Source: a virus
Direction: 5' to 3' (one strand)
Length of the DNA: 47,628 bases
Virus record (IMG/VR): IMGVR_UViG_3300033141_004399
Location: 1 to 47,628 of that record
Shown here: one piece after another, positions 1 through 47,628 of the stretch
Numbering within the stretch: the first letter of the stretch is position 1
How the letters are laid out: every line of letters begins with the position of its first letter
Program-made: the position numbers and the translations under genes
Notes under the pieces: generated by a model
The model's input: the letters and a program-made list of their open reading frames with translations, nothing else
Told to the model about the DNA's origin: nothing
Databases searched by the model: none

Positions 1-114
1 AGCCCTATTCCCCACATAAGCCTGACATTCTTTATTTCCATATTTTTCTCCTTTATTTTATCATTTTTCTGGCTTATCCTGCCTTCGTTCCTCTTCTTCA
101 ACATCCTCTACAAA
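1..114. repeat. Terminal direct repeat, copy A
   Basis: The first 114 bases are identical to 47515-47628. This is what a circular or terminally redundant genome looks like after assembly, so the two window ends are the same place on the molecule. It covers the end of the zinc-motif gene at 61-336 and the start region of the gene at 47211-47555. Whether 114 bp is a true packaged repeat or an assembler overlap cannot be told from the sequence. Confidence 0.95.
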
Positions 115-336
115 CCGTTTATCCGTAAAATAACTGATAACTTTATTTTTCTCGTTATCACTCAAAACTCTAGGAAATATTATTTCTATTTTATTGCCTT
201 CGATAGCATTAACAACAACTTTGTCATTAGGCAGTTTATTTTTAATATCAGCAATGATTTCATTTGCTCCAATCGGTCTGAAGACAAAAAACATTCTTTC
301 TTGCTCGTGTCCGCAGTAAGGACATATTTTTCTCAT
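61..336 (-). CDS. Small zinc-motif protein, unknown function
   Basis: This 91-residue protein begins MRKICPYCGHEQ, with one CxxC pair (Cys5, Cys8) typical of a single zinc knuckle half-site. The rest is a small alpha/beta domain with a Lys/Glu-rich tail. The start at 336 is chosen because a strong GGGAGG lies 8 bases upstream and the ATG overlaps the stop of the hub gene as TAATG, which implies translational coupling. It follows the tail hub gene and precedes the glycoside-hydrolase-like gene across the closing point. I do not recognise the family. Confidence 0.75.
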   Translation of the reverse strand: MRKICPYCGHEQERMFFVFRPIGANEIIADIKNKLPNDKVVVNAIEGNKIEIIFPRVLSDNEKNKVISYFTDKRFVEDVEEEERRQDKPEK

Positions 337-2810
337 TATGGCACCTCCCAAAAGATTAGCCCTAATCTTCTCTCTCTAACTTCCTGTGCTACACCGCCCT
401 GAGTAGTTTTCCACTGTATTTTTACAGTATGAGAGCCTGCCGACAAACTCTGAACGTGCATATTGGTAGAAACTATTTTCTTGCCACTTTCCTGCCCTGA
501 GACATAACCCACAAGACTGCCATCAACATTAAATTGATAGACAATGTCGTTTGATGCAGTAGTGCTTCCCCAAATCACAGCAAACATATAGCAAATACAT
601 TTAGGAAAGGTGTGAGTTATTGTCATATTAGTCATATCCACAAAAGAAGAAGAGCTAGTGGTAATTGAGTTGTCAGCCGATACATATTTATAATCTGATG
701 CACCCATTACATCCCCTAGATTGACTGTTACATTCCCATTAGAATCTTTAATTGTTATTCCATAATTGCCACTCGATACTTCTCCTACTAAGACTCTATC
801 GTGCGTTCCATCGTTAACAACCATTCCATCCAGTCCAGCCCCAATAGCCTCCAAGCCTAACTTTATCTTTCCACTTCCATAATTAAGATTAATTCTGCCA
901 GCACTTATATCAGTAGATTTTACCTTTCCATAAGTAGTCCCGTCATCAATATCGTCTAAATCACCAACAGCCTCACTTAGCTTAATATGTCCAGCATCTA
1001 TGTCAGTAGATTTAACCCTGCCGTATGTTGAGCCATCTGGTATATTGTCTAGGTCTCCTGAGCCTATCTCATTAAGAACCAGCTTGCCGTCATTATCGAT
1101 TCCGACCACTGAGATATGACCAGTCAGAACCGACTTTGAGCTCAAATGCTTCGTCTGTATAGCGTCCTTTCCTATGTATGTCCCCTCAATTTTGGAGAGC
1201 TGAAAGCCCTTGGAGAGCGACAGGTTCTTGGCTCGCCTGATGTCCGTGTTCTCGGCTTCCCTGATTCGCCTCTCCATATCCTTCATTTCGTCCGTGAGAG
1301 ACTTTTTCTCATCCCCCAGCTCAAGCTCCAGGTCGAGCCCGCTGGCAGACAAAGTATACCTGCAAGCCTTGATCTGGTATGTGTCTATCTCCGTCCCATC
1401 TTCGTCAAATATCTTAGCCTTCCCTTTCGGCTCTATAGGAGCAAGCGTCGGCTGTTTCAGGATGAACCTATCTACGCCCTTGAAAATTGCTGTTGCCCGC
1501 TTTTTTACGTTCTCGTTCTCAGCCAGTATTCCGTCCGCCCACCGCTGAGCGTCCGAGAGGTCTAGCTGGTATATCTTTATCTCCCCGACTTTCCACATCT
1601 CGCTGGACGACTGGGTCAAGGAAATCTTGACGTATCTTCCCGCCGTAGGTCTGAAGGTCAGCTCGGGCTTCCACCCGATGTCGCTGTCTGAAGAGAGAAC
1701 CGTTGTATAGCTTGCATCGTCCGAGCTTATCTCTATTTTGATGGATTTGGCGTTGTATTCCTTAGCGTCGTCGTGTATGGAGTCTATCACCACTTTCGCT
1801 ATGTTCTGCTTCACCGAGCCTAAATCAATTTTGATATAGTGCCCGCTCGCCTGGTTAGTGTCGCTAGTCCAGAGGGTCGAGTAGTCCCCGTCCGTGAGAT
1901 TTGCCGCACCCGTCCCCGCAGGATTGGTGGAAGGGGTAATACCGCTGGCAAGGTTCGTCGAGGAGAAAGGGTTGACAAATTCTGGTATGCTATATCTTTT
2001 CTCATATAGCCCCGAGTAGTCCCCTGCCTCGCTAGTTATCTCAAGCTCGTAGCCGTCGCTGAAAAGCTCAGGATACTCGGCTATAACCTTCTTCACCAGG
2101 TCTGAAGTGTCTTCCTCTGGCTCGAACTCGGTCAGGTGCTTCCCTATATACCAGTAGTGCTGAACTGAGGTGTCTATCGCCTGAAAGTAGAATTTCCTCT
2201 CAGCGTTCACTCCGTATTTGTAGTCCACCGCCAGCTCGCTGAGCCTGTCGAATACCCACTTGGCATACTCGTTATTCACATCAAAAGTGGACACACGGGT
2301 ATAGCCCACTGTCTCTATGAGACTGGTATCCTTGAGAATGCTGGTGTTGGGTGTGATATATGTGTCCAGAAGGCTAGTCACGTCCGTCGCTATGTCGTTG
2401 CCAGGTGAGATTTCTGTGTCTATCAGCTTCTTCTCCAGCTCGTAGAAATACCCGTATCCCTCGTATGTCTGGGGCTTGCCTGTCCCCTTTATCGGCTTCT
2501 TGGTTATTTTGCCTGTATAGTATAGCCTGTCAAAGGTGAAAAGATATATCTCCACCCTATAGTCATAGTCTATCGTCGCCTGCGTGTATGGTTCGGCAAG
2601 CGTGAAAAAGAAAGAGCCACACCCCCCCTGCTGAAGGAGTTCAAACTCGCACTCCACGAGGGTAGTATTCTTGGTGCTGTTGGTTATCTCAGCCACCTTG
2701 TTTCCGCTGGTATCGTATATTTTCAGTGCATAGTAGCGCTCCCTGTCCTGTCCCAGGACTGCCTGTCCCAGCTTGCCTGTTCCGAGTTTTAGTGCTGACA
2801 GCTCTGCCAT
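336..2810 (-). CDS. Tail hub / receptor-binding protein with F5/8 type C domain
   Basis: This 824-residue structural protein lies at the end of the tail module, after the distal tail protein and fibre. Residues 1-260 look like the tail-associated hub fold of siphoviruses (beta-rich, with YYTGKI- and YEGYG-like strands). Residues about 286-416 form an F5/8 type C (discoidin) carbohydrate-binding domain, with the family pattern NLTDGDYSTLW, IDLGS and GRYVKISL. A second hub segment follows, then a near-repeat at about 585-643 (GDLDNIPDGSTYG / GDLDDIDDGTTYG, each followed by KSTDI.AG), which is typical of a fibre shaft. The C-terminus is a beta-rich head. By family knowledge it would sit at the tail tip and bind host surface sugars. 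The domain calls are good; exact function is inferred. Confidence 0.8.
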   Translation of the reverse strand: MAELSALKLGTGKLGQAVLGQDRERYYALKIYDTSGNKVAEITNSTKNTTLVECEFELLQQGGCGSFFFTLAEPYTQATIDYDYRVEIYLFTFDRLYYTGKITKKPIKGTGKPQTYEGYGYFYELEKKLIDTEISPGNDIATDVTSLLDTYITPNTSILKDTSLIETVGYTRVSTFDVNNEYAKWVFDRLSELAVDYKYGVNAERKFYFQAIDTSVQHYWYIGKHLTEFEPEEDTSDLVKKVIAEYPELFSDGYELEITSEAGDYSGLYEKRYSIPEFVNPFSSTNLASGITPSTNPAGTGAANLTDGDYSTLWTSDTNQASGHYIKIDLGSVKQNIAKVVIDSIHDDAKEYNAKSIKIEISSDDASYTTVLSSDSDIGWKPELTFRPTAGRYVKISLTQSSSEMWKVGEIKIYQLDLSDAQRWADGILAENENVKKRATAIFKGVDRFILKQPTLAPIEPKGKAKIFDEDGTEIDTYQIKACRYTLSASGLDLELELGDEKKSLTDEMKDMERRIREAENTDIRRAKNLSLSKGFQLSKIEGTYIGKDAIQTKHLSSKSVLTGHISVVGIDNDGKLVLNEIGSGDLDNIPDGSTYGRVKSTDIDAGHIKLSEAVGDLDDIDDGTTYGKVKSTDISAGRINLNYGSGKIKLGLEAIGAGLDGMVVNDGTHDRVLVGEVSSGNYGITIKDSNGNVTVNLGDVMGASDYKYVSADNSITTSSSSFVDMTNMTITHTFPKCICYMFAVIWGSTTASNDIVYQFNVDGSLVGYVSGQESGKKIVSTNMHVQSLSAGSHTVKIQWKTTQGGVAQEVRERRLGLIFWEVP

Positions 2811-2813
2811 CTT

Positions 2814-2918
2814 TTACGCTCCTATCGCCAAAAGCTCTTCTTTCTTGATTCCCAGTCTCTCGAAAGCTCTCTCATACATCCTGCATTTCTCGTTCAGCTG
2901 TCTCAACGCTCCCACCAT
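2814..2918 (-). CDS. Possible 34-residue protein
   Basis: A short frame (MVGALRQLNEKCRMYERAFERLG...) fills the gap between the fibre gene and the hub gene and ends 4 bases before the hub start. It would be a charged alpha helix. No clear ribosome site precedes the ATG, so translation is uncertain. Its codon use resembles its neighbours. No family recognised. Confidence 0.4.
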   Translation of the reverse strand: MVGALRQLNEKCRMYERAFERLGIKKEELLAIGA

Positions 2919-2945
2919 ATTGTATTGGATTATTTAGCTTTTCCT

Positions 2946-4022
2946 TTAAGCATCGGTGATATAGAATATTTCAACATATATCAGCCCCGTATCAACTAAA
3001 ACTGTCATATCTTCATTAGCTCCAGTATTACTGTTTCTCAGACGAACCACAAGATCGTTTGATTCTGTTCGCACATTGCCGATTAAATCAGTAGTGCTAT
3101 AATTACCGTATATTGTTCCTAAAGAGTAAATAGCGTTTCCAGAAAGTCCAGAAGCTTCAATTTTTAAAGTCTGTCCATCGGAACTAAGAGTAAAATGTCC
3201 TGTCGTTGCACCTTTGGCAATATTATCGGTCTCCGCTATGGCATCCCCATTCCAACGGGAATACAATTGACACTTCAGAGTGCTAGCATTAGTTCCGTTA
3301 TCTATTCTTAGATATGAGGCTCTCAGTATCCTTCCCCCTGTGCCATCTCCACCGATGACACCTGCTCCCCCTGCCTTTATTGTTCCAGAGGCAGTAATAT
3401 TGCCATTAACATCTAGAGCCTCACTGGGAGCTTTCCCAATACCGACATTGCCTGCACTATCTATCCTAACTCTTTCATCAAATCCACCAGAACCTCTTGT
3501 CCAAAAGACCAACTCACCATAATCATCTGTATGACTTGTTATTTGTGCACCTATTCCGCATACCGCATCAGCACTTGCTCCATCGCTAAAACTTAACCTT
3601 ACATAATTATTATCAGTTGAATCCGTGTTAACTAGCTGTAATTGACCAAACTGTCCGCCAAATGTAGTTAGATTACTACTACCTTCAATTACTACTACTT
3701 CTCTATCAGTGCTCACCACATGTAGCATCTCACTTGGACTATTTGTTCCTATCCCTACCTTCCCATCGCTCCCCTGCACGAAGAGCGCATTGGGCTGACC
3801 CACTCCTTCTATTCTGAAATCCTTGTCTGCACCTGACTCGTTGATGGTAACCTGCCCGTCGAACGAGTAGTTCCCGCTCCCGTCGTTTATCCAGTTCTCT
3901 ATCTCATATATGGCATCCTCGATATAGTCCATCCAGTCCGCCTGAACGATGTCGCCAGTCTGCCTGTCCGTCTGGAAGACCGTGTCTATTGATGAAGGAA
4001 AGCTCGATTGTGTTTTAGCCAT
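2946..4022 (-). CDS. Tail fibre / adhesin-like protein
   Basis: This 358-residue protein carries the repeated shaft phrases of phage tail fibres: KVGIGTNSPSEMLHV, NVGIGKAPSEALDVNG and ITASGTIKAGG. This is the region that precedes chaperone-type C-termini in many fibres, but no S74 peptidase motif is visible. The N-terminus (to about residue 60) is polar and probably attaches to the tail, and the C-terminal 140 residues are a beta-rich head. It lies between the distal tail protein and the hub, as expected for a host-recognition fibre. Confidence 0.75.
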   Translation of the reverse strand: MAKTQSSFPSSIDTVFQTDRQTGDIVQADWMDYIEDAIYEIENWINDGSGNYSFDGQVTINESGADKDFRIEGVGQPNALFVQGSDGKVGIGTNSPSEMLHVVSTDREVVVIEGSSNLTTFGGQFGQLQLVNTDSTDNNYVRLSFSDGASADAVCGIGAQITSHTDDYGELVFWTRGSGGFDERVRIDSAGNVGIGKAPSEALDVNGNITASGTIKAGGAGVIGGDGTGGRILRASYLRIDNGTNASTLKCQLYSRWNGDAIAETDNIAKGATTGHFTLSSDGQTLKIEASGLSGNAIYSLGTIYGNYSTTDLIGNVRTESNDLVVRLRNSNTGANEDMTVLVDTGLIYVEIFYITDA

Positions 4023-4049
4023 CTAAATCACTCCTAAAACGGTATTTTA

Positions 4050-4835
4050 TCATAGCCATCTTTTCCTGAAGACGAAGTCGCACTGACAAGTCCCCACCGT
4101 GCCCGTCAGAGTCAGCGTGATGGAGTTATCCCCGCTTGCCAGCTTCAGGAACGAACCCGTAAAATTGCTTATGGTGGACGTGCCGTTCTTCTTGACCGTG
4201 CCTTCCTCGCAGTCCACTTCTATCTCGTCGCCATCGCCTATTGCCGTGCTTACCTCGAAATACTTGTTTCCGTCCTGAGCATTGGCTACCTTGAGTTTAG
4301 TGAGGGATGTGGACGCTCCGCCTGTGAAGGTGATGACAGGGTAGACCTCTATGTCTCCGCCGTTGGTAACCGTGTATGTGTGAGGGGAAGAGGTTATGCC
4401 TGTTTCACTGTCGGTCGTCTCGTCCTTGTAATACCTGAATGGGTCGCTACATTGGAAATCAATCCAGACCTCGACTGCCTCAGTCATCCCCAGGAATGTA
4501 GGCTCGAAGCTCAGGCACTCCACGTAGTAGAATTCGTCCGTGTATTGCGAACCAGGATAGAGACGCAAGTCCTGCGTGTAACACTGTTTTTTCATCTCTT
4601 TTAGGTTAGCAAGCAGAGTAGCCCCGTAGGTGGTGTTTATGGTAGTAGCGTTGAAAATTCCGTGAACGGTGATGATGCGGGGCTTGACCATTTCATCACC
4701 TATGAGCACAGCACCATTCTGGTATGCCCGCATTTCCGTGTCCAGCCTCTTTTCCCAGCTCTCCTCAACGAGCTCACATCCAGAGGGAAACTCGTAAACT
4801 ACCGTGTTGCTTGAGCTTTTTAGTTGCATAGCCAT
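4050..4835 (-). CDS. Distal tail protein (Dit-like)
   Basis: This 261-residue protein lies directly downstream of the tape measure gene, the normal siphovirus position for Dit. The N-terminal half has the family pattern of a short beta start, KPRIITVHG, and a segment ending FDFQCSDP-like (here WIDFQCSDPFRYY). The C-terminal half is a galectin-like beta sandwich (VYPVITFTGGAS). Dit forms the ring joining tail tube and tip. It ends TGA; the tape measure gene stops 2 bases upstream of its start. Confidence 0.8.
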   Translation of the reverse strand: MAMQLKSSSNTVVYEFPSGCELVEESWEKRLDTEMRAYQNGAVLIGDEMVKPRIITVHGIFNATTINTTYGATLLANLKEMKKQCYTQDLRLYPGSQYTDEFYYVECLSFEPTFLGMTEAVEVWIDFQCSDPFRYYKDETTDSETGITSSPHTYTVTNGGDIEVYPVITFTGGASTSLTKLKVANAQDGNKYFEVSTAIGDGDEIEVDCEEGTVKKNGTSTISNFTGSFLKLASGDNSITLTLTGTVGTCQCDFVFRKRWL

Positions 4836-4836
4836 T

Positions 4837-7800
4837 TTACGGTCGCCTCAGCCTTTCGTCTATCTCCTTTCTTATTGCGCCTCTCACCACGTCGACCAGC
4901 TCCTCCTCGTCGGCTCTGGTGTTCACGTTCTGTATGTTCATCCTTACGGGGATGTGTATGTCGCCGAACCCAAGCCTTGCAGGGTTGTTCTGGCTTGCAG
5001 GTATGACCCGCTCTCCTTTGTGGAGTATGGCTGGCATTGTCTCGGGCACATAGGGTATCCCTGTCTGGAATTTGGGGAGATTGAGCTCTCCCATAGCGAA
5101 TCTGACTGGTATGGTTAATTTTGGCAACTTAGGAATGTGAAGCCGACCGAAAATATCAAAATAAATTCTTCTCGGAATCCGATTAATCTGGCTCGCAAAA
5201 CTCTGTATATTTGCCGTGGCAACCTTCATCTTGGCATTGGCTCCCGTAATCCAGTCCCAGAATTTCTTCCACAGGCTGTTCGCTCCGAATAGCCAGTCGA
5301 ATATGCTATCGATGGCACTCCCTATCCAATCCACAAATTTCTTGAAGAGGCTATTTGCCCCAAACAGCCAGTCCATTATATCCGCAAATACGTCCGCAAC
5401 CGTTTCCCCTAAGCTACCTATTGCTCCAGCGACATCCCCCACTATATCTACAAAAGTCTCGAACCCGGGGATTGCTATATTCTCGACAGCCCAGGCAATT
5501 GCCGCAACAGCAGGAATAACCGTCCCCAACCCTACGACGATATCCTTAATCATCATAGGAATTTTAATAAGATTTTTGCCAAAACTGCCTATTACATCTA
5601 TGAGCATTGTGCCAATATTGATAATCTTTTTCTCCAAGAAATCCCACACTGCGTCAGCGACCAACTCTGACAATTTGTTGACGGCTGTTTTCCTGAGAGA
5701 CTCCCACATCTCGGTCCAGAAGGTCTCCCAGGTCTTTGTGCCCTCTATCCATCCAGCTATGATTCCTGACCATTCAGACTTGACACTGCTTTCAAAGTCA
5801 TCCAAAAAATCCATAAATCTATCCTTGAAGTTTTTCATCCATTTTCCCCAGTTAGAATCCAGCCCATCCCTAAGGGCGTCTGCCATATCTTTCCCTACTT
5901 GCTCGACCTCTCCCCCCTTGTCTTCTATTCCTTCCAGCCAGGCTTCTATGATTGATTTTCCTCCCCGTTCGGGGTGAGCCAACGGCCCCTCTTTTGGTAA
6001 AGAATGCCCGATGAAATCAGCCAGCTTTCCAGCAATCCATCCCCCCGCCTTTTTGACTTTATCTACCGCTCCCTTTATGCCATCCACCCATTTCATTATG
6101 ATTTCCTGTCCTGCTTTGAAGACCTTACCCGGAAGAGATTTAAGATAATCTATAATAGCTTTTCCATATTTTGCCACTTCATTTTCTATCTGTGTCTGCC
6201 AGCCAGTTATTCCTTTGAGAAATCCTTTTGCCTTGCCAAAAGCCTCGTTGCCGAATTTTCTAAACTTTTCCCCGATATTAAGGAACGGCTTTTTTATGGC
6301 TTCCACGATTCCTCCCACTTTATCCTGTATGCCGCCCCAGTTTTCCGTCCAGGCTTTATAAACTAACCCTGCAGGGCCGAAGAAAAGTATCCAATTGTTC
6401 TTGAACCAGTCGATTATGCCCTTGAACAGCCTGATTACCTTGTCGGGGATGCCTTTCAGGAAGTCGATGACTGCCTTTGTTTTTTCCTGTATGCCGCCCC
6501 AGTTTTCCGTCCAGGCTTTATAAAGAAGCGCCACTCCAGCGGCTATTCCCATTATGATACCCATAGGGCCTAGGAGGGGAGCAAAAGCGGCAATCAGTCC
6601 AGGCAGAGCAGCCGCAATAGCGGAAAAAGTTGGAGCGAGCATCAAGAGAGGCCCGCCTGCAACCATAAGTGGCCCGAGCACTGCGGCAAACTTAGTTACA
6701 GCTTCAGTTATTTTGGGATGTTCTTTAGCCCATCCTGTTATTTTCTCTATTATTTCAGCTATTTGCTTGGCAAGCGGTAGTAAAATAGGGAGAAGTTCGT
6801 CCCCTATCTTCTGGGCTAGGACAATCATCTGCTGTTTGGTCTGCTCGAAGGCAAAACCAGTCTCATTTATTCCCTGTGCTTGTTCTCTGAAGGCCTCCTC
6901 GGTAAGCCCTGTAGAATTCCTCATCGCCTCCAGTTTTTCTATATAGGTATCTGCCTGCGTTCCTGTCAGAGCCAAAGCAAGAGTCTGTCCTTCTATCTGG
7001 GAGATGTATTTTTGGAGCGGTTGCCCTGATTTCACGGCAGCGTCAGAAATAATCTGAAGTGCTCCTGATAAACCTTCCTGTTGTATCATAGCCTGTCCGC
7101 TTTCATACCCCAGTGTCTGCATCAACTCCGCCATATCTGCCGTCGGAGATAGCAGGGACTGCAGTATCCCCCTCAGTTGCGTCGATACCTCTGATGCAGT
7201 TCCTGTCACGCCTGTCCCTGTGGCCATCACGGCAAAGAGCTCTTCCATACTCATTCCCAGCGTGGCAGCCAAAGGAGTAACTCTGCCAATGCTTCCTGCC
7301 AGTTCAGGGAATGTGGTCTGTCCCATCTTCACCGTCTGAAAAGCCAGGTCGCTAACCTTCCCCACCGTCTCAAGCGAGGTGTCTCCATAACCTTTGGTGA
7401 CTGCGGAAAGAAGGTTGATGGCATCAGTAGTGGAGGCAACTCCTGCCGTCGCTCCCTTTGCCGCTATCTCCAGAATTCCCATCGAGGCAGATGAATCTCC
7501 AAAGGCAGAGATAACCTGATATAAACCTTGTGTTAAGTCTGTGGTGCTTTTCCCCACCTCTGTTGCTAGCGTCTGTATACCGCTCTTCAACTCTTCTACC
7601 CGTGCGGTGTTTTTGGGAATCAGTGTGGCTACATTTGCCAGCTCTTTGTTGAATTCAATGGTCGATTTCGTCGCTAGTGCCAGTGCGCCTGTGATAGCTC
7701 CCCCGGCAACAGTCATTCCCATTCCTATTTTCTTGAAGTCAATCGAGCTCAGCTTTTTTTGTATCCCATCCACTGAAGTCTTGACTTTTGCCTGAGCCAT

Positions 7801-7878
7801 CTGCAAATCCTTGTTAAACTCGGCAGTCTGCATTCGCAGTTGCACATACGCCTCAGCTAGCTTGCTTCCTACTGGCAT
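4837..7878 (-). CDS. Tail tape measure protein
   Basis: This 1013-residue protein is the longest in the window. Residues 1-370 carry the TP901-type core seen in tail tape measure proteins (AQAKVKTSVDGI, GGAITGALALATKS, QGLYQVISAFGDSS, STQLRGILQSLLSPT). A hydrophobic stretch follows at about 400-460, then two copies of YKAWTENWGGIQ and long amphipathic helices. The C-terminus has a run of WIGSAIDSIFDWLFG-like repeats. It would set tail length and be ejected with the DNA. Its place right after the G/GT chaperone genes is canonical. From family rules the length implies a tail of very roughly 150 nm. Confidence 0.95.
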   Translation of the reverse strand: MPVGSKLAEAYVQLRMQTAEFNKDLQMAQAKVKTSVDGIQKKLSSIDFKKIGMGMTVAGGAITGALALATKSTIEFNKELANVATLIPKNTARVEELKSGIQTLATEVGKSTTDLTQGLYQVISAFGDSSASMGILEIAAKGATAGVASTTDAINLLSAVTKGYGDTSLETVGKVSDLAFQTVKMGQTTFPELAGSIGRVTPLAATLGMSMEELFAVMATGTGVTGTASEVSTQLRGILQSLLSPTADMAELMQTLGYESGQAMIQQEGLSGALQIISDAAVKSGQPLQKYISQIEGQTLALALTGTQADTYIEKLEAMRNSTGLTEEAFREQAQGINETGFAFEQTKQQMIVLAQKIGDELLPILLPLAKQIAEIIEKITGWAKEHPKITEAVTKFAAVLGPLMVAGGPLLMLAPTFSAIAAALPGLIAAFAPLLGPMGIIMGIAAGVALLYKAWTENWGGIQEKTKAVIDFLKGIPDKVIRLFKGIIDWFKNNWILFFGPAGLVYKAWTENWGGIQDKVGGIVEAIKKPFLNIGEKFRKFGNEAFGKAKGFLKGITGWQTQIENEVAKYGKAIIDYLKSLPGKVFKAGQEIIMKWVDGIKGAVDKVKKAGGWIAGKLADFIGHSLPKEGPLAHPERGGKSIIEAWLEGIEDKGGEVEQVGKDMADALRDGLDSNWGKWMKNFKDRFMDFLDDFESSVKSEWSGIIAGWIEGTKTWETFWTEMWESLRKTAVNKLSELVADAVWDFLEKKIINIGTMLIDVIGSFGKNLIKIPMMIKDIVVGLGTVIPAVAAIAWAVENIAIPGFETFVDIVGDVAGAIGSLGETVADVFADIMDWLFGANSLFKKFVDWIGSAIDSIFDWLFGANSLWKKFWDWITGANAKMKVATANIQSFASQINRIPRRIYFDIFGRLHIPKLPKLTIPVRFAMGELNLPKFQTGIPYVPETMPAILHKGERVIPASQNNPARLGFGDIHIPVRMNIQNVNTRADEEELVDVVRGAIRKEIDERLRRP
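6323..6362. repeat. 40-bp direct repeat inside tape measure gene, copy 1
   Basis: These 40 bases recur exactly at 6485-6524, 162 bp away, encoding the repeated peptide around AWTENWGG. 162 is a multiple of three, so the reading frame is kept. This looks like internal duplication within a tape measure gene. Confidence 0.9.
6485..6524. repeat. 40-bp direct repeat inside tape measure gene, copy 2
   Basis: Second exact copy of the repeat at 6323-6362. The identity at third codon positions suggests a recent duplication or ongoing recombination. Confidence 0.9.
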
Positions 7879-7881
7879 AAT

Positions 7882-8570
7882 TTATCGTCTCCTCGGCATT
7901 GTCAGCCCTTTGTGCATCTTTACCCCTTTGGGCAATCTCAGCCCTCTCTTCCTGGCTTTCTCCTTCAGCTTATCCAGGAACGACTTGTGTCTGTGGGTTT
8001 TCTCCCCGCTCAGCTCTTTGGCTATCTCTCCCATCTCCTCCACATACGCCTGGTATTGGTAGAGAGTCAGACTGGGAATGTCAAGAGGGGATATATGGTA
8101 AAACTTGGTTATCCTGGGAAAGGCTTCCTTCCAGCTTACCTCATAGCCTTCCCCTTTCGGGCGTTTTTTGCCTTCTCCACAGCTCTACCTCCGAGCTGGG
8201 TGATGATGCCCGTCGCCTCATCGAAGTTATCCAGGGTTATGAGGTCTCCCATATCCTCCAGCTTCAGCTCTTTATGGTTCTTTCTTAGAGCGCACCAGAG
8301 AAGATAGCGAGTCCCTCTCATCGTCCCCATCGCATTTGTTACATCATCCATTGATATAGACTTCGAAACATTTTCTACTATTTTCTGGGCGACTATCTCA
8401 TCGGGCAGTCCTGCCTCTTTCAGCTCTTTTCTGATGTCCTCGCTTCTTATCTTTTTGACCTCAGCCTCAAACTCAGCCAGGTCGTTGATGGTCAGGGGCG
8501 ATACCTGGTATTCCTTGCCCTTTATGGTCACTTTTTTAGATATTCCAACCATATCCGCTAAATCTGACAT
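7882..8570 (-). CDS. Tail assembly chaperone GT, made by -1 frameshift
   Basis: The G frame (136 codons from 8570) can shift back one base at the heptamer A AAA AAC, whose bases are 8169-8163 on this strand. Translation then continues for 93 codons to a TAA at 7884-7882, giving about 229 residues. The shifted part reads RPKGEGYEVSWKEAF...ITKFYHISPLDIPSLTLY, is open throughout, looks like real protein, and ends 4 bases before the tape measure ATG. It has no start codon of its own near the shift. This is the lambda G/GT arrangement: G and GT bind the tape measure during tail assembly. The slippery site is seen; use of the shift is inferred. Confidence 0.85.
8136..8570 (-). CDS. Tail assembly chaperone G
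   Basis: This 144-residue protein lies between major tail protein and tape measure, the standard place for the G chaperone. The sequence fits the family, with a VTIKGKEYQVSPLTINDL start and a helical body. It has a good AGGAG site 8 bases before the ATG. In the zero frame it ends with KNARKGKAMR; just before that end lies the slippery heptamer that leads to the GT product. Confidence 0.85.
   Translation of the reverse strand: MSDLADMVGISKKVTIKGKEYQVSPLTINDLAEFEAEVKKIRSEDIRKELKEAGLPDEIVAQKIVENVSKSISMDDVTNAMGTMRGTRYLLWCALRKNHKELKLEDMGDLITLDNFDEATGIITQLGGRAVEKAKNARKGKAMR
8163..8169 (-). promoter_or_regulatory. Ribosomal frameshift site A AAA AAC
   Basis: On the minus strand the G gene reads GCA AAA AAC GCC. 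The bases A AAA AAC are an in-phase X XXY YYZ heptamer, one of the efficient -1 slippery sequences in bacteria. The -1 frame is open from here to 7882. A run of Gs and a GC-rich stretch follow, but I do not see an obvious strong pseudoknot. Confidence 0.85.
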
Positions 8571-8574
8571 CTGT

Positions 8575-8684
8575 TCACTCCTTGCCTGTATTTTCGTTCA
8601 CTTCTCCTTCAGGACTGTCGGGCTCGGAGAAGCATACTAGCCCAAGCCTGTAGCCCAGCCCTTTTTGATTGCCTAGCAGTCTGT
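8575..8684 (-). other. Open -1 frame between major tail protein and chaperone G
   Basis: The gap between the major tail protein stop and the G start is open in the frame -1 to the tail protein. It reads INRLLGNQKGLGYRLGLV then CFSEPDSPEGEVNENTGKE, and stops at 8577-8575 just before the G gene. It looks protein-like but has no ATG, GTG or TTG start back to the upstream stop. It may be a C-terminal extension of the tail protein by frameshifting (an AAAAA run lies 23 codons before the end of the open part in the tail gene), or remnant coding DNA. Confidence 0.35.
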
Positions 8685-9104
8685 TTATCCGCTGGTATAG
8701 CCGACTGCTATTTTTCCTGTCGAAACGAAGTCGAAACTGGCAGTTACGACACCGTCGTGGGCGACATCGATTGACTCAGTCGTGATGAGAGCCCAGAGAG
8801 TGTAGTATTTCCCGCTTTCCGCTTCCAGCTTCAGATACACGACTGTTCCGTCGAGTGCCGCATCCTGGGCTACTTTTTGCCCGTCAGTATCGTTGGCATA
8901 CCAGGCTCCGTCGAAAGAGCCAGATGCGTCTCGCTTGCCAGCTATTCTTATTCTGTCCTGGTCGAACTTGGGAGTCTCCAGTGCGTCTACGGAAATGCTC
9001 ATCGTCCAGTGTCCTATCTCCGCTATCGCATTCAGGGAATCAGTCGCCGTTCCGATATAAATGTTGCCTCCATACCCCGCTTTCGCTTGTGTGTCTCCAG
9101 CCAT
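8685..9104 (-). CDS. Major tail protein
   Basis: This 139-residue protein has the short start, IYIGTA, WTMSISVDALETPKFDQD, and a DASGSFDGAWYA core characteristic of TP901-1-like major tail tube proteins. It forms the hexameric rings of the tail tube. Position (upstream of G/GT) agrees. It is short, with no added Ig-like domain in the zero frame. Confidence 0.88.
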   Translation of the reverse strand: MAGDTQAKAGYGGNIYIGTATDSLNAIAEIGHWTMSISVDALETPKFDQDRIRIAGKRDASGSFDGAWYANDTDGQKVAQDAALDGTVVYLKLEAESGKYYTLWALITTESIDVAHDGVVTASFDFVSTGKIAVGYTSG

Positions 9105-9119
9105 CTTAAAACACCTCGC

Positions 9120-9944
9120 TTATCTATTATTACTTGCTTTTCTCAAAACCTCTAAAACAAAATCCTCCCTAACTTCAGTTTCATCAAAAAATAATACTTT
9201 CCATCCAAATTGAGCAAAAGTTTTTTGTCGTCTAATCTTCCATTTTGTTATATCTTGATAATTCCTCTTTTTAAAATATCTTGCATAAACCTCTATCGCT
9301 ATTTTTTCTCCGTTTATATTGATAAAATCAGGATTGCAGTTTTCTATAATAAATGAACCATCACCTACATATTTGTAAGGTAAATTGTATTTCCGAATAA
9401 TACTTAAAAATCTATTTTCCAAAGTAGTTGGAATTCTTCTTTTTAATGTTTGTCTAATCATTTCTTTGGTTAAGTTTTTTTTATGAGATTCACTTAATTT
9501 TCTTTTTAATTCGGGGGGAAATTTCTTACCTTTCCAGTATGCACTTTTTTTTAATGCTATGCTTAATTTTTTTCTTGTTTCTTCAGTTATAGGATGACCA
9601 CGTCCATACCAATTCCAATTATTCTTTCTAATTCTAATCCCATATTCTTTTAAGCGTCGTTGTATTGTAGAAGTACCACAATGATAATAATCTGCACATT
9701 TTTTAAAATTCCATTTTTTCTTCAAATATAAATAATGCAATTCATTTTTGGGTAACTTAATTTTTTCTTTTGGAATACCTTTTTGAATTTCTCCTTGAGT
9801 CCGTACTCTTATACCATAATTCCTAAGATTAACTATAATTGTGCTAGCACTACAACCTAAAATATTGCCACATTTTTCTGAACTTAATCTCTTGTTTATA
9901 TATAAATCTTTAAGTTTATTTTTAGGAATAATTATTTTTTTCAT
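9120..9944 (-). CDS. Free-standing homing endonuclease, Vsr-like
   Basis: This 274-residue protein has three parts. Residues 1-110 hold two copies of a helix-turn-helix (SSEKCGNILGCSASTI and FKKCADYYHCGTSTI, each followed by GIR.R). Residues about 115-165 hold NUMOD3-like segments (ITEETRKKLS, LKRKLSESHKKN) that bind DNA in homing enzymes. Residues about 175-270 form a PD-(D/E)XK fold close to Vsr nucleases: LENRFLSIIR, CNPDF, IAIEVYARYF, and FGWKVLFFDETEV. The gene is far more AT-rich than its neighbours and sits between two tail genes, meeting the upstream gene as TAATG. That fits a mobile intergenic homing gene. Confidence 0.8.
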   Translation of the reverse strand: MKKIIIPKNKLKDLYINKRLSSEKCGNILGCSASTIIVNLRNYGIRVRTQGEIQKGIPKEKIKLPKNELHYLYLKKKWNFKKCADYYHCGTSTIQRRLKEYGIRIRKNNWNWYGRGHPITEETRKKLSIALKKSAYWKGKKFPPELKRKLSESHKKNLTKEMIRQTLKRRIPTTLENRFLSIIRKYNLPYKYVGDGSFIIENCNPDFININGEKIAIEVYARYFKKRNYQDITKWKIRRQKTFAQFGWKVLFFDETEVREDFVLEVLRKASNNR

Positions 9945-10351
9945 TATTTCGATTTTTCAAACATAATCCTATATTCTAAAATTCCATGATAGATACCCAA
10001 TTCATCCTCGAACAACAAATGCGTCATACTCCTCTGGCAGAAAAATGCCGAATAATTCGTGGGTGAAAGGCTAGCCTCGTCCATCTCAGTAGCCACGAGT
10101 TTCATAATGTTCTGGCATTCGTAGGCTGAGTTGGAGTCAGACCAGACATCTATCTGGAGCAAAGCGTCGTCTCGCCACTCATTGAACCCGTCGTCAGAAA
10201 CATCGCTCACGAACCAGAAAGTGATATAGGGATAATCAGTTCCCTGTGGAGCTTTATGATAGTGAACTCCGCCTGTTGTAGTGTTCGTTATGTCCGACAC
10301 GTTCAGCTTTGTGTATACGGCTGCGGCTATGTCGTTCAAATCCAATGCCAT
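9944..10351 (-). CDS. Tail terminator / completion protein (DUF3168-like)
   Basis: This 135-residue protein shows the tail completion pattern: an N-terminal helix (AAAVYTKLN), then YPYITFW, then a strand LLQIDVWSDS, then a helix with MKLVATEMDE and a closing strand LEYRIMFE. Proteins of this kind cap the tail tube and join it to the head connector. It lies directly after the HK97 gp10-like gene, which supports the call. Confidence 0.75.
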   Translation of the reverse strand: MALDLNDIAAAVYTKLNVSDITNTTTGGVHYHKAPQGTDYPYITFWFVSDVSDDGFNEWRDDALLQIDVWSDSNSAYECQNIMKLVATEMDEASLSPTNYSAFFCQRSMTHLLFEDELGIYHGILEYRIMFEKSK

Positions 10352-10352
10352 C

Positions 10353-10733
10353 CTACTCCCTCCCTAGAATCTGAGCTATCTTTCTCTTATTCTTCTCGAG
10401 GCCTGGCCTGAGGAACGGCCTCGCCTTCATTCTTGACGTCCCCAGCTCTAAAAACTTCGAATAAATTACGTTCGTTCCTATTCTCCCAATGACTCCCTTG
10501 TCTGTGACCTCTATTTCGTGGGTAATTGAGCGCCTGAGCCTTCCCGTATCAACGTGGGGTGGCTCGCCAGGCGGGGCTGGTATATGAGACTTGCCCTTGC
10601 CTCCCCCTGCCTTCATACTCTTCTTTATTTCGCCCTCGAGGAAATAGGCCGCAGTTTGCATATTCCTGGCAGATTTCTGCCCTATGAGTTTCTCCAGCTC
10701 TTTCCCTTTCCATATCAGCCTTGTCCCTGCCAT
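10353..10733 (-). CDS. HK97 gp10-like head-tail connector protein
   Basis: This 126-residue protein has the signature of the HK97 gp10 family: PPHVDTGRLRRSI in the middle and SKFLELGTSRMKARPFLRPGL near the end. The family acts in head-tail joining or tail completion. Neighbours are the tail terminator gene and, unusually, the large glycosyltransferase gene. Confidence 0.88.
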   Translation of the reverse strand: MAGTRLIWKGKELEKLIGQKSARNMQTAAYFLEGEIKKSMKAGGGKGKSHIPAPPGEPPHVDTGRLRRSITHEIEVTDKGVIGRIGTNVIYSKFLELGTSRMKARPFLRPGLEKNKRKIAQILGRE

Positions 10734-12902
10734 CTATTTCACCTTCTGGTATATCGTCAATCCTGGTATTTTCTGGAAATATATCATACCCATATCTCCA
10801 AATTTGGACTCGCTGACAACCCGTCTCGGTCCGTCGTGGTAGCTCGTGTCGTGCAGGACTATCAGCCCGCCTTTTCTCACAAACCTACCGAATTTCTCCA
10901 GGTCGAACCGTGCAACCTCCAGCGAGTGGTCTCCGTCTATGAAGAGCAGGTCTATCTCGTCCTTCCAGTCTTCCAAAACCTCGCTGGACTTCTTCTGGAT
11001 AAACTTGAATTGCGGATGACTAAAGCTGTCCCACCTTTTCACGGGGTCACAGCTTACCAGCCTGCCCCCCGTTTTCTCCAGCCCCCACAGGAAGGACTTG
11101 GTAGAACGAAGGTATCCTGTCCCAATTTCAAACACCAGCTTTGCGTCGCAGGCTATCACCAGACCTGCCAGGAGTGCTGAAAAAGGCTGCATATCCCTGT
11201 GGGGCTCGTTGTTGTATCTCCCGTTCCCCACCAGGTCTTCCAAGCTGATTATTGCTTTGCCCGTGTAGAATTTATATAGCGGGTTCTCAGGGTCTCTTAT
11301 GTCCGTAAGGTTCTTCTTGTCCCACTTCTCAGGGATAAATTCGTAGTAGTGGCGGTGCAGGTTCTTCTCGGAATACTCTTTTTTGGAGCGCTCCCGTCTC
11401 TCCCTGATTTTCTGCTCTCTGAACTCTCTGTATGGGTAGTGAAAGATAGGGTTGTCCAATCCCTCACGGCTCACCCTGTAGTCGCCCGTTATGACGTGGT
11501 GCGCACCTTCGAGTATCACCATATCCTCGCTGTATTTGAATATCCTGTCCGAGCAGGCATTGGGAGTATCGAACCAGCAACCCCTGTCATAATATCGAAA
11601 GACTTTCCTGGGGTCTCCCAGCTCATAGTTTTCCTCTCCTGTCGGAAGAAAGAAGACTCTAAGCTGGTTGATAACGGTATATCCTTTTCTGTCCCTGTCC
11701 GTGATGAACTCTTTCAAGGTTTTGAACTCGGATGTCAGGATAAATTCGTCCGCATCCTGATATATGCACCAGTCGGGCTTTTCACGGTGAAAAAGCTCCA
11801 TTTTTTTGTCAAGTATAGCCTTGAGGTTAAACTCTCCCCCCGTGTCCAGCCTCTCACAGCGATAGTGGAGGTCGTTCAGGTATTCCCACGTCCCGTCGGT
11901 TGAGAAGTTGTCAAAGACGAATACCTCTATCCCCTGCGAGGTGAGGTATTTTAAAAGATACGGCAGAATGTCTATTTCGTTATAGACGCACAGACAAGCC
12001 AGAATACGCAAATCCCTTTTTTTTGGTTTTTTCCTGATCTCACTGGCGGGCTTCCAGTTCACAGGAAAATTCCTGAGGAGCAGGATAGCCGTGTCCGTGT
12101 TCACTTCCCAGACTTTCCTGCCCTCTCTTGTGTCTATCTTCCTGCCCTTCGTGTCAAAAAAGCCCCGATAGAAAGTAACCCTCTCTGTGGGGTGAAACCT
12201 GAGTTTAACCTTCTCTGGCAATTTATCCTCCCTTTTCGGCTCAGGCATCTCATCGGGAAATTCCAGCCACTGTCTCAGCGTGAACAGGTCTGCCCCCGAC
12301 TGCCTGGTTTTCTCTCCTTCTTTACAGAGGTGGTCTCTGTCTTCTGGTCTGTCTTCCCTGGTGTGCTCGACGAAGCTCTTCGGAGAGTAAGCGAATCTCT
12401 TCCAGCTCTTGGCTCTCACCGTCAGCTCTGTATCGCACCAGTAGTGAACGTAGCCAGGGTAGAAAATGTCATTGTTTAGATATGCCCTGACGAACTTCCT
12501 GGAGATAAGACCGTGCGGAGCAAGCCTCTCCTGGTAGTGCCAGTCGTTGAAAGACACGAGACCCAGTCCGTTCAGCTCGTCCTTCATAACCTTCATTGCC
12601 TCGGTGAGCCAACCTTTCCTGACTATCACATCGTCAGCTAGGTAGACCACAAAGGGACTTTTTGTCCTGTGGTATCCGAGGTTAATCTTGCCTACATACA
12701 TTTCCCGCCTGTTGTGGCAGATAAGCTTCACTCTCGGGTTAGGAAAATCTATGCAGGCTACCGAGCCAGGGTCGTCGAAGTCCACTATGACCACAATCTC
12801 ATACTCTGGATACTCCGTGTTCTCAAGAATCGAAGAAATGCATCTTCTCAGCTTCTCATACCTCTGTCTGGTGGGTATGAGGATTGAGACTTTTTGATTC
12901 AT
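10734..12902 (-). CDS. Three-domain glycosyltransferase-glycosyltransferase-methyltransferase
   Basis: This 722-residue protein has three enzyme modules. Residues 1-220 are a GT-A (GT2-type) glycosyltransferase, with VSILIPTRQRYEKL and an acidic metal-binding site YLADDV (90-92). Residues about 298-490 are a second GT-A domain, with LACLCVYNEIDILPYLLKY and DADEF (383-387). Residues about 575-720 are a class I SAM methyltransferase, with FEIGTGYLRST, LLFIDGDHS and GGLIVLHDTS. Sugar-tailoring enzymes are known in phages for DNA or virion glycosylation. This one is embedded among connector genes with normal base composition and overlaps the next gene upstream by 47 bases. Substrate cannot be told; decoration of the virion or of host surface sugars are both possible. 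Confidence 0.8.
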   Translation of the reverse strand: MNQKVSILIPTRQRYEKLRRCISSILENTEYPEYEIVVIVDFDDPGSVACIDFPNPRVKLICHNRREMYVGKINLGYHRTKSPFVVYLADDVIVRKGWLTEAMKVMKDELNGLGLVSFNDWHYQERLAPHGLISRKFVRAYLNNDIFYPGYVHYWCDTELTVRAKSWKRFAYSPKSFVEHTREDRPEDRDHLCKEGEKTRQSGADLFTLRQWLEFPDEMPEPKREDKLPEKVKLRFHPTERVTFYRGFFDTKGRKIDTREGRKVWEVNTDTAILLLRNFPVNWKPASEIRKKPKKRDLRILACLCVYNEIDILPYLLKYLTSQGIEVFVFDNFSTDGTWEYLNDLHYRCERLDTGGEFNLKAILDKKMELFHREKPDWCIYQDADEFILTSEFKTLKEFITDRDRKGYTVINQLRVFFLPTGEENYELGDPRKVFRYYDRGCWFDTPNACSDRIFKYSEDMVILEGAHHVITGDYRVSREGLDNPIFHYPYREFREQKIRERRERSKKEYSEKNLHRHYYEFIPEKWDKKNLTDIRDPENPLYKFYTGKAIISLEDLVGNGRYNNEPHRDMQPFSALLAGLVIACDAKLVFEIGTGYLRSTKSFLWGLEKTGGRLVSCDPVKRWDSFSHPQFKFIQKKSSEVLEDWKDEIDLLFIDGDHSLEVARFDLEKFGRFVRKGGLIVLHDTSYHDGPRRVVSESKFGDMGMIYFQKIPGLTIYQKVK

Positions 12903-13128
12903 TCAATTCATCCTGTATTTCTAACTCTCCAGACTGTGGAATGTAGAATCTGATGGAGAACAGATTTTTATCTTTGTATTCATCCCAAATCCTGTCTATC
13001 TCTTTTTTTAAAGAAGCTGTTATATTTTTTTCTCCTTTTATTGGGTATTCCTTCCTAAAAACCCTAAGTCTACTATTGATTTTCAACTCCACATTATCAC
13101 CGTAGTAGAGAATCTCCACATTGACCAT
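12856..13128 (-). CDS. Hypothetical protein in connector module
   Basis: This 90-residue protein (MVNVEILYYGDNVELKINS...) is beta-rich in the first half and helical in the middle. It overlaps the glycosyltransferase gene start by 47 bases, so the two are probably co-translated. No family is recognised. An AAGGAG-like site precedes the ATG. Confidence 0.65.
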   Translation of the reverse strand: MVNVEILYYGDNVELKINSRLRVFRKEYPIKGEKNITASLKKEIDRIWDEYKDKNLFSIRFYIPQSGELEIQDELNESKSLNPHTHQTEV

Positions 13129-13178
13129 TATCTGCTCCTTGTTTGATTATATTTTTTATTTCACGCTCATACGATGCC

Positions 13179-13496
13179 CTATTTAGTCTCTTTTAGACCC
13201 AAAATAAGAAATACATCGTTTTCTGCGGGATTGAGGCAGAATACCACCTCAAATGTCCTCGTTCCTAGCACAAATCTATCCTTCTCAGTTATGGTTATCC
13301 CAATCGGGTAATCAATGCAAAATTTGTAGTCAGCCACAACATCCTCTTTGCCCGTCATCATCTGCTCCCTTGCAGGCAGGGGTATCAATGCTCCTTTTAT
13401 TCTCCTGATAGACTGCCAGGAGAAAGTCTGTCCGCCTATCGGGTTTGTGGTGGCAGTCAGCCGTTGCAGGGTTAGCTCTTTCTTTTTGCCGAACAT
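13179..13496 (-). CDS. Head closure / head-tail adaptor protein
   Basis: The 105-residue protein starts at MFGKKKELTLQRL, where the ATG overlaps the stop of the upstream gene as TAATG. An upstream ATG in the same frame has no support. The pattern (an early beta strand, GQTFSWQSIRRIKGALIPL, DYKFCIDY, KDRFVLGTRTFEVVFCL) matches the small beta-barrel head-tail adaptors (SPP1 gp16-like) that close the connector channel. Confidence 0.65.
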   Translation of the reverse strand: MFGKKKELTLQRLTATTNPIGGQTFSWQSIRRIKGALIPLPAREQMMTGKEDVVADYKFCIDYPIGITITEKDRFVLGTRTFEVVFCLNPAENDVFLILGLKETK

Positions 13497-13774
13497 TACT
13501 TCTTTGACCTCTCTTCGTATTTCTTCTCTATCTCCTGAATCAGTGCTTTGAGTTGCTGGAGTTTGTGTTTGTTGTCGATGATGAATTCTTCCCACTCGTT
13601 GGTTTTGTTAAATAGTATTTTCAGTGCCCACTTCAAGCGAATCCAGAAGGGCATTTTCACTATCTGGACAGTCAGGAATGCCCACTGTTCGTCTACATCC
13701 TCGGGCCAGTAGGTGAGAGCCAGATAATGACTTCCACACTCGCACCTAATGCTTACTTCTCTATATTCTCCCAT
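13496..13774 (-). CDS. Hypothetical protein with CEC motif
   Basis: This 92-residue protein has a CECG near the N-terminus, a Trp-rich middle (MPFWIRLKWALKILF) that could touch a membrane or pack as a helix, and a C-terminal coiled coil. It lies between connector genes and overlaps the adaptor gene. Function not recognised. Confidence 0.65.
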   Translation of the reverse strand: MGEYREVSIRCECGSHYLALTYWPEDVDEQWAFLTVQIVKMPFWIRLKWALKILFNKTNEWEEFIIDNKHKLQQLKALIQEIEKKYEERSKK

Positions 13775-13783
13775 TATATCCCC

Positions 13784-14938
13784 CTAGATTATAGGTCTCC
13801 TATATGAGTTGAGGATTCTCACTGCTTCCTCAGGGAAATCTCCCCTGTATTTTGCCCTTACTCCTCCCAAATCATAGGAGTCCACGCCGAAAGAGGAATC
13901 ATTCCTTTTCTGGTAGAAAAACTTCACCAGCACCTTGATAGCTAGTTTTAAATCGTCTGGCATATCAGAGGAGGAATACCCGCCCGTGTAGTCTACGATG
14001 ACATTATTATGCCCTTTCGTGAATCCGCCTGAGTAGTAGATGTAGCCCTCGTCCGAGTATACCTCGAATTCCGTCAGTGGCTCTTCTGGTATCTCTAGAT
14101 AAGCATACTGAGTTCCACCCACCGCCCCGCAGTAAGCACCGTAGCGAGGCAAAAGCTCGGTAGACTTATGGGAAGCATAGTCAGAGTGAACCACCTCACC
14201 AGACCAGCCTTTCCCTAGGGCCGTGATAGCGTCCGCCATCAACGTCAGGGTAGAGTAATCGGCAAAAAGCAGGGTATCCGTGCCCGCATTGTCCCCACCG
14301 CTTACCGTGAGGACTATGCCAGTGGAGTTGACGGTCACAATTGCCCTCGTTGCGTCGCTGGAAGAGTTATGGACTTTCAGCCCATTTTGCGTGCCTATCG
14401 CCAGACGCTCCACTGATATAATAGGATAGTTGTCCAGGTATAACTCTGCTTCCCCTGTTCCGTCGTATAAGTCCTTTGTGTAAGAAGTCTCCTCGAAGTC
14501 CCGTCGGCAATACTTCTTGACCATTTTCTCCACGTCCGTGTGGATGGTATCGATTACTGCCGTGGGATCTCCGTGCGATTCCTGGTCGGATGTGATTGAC
14601 TGTGCTGCTGTGGGATCTGAGGTGAACCCGAAAGTTAGTGCGGCATCGGAGTCTGAGACATCTATGGTGATGGTATGCCCTTCCCCCACGTCTATGGTAA
14701 ACTTCCTAGTGCTGGAGTTGTATGTTACTGTGGAGGATATAGAGAAAGCGGAGTTTATCTTACCCTGCAGTTCCTCTGCCAGCTCGCTCCCCGAGTATGT
14801 CCCGTCACTGCATTCTACATTGGTATATGCCCCGCTATCGTAGGACATCTCCAGGACGTCATTGTTAGCCGTTATTTCGAAATAATCCTCGTCAACATCC
14901 AAGAAATCCAGGATGTCCGAAGATGACACTATTGACAT
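13784..14938 (-). CDS. Head-tail connector (gp6-like) with beta insert
   Basis: In this 384-residue protein the last 70 residues (VIVDYTGGYSSSDMPDDLK, an LAIKVLVKFFYQKR helix, and EEAVRILNSYRRPII) match the connector family related to HK97 gp6, which forms a ring under the portal. The usual protein is about 100-200 residues. Here residues 20-120 and 190-270 are extra Thr/Ser-rich beta segments. It fits the module, followed by the adaptor and gp10-like genes. Confidence 0.75.
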   Translation of the reverse strand: MSIVSSSDILDFLDVDEDYFEITANNDVLEMSYDSGAYTNVECSDGTYSGSELAEELQGKINSAFSISSTVTYNSSTRKFTIDVGEGHTITIDVSDSDAALTFGFTSDPTAAQSITSDQESHGDPTAVIDTIHTDVEKMVKKYCRRDFEETSYTKDLYDGTGEAELYLDNYPIISVERLAIGTQNGLKVHNSSSDATRAIVTVNSTGIVLTVSGGDNAGTDTLLFADYSTLTLMADAITALGKGWSGEVVHSDYASHKSTELLPRYGAYCGAVGGTQYAYLEIPEEPLTEFEVYSDEGYIYYSGGFTKGHNNVIVDYTGGYSSSDMPDDLKLAIKVLVKFFYQKRNDSSFGVDSYDLGGVRAKYRGDFPEEAVRILNSYRRPII

Positions 14939-14940
14939 TT

Positions 14941-15162
14941 TTATCCCCTACCTAATATTAGAATATAGCCAGCTAGCGTTATCACCACAGGAATCAGACC
15001 CGCCAGGAAACCCCATACGCCTGCCTTAACCTTCAGAGTCGAGGTATCGATAAGAAGTTTTTCTATTTTCCTATTCAATCCCTCATAATTGCTATTTAGT
15101 CGCTCCAGTTCTTTGAGAATAAACTTTTTCCACTCGTTCCAGTTGTTTTCACCTGGTGGCAT
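14941..15162 (-). CDS. Small coiled-coil membrane protein (XhlA-like)
   Basis: This 73-residue protein has an N-terminal helix with heptad pattern (FILKELERLNSNYEGLNRKI) and one C-terminal membrane helix (AGVWGFLAGLIPVVITLAGY). The arrangement resembles XhlA-type proteins found in phages, some linked to lysis, but the position inside the head module is unusual for a lysis gene. Topology is clear; role unknown. Confidence 0.65.
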   Translation of the reverse strand: MPPGENNWNEWKKFILKELERLNSNYEGLNRKIEKLLIDTSTLKVKAGVWGFLAGLIPVVITLAGYILILGRG

Positions 15163-15174
15163 CTCTATCAGCTC

Positions 15175-15561
15175 CTATCGGATGTAAAGTATCACCTTTC
15201 CGCCCTTGCTGTCCCCTGCATTGCTTACAGCCAGGCTCAGCACTCCATCAACCGCCACAGGTTGCATATTCCCGTCCGTCCCGTTGGTCACAACTGGCAC
15301 AACATCCGTGGAGGTCGAGTTGGACAGGTTAGCCCCCAGCCCCTCCAGAACATCTATGCCGTCCGTATCGTTCAGAACCACGTCGTATTGATCTGTCGGC
15401 TGTGTCCCGCCAGAATCGGGGATGAAGCAAACCCTGAGAATCTGTCCTGACAGCGCCTTCGTATCAACGGTGGCATCACCAGAGGCATCGGATGTCCAGT
15501 CCAGCGTGACTTTCTTGACCGTCCGTGTCTCCGAATATGTTATGCTTACGCTTCCTGCCAT
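15175..15561 (-). CDS. Beta-rich structural protein, probably virion
   Basis: This 128-residue protein is rich in Thr, Ser, Asp and Val (TVKKVTLDWTSDASGDATVDT; ends GGKVILYIR). The pattern is that of small beta-sandwich proteins encoded among head genes of many siphoviruses, perhaps a head decoration protein. No enzyme motifs are seen. It has a single long beta domain and no signal peptide. Confidence 0.65.
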   Translation of the reverse strand: MAGSVSITYSETRTVKKVTLDWTSDASGDATVDTKALSGQILRVCFIPDSGGTQPTDQYDVVLNDTDGIDVLEGLGANLSNSTSTDVVPVVTNGTDGNMQPVAVDGVLSLAVSNAGDSKGGKVILYIR

Positions 15562-15633
15562 TGATTTTCACCTCAATCAGCTTATTTTCCCTCTTTTAGA
15601 TAATTGCATAAAGAAGCGAGGAGATTGGTAATG

Positions 15634-16152
15634 TCAGCTCAGATATTTTACCTTGCCGTCACTCAGGACGTATGTCCCCGTAGCAGCGTCTTTGGCAACT
15701 GAGCAATTTACAGTTAGGCGGCTATCTATTGCACTGATAGAACAATTATCCGTAGTAGTCTGATAGTAGAAGGGTTTGTCCCAGGGATAGGAGGGATAGG
15801 AGCATTCCTTGACTTCAATGTAATAGGGATACCGCCACCTGTCGTAATGGTGGTGATGGTGCTCCTCGACTACCTTCTTCTCCTTCTCCACGATGATAGT
15901 CGAGACTTCCCTCGCCTTCTGCGACTTTTTCTGTCTCTCCTCTATCAAGTCCAGCCTTCCTGCCTTGATATTGTCCAGATCCTGCTTGAGTATCCTTATT
16001 TCCTCTTCCAGCTCTTTTTTCTTCTTTGTCTTCTCCTCGATCTTCTCCAGCGTCTGTTTTATTGCTTCTTTGATTAGTTTTACTTGCTTTTCTCTCTCCT
16101 CTTTCTCAAGCTCTTTTTCGGCAAGCTTGACTAGCCCTTTTTTGTCTTTCAT
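15634..16152 (-). CDS. Coiled-coil protein with natural histidine run
   Basis: In this 172-residue protein, residues 1-95 form a long Lys/Glu coiled coil. It is followed by a run of five His in EEHHHHHYDRWRYP, then a Tyr/Pro-rich link and a compact C-terminal beta domain with Cys pairs. The His run is coded by mixed CAC/CAT codons. The shape (coiled-coil stalk plus small globular tip) suggests a head fibre or spike, but this is inference; no known family. Confidence 0.65.
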   Translation of the reverse strand: MKDKKGLVKLAEKELEKEEREKQVKLIKEAIKQTLEKIEEKTKKKKELEEEIRILKQDLDNIKAGRLDLIEERQKKSQKAREVSTIIVEKEKKVVEEHHHHHYDRWRYPYYIEVKECSYPSYPWDKPFYYQTTTDNCSISAIDSRLTVNCSVAKDAATGTYVLSDGKVKYLS

Positions 16153-16176
16153 TCTGTCTCTCCTGTTGTTTGTTAT

Positions 16177-16497
16177 TTATTTCTCCTCGCTTCTTTTCTG
16201 GAATTTTTCGCACTCCAGAGCATATTTTGTCGGTTTTTTCTGCATTTCAGAGCATACCCGTTTCTCTATCTCTTCCTCGAATAGACAAATAGCCCAGTCG
16301 AAGAATATTCTGGCGGACTTCTCCGCATTGCCTTTGAAGGTTATCTTCTCGCCAGTGAAATCTAAGCGTCCTATCTCTTCCCCATTATTATCTGTAAAAG
16401 CCATATAGTGTGGAGGACAAATATCTGCCCTTTTTATGCCATTTTGAGCCAGAGCAGAGTAGAAAGCCGTATCGGACGGAGAGCTATTTTTTATCAT
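16177..16497 (-). CDS. Hypothetical protein
   Basis: This 106-residue alpha/beta protein (ICPPHYMAFTDNNGEEIGRLDF...) ends in a charged helix. It overlaps the upstream gene by 14 bases. No family is recognised; it sits between decoration-type genes and may be a structural accessory. Confidence 0.65.
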   Translation of the reverse strand: MIKNSSPSDTAFYSALAQNGIKRADICPPHYMAFTDNNGEEIGRLDFTGEKITFKGNAEKSARIFFDWAICLFEEEIEKRVCSEMQKKPTKYALECEKFQKRSEEK

Positions 16498-16876
16498 CTT
16501 TGTTCTCCTGTTTTATGAGCCTTCCCAGTTTCAGCAGATCCATCGGCTTGATGTTTATATCCCCCAGCTGGTCGATGGTGATAGGCTCGAACTTGATTTC
16601 TATCTCCTGCTCGGCTAGCTCGTCGTATTCCCTGTCGAACGCCTTTTCATCTTTCATTACATATCTGCCGTCCTTGACGATATACTTTCCTTTCTCATCT
16701 CGCTTCGCATACCTGTCCACTAGTTTCATCCTGGTCTCATTGAATATCTTGAACTCCCTCGCCAAGTCTCGGAAAGTTCTGGTAAACCAGTATGCCGTCT
16801 TAACTGGCAGTTTCTCCTCAAGGATGACAGGCAGAGCTTCCATTATCGGTTTGAGCTCGCCAAGTTTTAGTTTCAT
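16484..16876 (-). CDS. DUF1617-like phage protein
   Basis: This 130-residue protein begins MKLKLGELKPIMEALPVIL and continues with LPVKTAYWFTRTFRDLAREF, NETRMKLVDRYAKRDEKGK and FEPITIDQLGDINIKP. This pattern (helical N-terminus, KYG.KDE.G.Y loop, late I.PI strand) is seen in a family of small phage proteins of unknown role, often near head or tail genes. An AGGAGG site precedes the start. Confidence 0.65.
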   Translation of the reverse strand: MKLKLGELKPIMEALPVILEEKLPVKTAYWFTRTFRDLAREFKIFNETRMKLVDRYAKRDEKGKYIVKDGRYVMKDEKAFDREYDELAEQEIEIKFEPITIDQLGDINIKPMDLLKLGRLIKQENKDDKK

Positions 16877-16897
16877 TTTCTCCTCCTAGTTCGAGTC

Positions 16898-16916
16898 GGG
16901 GCGCACCAGGCGCCCC
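16898..16916. other. Perfect GC hairpin in intergenic mRNA
   Basis: GGGGCGC, a 5-base loop, then GCGCCCC lies between the decoration gene and the DUF1617-like gene. It is not followed by a T run on the minus strand, so it is not a standard intrinsic terminator. It could protect the 3' end of the upstream message or reduce read-through. Confidence 0.6.
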
Positions 16917-16935
16917 AGGCTCAGTTATCTATCTA

Positions 16936-17559
16936 TTAGCTTGCGGCGTAGTAAGGAATGTATCTCTTCGTGCCGTCGACATTCACGTTAATCCATCCGG
17001 TCTCTGCAGTAGCGCTCGGATCTATGGTCGAGGCATCTCCATCCTTGAAGTCAATCATCACTTTGTCAGCGGTGAGGTCTATCGAGGCGCCAGTAGAGAA
17101 AACTAGCTCATCGGCAGACTCATCCCACAACATATACGCTCCCGATGTAGCCCCGAAGAATTTGACATCGTGTCCTGTGTCATCCTTGCCAACTGTGAGC
17201 GTCCCTTTTAAGGTGACGTTCAGAAGTTTTGAGTCGGCCCCGATAAGGAAAGACGTCGAGGCGGCTGCTCCTTCCACTTCAAAGTTCGTTCCATCGAAGT
17301 TGAAGGTTATGTCGCTTCCATCCCCGAAGACCACTAAATCGCCGTCTCCCATTTTGATGTCGGCCTTGTCAAAGACCAATGCATCGGCGCTTTCATCCCA
17401 GAGCATATACGCCCCTGAGGTATCGCCAAAAAACTTCACATCCAGACCGTCGCCACTCACTCCGAAATGAATCTGCGCACCATTGCCTGTGACAGACTCG
17501 TAAAAACGTAAATTTCCACTTGTTCCTCTGAAAGTTGATCTTACCTTTGTTACTGGCAT
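16936..17559 (-). CDS. Repeat-containing virion protein (head fibre/decoration type)
   Basis: This 207-residue protein contains two copies of the unit VKFFGDTSGAYMLWDESAD (about residues 40-60 and 128-148), with beta segments before and after. Such units occur in phage head or tail fibre proteins. It ends YIPYYAAS. It is coded within the head module, between small head genes and the DUF1617-like gene, and is likely a surface-exposed head protein. Confidence 0.65.
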   Translation of the reverse strand: MPVTKVRSTFRGTSGNLRFYESVTGNGAQIHFGVSGDGLDVKFFGDTSGAYMLWDESADALVFDKADIKMGDGDLVVFGDGSDITFNFDGTNFEVEGAAASTSFLIGADSKLLNVTLKGTLTVGKDDTGHDVKFFGATSGAYMLWDESADELVFSTGASIDLTADKVMIDFKDGDASTIDPSATAETGWINVNVDGTKRYIPYYAAS

Positions 17560-17605
17560 TGCATATCATCTCCCATACGCATATAGCGTTGTAGCAGTGG
17601 TTCTG

Positions 17606-17797
17606 CTATTTTCTCCTCTTATGCGGGCCTTTCTTCTCCAGAAAAGACCCGCTGAGGTGTCTTTTTTCCATATAATCGCCAGGCTTAGCTCGTCGGGCTA
17701 TACCACGAAAAAGCAGTGCCCTTGCCTCCTCTTCGGGGAGGTCCAGCACGCTCCCGCCGATATAGCCCAGCCAGTCCTTTTTGAGCCTAATGAACAT
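17606..17797 (-). CDS. Small head-module protein
   Basis: This 63-residue protein has the pattern GGSVLDLPEEEARALLFRGIARRA followed by a basic tail. It resembles the protein encoded immediately upstream (17787-17963), which has GETVEVEEKVGQALLEKNIAEP, so the two may be duplicates of one beta-hairpin-plus-helix fold. The reading frames overlap by 11 bases. Role unknown. Confidence 0.65.
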   Translation of the reverse strand: MFIRLKKDWLGYIGGSVLDLPEEEARALLFRGIARRAKPGDYMEKRHLSGSFLEKKGPHKRRK

Positions 17798-17963
17798 TTT
17801 TCGTTCTCACAATCCCTTTGGACTTGCCTGGCTTCTTTACCATCTTATTCTTCACTGGCTCGGCTATATTTTTCTCCAAGAGAGCCTGCCCCACTTTCTC
17901 TTCCACTTCCACTGTCTCTCCTTGTTCCCACCATCGCCAGCGCTCAACCAGCTTAACCTTCAT
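17787..17963 (-). CDS. Small head-module protein
   Basis: This 58-residue protein (MKVKLVERWRWWEQGETVEVE...) begins at an ATG with AGGAG 8 bases upstream. It is basic at the C-terminus (KKPGKSKGIV). Small proteins of this kind are common just after the capsid gene in siphoviruses. It shares a short fold pattern with the next gene. Confidence 0.75.
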   Translation of the reverse strand: MKVKLVERWRWWEQGETVEVEEKVGQALLEKNIAEPVKNKMVKKPGKSKGIVRTKNVH

Positions 17964-17974
17964 TCACTTCTCCT

Positions 17975-18451
17975 CTAGCTCAGCGCACTAACAGGGACAT
18001 CCTCGGCATACCTGGGCTGGCTGAGTATAGCTATCACTCCGCCGTCACAGGGATCGTCCGCTACCTCAGTCATCTTCAGCCTCACATATTTATCCGTCCC
18101 GTCCAGATTCGCAGCATCTACCTCTATGATGTAGACCTGGTCTGCCCCTGCAGTGGTGGTAAAACCAGAGCTGGTGGCAGCAGTAGGAGCACTGAAAGTG
18201 TCCCCGGATGTGCATTTCCTGTATGTGAACGCTATGGCTGTGGTGTTGCTAGGGGTTGTGTCGTCGCAGGACTCAACAGTTATCGTTGCTGTTCCTGTAT
18301 CCCCCGGCCCTTTATGCAGTATGAAGGTGCATCTGCGGTAGTTCGCCATACTGATTACATCAGTGGCAGGGTCACCGTTGAAGATGTCCTCGTAGGCCGA
18401 TATAAAATTGGAGTCTCCACAGTTTACCACGTGGATTTCGTCCATCAACAT
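17975..18451 (-). CDS. Probable head decoration or minor head protein
   Basis: This 158-residue protein is beta-rich (RRCTFILHKGPGDTGTATITVE, VYIIEVDAANLDGTDKYVRL). It follows the capsid gene but lies beyond a terminator. The composition and length fit small head proteins. An AGAGGTG site lies upstream of MLMDEIHVV. No catalytic motifs. Confidence 0.65.
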   Translation of the reverse strand: MLMDEIHVVNCGDSNFISAYEDIFNGDPATDVISMANYRRCTFILHKGPGDTGTATITVESCDDTTPSNTTAIAFTYRKCTSGDTFSAPTAATSSGFTTTAGADQVYIIEVDAANLDGTDKYVRLKMTEVADDPCDGGVIAILSQPRYAEDVPVSALS

Positions 18452-18475
18452 TTTCTTTCACCTCTTTCTAGAATT

Positions 18476-18503
18476 CAAAAAGGGGAGACTGAAAAATCTC
18501 CCC
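18476..18503 (-). terminator. Intrinsic terminator after capsid gene
   Basis: On the minus strand GGGGAGA, an 8-base loop and TCTCCCC form a perfect 7-bp stem followed by TTTTTG. It begins 12 bases after the capsid stop codon. It should end a share of transcripts right after the capsid gene. Confidence 0.85.
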
Positions 18504-18514
18504 TGTAAAAATCA

Positions 18515-19741
18515 CTATGCTCTTGCAGCCAGTGTTACATACGGGCTCAGAGTATCGCTGGAATATCTGGGAGTCAGGGCTGACTTCCACCAGGGCTGTC
18601 CGTCGACTCTGAACACAAACCTGAATGCGGTCTGGTCATAGTCGAACTTCAGGTGTATACTGGTAGCAGTCTGTATTCCCTGCCCTCTCTTTTGTCCCAA
18701 CAGATACTCAGACCAGTCAACGAAGAAGATGTCCCCCTTGTCCCCGAGCTTCTGGCAATGCTCGGTGAAAATAAGAGGCTTGCCTAACAGGGTGTCGAAG
18801 GGCTGTCCAGCCGCCTGGTTCGCAGGCAGGTAAACAGGCACTCCACCAGTCCCCACAGCCAGGCTCATTGTAGCCAGCTGAGAGAAGGTGTCGTCGTTTG
18901 CCAGCCATACTGCATTCTTCCTGTTGGCGCTGGGCATCCTGGCATACATCTTCACTATGTTCTCGAAGACTATCGTGTCAGCTGCCTGTCCTGACTCTTT
19001 GGACACCGTCACCAGTGCAGGAGCGTTTATTAGCCCGAGGGGCTGTCCTGCTCCCGTCCCGTTGATTAGTATGTCATCCATAGTCCAGGCAAAAGCCTCG
19101 GTAAACATCTTGTTCAGAAGAGGCTCCAGGCTGATCGGGGAGTCCTGCAGAATCTCGTCGGAGGAATAAGCCAGCCCGATGAGCTTCTTGAGAACCAATG
19201 TGACCTTCCCGAATTTGGGCTTAGAAGAGGTCTTACTGCCCTCCTCGTCCGTCCAGTAGAGCTTGACCGCACCGTGCAGATACCCGCTAGACCTGTCGGC
19301 GTCATCTACATAGGGTATCCCTATGGAGTTGGTGGCCATTGGTATCAAGGTGCAGCGGTTCATAAAGTTGGAAAGCTCCAGAGCTTTGGACAGGAGTTGA
19401 GCCCTGAATTCCTCAGGAATCAAGTATCCACCTTCTGTTGCACTTCCCTCTTCCAGTCCGCTTCCAGCAGCCTTCTTCTCCCACTCTATGAGCCTTTTAT
19501 CAGGGTTGCGAGGGTTGACTTCTGCTTTGGCAACAGCCTGGGCAAAGTCTGCGAAGTTGACGAACCCGCCTTTAGGGTCGGATTCTTTCCCGTCGCCTTC
19601 CCCCACTATCTCGGTCTTCCCGGCAGGCTTTTTCAGCTCGTCGAGTTGCTTCTGCATCTCCTCGGCAAACTTCTCATTGCCAGCTTTGATAGCCTCTGAG
19701 ATAGTGTCTTTCAAAAGGGCTTGAAGTTCCTCTACCTTCAT
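18515..19741 (-). CDS. Major capsid protein, HK97 fold
   Basis: This 408-residue protein has an N-terminal helical delta-like domain (to about 90) and the HK97 core, with GGYLIPEEFRAQLLSKALE, a P-domain helix with DSPISLEPLLNKMFTEAFAW, NGTGAGQPLGLINA, and the C-terminal strand ending in LTPRYSSDTLSPYVTLAARA. The protease gene lies upstream, and the delta domain is expected to be cut off during maturation. The gene is isolated between two intrinsic terminators, unlike its neighbours. Confidence 0.95.
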   Translation of the reverse strand: MKVEELQALLKDTISEAIKAGNEKFAEEMQKQLDELKKPAGKTEIVGEGDGKESDPKGGFVNFADFAQAVAKAEVNPRNPDKRLIEWEKKAAGSGLEEGSATEGGYLIPEEFRAQLLSKALELSNFMNRCTLIPMATNSIGIPYVDDADRSSGYLHGAVKLYWTDEEGSKTSSKPKFGKVTLVLKKLIGLAYSSDEILQDSPISLEPLLNKMFTEAFAWTMDDILINGTGAGQPLGLINAPALVTVSKESGQAADTIVFENIVKMYARMPSANRKNAVWLANDDTFSQLATMSLAVGTGGVPVYLPANQAAGQPFDTLLGKPLIFTEHCQKLGDKGDIFFVDWSEYLLGQKRGQGIQTATSIHLKFDYDQTAFRFVFRVDGQPWWKSALTPRYSSDTLSPYVTLAARA

Positions 19742-19891
19742 CTATCATTCACATCCTTTTTTTTCTGATTGAGAAAGACCAGCCTACTCTCTGGCATCTC
19801 CGACAAGTTTTCCGCCGCCTGACATCGCCTTCCCGTGTCTCCAGCGGTTACTCGCCCATCTGATACCTGCAATTTCGGTCTCGCTTCCGTG
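19742..19891 (-). promoter_or_regulatory. Leader region of capsid gene
   Basis: About 150 bases lie between an upstream intrinsic terminator and the capsid ATG. A message made only here would need its own promoter. I see no good sigma70 -35/-10 pair, so a phage-specific promoter or read-through is possible. An open frame through it (to 20005) is interrupted by the terminator and is not called. Confidence 0.35.
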
Positions 19892-19918
19892 AAAAAGCCC
19901 CGCCGAATAAGCGAGGCT
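19892..19918 (-). terminator. Intrinsic terminator upstream of capsid gene
   Basis: On the minus strand AGCCTCGC, a 7-base loop and GCGGGGCT form an 8-bp stem with one GU pair, followed by TTTTT. It lies about 100 bases after the tmRNA-like element and about 150 bases before the capsid start. Confidence 0.75.
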
Positions 19919-20021
19919 AGTATGCAATTTTGGATAATTGCCTTTTACATAAAGAAACTGTAAAAACCGTAAAACAGGCTTTACAATTTTCCGAAATATT
20001 GTCAATTATGGTTGACGATAC

Positions 20022-20100
20022 TGGTGGAGCTGACGGGATTCGAACCCGTGTGTTGCCGTTGAACCTGGTCAACTGTCGCAATCTGTAGCCTTTCAGCCCC
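20022..20100 (-). ncRNA. Miniature tmRNA-like / tRNA-like element
   Basis: The 79-nt stretch begins GGGGCTG and ends CAGCTCC-A-CCA. These pair as a 7-bp acceptor stem with one GU, and CCA is encoded. A perfect T arm (ACGGG TTCGAAT CCCGT) precedes the acceptor. GGGGCTGA at the 5' end and CAGCTCCACCA at the 3' end are the classic ends of bacterial tmRNA; GATTGCGACAG resembles the tmRNA 5' D-loop signature. No normal anticodon loop is present: a GTTGA/TCAAC stem caps a 6-base loop. It may be a tmRNA reduced to its tRNA-like domain, or a remnant of an attachment site in a host ssrA gene. Confidence 0.6.
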
Positions 20101-20256
20101 ATTATGTCTCAGCCAGCTACCCAGTGCCTCGTCAGGCACTGCCTGCCAGTTGAACCCACCAGAGCCTAGGTTGCGGATTCTAACCCTACTGGCGGAGGTC
20201 AATACCCGAACCGCCCCCTGGACAGTCCGCCCTCACTGGCTGTCTTATGTGAAAAA
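20101..20256 (-). other. Structured non-coding stretch upstream of tmRNA-like element
   Basis: No gene is convincing here. On the minus strand there is a perfect hairpin CAGTGCC-6-GGCACTG (20122-20141) and a GGCGG/CCGCC pair (20191-20195 with 20211-20215). Several T-arm-like phrases occur (GGTTAGAATCC, GGGTTCAACTGG) but do not fold into a tRNA. Together with the element downstream it may form one longer RNA. Confidence 0.4.
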
Positions 20257-20457
20257 CTACCTTTCCAAGTATTTCTTCAGTCCTACTTTTTTCCAACACT
20301 CGTTGCAGAATTGAATATTTTTGAGAGTCGTCCAAGACTCTGCTACCTCAAAATCCTCGTTGTTTTCCAGCGTCTCTCTGTTAATTTCAATGGAATAGTA
20401 GGACTCTTTACTTTCGTTTATTTCCTTGCCGCATTCATCACAATGTATCTTATACAT
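20257..20457 (-). CDS. Small zinc-ribbon protein
   Basis: This 66-residue protein (MYKIHCDECGKEINESKE...) has CxxC near the start and FCNECWKK near the end, a four-Cys zinc site. The ATG at 20457 has GGAG 7 bases upstream; a longer TTG start at 20472 is less likely. It sits between the protease gene and the tmRNA-like element. Function unknown. Confidence 0.7.
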   Translation of the reverse strand: MYKIHCDECGKEINESKESYYSIEINRETLENNEDFEVAESWTTLKNIQFCNECWKKVGLKKYLER

Positions 20458-20461
20458 ATAT

Positions 20462-22417
20462 TTACTCCACAATTCCTCTTGCCTTATCTATCTCCCTCTG
20501 CATATTCTTCCTGAGCTCGCCGAGGGCATCGTTCATCATCTTGCGGGCTATCTGAGTGAGCTCTTCTTTGGTGATGTGTATCTCCTCACCGCTTTCTTCC
20601 TTGTCTTTCTTGTCTTCCCATTCTATCTCTATATCGTCTTTCGCATCAGCCGATTCCGTTCCCTTTTCTGGCTCAGGCTTCTCGGATGCCTTGAGTAGAG
20701 CATTCAGAGCTTCGACAGCCTTGTTCATCTGGGTTATGCAGTCCTCTATGAGCTTCCTGTTCTTAGCGGAGAGAACCCGCCCCTCTTTTAGCTCGGCAAT
20801 CTCATTCTGGAGGTTCTCCAGCTTCTCCAGGAGTTGCGGGTAGACCTCTTTCGTCCCGTATACCTCGGGAAACAGTTTCTCCAGCTCGTCCTCCGTGTAT
20901 TCCCTGAATTCGGGGGGCTCTTTGTCAAATTGTTTATAGTGCTTTACAAGATGGTTATATACGCCCTTTCTGTCTTTGTCGGATATGTCGACTCCACCAC
21001 GCCCGCCGAGCAGGGCAACCATAGCTGCAGCCACACCTCTCCACACTACAGCGTGCCCTTTTGCCTTGTGGTGCGGCAATTTATATGAGGATTTGATGTC
21101 GGGATTCTCAGAGTCAAACCACGCACACATCACTTTGAGGTCTGATATTTCAGCCTCCCTTACCTCTCTCGGCCCGTCCCACTTCTCATCCTCAGGAGCT
21201 TTTGGAGTCTCTTTGAACGGTATAACTCCCTTAATCTCATTTTCTTCCAATTCAATCACTTCCTCATTAGCTGACTCCTGGCCAGGGCCAGGTCTGGAGC
21301 TACGTCTCATCTGCCCTCCGCACTTGGGACATTTCAGTTCCCTGCAGTGCTTGTCGGAAGACATCTTGTATCCGCATTTTATACATTCGCAGTCATACTT
21401 CGCCTTTTCCAGAATAAATCCTATCTGTTCCTCCAGTGCCTCGAAGTCGGCATCGTCCATTTCTTCTATGCGTGCATTCTCCTGCCATCCGGACGCAAAG
21501 TCGCCGATTTCCTTGCCGTGCTCCTCCATCCATTTCTTCGCCTTCTCCATAGTCCACCCTTTCCTCTTGTCGAAGACGAAGGTGATTATCTTCTTGCAGT
21601 CGATGCAGTAGATACCCTTTATCCCTTGTTTCTTACTCACGGTTATCCAGCGGATTTTGTGTCCTTTGTGCTTTCCTTCCTCACCCTTCACGGGGAGCCT
21701 GATATACCTGTCGGTCTCCTCGGGCTTGAGAACCACGTCTTTAGGAGTGCACACGTCATCCACGCATTCCAGAATATCCTCTTTAAGTCTGTCTGAGGTG
21801 ATGAAGCCTTTCTCCACCATCATAGTGAGGGCTTCGGGATTGCAGGGTATGGGAACAGCCGAGTATTCCAAGAGCTCCCATTTCGTATAGATTCTTTTGG
21901 GCTCTTTCTTATCCTTGCTCTTCTCTGTGTCATTGTCTTTCCACTCTATCGGTATGAAGCCCACTGACCAGCCTCTCATTGCTGGGCCCGTTCCCGCCAC
22001 GTCCTCTGTGTAAAGTTTTCCCACTTCCTGAGCAAAAGGATGTTTTAAAAAGACAGTTTTTGCGACCAATCCTTTCTTGTCGGATTTAATCCAGATATTC
22101 TTGCCAGCAGGAAAAAGCCTATAGTCGTGGGCATAGGGAACAATGGGGTTTTTGCGGTAATTATCCAGCATAACCCCCTTAGGGTCTAACACTTCATCTG
22201 CCCTGTCTTTAGCTCCCGTGGAAATATAGCTTATAACAGACATAGTCCCTTCTTCCTCGCCAACCTCGACCTTATCCGCCACATAACCCTTCCTGACTAA
22301 TTCTACATCTTCTTCCCTTAGTTCGGGATGTTCTTCTACCAGAGTCTTCGCTCTCTCAGGATATATGTCCCGAAGTTTCAACCTCTGAGTAGTCAGTTCT
22401 TTTGTCCAATCTTTCAT
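20462..22417 (-). CDS. Prohead protease fused to zinc and scaffold-like regions
   Basis: In this 651-residue protein, residues about 45-205 are an HK97-type S78 prohead protease: VISYISTGAKDRADEVLDP, PIVPYAHDY (catalytic His97 expected) and MRGWSVGFIPIEW (Ser151 expected), then LLEYSAVPIPCNPEA. The rest is unusual: a region with CIDC, a zinc ribbon with CxC, CxxC and CPKC (about 343-368), a helical domain with LPHHKAKGHAVVWRGVAAA (about 435-490), and C-terminal coiled coils rich in Glu/Lys (520-651). The tail part may act as scaffold, since no separate scaffold gene is seen. The capsid gene follows. Confidence 0.85.
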   Translation of the reverse strand: MKDWTKELTTQRLKLRDIYPERAKTLVEEHPELREEDVELVRKGYVADKVEVGEEEGTMSVISYISTGAKDRADEVLDPKGVMLDNYRKNPIVPYAHDYRLFPAGKNIWIKSDKKGLVAKTVFLKHPFAQEVGKLYTEDVAGTGPAMRGWSVGFIPIEWKDNDTEKSKDKKEPKRIYTKWELLEYSAVPIPCNPEALTMMVEKGFITSDRLKEDILECVDDVCTPKDVVLKPEETDRYIRLPVKGEEGKHKGHKIRWITVSKKQGIKGIYCIDCKKIITFVFDKRKGWTMEKAKKWMEEHGKEIGDFASGWQENARIEEMDDADFEALEEQIGFILEKAKYDCECIKCGYKMSSDKHCRELKCPKCGGQMRRSSRPGPGQESANEEVIELEENEIKGVIPFKETPKAPEDEKWDGPREVREAEISDLKVMCAWFDSENPDIKSSYKLPHHKAKGHAVVWRGVAAAMVALLGGRGGVDISDKDRKGVYNHLVKHYKQFDKEPPEFREYTEDELEKLFPEVYGTKEVYPQLLEKLENLQNEIAELKEGRVLSAKNRKLIEDCITQMNKAVEALNALLKASEKPEPEKGTESADAKDDIEIEWEDKKDKEESGEEIHITKEELTQIARKMMNDALGELRKNMQREIDKARGIVE

Positions 22418-22450
22418 TTGTTATCACTTCCAATTTCACGAATTATTGCG

Positions 22451-22612
22451 TTAGTGAAGCCAAATATAATAGAAATAAAGGGAAAAGACAACTACCTGAA
22501 TAAGACAGGCAATACTGGTCTTTTTCTCTCCCCTGCTCTCCGCCAAAAGCACCATAAAGACGCTAGTCGAAATCATAAGATAGCCGAGAGCCAAAAGTGT
22601 AATTCTAAACAT
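22451..22612 (-). CDS. Small two-helix membrane protein
   Basis: This 53-residue protein (MFRITLLALGYLMISTS...) has two membrane helices joined by a short charged loop (AESRGEKKTS). AAAGGAG lies 6 bases upstream of the ATG, and the ATG follows directly on the portal stop TAG. The shape is holin-like, but the place, between portal and protease, is not where lysis genes usually lie. Role unknown. Confidence 0.7.
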   Translation of the reverse strand: MFRITLLALGYLMISTSVFMVLLAESRGEKKTSIACLIQVVVFSLYFYYIWLH

Positions 22613-24784
22613 CTATTTCTCCTTTTCCTCCCAGACTATGTCGCACCTGCACATAATGTCTTCTTCGGCCACGCCCGACTGTCCAGGCCCCTGTGTCTCA
22701 ACTCCCGAACCCAAGACAAAATTGTCATCAGGGGCAACTCGCTGTCCGTGTGCGTCAGCGTGGGACGGTCTTGTCCGCTCATCCAGTGCCGCAATCCAGA
22801 CTTTTACCCACTCGTCCTTCGGCAAGCCAGACTGGTAAAAACCTTCCAGGCTAGCCCTCGCACTGCTTGACGCTATCTCCGTCCTGGCTATGGTGTTTGC
22901 CCTGTGCCTGGTGGCATTATCGAACACTGCCTGAACCCGCTTTCTCAGGAGAGGTATGCCCTCGCCGTTTTTGACGCCCTCCCGCAGGGTCTTCCTCAGT
23001 TTGTCAATGGTGGTCTTGTTGACTTCCTTCCCGAACTTAGCGGTCTTTTCAGAGAGGTATTTCTCCACCCTGGGGTCTCTTATATCGAAGTCGACTGTGC
23101 TACCCAGTTCTGCCAGGGTGCGCCCGCCCAGATCTTTCATAGTTTTTATGTATATAGGCCTTGAGCCGTTCTTGAACCTCTCAATCCAGGGGTCTAGCAT
23201 AAAAAGCCAGAAATCGTCGATTACGTCCTTGCTCACGGATTTAGGGTGTCTTCTCATATTAGCCAAGATTTCCTTCTCCTGCTCATTAAAGAAACCTATA
23301 ACCATCTTCCTGAACTCCGTCTCGTGAGGGGTCATTCTCTTCACATAGTCTTTCCACCGCTCGGCTTTCTGCTCCTCGCTCAGCCTCTTTTTTTTCTTAG
23401 CCAGGAATTCATCGATTACCTTTTTGGCTGCTTTGTCGATGGCTTCCTCAACGTAATCCTTCTCTGCTTTCTCCGCCGAGCCTATTGGCATCAGGTTCAT
23501 CGGCAGGTATGGCACGTCCCCCCAGCTCACTTTCTCCAGCCCGTCCCGCTGTCTCTCCTCGTTTATGGTGGAGTATCCCACTTTCAGGTTGGTTTCCTTC
23601 TCTTTCAGCCTGAACTCCCTGTCCTCAGGAACAGGTGAGGAGAAGGCACAGAAAAGGTTGTCGCCGTATAATGGCAGAAGCCTCTCATTTAGTTTCTCCT
23701 GGAACAGAATTAGCCTGGGAAGTATCGTGTCCTTGGCATACTGATATTCCTGCGTCTGTGCGGTGGCTCTGTTGGTGTTCTCAGCCGTGAGTTTGGACAT
23801 AGGAACGCCAAAAATGAACGCTATTTCTTCCCTGGTCATCTTAGCCCCCTGCAGAAAAGCCATCTCCCTGGGAGCAAAGTTGAGCTCTTTTATGTCCACA
23901 TCCCCCTCCAGCACTGCCGCCTGTCCAGCCTTCCTTGTCCCTCTGAACTTCTTGAGCCAGGCTTTCTCAAAACGCTTTCTCCCTGCCTCACTCATCCCAG
24001 ACTTAGCCATAATAAGATAATCGGGCCTCGCCTGGTTCTTAAAAAGATTAATCTCATATTCCTTCATATAAATGTTCATATCGATAGCATAGCTTGCCCC
24101 CATCACAGGGCTAAGCCCGTATAGAAGGCTATGCGGGTTAGGAAAGCGGAAATGTATGACCTCGCCGGGACTGAACATTTGTCTTCTCATACCGACTTTG
24201 TATTCATACCCCTTGACGAACTCTTTGGAATCGGGGATGATTTTCACCCTCTGAGAGGGCAGAACCCATATCTCAGCGGGTATCCTCAGCCCGCTAGCTC
24301 CTCTGATGTTCGAGGGAATAAGAAGCCAGTAGCCGTTACCAGTAAGCTCCAGGAACAGCTCCGTCTCATTCTTTAGGTCGAACTCGTTCCTCTGGGGATT
24401 GACGTTCCTCATCAGCTCCAGGAAAGGGTGCTCGGTGATTTCCTCTATCTCCACATCCTTTTTGATGTAATGAGAAAGAACAGGATTCCTAAGATAGCAC
24501 TCGTAGGTCTTTGCGCTCACGGGTGTGAAATCCACCCTCGCAACAGACCTGCTTTTCTGGGGACGCCTGACATAGAGCTTCAATTTCTGCTGTGCCACGG
24601 ATGTGGCGTTCAGCGAGGCGCACCTGTAGACCCAGCTCTTATAGGTCTTGACCTGCTTATCATAATTGTTATCGTCGCTCCCCACGCCCAGCCAGCTGGA
24701 CTGGTAGCTCCCAAACTCCGTCGCTATTAGCGGATTAACTGCCTTCCTTCTGAAAAGATTCCTCAAAAAATCTGTGATTGACAT
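22613..24784 (-). CDS. Portal protein fused to MuF-like head morphogenesis domain
   Basis: In this 723-residue protein, residues 1-430 are an HK97-type portal: YKSWVYRCASLNATSVA, PGEVIHFRFPNP, YGLSPVMGASYAI, FIFGVPMSKLTAENTNRATA. After a helical linker, residues about 600-720 are a MuF/SPP1 gp7-like minor head domain: ANTIARTEIASSSARASL, WIAALDERTRPSHADAHGQ, MCRCDIVW. Portals normally end near 430-500 residues and the MuF protein is usually separate, so this is a fusion. The portal is the 12-fold DNA gate at one capsid vertex. Confidence 0.92.
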   Translation of the reverse strand: MSITDFLRNLFRRKAVNPLIATEFGSYQSSWLGVGSDDNNYDKQVKTYKSWVYRCASLNATSVAQQKLKLYVRRPQKSRSVARVDFTPVSAKTYECYLRNPVLSHYIKKDVEIEEITEHPFLELMRNVNPQRNEFDLKNETELFLELTGNGYWLLIPSNIRGASGLRIPAEIWVLPSQRVKIIPDSKEFVKGYEYKVGMRRQMFSPGEVIHFRFPNPHSLLYGLSPVMGASYAIDMNIYMKEYEINLFKNQARPDYLIMAKSGMSEAGRKRFEKAWLKKFRGTRKAGQAAVLEGDVDIKELNFAPREMAFLQGAKMTREEIAFIFGVPMSKLTAENTNRATAQTQEYQYAKDTILPRLILFQEKLNERLLPLYGDNLFCAFSSPVPEDREFRLKEKETNLKVGYSTINEERQRDGLEKVSWGDVPYLPMNLMPIGSAEKAEKDYVEEAIDKAAKKVIDEFLAKKKKRLSEEQKAERWKDYVKRMTPHETEFRKMVIGFFNEQEKEILANMRRHPKSVSKDVIDDFWLFMLDPWIERFKNGSRPIYIKTMKDLGGRTLAELGSTVDFDIRDPRVEKYLSEKTAKFGKEVNKTTIDKLRKTLREGVKNGEGIPLLRKRVQAVFDNATRHRANTIARTEIASSSARASLEGFYQSGLPKDEWVKVWIAALDERTRPSHADAHGQRVAPDDNFVLGSGVETQGPGQSGVAEEDIMCRCDIVWEEKEK

Positions 24785-24790
24785 ACATTA

Positions 24791-24874
24791 TCAGCCCCTG
24801 CCGTCTGTGTTCAGCTCTTCATAGATGAGCCAGCCTAGAATTGCTATCATTACGACTCCGAAGAATATCTCCAT
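24791..24874 (-). CDS. 27-residue membrane peptide
   Basis: A short frame (MEIFFGVVMIAILGWLIYEE...) is almost entirely one membrane helix with an acidic C-terminal tail. GAGG lies about 10 bases upstream. It fills the gap between the portal gene and the broken methyltransferase. It is too short for family assignment. Confidence 0.5.
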   Translation of the reverse strand: MEIFFGVVMIAILGWLIYEELNTDGRG

Positions 24875-24936
24875 AATCTCGTTTCCTCAAAATATAAGTG
24901 CTATTTTGCGGGTATTACTCACCAGGTATTACTCGG

Positions 24937-26112
24937 CTATCCATCTCCTGTCCTGTTGAAAAGATTGCTTTCTTTATCAAGCCTTTTCTTAATCAGCTTG
25001 ATATACTCTTTGTTAATTTCATAGCCAATGAAGTGCCTGTTAAACCTTTTCGCCACCGCTAAGGTCGTGCCAGAGCCAGCGAACGGGTCAAGAACAACAC
25101 CTGGATGCCAACCTGCATTACATCCACAGTCAGTCCAGCCAATGGTATAATAATTAATCTTCATACGATATTTAGAAATATTTCTTATGTGTAACGACTG
25201 ATTAGGATCTATTTCAGTTCCGCTTTTTGCTGTTCCTGTGTTTTTACCTGGTCTTGTGGGCATATAGCTTTTATTAATTATTCTTGTCCTTGCTCTTCCA
25301 CACTTCCTACATACCCACTCAGGACAGGACGACAATATAGGCTTGACAACCAGTTTCTCTGGATAAGTGGCGAAATGCGCCTCTGGATATGGTTGTGTGG
25401 GAATTGTCCAAACGTCGCCTGGGTTCTTGCCAGAAGGATGGCACATTTTTTTAATATCCATATTTTCATAACTACTCATTTTCTCTCTATGTCCATTCCA
25501 GTTATATTTGATTCGATTAAGACTAATTTCTTTATGTTTTTCTCTTATCGCATCCAAGTCGAACCAATATTTTTTGCTTTTCACCAGCATAAACACTGGT
25601 TCATACTTATTTGTTAATCTGTCCTTTACTGATGAAGGCATCGCATTAGGCTTATTCCAGATTACAATATTCCTGAGTATCCAGTCCTGTTCATCAATCA
25701 TTCTAATAAGCAAGCGAAAATTTTGGAGAGCAAGGCATTTTTGTTTGATGCTTTGGGGTTTCTTAAAGTCTCCATATCTGTTAAATTTTCTACCTATTAG
25801 TCCATCACCTTTACTGGCCCACTGTTCTATATTCTCTCTACTATTGCCTGGTGGAGATGAGCCATAACAATCCCCGTGATTCCACCACATTACTCCAGTA
25901 GGTTTCAATACTCGTTTGCATTCGGCAGTGACAATCAGCATTTTTTCAATATATTCATTTAACGTCGGCTCTAGCCCTATCTGTTCCTCAACCCCGTAAT
26001 CTCTTAGCTAAAGACCCCAATATGGAGGGCTCGTAATAATAGTATCAATGCTATTGTCTTCCACTTCATTCATCTCTAAGCAAGATTTATTATATATTAC
26101 GTTAATCTCCAC
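24937..26112 (-). pseudogene. Beta-class DNA methyltransferase interrupted by amber codon
   Basis: From GTG at 26112 the frame reads VEINVIYNKSCLEMNEVEDN, then SIDTIITSPPYWGL, then TAG (26010-26008), then LRDYGVEEQIGLEPTLNEY and on through FAGSGTTL to 24937. TSPPYWGL (motif IV) before VVLDPFAGSGTT (motif I) marks a class beta N6-adenine or N4-cytosine methyltransferase. The stop falls directly inside the PPYWGLRDYG block, so the catalytic motif is cut from the rest. Without read-through only the fragment from an internal Met (25941) is made, and it lacks motif IV. TAG is a normal stop elsewhere in this genome. A zinc-like pair (CRKC...CGC) lies in the target-recognition region. The DNA is AT-rich. 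Confidence 0.75.
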
Positions 26113-26776
26113 TTGGGGAAAACTCACCTCCTTTATGTCTCTTTTTGTGACAACTTTCGCATAAAGTTATCAAATTAGATGTTTCAAATCGTAATTTTGG
26201 ATATTTAGACCACTCCTTAATGTGATGGACAATTAATTTATGATTTTTATTATGAGGAGCATTACAATCTTGGCATCTATAGTTATCTCTTTTAAGAATA
26301 GATTTTGCTAATTCTTTCCAAAAGTAACGGGCATATTTGCTTTGTCTTTCTGGGGAGTGTCCACCGTTCCAATTGGGATTTAATCTTCCAATCCGTCCAT
26401 ACATAGGATTCATTTTTCCAGGTAAACCCCAATACTTTCGTTTTCTAATCTCTTGCATAGTTCGAGTTTTAATTCCAAACTTTTTTATAAAATACAATAT
26501 ATTATTTACTGTGCATTTTTGCTCTCGTGCTATTTGATTGGCAGATTTATTTTTATACTCATTCTCAAGCCAATTTTTATCCCAATAAAGTTTTGGTTTT
26601 CTCCAATGTTGCCCTTTTTTGAATTCTGTCTGTGGAGAATAATGAATTCCTTTTATAAATCTACCTTTTTTATCTCTTGTTTTCATAATGCTATCAGTCA
26701 CAATGCAATCAATAGAGTTATCAGGTATCTCCTTCATCGACAAAGAGCTTTTGTTGTAGATAATATCAGTCTTCAA
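26102..26776 (-). CDS. HNH endonuclease with methyltransferase-like N-terminus
   Basis: In this 224-residue protein, residues 1-29 (MKTDIIYNKSSLSMKEIPDN...) copy the start of the neighbouring methyltransferase (IYNKSCLEMNEVEDNS), then the sequence switches to a nuclease. It has an HTH-like part (SANQIAREQKCTVNNILYF), a NUMOD-like KMNPMYG...NPNWNGG stretch, and an HNH domain: CQDCNAPH, LIVHHIKEW, NLITLCESCHKKRH. The gene is AT-rich and its end overlaps the methyltransferase start. It looks like a homing nuclease that has captured or duplicated the 5' end of its target gene. Confidence 0.8.
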   Translation of the reverse strand: MKTDIIYNKSSLSMKEIPDNSIDCIVTDSIMKTRDKKGRFIKGIHYSPQTEFKKGQHWRKPKLYWDKNWLENEYKNKSANQIAREQKCTVNNILYFIKKFGIKTRTMQEIRKRKYWGLPGKMNPMYGRIGRLNPNWNGGHSPERQSKYARYFWKELAKSILKRDNYRCQDCNAPHNKNHKLIVHHIKEWSKYPKLRFETSNLITLCESCHKKRHKGGEFSPSGD

Positions 26777-27281
26777 CCCATCCCCTCAACTCGTCCTCGC
26801 TGAAATTGAACACTTTTATAAAATACTCTTTTATCGCCCTCATCCTCGCTGGAGACTCTATCTCCTGTGTCAGACGAGGTTCCTTCTCCCACTCCTGCAT
26901 CTGCCAGATCAGGTCAAGGATGCTACGCCTGGCTGTCTGGAAGTTGTAGTAAAAATCAAGAAATTGGTCATTCTGCCCCTCTATAATTTCCCGCATCTGA
27001 TGGTTCGCCATACCCAGCTGGTAGACTGTCTTGTCAGCCTCCTCGAGCAGAGCGGAGAAATAGTTGATATATATCATTGCCACGCTGAAATTGTGGCTGA
27101 GGATATTCAGTTCCCCTCTCAGCTTTACTGTCTCATCCTCAGGTAGATATGGCTCCAGCCAGCGATTCTGGGAGACATCGTCAAAGATATAGCCTAGTAA
27201 AATCATCCAAGTAAAGACAAGAATGATTACGAGCTTCAGATTGACCTTCCCCCTAAAAATCCACCTCATCAAAGACTTCAT
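26766..27281 (-). CDS. Membrane-anchored coiled-coil protein
   Basis: The 171-residue protein starts at MKSLMRWIFRG; an upstream in-frame start would overlap the previous gene further. One membrane helix (LVIILVFTWMILLGYIF, about 17-33) is followed by a long helical part outside or inside the membrane (FSALLEEADKTVYQLGMANH). It overlaps the upstream zinc gene by 29 bases. It could be a spanin-like or envelope-acting protein, but no known family is evident. Confidence 0.6.
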   Translation of the reverse strand: MKSLMRWIFRGKVNLKLVIILVFTWMILLGYIFDDVSQNRWLEPYLPEDETVKLRGELNILSHNFSVAMIYINYFSALLEEADKTVYQLGMANHQMREIIEGQNDQFLDFYYNFQTARRSILDLIWQMQEWEKEPRLTQEIESPARMRAIKEYFIKVFNFSEDELRGWVED

Positions 27282-27426
27282 CGGCTTTCTTTTTGCAGGA
27301 CAGACAGAAAAGCTGGTGGTGAAAGCTCCCCTGCTTTTTGTGCCCATTATAGAATCTTATCTGGACCAGGTATCTCATTGGAAGAATGCGCCCGCAATGG
27401 AAGCACTTTCCGTAATCTCTGTTCAA
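27253..27426 (-). CDS. Small zinc-finger protein
   Basis: This 57-residue protein from a TTG start (MNRDYGKCFHCGRILPMRY...) has CFHC (Cys8, Cys11) and CLSC (Cys41, Cys44), a classic four-Cys site with basic and His-rich link. AGGGGAGG lies upstream. The start is uncertain; the frame and Cys pairs are clear. The gene lies between the terminase and the membrane protein. Confidence 0.65.
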   Translation of the reverse strand: MNRDYGKCFHCGRILPMRYLVQIRFYNGHKKQGSFHHQLFCLSCKKKADEVFDEVDF

Positions 27427-27435
27427 ATCTCGGTC

Positions 27436-27609
27436 TCAGCCTCCCCTGCGAAGATTGAATACCTCCTGCAGACTGTATATTCTCTTGTCCGTGAGATACT
27501 TTTTCCGCCTGGCCTCCCTGCGTGCCTCTTCCAGTGAGTCGAACTGCTCCATGTGGAGCCTGGCTGGGTTGTCCTCGTCCCTGCCCATCAGAAGATATTT
27601 TCCCTGCAT
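27436..27609 (-). CDS. Small basic helical protein
   Basis: This 57-residue protein (MQGKYLLMGRDEDNPARLHM...) is highly charged with an EEARREARRKKYL helix. It starts within the large terminase stop as TAATG, so it is translationally coupled. Function unknown; an alternative frame over the same stretch has poorer protein character. Confidence 0.65.
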   Translation of the reverse strand: MQGKYLLMGRDEDNPARLHMEQFDSLEEARREARRKKYLTDKRIYSLQEVFNLRRGG

Positions 27610-28895
27610 TACCCTTCTCCCACGAACCAGAGTTTTGGCTCAATATGCCGTTTCCCTATAAATGCCATAATTACTGCATCAGCTCTATCGGGAGATTTAA
27701 GTCCTCTTTTTTTCATTTCTTCTTTCGATTCTACTTGAATTTTTTTATCACTTCTAATTTTATATTGTATCCCTGATAACTGAGCTATCAGGTCAGGATC
27801 ATCAGGTAGATCTATGTCTCCCTTTTCCAATCTTTCCCGAAATAGCCAATGAGCCTCTGCCCGCAAATTAAGAAACCTTTCTTTATCCTCTGCTTCTGCT
27901 CCAGCTATAAACTCCTCAACTGGATACTCAAGTTCTTTAAGGCGGTCATATACACCTGCTCCAACCCCGACAGCATCAACCCTTACTATGTCGGGTTTTT
28001 CCCTATCAATAAGCAAAGCTATTTCTCCTGTAGTTTGCATCGTGCTCACAAAACTTGAGGTATGGGCAATTCTTACCACCGGTCCTTGCCTACAAGCCAC
28101 TACATTCTCATCGCCGCCAGAGCGAGCTATATCTATCCCAAATTCACAGGGATTACTTCCCTCTAATTTCCTTTCAACTGCCATTTTAATCCATTTATAG
28201 GGGAAAATATAAAGTCCTTCTGCCATTACATCCCAATCGCCTTCCAAATATTTCTTAATCAGTTCTGGAGGTAATGATTTCTTTAGGTTTTTAATATAAT
28301 CTGGATCAAGATAAGGATTGTCAGAGGGCAATGCTGGAATAAATTTATAATTATCTAATTTTTGGTCTATAAATGTTCTTCTAACCCAACCTGGTTCGGG
28401 ATTGCTCGCTAATAATCCTCTAAACCGAGGAAACTTTCCGTTAGGCAATTTCAAAGATAATCTAGTTTGTAAAAGGTCAAAATACTTCTTTTCAATCTCT
28501 GTTGCTTCATCGATAAAAAACCAGCCAAGTTCTAATGATTTTAATCTTTCTAAAGCAATATGCTCTGATGATGGCTTCAACCCCATAAAATAAATAATTG
28601 AACCATTAATAAGCTCAATAAATCCTTCTTGTTTGTTATGAAACTTAATAAGCTCAGGGGGCACAAATTTTAAAAATGTTATTAAGGTTGTGCGTTTTAA
28701 TGAAGATAATTCCCATCGGCATATTAAACCAACATTACCCGGGTAATCTAATGAAAGTTGCAATCCTTCCATACAGCCCCAAACTGATTTTCCACCCCTC
28801 ATAGCCCCTCCAAAAAGACAATATCGTTCAGAAGCTGTGTGCGCTTCAATTTGTTTTTTAGACGGTTGATAAATTTTAGAAAGATCAATCTTCAT
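27609..28895 (-). CDS. terL: Terminase large subunit
   Basis: In this 428-residue protein, the ATPase half has Walker A GGAMRGGKSVWG (about 29-40), Walker B WFFIDEATEIE, and a coupling segment. The nuclease half has GIDIARSGGDENVV, VDAVGVGAGVYDRL and DRADAVIMAF, the three acidic metal-binding positions of the RNase H-like fold. It translocates DNA into the prohead through the portal. The sequence is strikingly AT-rich (spot count of one 60-base line, 32% GC) compared with genes to either side (58% in one line near 27.0 kb). Confidence 0.95.
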   Translation of the reverse strand: MKIDLSKIYQPSKKQIEAHTASERYCLFGGAMRGGKSVWGCMEGLQLSLDYPGNVGLICRWELSSLKRTTLITFLKFVPPELIKFHNKQEGFIELINGSIIYFMGLKPSSEHIALERLKSLELGWFFIDEATEIEKKYFDLLQTRLSLKLPNGKFPRFRGLLASNPEPGWVRRTFIDQKLDNYKFIPALPSDNPYLDPDYIKNLKKSLPPELIKKYLEGDWDVMAEGLYIFPYKWIKMAVERKLEGSNPCEFGIDIARSGGDENVVACRQGPVVRIAHTSSFVSTMQTTGEIALLIDREKPDIVRVDAVGVGAGVYDRLKELEYPVEEFIAGAEAEDKERFLNLRAEAHWLFRERLEKGDIDLPDDPDLIAQLSGIQYKIRSDKKIQVESKEEMKKRGLKSPDRADAVIMAFIGKRHIEPKLWFVGEG

Positions 28896-29199
28896 CTTTG
28901 GGCCGAGGAACGGCTGATATTATTTTGATATTGAAATCACCACCCATATTCTGTTCATATCTATCCCGCCACCTATCGGGAGCACGGTTCTTCAGCCAGA
29001 ATATTTGAGCTGTAACATTACCACTTATCGCCGATTTAAACAATGAGTCCTCTACAACCTGAGTTCTACTATCGAGAATATCAACAACCTTCTTATCTAG
29101 AGCTTCTGATTCCTTTCTCCACCGCCAAAACGTAGAAAAATCCAGATCGGCACTACGGCAAGCCTTTGCCATAGATACCCCATTAGATATAGACTCCAA
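28885..29199 (-). CDS. terS: Terminase small subunit
   Basis: This protein of about 104 residues has an HTH (SMAKACRSADLDFSTFWRWR) followed by a helical oligomerisation part and a late KNRAPDRWRDRYE segment, common to small terminases that bind packaging sites. The start shown is TTG. A longer frame with an ATT start at 29226 has GGGGAG 5 bases upstream and adds IAKRKIEAI, which also fits the family. It overlaps the large subunit by 11 bases. Confidence 0.85.
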   Translation of the reverse strand: MESISNGVSMAKACRSADLDFSTFWRWRKESEALDKKVVDILDSRTQVVEDSLFKSAISGNVTAQIFWLKNRAPDRWRDRYEQNMGGDFNIKIISAVPRPKDED

Positions 29200-29263
29200 A
29201 ATAGCTTCTATCTTGCGTTTTGCAATTTTTACTCCCCGGATAAAAACACTATTGGCATTAGAT

Positions 29264-29326
29264 TTATATCATTTCTTCTATATCAAACTCAATTAAATCC
29301 TCATCCAAATCTTTATCTCTTCTCAT
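29264..29326 (-). CDS. Possible 20-residue peptide
   Basis: A short frame (MRRDKDLDEDLIEFDIEEMI) overlaps the preceding small frame as ATGA, with GAGGGGAGA in front. It is strongly acidic. Together with the next entry it fills the gap between methyltransferase and terminase. Support is limited to the ribosome site and the overlap. Confidence 0.4.
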   Translation of the reverse strand: MRRDKDLDEDLIEFDIEEMI

Positions 29327-29412
29327 TCTCCCCTCAAAGACCTGCTTCCAAAAATTCCCAATTTAAATCCTGAGTTCATTTCCTGTATATATTTCTTATC
29401 TCGTTTATTCAT
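29323..29412 (-). CDS. Possible 29-residue peptide
   Basis: The frame MNKRDKKYIQEMNSGFKLGI... starts at an ATG overlapping the methyltransferase stop (ATGA) and ends at the start of the next small frame. It could be a true tiny gene or the remains of a longer one. Confidence 0.4.
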   Translation of the reverse strand: MNKRDKKYIQEMNSGFKLGIFGSRSLRGE

Positions 29413-30626
29413 AATTTTACTGCCTTCCCACCAGAAAATTGCTCCCAGCGGTTAATTATAACATCAATATATACAGGATCTATTTCCATCATATAACATT
29501 TACGGTTTAACTTTTCGCAAGCTATAAGCATTGAACCCGAACCGCCATAAGGATCTAAAATTATTTCATTTCTTTTTGTATAATCATCTATAATTTCAGA
29601 TAATAATCCCACTGGTTTTTGAGTTGGATGACATCGTGTAATAAGTTCCTCTTTTCTATTACCTTTTCTTATTATGCCATTCCAATTCCATCTATATATT
29701 TTAACAGATATTCCTTTTATATTTGTCCATATAAGTTCTGCATCGCTAAAAGTATTTTTCCTTTCTGCTCCCTCATTTTTCTTATCCCAAACCAACCAAT
29801 GAGGTGAAATTGGTAACTTATCACTAAAATTATTTGCTCCGAAAATAAAGACTTTTTTAGCTAAATCTAATAAAAAAATAGGGTTAAATAATTTATCATC
29901 ACCTTTTATTTTTCTATATAACTTTCTATTAACTATAGTTTTTGCTCTTTGTTTAGAACTCAACTTGCCATAAGTAAAACCTAATTCTCCTCCACCTCCT
30001 ATTCCATTTATATTACCCTTAATAAGATTTATCCCATACGGAGGATCAGTAAAAACCATATCTGCCTTTTCACCATTCATTAACTTCTCTACATCTTCCC
30101 TACTCGTCGCATCTCCACACATCAATCTATGCCTACCTAACTGATAAATCTCTCCTCGTTTACTTTTTGGCTCCTTTATCTTCTCTGCTTCTTCTTCTGC
30201 ATTAAAATCATCTTCTTTAACTTCTTTTGGTATCCAATTAACTATCTCTTCTAATTCCTTCTCATCGAAACCAGTAAGAGAAAGATCAAACTCCCCATCA
30301 TCCAGTTCCACCAGCAAATCCGCCAGCTTCGTGAAGTCCCACGTGGCAAGCTCTGCAAGCTTGTTGTCAGCTACCGCATAGGCGTAGGCTTTCTTCCCGC
30401 CGAAAGGAAGATATATCACGGGAACTTTCTTGATGCCAGCCTTCCTTGCCGCTTCCACTCTGGCGTGCCCTGCCACAATCATATTATCCCTAGTCGCCAG
30501 AATAGGGTTAGTCCAGCCGAATTCCCCGAATGATTTGACTATCCTATCTATCTGCTCGGAGCTGTGCGTCTTGGGATTCCCGGGGAACGGTTTGAGCCTG
30601 TCAATGTCTACCTGCTTTACTTCCAT
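29409..30626 (-). CDS. ParB-like domain fused to DNA methyltransferase
   Basis: In this 405-residue protein, residues 1-125 are a ParB/sulfiredoxin-like domain: RLKPFPGNPKTHS, WTNPILATRDNMIVAGHARV, AYAVADNKLAELATW. Residues about 160-400 are a beta-class methyltransferase with FTDPPYGI (about 193-200) and late DPYGGSGSML. Such fusions are common in phages and modify adenine or cytosine, perhaps against host restriction. Base composition shifts sharply near 30,250: the methyltransferase half is AT-rich, the ParB half is not, so the gene may be a recombinant. ATG at 30626 is preferred over a GTG one codon earlier. Confidence 0.88.
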   Translation of the reverse strand: MEVKQVDIDRLKPFPGNPKTHSSEQIDRIVKSFGEFGWTNPILATRDNMIVAGHARVEAARKAGIKKVPVIYLPFGGKKAYAYAVADNKLAELATWDFTKLADLLVELDDGEFDLSLTGFDEKELEEIVNWIPKEVKEDDFNAEEEAEKIKEPKSKRGEIYQLGRHRLMCGDATSREDVEKLMNGEKADMVFTDPPYGINLIKGNINGIGGGGELGFTYGKLSSKQRAKTIVNRKLYRKIKGDDKLFNPIFLLDLAKKVFIFGANNFSDKLPISPHWLVWDKKNEGAERKNTFSDAELIWTNIKGISVKIYRWNWNGIIRKGNRKEELITRCHPTQKPVGLLSEIIDDYTKRNEIILDPYGGSGSMLIACEKLNRKCYMMEIDPVYIDVIINRWEQFSGGKAVKL

Positions 30627-30787
30627 CACGCACCCTGCCTGTATATTGTTCTTCCCAGTCTCTCCAGTCCATCCCTTATGTCCAAGAGAACCTCGAGGAA
30701 CATCCTGTCCTTCCTTTCCTCAGCCACATCTATCCGCTCCATTTTCTGGTCATCGAATTCCTTCAGAATTTCCTCTTTTCTCCGCAT
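30626..30787 (-). CDS. Small helical protein
   Basis: This 53-residue protein (MRRKEEILKEFDDQKMERID...) has a perfect AGGAGG 6 bases upstream. It is entirely alpha-helical and charged, with TGATG overlap into the ParB-methyltransferase gene. It overlaps the HNH gene end by 25 bases. Function unknown. Confidence 0.7.
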   Translation of the reverse strand: MRRKEEILKEFDDQKMERIDVAEERKDRMFLEVLLDIRDGLERLGRTIYRQGA

Positions 30788-31086
30788 TTTATCCTCCTGA
30801 GTTTCTCGTGCATCTTCTCTACGTCCAGCCCCTTTATCCTCCAGAGCTCGTCTCTGCTGACAAAGGGCTTTCGGGTGAAATGACAACGCTGATGGCACTT
30901 GTGGCAGACAGATACCATATTGTCTTCTTCGCACTTTCCGCCCGCCGAGCGATATATTATCTCGTGAACCTGGACAGCCTTCGTTTTCCTGCCTTCGCTG
31001 GCGCAGACCTCGCAAAACTGGTGTGCCCAGAAGTAGCTTGATTGCTTCAGGTAATCCCGTTTTCTTCGCTCAGACCACTTTTTTAC
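30763..31086 (-). CDS. HNH endonuclease, start codon unclear
   Basis: The frame of about 107 residues reads VKKWSERRKRDYLKQSSYF then CEVCASEGRKTKAVQVHEII, with SVCHKCHQRCHF after it: a compact HNH nuclease like those next to terminases, where they help cut packaged DNA. No ATG, GTG or TTG begins this frame; the preceding in-frame codon run leads back to the TGA of the next gene upstream. An ATG with a fair ribosome site lies at 31091 in the next frame (ATG GGG TAA), and a single extra G in the GGGG run would put it in frame. So either the gene is broken, a frameshift is used, or the run is miscalled. Confidence 0.7.
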   Translation of the reverse strand, partial: VKKWSERRKRDYLKQSSYFWAHQFCEVCASEGRKTKAVQVHEIIYRSAGGKCEEDNMVSVCHKCHQRCHFTRKPFVSRDELWRIKGLDVEKMHEKLRRIKCGEKRKF

Positions 31087-31095
31087 CCCATAAGA

Positions 31096-31251
31096 TCACC
31101 CTACCAGTTGTTTCTCTCTCTGCTCTTCTGTCGGTATACTACGAAAACAGCCGAGACAGGTATACCAGGAACCATATTCATCCTTCTCCTGTATCATTCC
31201 GTCGAATGCCCCGCAGAAAGGGCAGTCTCTTCTCCTATCCCAGAAAATCAT
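31096..31251 (-). CDS. Small zinc-ribbon protein
   Basis: This 51-residue protein (MIFWDRRRDCPFCGAFDGMI...) has CPFC and CLGC (four-Cys zinc site) around an aromatic middle (EYGSWYT). GAGGAG lies 6 bases upstream and the start overlaps the regulator stop as ATGA. It ends in TGA; the following HNH frame continues in the same phase, so the two could be one gene split by a stop. Confidence 0.75.
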   Translation of the reverse strand: MIFWDRRRDCPFCGAFDGMIQEKDEYGSWYTCLGCFRSIPTEEQREKQLVG

Positions 31252-31646
31252 CTTGTCTCCTCATAATCGTTCCCCACTCCAGCCCCCTTCTTGATTGGCC
31301 AATCAACGGCGGTCACGTCCCTCGCCTGATTTTTATTACCTAAACATATTTTACGAAGTTTCACCAGAGCTGATTGAAGATGTTTTCCAACAGCCTGCTG
31401 GGTAATATTTAACTCTTGTGCAATTTCCCTCTGAGTTTTCCCTTGAAAATAAATATAATTAATTATTTCTTTCTGCTGATTGGTTAGTTGCCGGAAGGCA
31501 AGCCTCAACAACAGCTTTTCCCCATCATCGGGAAGTGTGGAAATGCCATTATCCACAAAAAAATTATCACTGTAGGTTAACGTATCCTCGAAGTAATGCA
31601 GTTTTCCCTCGTCGTCCACAAAATCTAAATCACTAAAATTTTTCAT
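31248..31646 (-). CDS. Sigma-region-4-like transcription regulator
   Basis: This 132-residue protein, residues about 50-95, reads LTNQQKEIINYIYFQGKTQ then REIAQELNITQQAVGKHLQS, matching the sigma70 region 4 helix-turn-helix used by phage late regulators. The N-terminus is acidic and may bind polymerase. It is the first gene downstream of the terminator that ends the early region and has a palindrome directly upstream. It therefore probably controls late gene expression. The downstream zinc gene overlaps it by 4 bases. Confidence 0.78.
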   Translation of the reverse strand: MKNFSDLDFVDDEGKLHYFEDTLTYSDNFFVDNGISTLPDDGEKLLLRLAFRQLTNQQKEIINYIYFQGKTQREIAQELNITQQAVGKHLQSALVKLRKICLGNKNQARDVTAVDWPIKKGAGVGNDYEETR

Positions 31647-31650
31647 CGCC

Positions 31651-31664
31651 TTCTATTAATAGAA
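31651..31664. promoter_or_regulatory. 14-bp perfect palindrome, candidate operator
   Basis: TTCTATTAATAGAA is a perfect inverted repeat ending 5 bases before the start codon of the regulator. It overlaps a -10-like TATTAA. A dimeric repressor or the regulator itself could bind it. Confidence 0.6.
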
Positions 31665-31685
31665 AGTTTGACAACCTATTTACAA
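31656..31685 (-). promoter_or_regulatory. Candidate late promoter
   Basis: On the minus strand TTGTAA (31685-31680), 18 bases, then TATTAA (31661-31656). It would start transcripts within about 10 bases of the regulator ATG, leaving little leader, so it is uncertain. It lies between the early terminator and the late genes. Confidence 0.4.
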
Positions 31686-31698
31686 CCATTTTTATAAA
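31668..31698 (+). promoter_or_regulatory. Candidate plus-strand sigma70 promoter
   Basis: TTGACA (31668-31673) is followed, 19 bases later, by TATAAA (31693-31698), or 18 bases to TTATAA. It is the best promoter-like pair on the plus strand I noticed, yet no plus-strand gene follows. It could drive a short antisense RNA. Confidence 0.4.
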
Positions 31699-31743
31699 AA
31701 AAGGCAGACCACACAGCGCAATGAAAATGCCGTGTAGCCTGCC
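31696..31743 (-). terminator. Strong intrinsic terminator ending the early region
   Basis: On the minus strand a long GC-rich stem (GGCAG...CTACACGGC pairing with GCGCTGTGTGG...CTGCC) is followed by TTTTTTT. It lies after the early gene 31830-32552 and before the late regulator. It divides early from late transcription. Confidence 0.9.
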
Positions 31744-31785
31744 AGTAGGTTCTTCCTCTGTAGCTGGGCTACTGTCTATTTTTTT
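31705..31785 (+). ncRNA. Candidate small plus-strand RNA
   Basis: From the plus-strand promoter candidate, RNA would cover the large hairpin (31703-31743) and a second hairpin GTAGC-TGG-GCTAC (31760-31772), then a run of seven T. That last part looks like a weak intrinsic terminator. The RNA would be complementary to the leader and terminator of the early/late junction. Confidence 0.3.
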
Positions 31786-31829
31786 GTATATGTAGATAAA
31801 AAAATAAAACTACTGTTTCTAACTAGCCC

Positions 31830-32552
31830 TTATATATCTTCATTATATGCTAGAGCCACTCTATTATAGTCTGAGTCGCTTACTAGTAAACCTGTCATTT
31901 CTCTTCTCTCTCCCTGCGTCCCCATCCTAATGAGCTCGTCGCCCCGCCCTCCCTTCACGTGGAGATATGCGAGGAGCAACAGATCTTCCGTGGGCATCTT
32001 GGAATCGGAGTCGAAACAGAGACGAAAAGTATATCCATTTTTTTCACAAGTTACCGGGTAATGATACGTATTCCAGAAAAACCATTCTCTTTTTGTGCCA
32101 TCTCCTAAATGTTCTTCATAACGAAATCCCCCACGTTTCTTGAATTCTTCTGCCTGTTCCTTGTTGAGAAATTTCAAAAGGAGTTTTCTGGCTCTATCCC
32201 TTCGCTTCCTATTTCCTGATTCTTCGTCTCTTCTGTCGATCCCTATATATGGAATATATGAATATATTCTTTCCACATACCCCCTAATTCTCAGCCTCCG
32301 AAAATCATCATCTTCTTCAATGTCTACCTGGGCTATTCCTGAACATATCGTTCCATTAGGGAAAACAAGCTTATAACCAAAAGCAAGAATAAGTGACATA
32401 TCCAATTCAACTAGTTTTCTATAGAGAGGGAAACTCCACATAATGGCATTTTTGGGGAAAATCTCTCTATATATCCAATACCTATCTTCTGGATTAGAGG
32501 GGGGAGACAGGTCTATCTCCGCCTCCTCCCCCAACATTCTCAGTGTCGCCAT
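31830..32552 (-). CDS. Hypothetical early protein
   Basis: This 240-residue protein is the last gene of the early region. The N-terminal part is mixed alpha/beta (IYREIFPKNAIMWSFPLYR); the middle is basic (GNRKRRDRARKLLLKFLNKE). The C-terminal part YTFRLCFDSDSKMPTEDL then LLLAYLHVKGGRGDELIRMG recalls a small domain found in many phage early proteins but not one I can name. No catalytic motif is clear. Confidence 0.75.
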   Translation of the reverse strand: MATLRMLGEEAEIDLSPPSNPEDRYWIYREIFPKNAIMWSFPLYRKLVELDMSLILAFGYKLVFPNGTICSGIAQVDIEEDDDFRRLRIRGYVERIYSYIPYIGIDRRDEESGNRKRRDRARKLLLKFLNKEQAEEFKKRGGFRYEEHLGDGTKREWFFWNTYHYPVTCEKNGYTFRLCFDSDSKMPTEDLLLLAYLHVKGGRGDELIRMGTQGERREMTGLLVSDSDYNRVALAYNEDI

Positions 32553-32755
32553 CAGTATCCCCTCGCCCCTGTGTAACGTATCGGCTTCCCAAATACCAAC
32601 TCCTCAACTGTATCTGGACACTTTTCCACCTTCTTGCCCTCTTTTGTCAGCGCCTCATAGCCCTCCTTAATAAGCCTGTCGAATTCCTTCTCCGCCTTCT
32701 TGCCCTCGACCGTCAGGGTCGAATGCCCTTCCTTGTTCAGAATGTAGAACCTCAT
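32552..32755 (-). CDS. Hypothetical early protein
   Basis: This 67-residue protein (MRFYILNKEGHSTLTVEGKK...) contains two similar phrases, NKEGHSTLTVEGKKAEKEFD and TKEGKKVEK. It stops as the next gene starts. Function unknown. Confidence 0.7.
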   Translation of the reverse strand: MRFYILNKEGHSTLTVEGKKAEKEFDRLIKEGYEALTKEGKKVEKCPDTVEELVFGKPIRYTGARGY

Positions 32756-32756
32756 T

Positions 32757-32951
32757 TTACCCTCCTTTTTTGTCAGAAAATCTTACTTTCAAATGAATGC
32801 TAATGCACCTAATTTTATCATCGCATCGCTCCGTCGTCAATTCTCCCCACCTGGCTATCTCTTCCAAGTCACGCAAAAGCTCTCTCTTCTCGTCTTCTGT
32901 CCTGCGCTCCTTGTAAAGGAAGTTCTTGAACTCCAGAACGATGTCTTTCAT
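32757..32951 (-). CDS. Hypothetical early protein
   Basis: This 64-residue helical protein (MKDIVLEFKNFLYKERRTED...) has a charged N-terminus and a basic end. It lies one base from the next gene. No family recognised. Confidence 0.65.
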   Translation of the reverse strand: MKDIVLEFKNFLYKERRTEDEKRELLRDLEEIARWGELTTERCDDKIRCISIHLKVRFSDKKGG

Positions 32952-32966
32952 CGCAAACTCCCTAAA

Positions 32967-33260
32967 TCAAAGGGGACTTTCAGAGCCATCTTCACTCTCC
33001 CTTTTCTCGAACCACCACTTGAAGTCGCAGGGATACGTCTTGACGCTCTTTCTCTTCCAGTCTACAAAATAGAAGTGTGTCTCTTTAGTGGAGCGAATTA
33101 AAATCTCTGCAATAGTCATCCCATCTAAAATAAAACCCTGACACTCGGGCATTTGCCGTCCTTCATCATCAAATGACATTATCATCCCATTGGTGAAAAA
33201 GCAAACGTCCATCAGTTCTTTGTCGTCGCTACCTGATCTGTCTTTTTGCAGTTTCATCAC
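32967..33260 (-). CDS. Hypothetical early protein
   Basis: This 97-residue alpha/beta protein (ELMDVCFFTNGMIMSFDDEG..., THFYFVDWKRKSVKTYP) has scattered Cys but no paired zinc site. It sits in the early operon with an AGAAAGTGATG-type start. Function unknown. Confidence 0.65.
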   Translation of the reverse strand: MMKLQKDRSGSDDKELMDVCFFTNGMIMSFDDEGRQMPECQGFILDGMTIAEILIRSTKETHFYFVDWKRKSVKTYPCDFKWWFEKRESEDGSESPL

Positions 33261-33296
33261 TTTCTCCTTTTTCCTGAAGTTGGGGAGTGATGCACT

Positions 33297-33452
33297 TTAT
33301 TTTATCTTTGTAACCTCTCTTACTTCACAAGTCTCTTTTTTTCTTTTAAATCCTATTTTATCCAGATATTTAATTAATTTTTTCATTTTACTGTCTCCCA
33401 CATACCATTCTAATTCATCAAAATTGTTGATTTTGATAATATTCCCTGGCAT
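33297..33452 (-). CDS. Small basic early protein
   Basis: This 51-residue protein (MPGNIIKINNFDELEWYVGD...) has an acidic first half and a very basic second half (KIGFKRKKETCEVRE). GGAG lies 8 bases upstream. Likely a true gene; no family. Confidence 0.7.
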   Translation of the reverse strand: MPGNIIKINNFDELEWYVGDSKMKKLIKYLDKIGFKRKKETCEVREVTKIK

Positions 33453-33508
33453 TTTATTGCTCCTTTCTCTTTATGTTGCCCGCCCTGGCAGGATTTACAC
33501 TTTCCTTG

Positions 33509-34024
33509 TCAATATCTTCCAAAATCAGCCTCGATCCCCAACTTCAAGTCAATCAAAAGCAGGGCTTTTTCGGTCAATTTCCTTAATTCGTCCACGTCTT
33601 TTAAATTATATTTTTTTTCTTCTCTTAATCCTCTACCGTGCCCCATATCCAGTCCCTTGTCTTTCAACTCCGAGATTATCTTTCTTATATCATCCCATTC
33701 TTTTCCTTCAGGTGTCTCGATTTCGTATAAATGGTCTGAAGCTGCATTCGCCCAAGTAACAATATCACTTGACAATGTATCTTCTACGCTACCCCAAATA
33801 GGCACTATTTTATTTTTCCAGAAAGAGTAATGTGCGTTCAAAGCCTTCCCAAAATTTAAGTTATCTGGAGGATTCTTGGACATAACTTTTTCTTGGTCAA
33901 CCTCAGGCATATCCGAAACCTGCTTGCAGAAATAAATCCTGCGCAAGGATTCGTCAGCAAAATGCTGATAAAATTTAGCTAGGCAAATCACTAACCCTTT
34001 ACCAAATTCACTTTTTTCTTGCAT
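33509..34024 (-). CDS. Hypothetical early protein, helical
   Basis: This 171-residue protein is mostly helical (GKGLVICLAKFYQHFADESL; YNLKDVDELRKLTEKALLLI). It overlaps the upstream nuclease gene by 34 bases, a tight link. Large helical proteins of this kind occur in phage early regions, but I cannot name it. Confidence 0.7.
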   Translation of the reverse strand: MQEKSEFGKGLVICLAKFYQHFADESLRRIYFCKQVSDMPEVDQEKVMSKNPPDNLNFGKALNAHYSFWKNKIVPIWGSVEDTLSSDIVTWANAASDHLYEIETPEGKEWDDIRKIISELKDKGLDMGHGRGLREEKKYNLKDVDELRKLTEKALLLIDLKLGIEADFGRY

Positions 34025-34317
34025 CTTTCTTCTCCTTTCAAATCCCGCATTCTCACCACAACATAGTCATCCCGATGGTTCTTGGCTTTCAAGCAAAGGA
34101 CGGGTATCTTCCCTTCCTTCCTCGCCAGGGGTATTATCTCCTGGAACCACTCGATGACCGCTATCTTCTGCCTGTATTTGCATTCTATGTATAGCTTCCT
34201 GTGCAAGGTATCCGAGCTCGTCCCAGCCTTCGAGTGTCTACCACTCAGACTATTCCTCAGAGTCCCGAATATTCTGGCCACTCTCCGCTCCTGTGCTTTC
34301 CACGCCCTATCTGTCAT
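33991..34317 (-). CDS. PD-(D/E)XK nuclease, resolvase-like
   Basis: The 108-residue protein starts at MTDRAWKAQERRVARI, an ATG overlapping the upstream stop as ATGA. The pattern WKAQERRVARIFGT, LYIECKYRQ (the E-x-K core) and IPVLCLKAKNHRDDYVVVRM matches small phage nucleases related to Holliday junction resolvases. It may resolve branched DNA before packaging. It is small for the superfamily, and the first acidic position is not certain. Confidence 0.7.
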   Translation of the reverse strand: MTDRAWKAQERRVARIFGTLRNSLSGRHSKAGTSSDTLHRKLYIECKYRQKIAVIEWFQEIIPLARKEGKIPVLCLKAKNHRDDYVVVRMRDLKGEERCKKKVNLVKG

Positions 34318-34676
34318 TTGTCTTCCACTTCCCCGTCTAGCTGTATTACCAACCACTCCTTGTTTTCGTCCCAATGCGGGCTATACTTTTTTAGCCTGGA
34401 CAACCTGATGTTCCAGGTTTTCAGTATATCCCTGGCGGGGATATATCTCCCCTTGGCTCCCCTGCCCGACTTCCACAGTTTCATCGCCTTCTCGCCGTAA
34501 TGAACGGGAACAAAGGCAAGTTTTTTAGCTTCCCTATTGAAGTAAACAACAACTTTTTCCCTGTCCCTAAACAAATCCTTCATCACCGTCGAGTTGAAAG
34601 AAATTCTATCGGGCGAAATGGTAACCATCGGTGGTCTGTTCCATTTCTGTGGGTTCTCGAATATCTGCCAACTCAT
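34314..34676 (-). CDS. Hypothetical early protein
   Basis: This 120-residue protein (MSWQIFENPQKWNRPPMVTI...) has a beta-rich first half (DRISFNSTVMKDLF) and a Trp-rich second half (SPHWDENKEWLVIQL). It is coupled to the nuclease gene by ATGA. Such proteins are seen in phage recombination clusters, but no family is certain. Confidence 0.65.
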   Translation of the reverse strand: MSWQIFENPQKWNRPPMVTISPDRISFNSTVMKDLFRDREKVVVYFNREAKKLAFVPVHYGEKAMKLWKSGRGAKGRYIPARDILKTWNIRLSRLKKYSPHWDENKEWLVIQLDGEVEDK

Positions 34677-34678
34677 AA

Positions 34679-35164
34679 TTATCCTCCTTGGTTATCTTCC
34701 TTCTTCCGCTGTGTTTGTTCTCTGTCCCACCTTTCCCAGCATTTCTCCTTCTCTTCGTAATATGGACAACCTTGGAATGTTCTTCCTATGATTCTTTTGC
34801 ACTCCTCCCACCTAGGAGCTTTCGAGTAATCGGCTACCTGATACCATCGGCAGGGACAAGTATATTTTCTGTTCTCACTTCTAGGTGGAAAAGGCTCGCC
34901 TTTCAACCAATCTTTATAAGGCATACCTCCAAACCTTTCCTCTTCGTTGATACATATACCAGGGTTACACTCAACCACTCTGTCTATATCATCCCTTATC
35001 TCTTTTCCTTCGAAATCCTCCCACGTGAACTTCATCTCTATCCATCCCCTTCCTTCGCAATCTCGGCAAACCACCCCTACCCTGCCTTTTTCCAGAAAAC
35101 CTTTGTAGATACCCGTCCCCCCGCATTTTTTGCATTTAACTTTTTGCTTGAAAATATGTTTCAT
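34679..35164 (-). CDS. DnaJ-type zinc-finger protein
   Basis: In this 161-residue protein the N-terminus has KCKKCGGTGIYKGF and VCRDCEGRGW, two CxxCxGxG-type motifs as in the DnaJ zinc domain. A second Cys set (CNPGIC, CPC, C at the end) follows. This is not a full DnaJ: no J domain. It might bind DNA or a partner protein. It overlaps the HNH gene by 4 bases. Confidence 0.72.
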   Translation of the reverse strand: MKHIFKQKVKCKKCGGTGIYKGFLEKGRVGVVCRDCEGRGWIEMKFTWEDFEGKEIRDDIDRVVECNPGICINEEERFGGMPYKDWLKGEPFPPRSENRKYTCPCRWYQVADYSKAPRWEECKRIIGRTFQGCPYYEEKEKCWERWDREQTQRKKEDNQGG

Positions 35165-35505
35165 TCTTTTCTCCTTCTTTTTTTACCGTTCCTTACGGCT
35201 CTCAGGTATCCCTCCAAATGGGGCTTGAACCAGCCAGACACGGGCAGAACGGCAGACCAAAAAGTCTGATTCATCCTGACTCTTGCCTGCACCGAAAGAT
35301 GGCATTTTTGGCAGAGACAGGCTAGATTCCAATCTGCGCAGTTTCTAGAGTTTCCGTCCAGATGGTGAACAGTGAGAGTATATCCATTACTGGGGTCGTG
35401 TTTATGTCCACATCTCTCACATTTCCAGTTATTCTTCTCTTTTACTCTCCTGGCTATCTCTTCCCAGTTCTCGGGGTATCCGTCCGCTCTTCTCTTTCTT
35501 CTCAT
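35161..35505 (-). CDS. HNH endonuclease
   Basis: The 114-residue protein starts at MRRKRRADGYPENWEEI, an ATG that overlaps the upstream stop as ATGA; a longer frame is less likely. The HNH site is clear: CERCGHKHDPSNGYTLTVHH, then LDGNSRNCADWNLACLCQKC. It lies among replication genes, so it may act in homing or DNA processing. Confidence 0.8.
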   Translation of the reverse strand: MRRKRRADGYPENWEEIARRVKEKNNWKCERCGHKHDPSNGYTLTVHHLDGNSRNCADWNLACLCQKCHLSVQARVRMNQTFWSAVLPVSGWFKPHLEGYLRAVRNGKKRRRKE

Positions 35506-35687
35506 AGCAAGAAAGTCCCCTTTCCAGGTCGGGATATTTTCCTCTCCCACCATTCCTTGTCTATCACCTCGCTATCCTTCATCACTAGCCGTCCGTTTTT
35601 CCACACTGTGACATTGCCGTAGTTGAATTTAATAATTCTTCTTCTCTCTTTCTCACTGACGGTCCTGTCCAGCGTCACTGCCTTCAA
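35502..35687 (-). CDS. Small hypothetical protein
   Basis: This 61-residue protein (MKAVTLDRTVSEKERRRIIK...) has beta strands FNYGNVTVWKNGRLVM and a C-terminal DKEWWERKISRP. It links the helicase and HNH genes by overlaps of 4 bases. Function unknown. Confidence 0.65.
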   Translation of the reverse strand: MKAVTLDRTVSEKERRRIIKFNYGNVTVWKNGRLVMKDSEVIDKEWWERKISRPGKGTFLL

Positions 35688-36943
35688 TCCTCTCCTCCCC
35701 CGTTGTAGGCATTTTTGAATCTGCAGTAGCGGGGCTCGAACAGAATTCTAAACCTTCCTGTCTTGCCGTCCCTGTTCTTCACCAGCCTCACCTCCATCTC
35801 CTCAATGTCGGAGAGTTCTTTATTCTCCCGCTGGTTCTTCCAGTATAGCAGGATGACGCTGTTCGCCGTCTCTTCTAGTGCTCCCGATTCTCTCAGGTCA
35901 GATATTCTGGGAGGTCTCACCTTGTCGTCTTGCGGGCGGTGGAGCTGGCACGCCACTATCATCCCCACCTTCTCAGAGAGGGCAGTCTCCTGGAGGCTTT
36001 TGATATTATTGGTCGTTCGCTCATAGAGGCTCCTTCCCTCGCCCTTCAGGTTGTGTAGGTGGTCGATGAAGACGATGTCTGGCCTGTATTCCAAAACAGC
36101 CCTTTTGATTTGGGAAACACCGCTAACCACACACAGAGCTATCTCCCAGGTCGAGAGCGTATCCACCACCTCCTTGAGGGACGGTATTTTCTCCTTCTCT
36201 ATCTTCGCCAACCTTAGATCCCTCACCACCAGGTTGCAGTAGTTTCCCAGCACCCTCCTGGCTATCTCGAAAGAGCTCATCTCGGAGGAGCAGAAGAGTA
36301 TCCTTTTTCCCTGCTCGGCAAAGTCAATTGCCATCTGTATACAGAGTGAGCTCTTACCTTGACTAGTGAAACCTCCGATAAGCAGGAGCTCCCCTTTTGC
36401 CAGCCCCCCCAGCTCCCTGTCGAGGTCTATGAGCGAGAACCGAAAATCCACCCCTTCCTGCCTTTCTATCGAATCCAGAACCTTCTTCATCACATCAGAC
36501 AGCTTCACGAAATCGCCTACTATCCTGACTTCCTTCTTGATTTTATCTATTCTATCGAAAAACTCGGCGGGGTCAACGTTCTCAGGATTCTCGTTAAATT
36601 CAGCTATAACCTCAGATATTTTCCTGAGCAGCCTTCTCTCGTAGAACTTCGCCACATACTGGTTTTGCATTGAAGGGCTAATATACCACTCTGCTATGAG
36701 AGTCGCTATGTATTTGGAGAAGTTGACGGGCATCTTCCTGCTTGTTTCCTCTCCCCTCAGAGAGCTGGCAAGAATAGCGGCGTCGAATTCCTTCCCTTTC
36801 CCGGTGAACTCCATAATCCTGCCGAAGATCCTCTGGTGCTCGGATAGCACGAAATCCTCTGTTTTCACGATGTCCCTGATTTTCTTCGATTCCTTCAGTC
36901 CCCCGACAATCAGGTTAGACAGGAATGCCTTCTCTATCTCCAT
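35684..36943 (-). CDS. Replicative DNA helicase, DnaB type
   Basis: In this 419-residue protein, the N-terminal helical domain (to about 140) ends before the RecA-like core: GELLLIGGFTSQGKSSLCIQ (Walker A), ILFCSSEMSSFEIARR, PDIVFIDHLHNL (Walker B), VGMIVACQLHR and RDGKTGRFRI. This is the hexameric 5'-to-3' helicase that unwinds the fork. It lies directly downstream of the initiator gene, the usual helicase-loader-initiator pairing. Confidence 0.93.
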   Translation of the reverse strand: MEIEKAFLSNLIVGGLKESKKIRDIVKTEDFVLSEHQRIFGRIMEFTGKGKEFDAAILASSLRGEETSRKMPVNFSKYIATLIAEWYISPSMQNQYVAKFYERRLLRKISEVIAEFNENPENVDPAEFFDRIDKIKKEVRIVGDFVKLSDVMKKVLDSIERQEGVDFRFSLIDLDRELGGLAKGELLLIGGFTSQGKSSLCIQMAIDFAEQGKRILFCSSEMSSFEIARRVLGNYCNLVVRDLRLAKIEKEKIPSLKEVVDTLSTWEIALCVVSGVSQIKRAVLEYRPDIVFIDHLHNLKGEGRSLYERTTNNIKSLQETALSEKVGMIVACQLHRPQDDKVRPPRISDLRESGALEETANSVILLYWKNQRENKELSDIEEMEVRLVKNRDGKTGRFRILFEPRYCRFKNAYNGGGED

Positions 36944-36945
36944 TT

Positions 36946-37821
36946 TTACTCTCCTCTCAGTATAGGAAGATCATCGTCGTCTTCTTTTTTTTTATCGTCC
37001 ATCTCCAGTTCTAATCTATCAAACTGTTTCCTCAGCTTCTCTACGCTCAGGATGTTCTTTTTCCAGAATGGGTGGGAAAGGGCGAACTCCATCACCTCTC
37101 CTACCCTTTCGAGTGGCCTTTTATCTATCTCAACCATTAGGCGAATCTCGTTCGCCCATCTTTCTTTGAAATTACCACCAAAAAACCTGTAGTTAGGCTT
37201 ATTTTCCTTGATTAGCCCGATAAATTTCTCGACCATCTCCATCTGCTCGTCCGAAAAGCGATAGTTTTTCGGACGTGATGTTTTAATTACTTTTTCTTTT
37301 TTTCTTACTCTTACTTTTTCTTTTCTCGAAGATCCTGTTGACAGGGTGTTGCCATCCTGTTGACAGGGTGTCATCATCCTGTTGGCATCCTGTTGGCATC
37401 CTGTCAATACCCTCTCCACAAAGTCTGGAATAGAAAAAGGTAGAGTCTTGATGTGTTCTAGGTAGCGTGTTTTTATGTTTTCGGATTCTAGGGACACCTT
37501 CTCTATATCTTTGATTATCCTTTTCCATACAGAGGGATTTCTGTTTGGCTGGCGTTTCAGGAAACTTTTTATCCAGATAAAACCGTCAATAATCTCTATT
37601 TTCTTGTCATTCTGGAATTTCTGTAGAGTTGTCTGTATTTCCTCTTTTGGTATGTCTAGATGAAGGGATGCAATGTGGAGGGGAAGTTTGTATACTCCTG
37701 CCTGGTTGCAGTAAGGGTTGGTAAAAAGGTAGACAAATATAAACTTTTCATCACGCTTCAGGTTGACTATATAGTCGTCTTGGTCCCAGAAGCTAGGCCA
37801 GAAATATCTCCAGTCCGCCAT
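36946..37821 (-). CDS. Replication initiator (phage O/DnaD-like)
   Basis: In this 291-residue protein, residues 1-110 form a winged-helix-like DNA-binding part (GVYKLPLHIASLHLDIPKEE, IQTTLQKFQNDKKIEIIDGF). A low-complexity middle contains repeated CQQD-type phrases coded by the iterons. The C-terminal part (RFFGGNFKERWANEIRLMVE) resembles DnaD/loader-type domains that contact helicase. It precedes the helicase gene. In lambda-like phages the initiator binds iterons within its own gene; the sequence here suggests the same. Confidence 0.78.
   Translation of the reverse strand: MADWRYFWPSFWDQDDYIVNLKRDEKFIFVYLFTNPYCNQAGVYKLPLHIASLHLDIPKEEIQTTLQKFQNDKKIEIIDGFIWIKSFLKRQPNRNPSVWKRIIKDIEKVSLESENIKTRYLEHIKTLPFSIPDFVERVLTGCQQDANRMMTPCQQDGNTLSTGSSRKEKVRVRKKEKVIKTSRPKNYRFSDEQMEMVEKFIGLIKENKPNYRFFGGNFKERWANEIRLMVEIDKRPLERVGEVMEFALSHPFWKKNILSVEKLRKQFDRLELEMDDKKKEDDDDLPILRGE
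37281..37328. other. AT-rich tract next to iterons (candidate unwinding element)
   Basis: An almost pure pyrimidine/AT run on the plus strand (long T runs with scattered C) lies right beside the iteron cluster. An AT-rich segment flanking iterons is the usual place for initial strand opening. Confidence 0.5.
37332..37408. repeat. Iteron cluster, candidate replication origin
   Basis: ATCCTGT boxes begin at 37332, 37354, 37376, 37387 and 37398. The first four are ATCCTGTTG(A/G)C; spacing is 22, 22, 11 and 11 bp, one or two turns of the helix, so all face one side. CCTGT-TG-ACAGG half-palindromes lie within the first two. Neither 11 nor 22 is a multiple of three, so the repeats change codon phase and cannot be kept for the protein. 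This is strong evidence for a DNA-level role. Confidence 0.75.
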
Positions 37822-37836
37822 CGTTTCTCTCCTTCC

Positions 37837-38160
37837 TTAGGCTACTACCCTGTGTCCTAGGATATACCCGAAGGACGGAGATGGCTTATGGTTATCTCTC
37901 CTCTTTCTCCTCACCTCCCCCTTCCTCATCCTCAAATCGTGGGTTATCTTCGAACCACGCCTCCGCTCGATGTCCAGTGCGTCCCTGATATACCTATCCG
38001 CCAGCCCGACGCTGTTGAACCTTTTCTCCCGTTTTCTCACTTCAGTAGTCAGGCAGTCCAACTCCTGCTTCACTCTCACTGTTTCATCGAAGACGATGTT
38101 GTTATTCTGTTTTAGAATCCTCGTATTGCCGTTGTTTGTGATTTCATATCTCCTGATCAA
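37837..38160 (-). CDS. Hypothetical basic protein
   Basis: In this 107-residue protein the first half is helical (NNNIVFDETVRVKQELDCLT), and the second half is very basic (RMRKGEVRRKRRDNHKP), suggesting nucleic acid binding. It lies just upstream of the initiator gene. No family recognised. Confidence 0.65.
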   Translation of the reverse strand: MIRRYEITNNGNTRILKQNNNIVFDETVRVKQELDCLTTEVRKREKRFNSVGLADRYIRDALDIERRRGSKITHDLRMRKGEVRRKRRDNHKPSPSFGYILGHRVVA

Positions 38161-38176
38161 TTTTTCTCTCCTTTCA

Positions 38177-38341
38177 TCAAAAAGCCCTAAAACTTAAAAT
38201 CATCCACGCCATCAAACAATACCCAAAAATCATAAAAATTATCCTTATTCCTGTCTCTGTCTCCTTAGAATTTTTTGCTGTATGCCCGATATGCCACATT
38301 CCCAAAATATACCAGACTGTCACCAATATCAGGTATATCAT
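38177..38341 (-). CDS. Small two-helix membrane protein
   Basis: This 54-residue protein (MIYLILVTVWYILGMWHIGH...) has two membrane helices around a charged loop (TAKNSKETETG). AGGAG precedes the ATG, which overlaps the nuclease stop as ATGA. Small membrane proteins in early regions often act on the host envelope, but no family is evident. Confidence 0.7.
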   Translation of the reverse strand: MIYLILVTVWYILGMWHIGHTAKNSKETETGIRIIFMIFGYCLMAWMILSFRAF

Positions 38342-39390
38342 CTTCTCTCTCCTTTCTTAAATCCGAACCTGACTTTCTTTACTTCCTTGATTAGCCCTTC
38401 CGTTCTTACTTTCCCGAGTTTTCTCATATCGAAGTTGACAAAATTCAGGGGGTTCAGCCCCTCCTCGCATAATTTCTCATACAGCGCCTCCTTGTCTTTC
38501 ACCTGTTTTGACTTATAGCTATAATATCCATACTGCCCACCATCGAGTTCGATTTGTCCGTTCTCCTTTACCCACTCCTTCAGGAGTTCCTTCACCTTTT
38601 TCAGCCTCTCTTCGACCACCAGGAGCTTACCTGCATAATCCTTCGCCTTCTCTGGCGAGTCTATCACGGGAAGCTCTACTTTTTCACTTAGCTCGGCTAT
38701 CTGCCCGCATTTGTGGACATACCCGCAGAGTGTGCAGAAATTGCACGGTCTGGCGGGGAACTCCTTCTCCCTCTCTATCTGCCCGATTATCCTTTTGATC
38801 TTCTCTTTGACCTTCATCACCTGCTCCACGGAAAATTCTTTCTCTTTCTCTATCCCCCACCTGATGAAGTGGTTTCTCACGCAGAATGTGTCCCCTTCGG
38901 CTTTCTCTCCTTGGGCGACCAGCCAGGCATACACCTGGAGCTGGAATGTGTCCATGTCCGTATTCCAGCCAGTCTTGAAGTCAGTGATGATTGTCCTGCC
39001 TGGTTCGATGTCTATCTTGTCTACTATCCCCCGAAACCAGGCTTTCTCACTCCACCAGTCTACCCTGTTCCCCTCTTCGTCCACCGCTATCTGTCTCTCC
39101 GAGGCGAGGTGCGTGTCCAGGTTCAGCACGAAAGAGTTCACGAACTTCTCTATCAACTCTATCCCGTCGGGGTGGACGTCAAGCCCGTCTTTCAATTTCA
39201 GCCAGGTTACATCAGATTTTAGTTTGTTTTTCTCCAGGTGGGTGATGTATCTTGAGATGGTCTCGTGAATTTTCTGCCCCTGCTCTGCGGTGGGAGAAAG
39301 AATGGAGGGAAGCCTATCAATATACTTGAATTTCCAGGCACGTGGGCAGGTCTGGAAAAGGCTCAGTTGTGAATACGAGTATGGTCTCAT
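38338..39390 (-). CDS. Cas4/RecB-like PD-(D/E)XK exonuclease
   Basis: In this 350-residue protein the N-terminal YSQLSLFQTCPRAWKF contains the first Cys of an Fe-S site; CNFCTLCGYVHKC later supplies others. The nuclease core has FRGIVDKID, RTIITDFKTGW and QLQVYAWL, the D..D-x-K and QxxxY motifs of the RecB/Cas4 family. Such phage enzymes process DNA ends for recombination and repair. It sits next to the RDF-like/Gp3 gene. Confidence 0.88.
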   Translation of the reverse strand: MRPYSYSQLSLFQTCPRAWKFKYIDRLPSILSPTAEQGQKIHETISRYITHLEKNKLKSDVTWLKLKDGLDVHPDGIELIEKFVNSFVLNLDTHLASERQIAVDEEGNRVDWWSEKAWFRGIVDKIDIEPGRTIITDFKTGWNTDMDTFQLQVYAWLVAQGEKAEGDTFCVRNHFIRWGIEKEKEFSVEQVMKVKEKIKRIIGQIEREKEFPARPCNFCTLCGYVHKCGQIAELSEKVELPVIDSPEKAKDYAGKLLVVEERLKKVKELLKEWVKENGQIELDGGQYGYYSYKSKQVKDKEALYEKLCEEGLNPLNFVNFDMRKLGKVRTEGLIKEVKKVRFGFKKGERR

Positions 39391-40466
39391 TTGCTTTCCC
39401 TTATTTTTTTTTCTTCCAAGTGATGTTTATATTTACTTTTCAGGTGTTGATTTATCTTTGTTGCCATCACCTTTATGCCATATCTTAGCTCTTCCTTATC
39501 TAGTTCTTTAGAGGAACTCCTGCCGAACATCTCATCCAACCATGCCCGGTAGCTCTCGTCGTCGGAGAAATAACCAGTCTCGAAAAGCCTCTTTTTGAGC
39601 ACGTGGAACCTGATGTTGAGCTGGTTGCGGGACTCCTTTTTCTTCTCCGTCTTTGGCTCGCTCTCCTTTTTCTCCCCGTTGTTTATCATACCTTTTTCCC
39701 CAGGAATTGTCAAGCCCGCCTCCTCATCCTTCTCTGGTTCTTTCTGTGTAGCAACTGTTTCCTTTTCTGCAACGGTTGGATACAGAAGCTCAGGGAACTC
39801 GTCCACACCAGGATTATCTATCACGGCTTCCTGGCGGGGTGCTCTCATCTTCAGCAGATCTTCCACACTCACATCGGAAGTAATGCTCATCACGGGGATG
39901 ATGGTCTTGATTTTCTTCCCATTCACTAAGGGATGCGCCTCCTGCATCTGAACCTCCAGGACGAGCGGAATCCAGCTCACCCTCCCCAGCATCCCCCGTA
40001 TCATCTCTATTCCGCTGTTCAGGTTCACAATGGAATTGTAGCTGGACGTGTCTATCTGGTATACCCCCAGCCCCCTGATTTTCGGCAGGATGACCTGGAG
40101 GTTGCCTATCTGCTTACACTCCCCTTTTTGGTAGTAGGGGCAGTCCTTTCCCGGGCATTCTATCTCCCTCATTCCGTCCTCGTTCATCTCCACCGCTATC
40201 TCGCCGTCGCCCTTGCAAATCAAACCCTTCGAACTCCCGTAGCGTTTATAATATTGGGGAAAAAAGTGCTCCTTTTTTTCCATCGGGAGCATAATGTCCA
40301 GTTTTCTGGGTTTTTCCCCATATACCTTTTTTACCTCGTCGGGGCAAACGAAGTAATCAAGAGCTTTCGGGAATTCCTTCCCTGTCTTCTCGCTCACCAC
40401 CTTCTCTCCCAGTCGTATTTTGCCCCGCCTGGGAAGCCTCAGCCTGTCACTCAGACCTTTTATCAT
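39387..40466 (-). CDS. Gp3/RDF-like phage protein with zinc motif
   Basis: This 359-residue protein has the opening LRLPRRGKIRLGEKVVSEKT, then PKALDYFVCPDEVKKVYGEK, LDIMLPMEKKEHFFPQYYKR, and a Cys cluster (CKGDGE, CPGKDCPYYQKGECKQIG). It matches the family named after the phiC31 gp3 directionality factor, often also called hydrolase or metal-binding protein. It is usually found with recombination nucleases, as here. The second half is Lys/Glu-rich. No integrase exists in this genome, so a role as a true directionality factor is unlikely; a role in DNA metabolism is more plausible. Confidence 0.72.
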   Translation of the reverse strand: MIKGLSDRLRLPRRGKIRLGEKVVSEKTGKEFPKALDYFVCPDEVKKVYGEKPRKLDIMLPMEKKEHFFPQYYKRYGSSKGLICKGDGEIAVEMNEDGMREIECPGKDCPYYQKGECKQIGNLQVILPKIRGLGVYQIDTSSYNSIVNLNSGIEMIRGMLGRVSWIPLVLEVQMQEAHPLVNGKKIKTIIPVMSITSDVSVEDLLKMRAPRQEAVIDNPGVDEFPELLYPTVAEKETVATQKEPEKDEEAGLTIPGEKGMINNGEKKESEPKTEKKKESRNQLNIRFHVLKKRLFETGYFSDDESYRAWLDEMFGRSSSKELDKEELRYGIKVMATKINQHLKSKYKHHLEEKKIRESK

Positions 40467-40678
40467 TTTTCCCCCTCCATATTTTCACTCTTTTTCACTT
40501 CTGCGAGGCATCCATCGGCTGGATCTTCTAATTTTAATATCCACTTCAGGAGCTGGACTTGCCAATAGTGGTAGTTTATGTCCTCTTCAAGGTTTCTCTG
40601 TCTCCTTGTCAAGTCTTCTAGCTCCATTTCGTGTTCCTTCATTTTTTCTCTTATCTCCTTCTCACTTCTAACAGCCAT
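40463..40678 (-). CDS. Coiled-coil early protein
   Basis: The 71-residue protein starts at MAVRSEKEIREKMKEH, with AGGAGG 6 bases upstream; an earlier ATG is less likely. It is a long charged helix with a Trp-containing segment (HYWQVQLLKWILKLE). It overlaps the next gene by 4 bases. No family. Confidence 0.7.
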   Translation of the reverse strand: MAVRSEKEIREKMKEHEMELEDLTRRQRNLEEDINYHYWQVQLLKWILKLEDPADGCLAEVKKSENMEGEK

Positions 40679-40835
40679 CGGTTGCCTCCTGTAGACAGTC
40701 TTCACACAAACCCAATTCCCTCTCTTCCTCGGTCTTCAGCTTCACTCCACAATTCCTACAGAATCTACAATTCCTATAGAAAAACACTCTCTCTGCCTCG
40801 ATATCCTCGTCAAAAAACTCGTCATACTTGCCCAT
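40668..40835 (-). CDS. Small zinc-ribbon protein
   Basis: The 55-residue protein starts at MGKYDEFFDEDIEAE, with AGGAGG upstream. CRFCRNCG and CEDC form a zinc ribbon. It overlaps the upstream and downstream genes. Similar zinc ribbons are scattered through this genome. Confidence 0.72.
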   Translation of the reverse strand: MGKYDEFFDEDIEAERVFFYRNCRFCRNCGVKLKTEEERELGLCEDCLQEATDGC

Positions 40836-40983
40836 CGTCATCCTCCTCCCCAAAATACTTTTTAATGTCAATGACAATATCGCAGAAGGCATTCTTGTCA
40901 TACACCGTTTTCGGAAACCGCTCACCTTCCATTATCACCTCGTATTCCCCGTTTTCCCTTTTCTCTATGGTAATTTTTTTCAT
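40822..40983 (-). CDS. Small paralogous protein A
   Basis: This 53-residue protein (MKKITIEKRENGEYEVIMEG...) has two beta strands then VYDKNAFCDIVIDIKKYF and an acidic end. It is a paralog of the protein at 41083-41274 (shared VLYDK/VYDK, FC, and a D-x-K-x-YF helix). AAAATT start context is weak, but the frame is exact between neighbours. Confidence 0.68.
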   Translation of the reverse strand: MKKITIEKRENGEYEVIMEGERFPKTVYDKNAFCDIVIDIKKYFGEEDDDGQV

Positions 40984-40984
40984 C

Positions 40985-41050
40985 CTAGTCCTCCCCGATG
41001 AACATTAGACACCAATACAGTGCCTTCAGAAATTCCAGAATTTTAGACAT
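40985..41050 (-). CDS. 21-residue peptide
   Basis: MSKILEFLKALYWCLMFIGE is a hydrophobic helix followed by Asp. GGAGG lies 7 bases before the ATG and the frame ends at the next gene. It is very short, so it is a candidate only, but the ribosome site is strong. Confidence 0.5.
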   Translation of the reverse strand: MSKILEFLKALYWCLMFIGED

Positions 41051-41082
41051 ATATTTCCTCCTTTAAGAAACTTTTCTATTTT

Positions 41083-41274
41083 CTAAAGAAAAAAGCAATC
41101 ACTCTCATTCTTAAAATATTCTTTCAGGTCTCTAAGTAGACTACAAAAGGTATGTTTGTCATACAGCACTGTTGGTTCCTCTCCCATCATCATCCTGTAT
41201 TTTCCGTTTCCCTTCCTCTCAATAATAACTCTTTTAATAACTCCTTTCATTGAGATTTTCTGCATCTCCTTCAT
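41083..41274 (-). CDS. Small paralogous protein B
   Basis: This 63-residue protein (MKEMQKISMKGVIKRVIIER...) resembles the protein at 40822-40983, with the VLYDKHTFCSLLRDLKEYF segment. Several in-frame ATGs lie near the start. The pair suggests local duplication in the early region. Confidence 0.66.
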   Translation of the reverse strand: MKEMQKISMKGVIKRVIIERKGNGKYRMMMGEEPTVLYDKHTFCSLLRDLKEYFKNESDCFFL

Positions 41275-41423
41275 TCTTTTTCTCCCATTATTTTTTCAAT
41301 TTTTTCCAGAGCTTTCTTAATTTCTTCATTCTGCTTGTGGATGCTTTTGTGCATCTCCAGAATCAAGTCGTCAATGCTCTGGATAAACTTACTTGCTTTT
41401 ATTATCTCGTTATATATTCCCAT
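41271..41423 (-). CDS. Small coiled-coil protein
   Basis: This 50-residue protein (MGIYNEIIKASKFIQSIDDL...) is fully helical with heptads. It overlaps the next gene as ATGA. Function unknown. Confidence 0.65.
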   Translation of the reverse strand: MGIYNEIIKASKFIQSIDDLILEMHKSIHKQNEEIKKALEKIEKIMGEKE

Positions 41424-41577
41424 TTTCTTTTCTCCTTTTATCTTCTATCTCCTCTAGTGTTTCCACTGTTAGACTGTTTATTAACTTAAACTCTCCTAAC
41501 CCTACCGTCCCATCGAACTTAATTCGCTGGGATGGTTTTCTGTGTATCGTTCTCTTTTCTGTCTCTTTTTTGGTCAT
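41410..41577 (-). CDS. Small hypothetical early protein
   Basis: This 55-residue protein (MTKKETEKRTIHRKPSQRIK...) has a basic N-terminus and an acidic helical end (TVETLEEIEDKRRKE). It overlaps its neighbour by 14 bases. No family recognised. Confidence 0.65.
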   Translation of the reverse strand: MTKKETEKRTIHRKPSQRIKFDGTVGLGEFKLINSLTVETLEEIEDKRRKENGNI

Positions 41578-41579
41578 AA

Positions 41580-41759
41580 CTAGCCTCCTTTCAATCTCTC
41601 AACTGCTTTCTTGACTCTTTTCTCGCTCTCTTTCGTCATATCCAGAATTTCCCTTAGCATTTTGTTCACCGCAATCTGTCTTTTTTGGGAAGCCTCCCAG
41701 TCTCTGCAGATTGCGTCCATTTCTTTATCGTGCCTTCTAAAAATATCAAGCAGTTTCAT
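41580..41759 (-). CDS. Small helical early protein
   Basis: This 59-residue protein (MKLLDIFRRHDKEMDAICRD...) is alpha-helical with basic C-terminus (KKAVERLKGG). It has a plausible AGAAAAATG start context. Function unknown. Confidence 0.64.
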   Translation of the reverse strand: MKLLDIFRRHDKEMDAICRDWEASQKRQIAVNKMLREILDMTKESEKRVKKAVERLKGG

Positions 41760-41773
41760 TTTTCTCTTTCCTT

Positions 41774-41947
41774 CTACAAATAAAAGCCTCCGTCTTCATC
41801 ATAAATACTTCCTGTTTCCTCGATCTGCTCGGCATTTCTGCCATATACTTTCCTTAGAATTCTTCTGCCTTCTTTAGAGGATGGATGGTGAAAGGTTCCA
41901 TCTCTTCTTAGCACGGCTATTCCGTTTTTGTTAAAAGGTGTTTTCAT
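41774..41947 (-). CDS. Small hypothetical early protein
   Basis: This 57-residue protein (MKTPFNKNGIAVLRRDGTFH...) has beta strands with RRILRKVYGR and an acidic end (SIYDEDGGFYL). AAGGAG lies upstream. Function unknown. Confidence 0.66.
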   Translation of the reverse strand: MKTPFNKNGIAVLRRDGTFHHPSSKEGRRILRKVYGRNAEQIEETGSIYDEDGGFYL

Positions 41948-41986
41948 CTTTCTTCTCCTTTTCTACTCTCTTTAATTAATTTCTAT

Positions 41987-42157
41987 TTATCTTATTTCTT
42001 CTATATCATCCCTAGAAATAACTACCTCATTCTCAGTTCTAGGATTAATATAGTAATGATTCCCAATTAATCTTTCCTCTCTAACCTCGATATACCTTCT
42101 TGCTTTTCTGTCGTAGATATTGCCGTCCTCTTCTCGAACATATCTCTTTATAGACAT
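41987..42157 (-). CDS. Small hypothetical early protein
   Basis: This 56-residue protein (MSIKRYVREEDGNIYDRKAR...) is charged, with IYDRKARRYIEVREERLIG. It is preceded by AAGGTGAGTAGGA. No family. Confidence 0.66.
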   Translation of the reverse strand: MSIKRYVREEDGNIYDRKARRYIEVREERLIGNHYYINPRTENEVVISRDDIEEIR

Positions 42158-42258
42158 TCCTACTCACCTTCTTTCTTTCTAGATTTGATTCATTTGTAAT
42201 TGATATCCTATTCTCTTTTTGTTTATCAATTGTAGTCATTTCCATTTGCTTTATCTTT
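42158..42258 (-). other. Short region with no called gene
   Basis: About 100 bases lie between two small genes. One frame (from 42251) runs through it and into the next gene but lacks a ribosome site and mirrors that gene's codons, so it is not called. Confidence 0.5.
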
Positions 42259-42456
42259 TTACGCTAGCAACAACATCATTCCCAGCCCAGCTCTTCCCAG
42301 CCTGCCCAGGTCAAGGACAAGAGAATGCTTCTGTATCCTGGACGGCAGGATGAGAGAGCCTACGCCGTCAGCTACCAGAATAATCCCTGCTAGTCTGAGA
42401 AACCAGGTATATGTGGTCAACTGGCGGATACAGTCTAGTAGATAGGACAAATTCAT
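42259..42456 (-). CDS. Small membrane protein
   Basis: The 65-residue protein starts at MNLSYLLDCIRQLTTY, an ATG overlapping the upstream stop as ATGA. It has two membrane helices (TWFLRLAGIILVADGVGSLI and the C-terminal LGRAGLGMMLLLA). Early membrane proteins of this kind can act in superinfection exclusion, but nothing here proves it. Confidence 0.66.
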   Translation of the reverse strand: MNLSYLLDCIRQLTTYTWFLRLAGIILVADGVGSLILPSRIQKHSLVLDLGRLGRAGLGMMLLLA

Positions 42457-42710
42457 TTTGTCAATTCCTTTTTGTTTTCTTCCAGAGTAGTCATCCACGA
42501 ATTTATCCATTTTATTTCCCCTAAAGCCTCTTTCATATTCAATTTGTTGAAATGCCTGAGAAGAAAGTTCATAACCTCCTCTCCAGTGGTAGAGAAATCC
42601 TCAAACTCAAAAAGACGAGTACAAGTATACTGTGGAGACATAAAATTCACTAAAATATTTCCGTCTTCTGTCTCTCCTACAGTGATTTTCACTTTGAATT
42701 GTTTGCTCAT
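42453..42710 (-). CDS. Hypothetical early protein
   Basis: This 85-residue protein (MSKQFKVKITVGETEDGNIL...) has beta strands first and a helix (EEVMNFLLRHFNKLNMKEAL) after. A conserved-looking C-T-R-L-F-E-F-E turn is seen. It has an AGGAGGAAAA start context. Function unknown. Confidence 0.7.
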   Translation of the reverse strand: MSKQFKVKITVGETEDGNILVNFMSPQYTCTRLFEFEDFSTTGEEVMNFLLRHFNKLNMKEALGEIKWINSWMTTLEENKKELTK

Positions 42711-42719
42711 TTTTTCCTC

Positions 42720-43037
42720 CTATATATACAGAGCCCGGCATCGGGAACACACATATCCGCCAGCCTCTGCATTCCAGGTGAGATTCTCTGTCGTCCCGCA
42801 CTCGATACATCTCTTTCCAGTGAAATAGGTATTTCTGAGAATGAAAGCGTTTCTTGGTTCTTCCTGGGATGCTCCTTTTTCTGATGTTTCCTGTTTCACC
42901 CCGTCCACCCACTTCTGGATGGATTCCCCGCATCTTCCGCAGTCGAACTTCCCGATGTCATCGTCGGAGAAGCCTATCCTTGCTCCACATCGGCATCGGT
43001 ATTCGATGTGGGATTTGGTGGTGGCTGTCTTTTTCAT
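42720..43037 (-). CDS. Double zinc-ribbon protein
   Basis: The 105-residue protein starts at MKKTATTKSHIEYRCRCG, with GGAGGAG before the ATG. First ribbon: CRCG...CGRCG. Second ribbon: RCIECG...YVCSRCRALY. It lies just below a consensus promoter, as an early gene made at once upon infection. Such proteins may alter host transcription; the target is unknown. Confidence 0.72.
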   Translation of the reverse strand: MKKTATTKSHIEYRCRCGARIGFSDDDIGKFDCGRCGESIQKWVDGVKQETSEKGASQEEPRNAFILRNTYFTGKRCIECGTTENLTWNAEAGGYVCSRCRALYI

Positions 43038-43068
43038 TTTCTCCTCCTTTTTTTTCATTTCTATATAT

Positions 43069-43096
43069 ATTATAGCAGAAATTTTGAAAGTGTCAA
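43069..43096 (-). promoter_or_regulatory. Early promoter P2, sigma70 consensus
   Basis: On the minus strand TTGACA (43096-43091), 16 bases, TATAAT (43074-43069). Both hexamers are perfect. A box TCCCCTTTCGGA (43099-43110, plus strand) sits just upstream of the -35. It drives the double zinc-ribbon gene and the early region. Confidence 0.85.
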
Positions 43097-43314
43097 GTTC
43101 CCCTTTCGGAGACATCTTTTTTTTCACCCTTTTCTGTCAGGTTTCCCCTGATAGCCCTCCTCTTCCTGGCGTCTATCCCTGCTCTCTCCAGCACGTTGAT
43201 TATAGTGGAGTGAGGACAGTTCCACTCCCTGGCGATGTCCACCAACTTCTTTCCCTTGATGTAGGAAAGACATATCAGGCTCTCCTGGTCATCCGTGAAT
43301 CTTTTTTCTGTCAT
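43093..43314 (-). CDS. Small HTH protein
   Basis: The 73-residue protein starts at MTEKRFTDDQESLIC, with AGGAGGTG 6 bases upstream. GKKLVDIAREWNCPHSTIIN is a helix-turn-helix, followed by VLERAGIDARKR. The same pattern occurs in the homing nuclease at 9120-9944 and in the HNH protein at 26102-26776. It is the first gene after promoter P1 and its end overlaps promoter P2. It may control P1/P2, but that is inference. Confidence 0.72.
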   Translation of the reverse strand: MTEKRFTDDQESLICLSYIKGKKLVDIAREWNCPHSTIINVLERAGIDARKRRAIRGNLTEKGEKKDVSERGT

Positions 43315-43334
43315 TTTTTCCACCTCCTGTATAT

Positions 43335-43363
43335 ATTATTAGCAGAAATCTCAAAATTGTCAA
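43335..43363 (-). promoter_or_regulatory. Early promoter P1, sigma70-like
   Basis: On the minus strand TTGACA (43363-43358), 17 bases, AATAAT (43340-43335). The core resembles P2: both contain TTGACA, ATTTCTGCT, AATATATA in the same order, and a box TCCCCTTCGGA (43365-43375) just upstream. The two promoters are likely duplicates. Confidence 0.8.
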
Positions 43364-43649
43364 GTCCCCTTCGGAAACAATATCATATTTTGTTTTTTGG
43401 TGGATTTTTTTGTCGGGTGAGAAAAAAAGCACGCTCATACATAGCCCAAATTCGCATTTTCCCCTTTCGGTGCGAAGAAAAATACATATCCCAGAAAGAA
43501 AATGTCTCATTTGCAATATTTTTTTTAAGCCAGTTCTGTATTTCAGCGATTTTTGGCTTTTCGGGTAGGTTTTGGGAGCAATCCCCAGCCAGACTCGGAA
43601 AAGGATGGTGAAAAGATAGCCCAGCTCTATATTTCAGCCTGCGGAAAGT
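43364..43649. promoter_or_regulatory. Control region between late end and early start
   Basis: About 285 bases hold no gene. There is a third TCCCCTTTCGG box (43460-43470) inside a TTCGCA...TGCGAA inverted repeat (43451-43476), and a near-repeat of about 20 bases (43528-43547 and 43618-43638, AGCCAGTTCTGTATTTCAGC type). The late operon should end here, but I see only weak hairpins and no clear intrinsic terminator. Confidence 0.55.
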
Positions 43650-44063
43650 TTACAGGTTCACAATGTAATCAAGGGCTTCCTCCAGATTCGCACAGAACAC
43701 GTCTACCGTGCCCTGGATAAAAGGATGGCTTCTCAGGTCGGAAGAGGTATCGAAAGCGACGACGGGTATCTGGAGGCAGTATGCCATACCCAGCTCGATG
43801 AGTGTCCCTGGCGTTCCCTCATTGAGCCTGACTAAAATAACATCGCTAGAATAGATGTGATGGATGTCCTGGGTGAATATCTTTCCGTCCCGCTCGGTGC
43901 TCCTGCCTGTGATGACCCCGCCGAACAGGTATTCCATTGCGTGCTTGGTCGGGTCGTAGTGCTCAATTCCGTAGTCCTCCAGGTATCTCTTCGCTCTCTG
44001 TCTCCACTCGGTCGCCTCAGAAAAGGGCAGATCCTCTATCTTGCCGGCTAGATATACTTTCAT
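43650..44063 (-). CDS. Nucleoside 2-deoxyribosyltransferase-like protein
   Basis: The 137-residue protein starts at MKVYLAGKIEDLPFSEA, with AGAGGAG 6 bases upstream and ATGA overlap with the phosphoesterase; a longer frame is not needed. VYLAGKI, DVILVRLNEGTPGTLIELGM (with the expected catalytic Glu) and IPVVAF match the family that swaps bases on deoxynucleosides. The residues WRQRAKRYLED and DGKIFTQDIHHI are less typical, so a related fold with another substrate is possible. It may salvage host nucleosides. Confidence 0.78.
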   Translation of the reverse strand: MKVYLAGKIEDLPFSEATEWRQRAKRYLEDYGIEHYDPTKHAMEYLFGGVITGRSTERDGKIFTQDIHHIYSSDVILVRLNEGTPGTLIELGMAYCLQIPVVAFDTSSDLRSHPFIQGTVDVFCANLEEALDYIVNL

Positions 44064-45046
44064 TGTTTCTCCTCTTTGAATAGTTTTCCCTCGAACATAA
44101 ACTGGTATTTCACCACACAGACAGGTTCTATCTGGAAATAGTCCGATTCGGGGTCGACATATATACATATCCATCCCTGTTGCCAGTTCGGTCTTTCCAC
44201 GTATTCGGGGTTGAGATTGCACATACAGAAGGACTCGTAAGCCACGTATTGCTTGGGCTTGTTGTTTTTCCAGACGGTCTTGTAGTGTGTCCCCCCTCTG
44301 TGGGAATGTCCTCTGATGAGGTTGCAGGTGCTTTTATCCATCGACAGCTTCGCCGAGTAGGCGGAATACTTTGACAGCACATCCCCGTGACTGATGTATA
44401 TACCGTGGTAGTCGAAGCCGTTCTCTGAGTAATGTATGCCGTATTTGTCTAGATCCAGCAGTTGCGGGATGTTCAGGAATTCCTCCCCGAGCGAGGCTAT
44501 TTCAGGATGTCTCCAGAGGTATTTGCGAAGCCTATTTTCGTGGTTTCCCTTGGTGTATCTTTTCTCGCTGTTGGGGCTGACCTTCGCTAGCCTAGAAAGG
44601 AAAGATTTGGCGAGTTTCAGCTCCTCGTTAAGGCTCTGTATCCTCTTGGGATTCTTGTCGAAGGAAGACAGGGGATACCAGTCGGTCAGGTCTCCCACAA
44701 GAAACAGCTTGTCGGGTTTGAAATATTCAAGAAAACGGAAAAATAGGGAAAGAAGTCTCTCATCCTGGAAGGGTATATGAAGGTCGCCAAAAACCACGAC
44801 TTTCTCAAATTTGCCACTTTCAATATTTTTGCCACTTTCAATATTTTTGCCACTTTCAGCGTTCGTTGAAACCCTTTTTTTCCAGTCTTTTTTCCGCCTG
44901 AGCCAGCGGATGTTCTCGGGAGGTATGTCAATATTGAATAGCTTCTTGATGTTCTCGGAAAGCTTATGGTCAGGAAGGTTTTTGTAGTTTTTCCTAACAT
45001 ACTCGGCAATTTTAGGCATTTTTGCCCAGTTTGTCTTTTTCTTCAT
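44060..45046 (-). CDS. Calcineurin-like phosphoesterase
   Basis: In this 328-residue protein the metallophosphatase motifs are all present: VVFGDLHIPF, LVGDLTDWY, TKGNHENRL, YISHGD and RGHSHRGG. Before these, residues 1-80 hold a basic HTH-like part and three SGK(NIE) repeats. It could act on nucleic acid, cyclic nucleotides or other phosphoesters; the HTH-like start hints at nucleic acid. It overlaps the next gene by 4 bases. Confidence 0.85.
   Translation of the reverse strand: MKKKTNWAKMPKIAEYVRKNYKNLPDHKLSENIKKLFNIDIPPENIRWLRRKKDWKKRVSTNAESGKNIESGKNIESGKFEKVVVFGDLHIPFQDERLLSLFFRFLEYFKPDKLFLVGDLTDWYPLSSFDKNPKRIQSLNEELKLAKSFLSRLAKVSPNSEKRYTKGNHENRLRKYLWRHPEIASLGEEFLNIPQLLDLDKYGIHYSENGFDYHGIYISHGDVLSKYSAYSAKLSMDKSTCNLIRGHSHRGGTHYKTVWKNNKPKQYVAYESFCMCNLNPEYVERPNWQQGWICIYVDPESDYFQIEPVCVVKYQFMFEGKLFKEEKQ
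44811..44859. repeat. 18-bp tandem repeat in phosphoesterase gene
   Basis: The unit TTGCCACTTTCAATATTT occurs about 2.7 times in tandem (44811, 44829, 44847). It encodes repeated SGKNIE in frame, likely a flexible linker; a slippage-prone tract. Confidence 0.9.
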
Positions 45047-45284
45047 CTATCACTCCCAGTTTTCTTATCGACTTCACGCACCCCACAGGGATAATGAAGC
45101 CAATCTTTTTCAGCCCCAGCGTGTTTTCCGTATTAGGGAAGGCGCAGTCAAGGTAGCAGTATTCTCTTGCCCTCTGCAAAATGCCGTATGCCACATACTC
45201 CAGGCATTCTGGCGGTCTCTCCTCTCCCTCTATCTGGAAGAAGGTTGGGTCTTTCCATACTATCTCCACTATCTCTGGTCTCAT
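45012..45284 (-). CDS. Hypothetical protein
   Basis: The 90-residue protein starts at MRPEIVEIVWKDPTFFQ, an ATG overlapping the upstream stop as ATGA. It is beta-rich with an ECLEYVAYGILQRAREY helix and two Cys. No family recognised. It overlaps the phosphoesterase start by 35 bases. Confidence 0.65.
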   Translation of the reverse strand: MRPEIVEIVWKDPTFFQIEGEERPPECLEYVAYGILQRAREYCYLDCAFPNTENTLGLKKIGFIIPVGCVKSIRKLGVIDEEKDKLGKNA

Positions 45285-45478
45285 ACCCATTCCCCTTCCG
45301 CCTCGATGGTGATCTTCCAGCCGAAGCTTGCCCCGCCTTCTGTTGATATTTCGCTGGACTTGTTCAGAGCTTCTGCCATCTCCTTGAGGCTGTCCAGAAA
45401 CCGCTCGACACATCGGATACTGTCCCCATCCGGGAAGAGGTCAACATCCAGCCTGCTATACTCTGCTTTTTGTTTCAT
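45281..45478 (-). CDS. Small hypothetical protein
   Basis: This 65-residue protein (MKQKAEYSRLDVDLFPDGDS...) has an acidic middle helix (LDSLKEMAEALNKSSE) and beta C-terminus. Function unknown. Confidence 0.65.
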   Translation of the reverse strand: MKQKAEYSRLDVDLFPDGDSIRCVERFLDSLKEMAEALNKSSEISTEGGASFGWKITIEAEGEWV

Positions 45479-45522
45479 CTGTGTCCCCTTTTATTCCATT
45501 TTAACCTTGTTATTTTTGAGGT

Positions 45523-46059
45523 TTATTTATAGAAAATGTGGTTTCCTATCACAGCGCAGACCTCCAGGGAATCAAAGAATTCGTTGCGTTTCTTGGCTGA
45601 CTTCTTTGTCCTGTATGCGATAGCACCGCAGGTTATGTCTTTGTGCCTATCGTGGTATACAAGAATTGCTGCCGTATAGCTCTCCTGCCAGCTCAAAGAG
45701 TCCTTGTAGCTCGCCACGTCCTTCAGGATTGCCCTTCTTTTTGTGCCAGGATTGAGGCAGGAGAACTGGTATTTCCCGTCCTTCGCCTTCTGGAGCAGGA
45801 CAGCCTTGTAGGTATCAGGAAATTTCTTGCTCTTTACTCTATTTCTCACCACGCAAGCCACAGCGAGCTTGCCCTCAAAAGGCTCGCCTTCCGTCTCACC
45901 GAATATAACCTGAGCCAGAAGGACAAGTTCGTCTTGCTCTTCTGGCTCTATTCCAGAAATGGGGTATCTCATCTCACTCATTCCCAGCCCCAGAACCAGG
46001 CACAGAAGGGGAACAGCCAGTATATACCTGCATATATTCGTCTGCGTCCATTTCAGCAT
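45523..46059 (-). CDS. SleB/CwlJ-type cell wall hydrolase (endolysin)
   Basis: In this 178-residue protein the N-terminal stretch CRYILAVPLLCLVLGLG is a membrane/signal helix. The catalytic part has LLAQVIFGETEGEPFEGK, VACVVRNRV, YQFSCLNPG and W-x-E-S-Y-T-A-A, matching the Hydrolase_2 family that cuts peptidoglycan. A signal-anchor type endolysin could be exported by the host machinery and would need less holin help. It lies in the late region with lysis-like neighbours. Confidence 0.85.
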   Translation of the reverse strand: MLKWTQTNICRYILAVPLLCLVLGLGMSEMRYPISGIEPEEQDELVLLAQVIFGETEGEPFEGKLAVACVVRNRVKSKKFPDTYKAVLLQKAKDGKYQFSCLNPGTKRRAILKDVASYKDSLSWQESYTAAILVYHDRHKDITCGAIAYRTKKSAKKRNEFFDSLEVCAVIGNHIFYK

Positions 46060-46062
46060 TTT

Positions 46063-46446
46063 TCACCAGTTCAGCACCGTCATCAGGATGTCGCCGATCT
46101 CCTTGTTCGTGAGATGGTCATCCTCGACAGCCTGGAACACGGAGTCCCAGAATTTCCCATATTTGCCTGTCAACTCCCAATCGATAGGCTTAATATGCTC
46201 GATAACCCAGATAAGTATATCCAGACCAGTATCAGCCCAGTCGGGAGTCTCCTTCTTAGCCTCCTCCAGCAAGCCCACAATCTCGGACGAGGTTATCTTC
46301 CCGTCCTGCCTTGCCTGTCCCAGCTTTGCCCAGAGAAGAGGCTTGCCAGGCATATCCCAGTCGATCTTGATGATTCCCCACTGGAGCAGTTTTGCCAGGA
46401 GCTTCAAGACCACCAGGAATCCGCCCAGATATTTTGCCACTTTCAT
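46063..46446 (-). CDS. EF-hand-like protein in lysis region
   Basis: In this 127-residue protein residues near 45-60 (ARQDGKITSSEIVGLLEEA) and near 105-120 (VEDDHLTNKEIGDILM) look like two EF-hand-type loops, the first DGK-I-T typical. The N-terminus is hydrophobic (YLGGFLVVLKLLAKLLQWG) and may meet a membrane. It lies between the endolysin and a small membrane gene. Role unknown. Confidence 0.65.
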   Translation of the reverse strand: MKVAKYLGGFLVVLKLLAKLLQWGIIKIDWDMPGKPLLWAKLGQARQDGKITSSEIVGLLEEAKKETPDWADTGLDILIWVIEHIKPIDWELTGKYGKFWDSVFQAVEDDHLTNKEIGDILMTVLNW

Positions 46447-46455
46447 ATTATCCTC

Positions 46456-46539
46456 CTATTTCTTGGTAAGTCCCTTGTAAACTATCAGAGCTGCCAAAAG
46501 AAAGAAACAGCCCACTACTATACCACTCACGATATTCAT
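46456..46539 (-). CDS. 27-residue membrane peptide (holin candidate)
   Basis: MNIVSGIVVGCFFLLAALIV is a single membrane helix, followed by YKGLTKK. AGGAGG lies 6 bases upstream. Position just above the EF-hand-like gene and endolysin suggests a pinholin- or holin-like role, but one helix of 20 residues is too little to be sure. Confidence 0.55.
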   Translation of the reverse strand: MNIVSGIVVGCFFLLAALIVYKGLTKK

Positions 46540-46548
46540 TTTTTCCTC

Positions 46549-47223
46549 CTATAAATTGTTTATTTTGTCCTCCACGTTGACCAATCTGGTATCCAGTCTG
46601 GTCAGTTCATCTCTTATTTTTGCCACTTCCTCAGTGAGCTCCTGCTTGCCCGTGATGATGGTGTTTAGCCTGTCCTCAACAGTCCCTATTCTGGTAGTGA
46701 CTGACGCCACACTGTCCTTTATCTCCCCCAAGTCCTTCCTGATGTCCTCAATGGTTACATTATCATCGTCGGGCTGAGGTTCTGGTTCTGGCTCTGGATG
46801 TGGCTGTGGCTCGGGTTCAGGAGAGGGAATGCCCGTATTGAGCTCTTTTATCTCCTGCTGGTAGTTCTGGTTCTTCTTAATCACACTAGTATATCCACCG
46901 TCCCAGATATAGAAGCCTGCATTGTTTCCGAACCAGCCTTTGCTTTTCAGGAAGCCCTTCCATCTGTTGAAGTTCTCGGCTATCTTGCCCTGCGGATCAT
47001 AGAAGTTTCCACCGTAGAAGCACTGAAGAAGAGGGATGACAGGAAGATTACGGGTGTTCAGTGCCGATAGATGATTAAAATATCTATTGAAAGCTGAGTC
47101 GGGAGAGTGCCCTCGCTCATAAGGGTATGAGTATATCATCAGTATGTCTGCTACTTCATCCGTTCTATAAGGATATGTGCCTGAGTCGTGAGACCAGAGA
47201 CCCCAATCTATTAGAATAGGCAT
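46549..47223 (-). CDS. Second half of glycoside-hydrolase-like protein with Pro/Glu linker
   Basis: In this 224-residue protein the first 130 residues continue a TIM-barrel-like sequence (PILIDWGLWSH, ADILMIYSYPYERGH, LPVIPLLQCFYGG, AGFYIWDGGY), then a PEPEPQPHPEPEPEPQP linker, then a coiled coil. Alone it has no N-terminal half of the barrel. The gene upstream supplies that half in another frame, overlapping by 13 bases. It could be a tail-associated or released glycan-cutting protein. Confidence 0.62.
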   Translation of the reverse strand: MPILIDWGLWSHDSGTYPYRTDEVADILMIYSYPYERGHSPDSAFNRYFNHLSALNTRNLPVIPLLQCFYGGNFYDPQGKIAENFNRWKGFLKSKGWFGNNAGFYIWDGGYTSVIKKNQNYQQEIKELNTGIPSPEPEPQPHPEPEPEPQPDDDNVTIEDIRKDLGEIKDSVASVTTRIGTVEDRLNTIITGKQELTEEVAKIRDELTRLDTRLVNVEDKINNL

Positions 47224-47555
47224 CCTCTAATCCAGTCTCTCTTTTTCTTCTGAGCCTCAATAGTCGTCTTACTGGCAACTGGCTCACTAATAATATACCA
47301 GGCAAACACTACATCGTCATTTCTCCACCTTTTGACTGTTGCTTCCCTGTTTCTCTTCGCCTCAGCCGAGCCTCCATACATAGACCAGCAGACTTTCATT
47401 CCCAGTTCTTTGCATTTGGCTACATATCTACGCTGGTAGTCCTCGCTCTGCCCGTCGAAAGTGGGATGGTGAGCCACATTGCATCCGAGCTCTTTGGCTC
47501 TTTGTAAATCTTCCAGCCCTATTCCCCACATAAGCCTGACATTCTTTATTTCCAT
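47211..47555 (-). CDS. First half of glycoside-hydrolase-like protein
   Basis: The 114-residue protein starts at MEIKNVRLMWGIGLEDL, with AAAGGAG 6 bases upstream; an apparent longer frame is not needed. Phrases VRLMWGIGLEDLQRAKELGC, GMKVCWSMYGG and FAWYIISEPVA look like the first strands of a TIM barrel, with the end KKKRDWIRGCLF. The downstream protein reads as the direct continuation in the -1 frame. Either two chains assemble, a frameshift joins them, or the gene is broken by a one-base change. Confidence 0.66.
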   Translation of the reverse strand: MEIKNVRLMWGIGLEDLQRAKELGCNVAHHPTFDGQSEDYQRRYVAKCKELGMKVCWSMYGGSAEAKRNREATVKRWRNDDVVFAWYIISEPVASKTTIEAQKKKRDWIRGCLF

Positions 47556-47628
47556 ATTTTTCTCCTTTATTTTATCATTTTTCTGGCTTATCCTGCCTTC
47601 GTTCCTCTTCTTCAACATCCTCTACAAA
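47515..47628. repeat. Terminal direct repeat, copy B
   Basis: Identical to 1-114; see the first entry. Numbered coordinates beyond 47514 repeat the genome start. Confidence 0.95.

Follow-up and report, generated by a model that had tools for sequence, protein, structure and literature searches.

What use does a phage have for 79 nucleotides that keep the two ends of a bacterial tmRNA and drop nearly everything between them? The question arises in a 47.6-kb virus record (the window, by which we mean the whole stretch of DNA analysed), in which Pfam recognizes terminase, portal, prohead protease and capsid genes, all on the minus strand. An earlier note had pointed to tmRNA-like ends, a perfect T arm, a 7-bp acceptor and an encoded CCA close upstream of the capsid gene; all are present, on the minus strand from 20100 to 20022, and 280 bp separate the element from the capsid start downstream. 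The features on which the argument draws are listed by window coordinate, R1 and R2 being the covariance models described with the family below.

18515..19741, minus strand: major capsid gene, downstream of the element (PF05065, E = 1.8e-55)
19896..19918, minus strand: hairpin resembling an intrinsic terminator, with a U run after it, located between element and capsid gene (stem of 9 bp, -14.7 kcal/mol, z = -2.45)
20022..20100, minus strand: mini-tmRNA gene, tRNA-like domain only, 79 nt (RF00023, R1 and R2 matches)
20022..20025, minus strand: discriminator A73 and encoded CCA (sequence)
20026..20032, minus strand: acceptor stem, 3′ strand CAGCUCC, with U70 at 20028 giving the G3:U70 alanine-identity wobble (sequence, RF00023 alignment, family conservation)
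20033..20049, minus strand: T arm ACGGG-UUCGAAU-CCCGU (sequence, RF00023 alignment)
20053..20056, minus strand: probable P2, 3′ strand GCAA (folding-energy comparison)
20058..20073, minus strand: putative P3 hairpin GUUGA-CCAGGU-UCAAC (by analogy with the family P2/P3)
20078..20081, minus strand: probable P2, 5′ strand UUGC, 4 bp with GCAA (family architecture, folding energy)
20082..20093, minus strand: D-like region AAAGGCUACAGA (R2 alignment)
20094..20100, minus strand: acceptor stem, 5′ strand GGGGCUG, with G3 at 20098 (sequence; 7 of 7 paired with 20026-20032 in the tmRNA model alignment)
20257..20457, minus strand: small CxxC..CxxC open reading frame of 66 amino acids, upstream of the element (ORF call; sub-threshold Pfam match only)
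20462..22417, minus strand: prohead protease (S78) gene, upstream of the element (PF04586, E = 2.8e-5)

The terminator-like hairpin was recovered by a second, independent script and is absent from the list of the consensus scanner. On the 5′ side of the element, positions 20103-20255 form about 150 nt of noncoding sequence rich in hairpins, including the perfect hairpin CAGTGCCTGACGAGGCACTG at 20122-20141 on the minus strand. Searched with BLASTN against isolate phages, the intergenic region (720 nt) gave no match.

Read from its sequence, the element is an RNA gene that comprises the tRNA-like domain of tmRNA alone. Its 5′ end, GGGGCTGA..., begins at 20100 (G1) and its 3′ end, ...CAGCTCCACCA, closes at 20022, the last base of the encoded CCA; both tmRNA termini are kept (GGGGCUGA at the 5′ end, ...ACGGGUUCGAAUCCCGUCAGCUCCACCA at the 3′ end), together with the 7-bp acceptor containing G3:U70, a 5-bp T arm with the loop UUCGAAU and the discriminator A. 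With Infernal and the Rfam models, as the earlier note had proposed, cmscan at a relaxed threshold aligns the tmRNA model RF00023 (positions 1-374) within 19700-20500 by deleting about 290 model positions (46.4 bits, E = 4.1e-17). This is 0.6 bit under the gathering score of 47, which is why default-threshold cmscan and ARAGORN miss the element, the latter calling neither a tRNA nor a tmRNA in it; the tRNA model RF00005 gives it 25.0 bits, short of its cut-off of 29. The suggestion that this is a 79-nt tmRNA version stripped of its tag-coding and pseudoknot parts is borne out both by that alignment and by the family models: R2, trained without the window sequence, finds the element as its sole match in the 47.6 kb (49.4 bits, E = 5.8e-9), and R1 scores it at 49.5 bits. 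Tag reading frame, resume codon and pseudoknots are absent, so the element is not a full functional tmRNA.

Within its family, the window copy is a divergent member. The D-like motif GG..UYGAC (GG..UUCGAC in the family) is replaced by GGCUACAGA, and the R2 alignment retains only the GG and GA of GG..UUCGAC; the motif is typical rather than defining because many other members vary at that site. The 'GATTGCGACAG' that had been taken for a displaced 5′ signature is there, but makes more sense as the final part of the D region followed by a short P2 and an internal loop. P2 is 4 bp long, and the class fold is not the predicted minimum, at -23.1 kcal/mol against a minimum free energy of -25.8 kcal/mol (2.7 above the optimum), with an ensemble probability of 0.002.

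The element has many relatives. A first scan of IMG/VR, with a degenerate pattern of both ends separated by a gap of 35-65 nt, matched at least 119 stretches, all but about six of which are not tRNAs by ARAGORN (a few true tRNAs fit the pattern); all pattern scans combined gave at least 129 elements differing by more than 8 nt, with lengths that cluster at 74-84 nt. Because a MAFFT alignment of the whole set misplaced P2, the covariance model R1 was built from ten members of the same spacing; it recovers 60 loci at E < 1e-7, the window among them, and sets them apart from tRNAs and full tmRNAs. R2 was built from 91 members with the window left out. A strict motif occurs in 24 viral contigs and nowhere in 257 Gb of bacterial and archaeal genomes, and on this sequence evidence the family appears to be phage-specific. 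A broader pattern applied to bacterial genomes is uninformative on how common mini-tmRNAs are there, because the matches listed are mostly 3′ ends of actinobacterial full-length tmRNAs. Two contigs of Poribacteria metagenome-assembled genomes carry mini-tmRNA-like elements at 57 bits (L140:1358-1443 and L179:4111-4196), and the genome of the first has a complete tmRNA elsewhere; one further contig, L017, has a second, weaker match at 3208-3291 (40.8 bits) besides that at 1298-1377. Neither a hidden two-alanine tag, sought in 129 relatives (a GCN-GCN-stop run occurs in 1 of 129), nor a terminator just 3′ of the element (present in 3 of 67 cases; in random stretches, 4 of 414) is a general family feature. 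In the open-licence literature, we did not find the wider mini-tmRNA family described.

The family fold consists of an acceptor stem, a T arm and a short P2/P3 hairpin with an internal loop. In the 91-member alignment, the paired fraction of cells is 95.7%, and both sides have changed in 601 cells, compared with 180 in shuffles; the covariation score is 0.725 against 0.140 for shuffles and at most 0.091 for slid controls, the latter being the safer comparison given that alignments fitted to the structure lean towards it. All seven P2 pairs covary with both sides changed, and the first set behaved similarly. To leave the acceptor unconstrained, a separate scan relied on the D-like motif plus T arm alone, and 70 distinct matches with a paired acceptor were kept. 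Pair 3 is G:U in 69 and A73 is present in all 70; pairs 1-2 are G-C in 68-69, and pairs 4, 5 and 6 vary freely in a compensatory manner. The CCA is encoded in only 15 of these 70. Whereas the U70 pattern matched at least 119 stretches, its mirror image requiring G3-C70 gave two viral matches, of which one or both are tRNAs. Together, G3:U70 and A73 make up the classical identity set for alanine; as this set is near-invariant, mini-tmRNAs have very probably been selected for alanine charging. Identity this close to perfect suggests something past titration, and points to the charged form delivered by EF-Tu as what would matter.

Eight named phages carry the element, with G3:U70 and A73 in every one, and it is unannotated in each. 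In seven Streptomyces phages (LuckySocke, GiJojo, Alone3, pSt2308, BRock, Shaeky and Tomas) it sits within a tRNA array. In Pontimonas phage phiPsal1, it lies between the prohead protease plus small open reading frames and the major capsid gene, which is the slot it has in the window; that copy scores 54.6 bits as a tmRNA and does not match the tRNA model. phiPsal1 has been described as lytic, without signs of integration, and its host possesses a tmRNA gene (PMC6106888). An SmpB gene is absent from all 23 phage records tested, window included, and among the phage isolates tested only Tomas has a full-length tmRNA above the cut-off; host factors would therefore be needed.

The position 5′ of the major capsid gene and 3′ of the prohead protease or phrog_8424 recurs in L046, L094, L104, L383, L389, L296, L318, L373, phiPsal1, the window and the group L008/L022/L063/L096/L114/L119; size and distance partly decided which proteins were scanned, so this frequency is not an unbiased one. 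Elsewhere, copies come after exonuclease genes or have helicase, terminase or integrase genes nearby, and 51 of 68 loci have no tRNA gene. The element is co-directional with its upstream gene in 54 of 65 cases, 16 of the 54 starting within 10 nt of the upstream stop. Some elements overlap the upstream stop codon, which had suggested that cleavage might produce a nonstop mRNA; we abandoned the idea, as most elements begin beyond that codon. Two contigs (L049 and L099) have a queuine tRNA-ribosyltransferase gene a few hundred nucleotides 5′ of the mini-tmRNA. Streptomyces phage Treat, the capsid of which is 53% identical to that of L008, has an array of 22 tRNAs (L277:473-2364) before a small gene and the capsid gene, where its relatives have a single mini-tmRNA.

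The same slot can be examined in L121, a relative with a capsid 65% identical to that of the window. Neither Rfam nor R1 finds a match at its slot. Positions 4685-4805, between the gene in the protease position and the capsid gene, hold an RNA of the same architecture (-36.5 kcal/mol, z = -2.76), with a 7-bp acceptor containing G3:U70, a perfect 13-bp P2, a 5-bp T arm and A73; its sequence has diverged. A structure-only descriptor matches the window element, L121 and phiPsal1 at the slot, where shuffles predict about 0.2 matches in an equal amount of sequence. The kind of RNA thus seems to have been kept there through changes of sequence and loop. In the remaining capsid relatives, L122-L129, either the slot is without an RNA of this kind or the DNA upstream is missing; in one of them, L123, the capsid gene seems by eye to be interrupted 5′ of position 2509 by a group-I-intron-like stretch with an intron open reading frame.

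Among the roles put forward earlier, the best supported is that of a decoy or regulator acting on host trans-translation. We propose, at a probability of roughly 0.6 and by analogy with published cases, that the element acts as a mimic of tmRNA, charged with alanine, and by competing for SmpB and stalled ribosomes jams the host's ribosome rescue. We infer that it is transcribed, processed and charged, binds SmpB and is inhibitory. In outline, the phage gene would supply a minimal tmRNA consisting of an acceptor stem, a T arm, a degenerate D region and a short capped P2, and no message. It would probably be transcribed together with the late head genes and trimmed like a tRNA, by RNase P and 3′ processing; host AlaRS would charge it with alanine through G3:U70 and A73; and the charged RNA, bound by EF-Tu and SmpB, would compete with host tmRNA both for SmpB and for ribosomes that have stalled. 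As it carries no message, tagging would be blocked during infection. A similar TLD-only molecule, chargeable or not, strongly inhibits tmRNA, perhaps through SmpB titration, in the accounts of PMC4131195 and PMC11915505 (citing Mao et al. 2009). Most economically, the family can be read as a phage means of shutting down or diverting trans-translation in infection by way of a tmRNA without a message. Against simple titration of SmpB, strict alanine identity would be unneeded, given that uncharged forms, too, are reported in those accounts to inhibit. A bolder version, towards which we lean less than away, is that in many phage lineages a tmRNA that is charged but carries no message serves as a dedicated infection factor: beyond acting as an SmpB sponge, this alanyl-RNA would enter stalled ribosomes and jam or untag rescue.

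Strict conservation of G3:U70 and A73, which argues that charging matters, would equally fit a helper: an alanylated mini-tmRNA with SmpB could take over the nascent chain and help to free ribosomes without adding a degradation tag, sparing phage proteins. Mitochondrial tmRNAs without a tag frame do persist alongside SmpB (PMC11915505), but no release mechanism without a stop codon is known, and the effect reported for TLD-only RNA, in the accounts cited above, is inhibition; we regard such tagless rescue as unlikely. Somewhat lower still do we place a role in cis, in which RNase P and tRNA 3′ nucleases would excise the fold from the late transcript, part the protease and capsid messages and set their ratio, leaving the freed RNA without a role. 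The recurrence of the protease-element-capsid order in several lineages and the frequent placement on the strand of the upstream gene, in some cases within 10 nt of its stop, are what such a signal would look like; yet it would not call for conserved alanine identity, other copies sit in tRNA arrays or beside exonuclease, helicase and terminase genes, and in the window a terminator-like hairpin stands between element and capsid gene. That hairpin and the very different genomic positions of relatives likewise weaken the earlier proposal of a processed 3′ end controlling the next message.

The weak P2 and missing UUCGAC of the window copy could also be signs of decay, as expected if it were a functionless ssrA fragment from an ancestor (an attP, if that ancestor integrated at ssrA, or else what deletion left of a full tmRNA); in the temperate phage Shandong1, an ssrA-like 3′ end does lie beside the integrase. 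In the window copy, however, acceptor and T arm are perfect, the L121 slot holds a diverged RNA that keeps G3:U70, A73 and a 13-bp P2, and the family is under strong constraint. The attP form of the idea, which the earlier note had listed, fares poorly on further grounds: no integrase was recognized among the window genes scanned, both tmRNA ends are kept, the neighbours are protease and capsid genes, the family has its own covarying P2/P3, and relatives occur in the lytic phiPsal1 (PMC6106888) and in tRNA arrays. We consider a remnant improbable. An unusual tRNA-Ala, or a tRNA gene that ARAGORN missed, would explain the alanine-type acceptor and the few true tRNAs that share the search pattern; it is scarcely credible against a sub-threshold tRNA score of 25.0 bits compared with 46.4 as a tmRNA, the lack of a canonical anticodon arm, and the phiPsal1 copy, which scores as a tmRNA and has no tRNA match at all.

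The TLD-only tmRNA, formerly a curiosity of the single phage DS6A, now appears as a large and strongly constrained RNA family that ARAGORN misses. Its size and constraint suggest that phages commonly manipulate ribosome rescue, and if a charged message-less tmRNA is indeed an infection factor, trans-translation would be a general target of phage counter-measures. The Streptomyces phages LuckySocke, Alone3, GiJojo, Shaeky, BRock, pSt2308 and Tomas are carriers suited to experiments on this manipulation.

Compared with standard one-piece ssrA (RF00023), the element shares both termini, the G3:U70 acceptor, the T arm, the D-like GG/GA and the position of P2; it differs in measuring 79 nt rather than about 350 nt, in having no tag frame, resume codon or pseudoknots, and in a P2 that the mini form cuts to 4-8 bp and caps with a hairpin of 3-5 bp. 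Phages also carry full-length or permuted tmRNA genes (Melnitz, PMC9004378; Tomas 97147-97421), but these keep the mRNA-like domain, and the family models give at most 38 bits on those tested against at least 43 on the mini form. The 3′-end BLAST matches in phages of Enterococcus, Mycobacterium, Stenotrophomonas, Gordonia, Xanthomonas, Acinetobacter, Alcaligenes and Tunturiibacter proved to be such full or permuted tmRNAs and not the mini form. In isolate phages of these eight hosts, tmRNA genes stand without an annotated feature (L396:182-532, L397:130-532 and L399:130-541; also the permuted L398, L400, L401, L402 and L403). Tunturiibacter phage Tunturi_4 has a gene for a peptide release factor with an RF-1 domain, possibly a ribosome-rescue factor, directly 5′ of its permuted tmRNA (L403:123-470 adjoins 475-884), and Gordonia phage GMA2 has a Pistol ribozyme (L399:851-907, 56.8 bits) beside its tRNAs and tmRNA. 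In Mycobacterium phage Shandong1, the ssrA-like 3′ end (L132:4001-4043) lies directly before the integrase, the form expected of an attP and in contrast to the mini-tmRNA.

Closer in form are the CDS-less tmRNAs of mitochondria and Mallomonadaceae plastids, which likewise have a tRNA-like domain only and no tag (PMC11915505). They differ in that the mitochondrial ones are usually permuted and in being a reduced form of the cell's own rescue RNA (PMC11915505), whereas the mini-tmRNA is a phage gene beside an intact host tmRNA. Closest is the tmRNA of mycobacteriophage DS6A, described as 'TLD only' and listed as a single case in the accounts of PMC4131195 and PMC11915505 (citing Mao et al. 2009). 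As described there, it is phage-encoded, extends little beyond the tRNA-like domain and has no tag frame, and the membership of our element in this kind rests on that published description. In contrast to a single case, the elements reported here number at least 129 distinct sequences across many phage lineages, with their alanine identity conserved.
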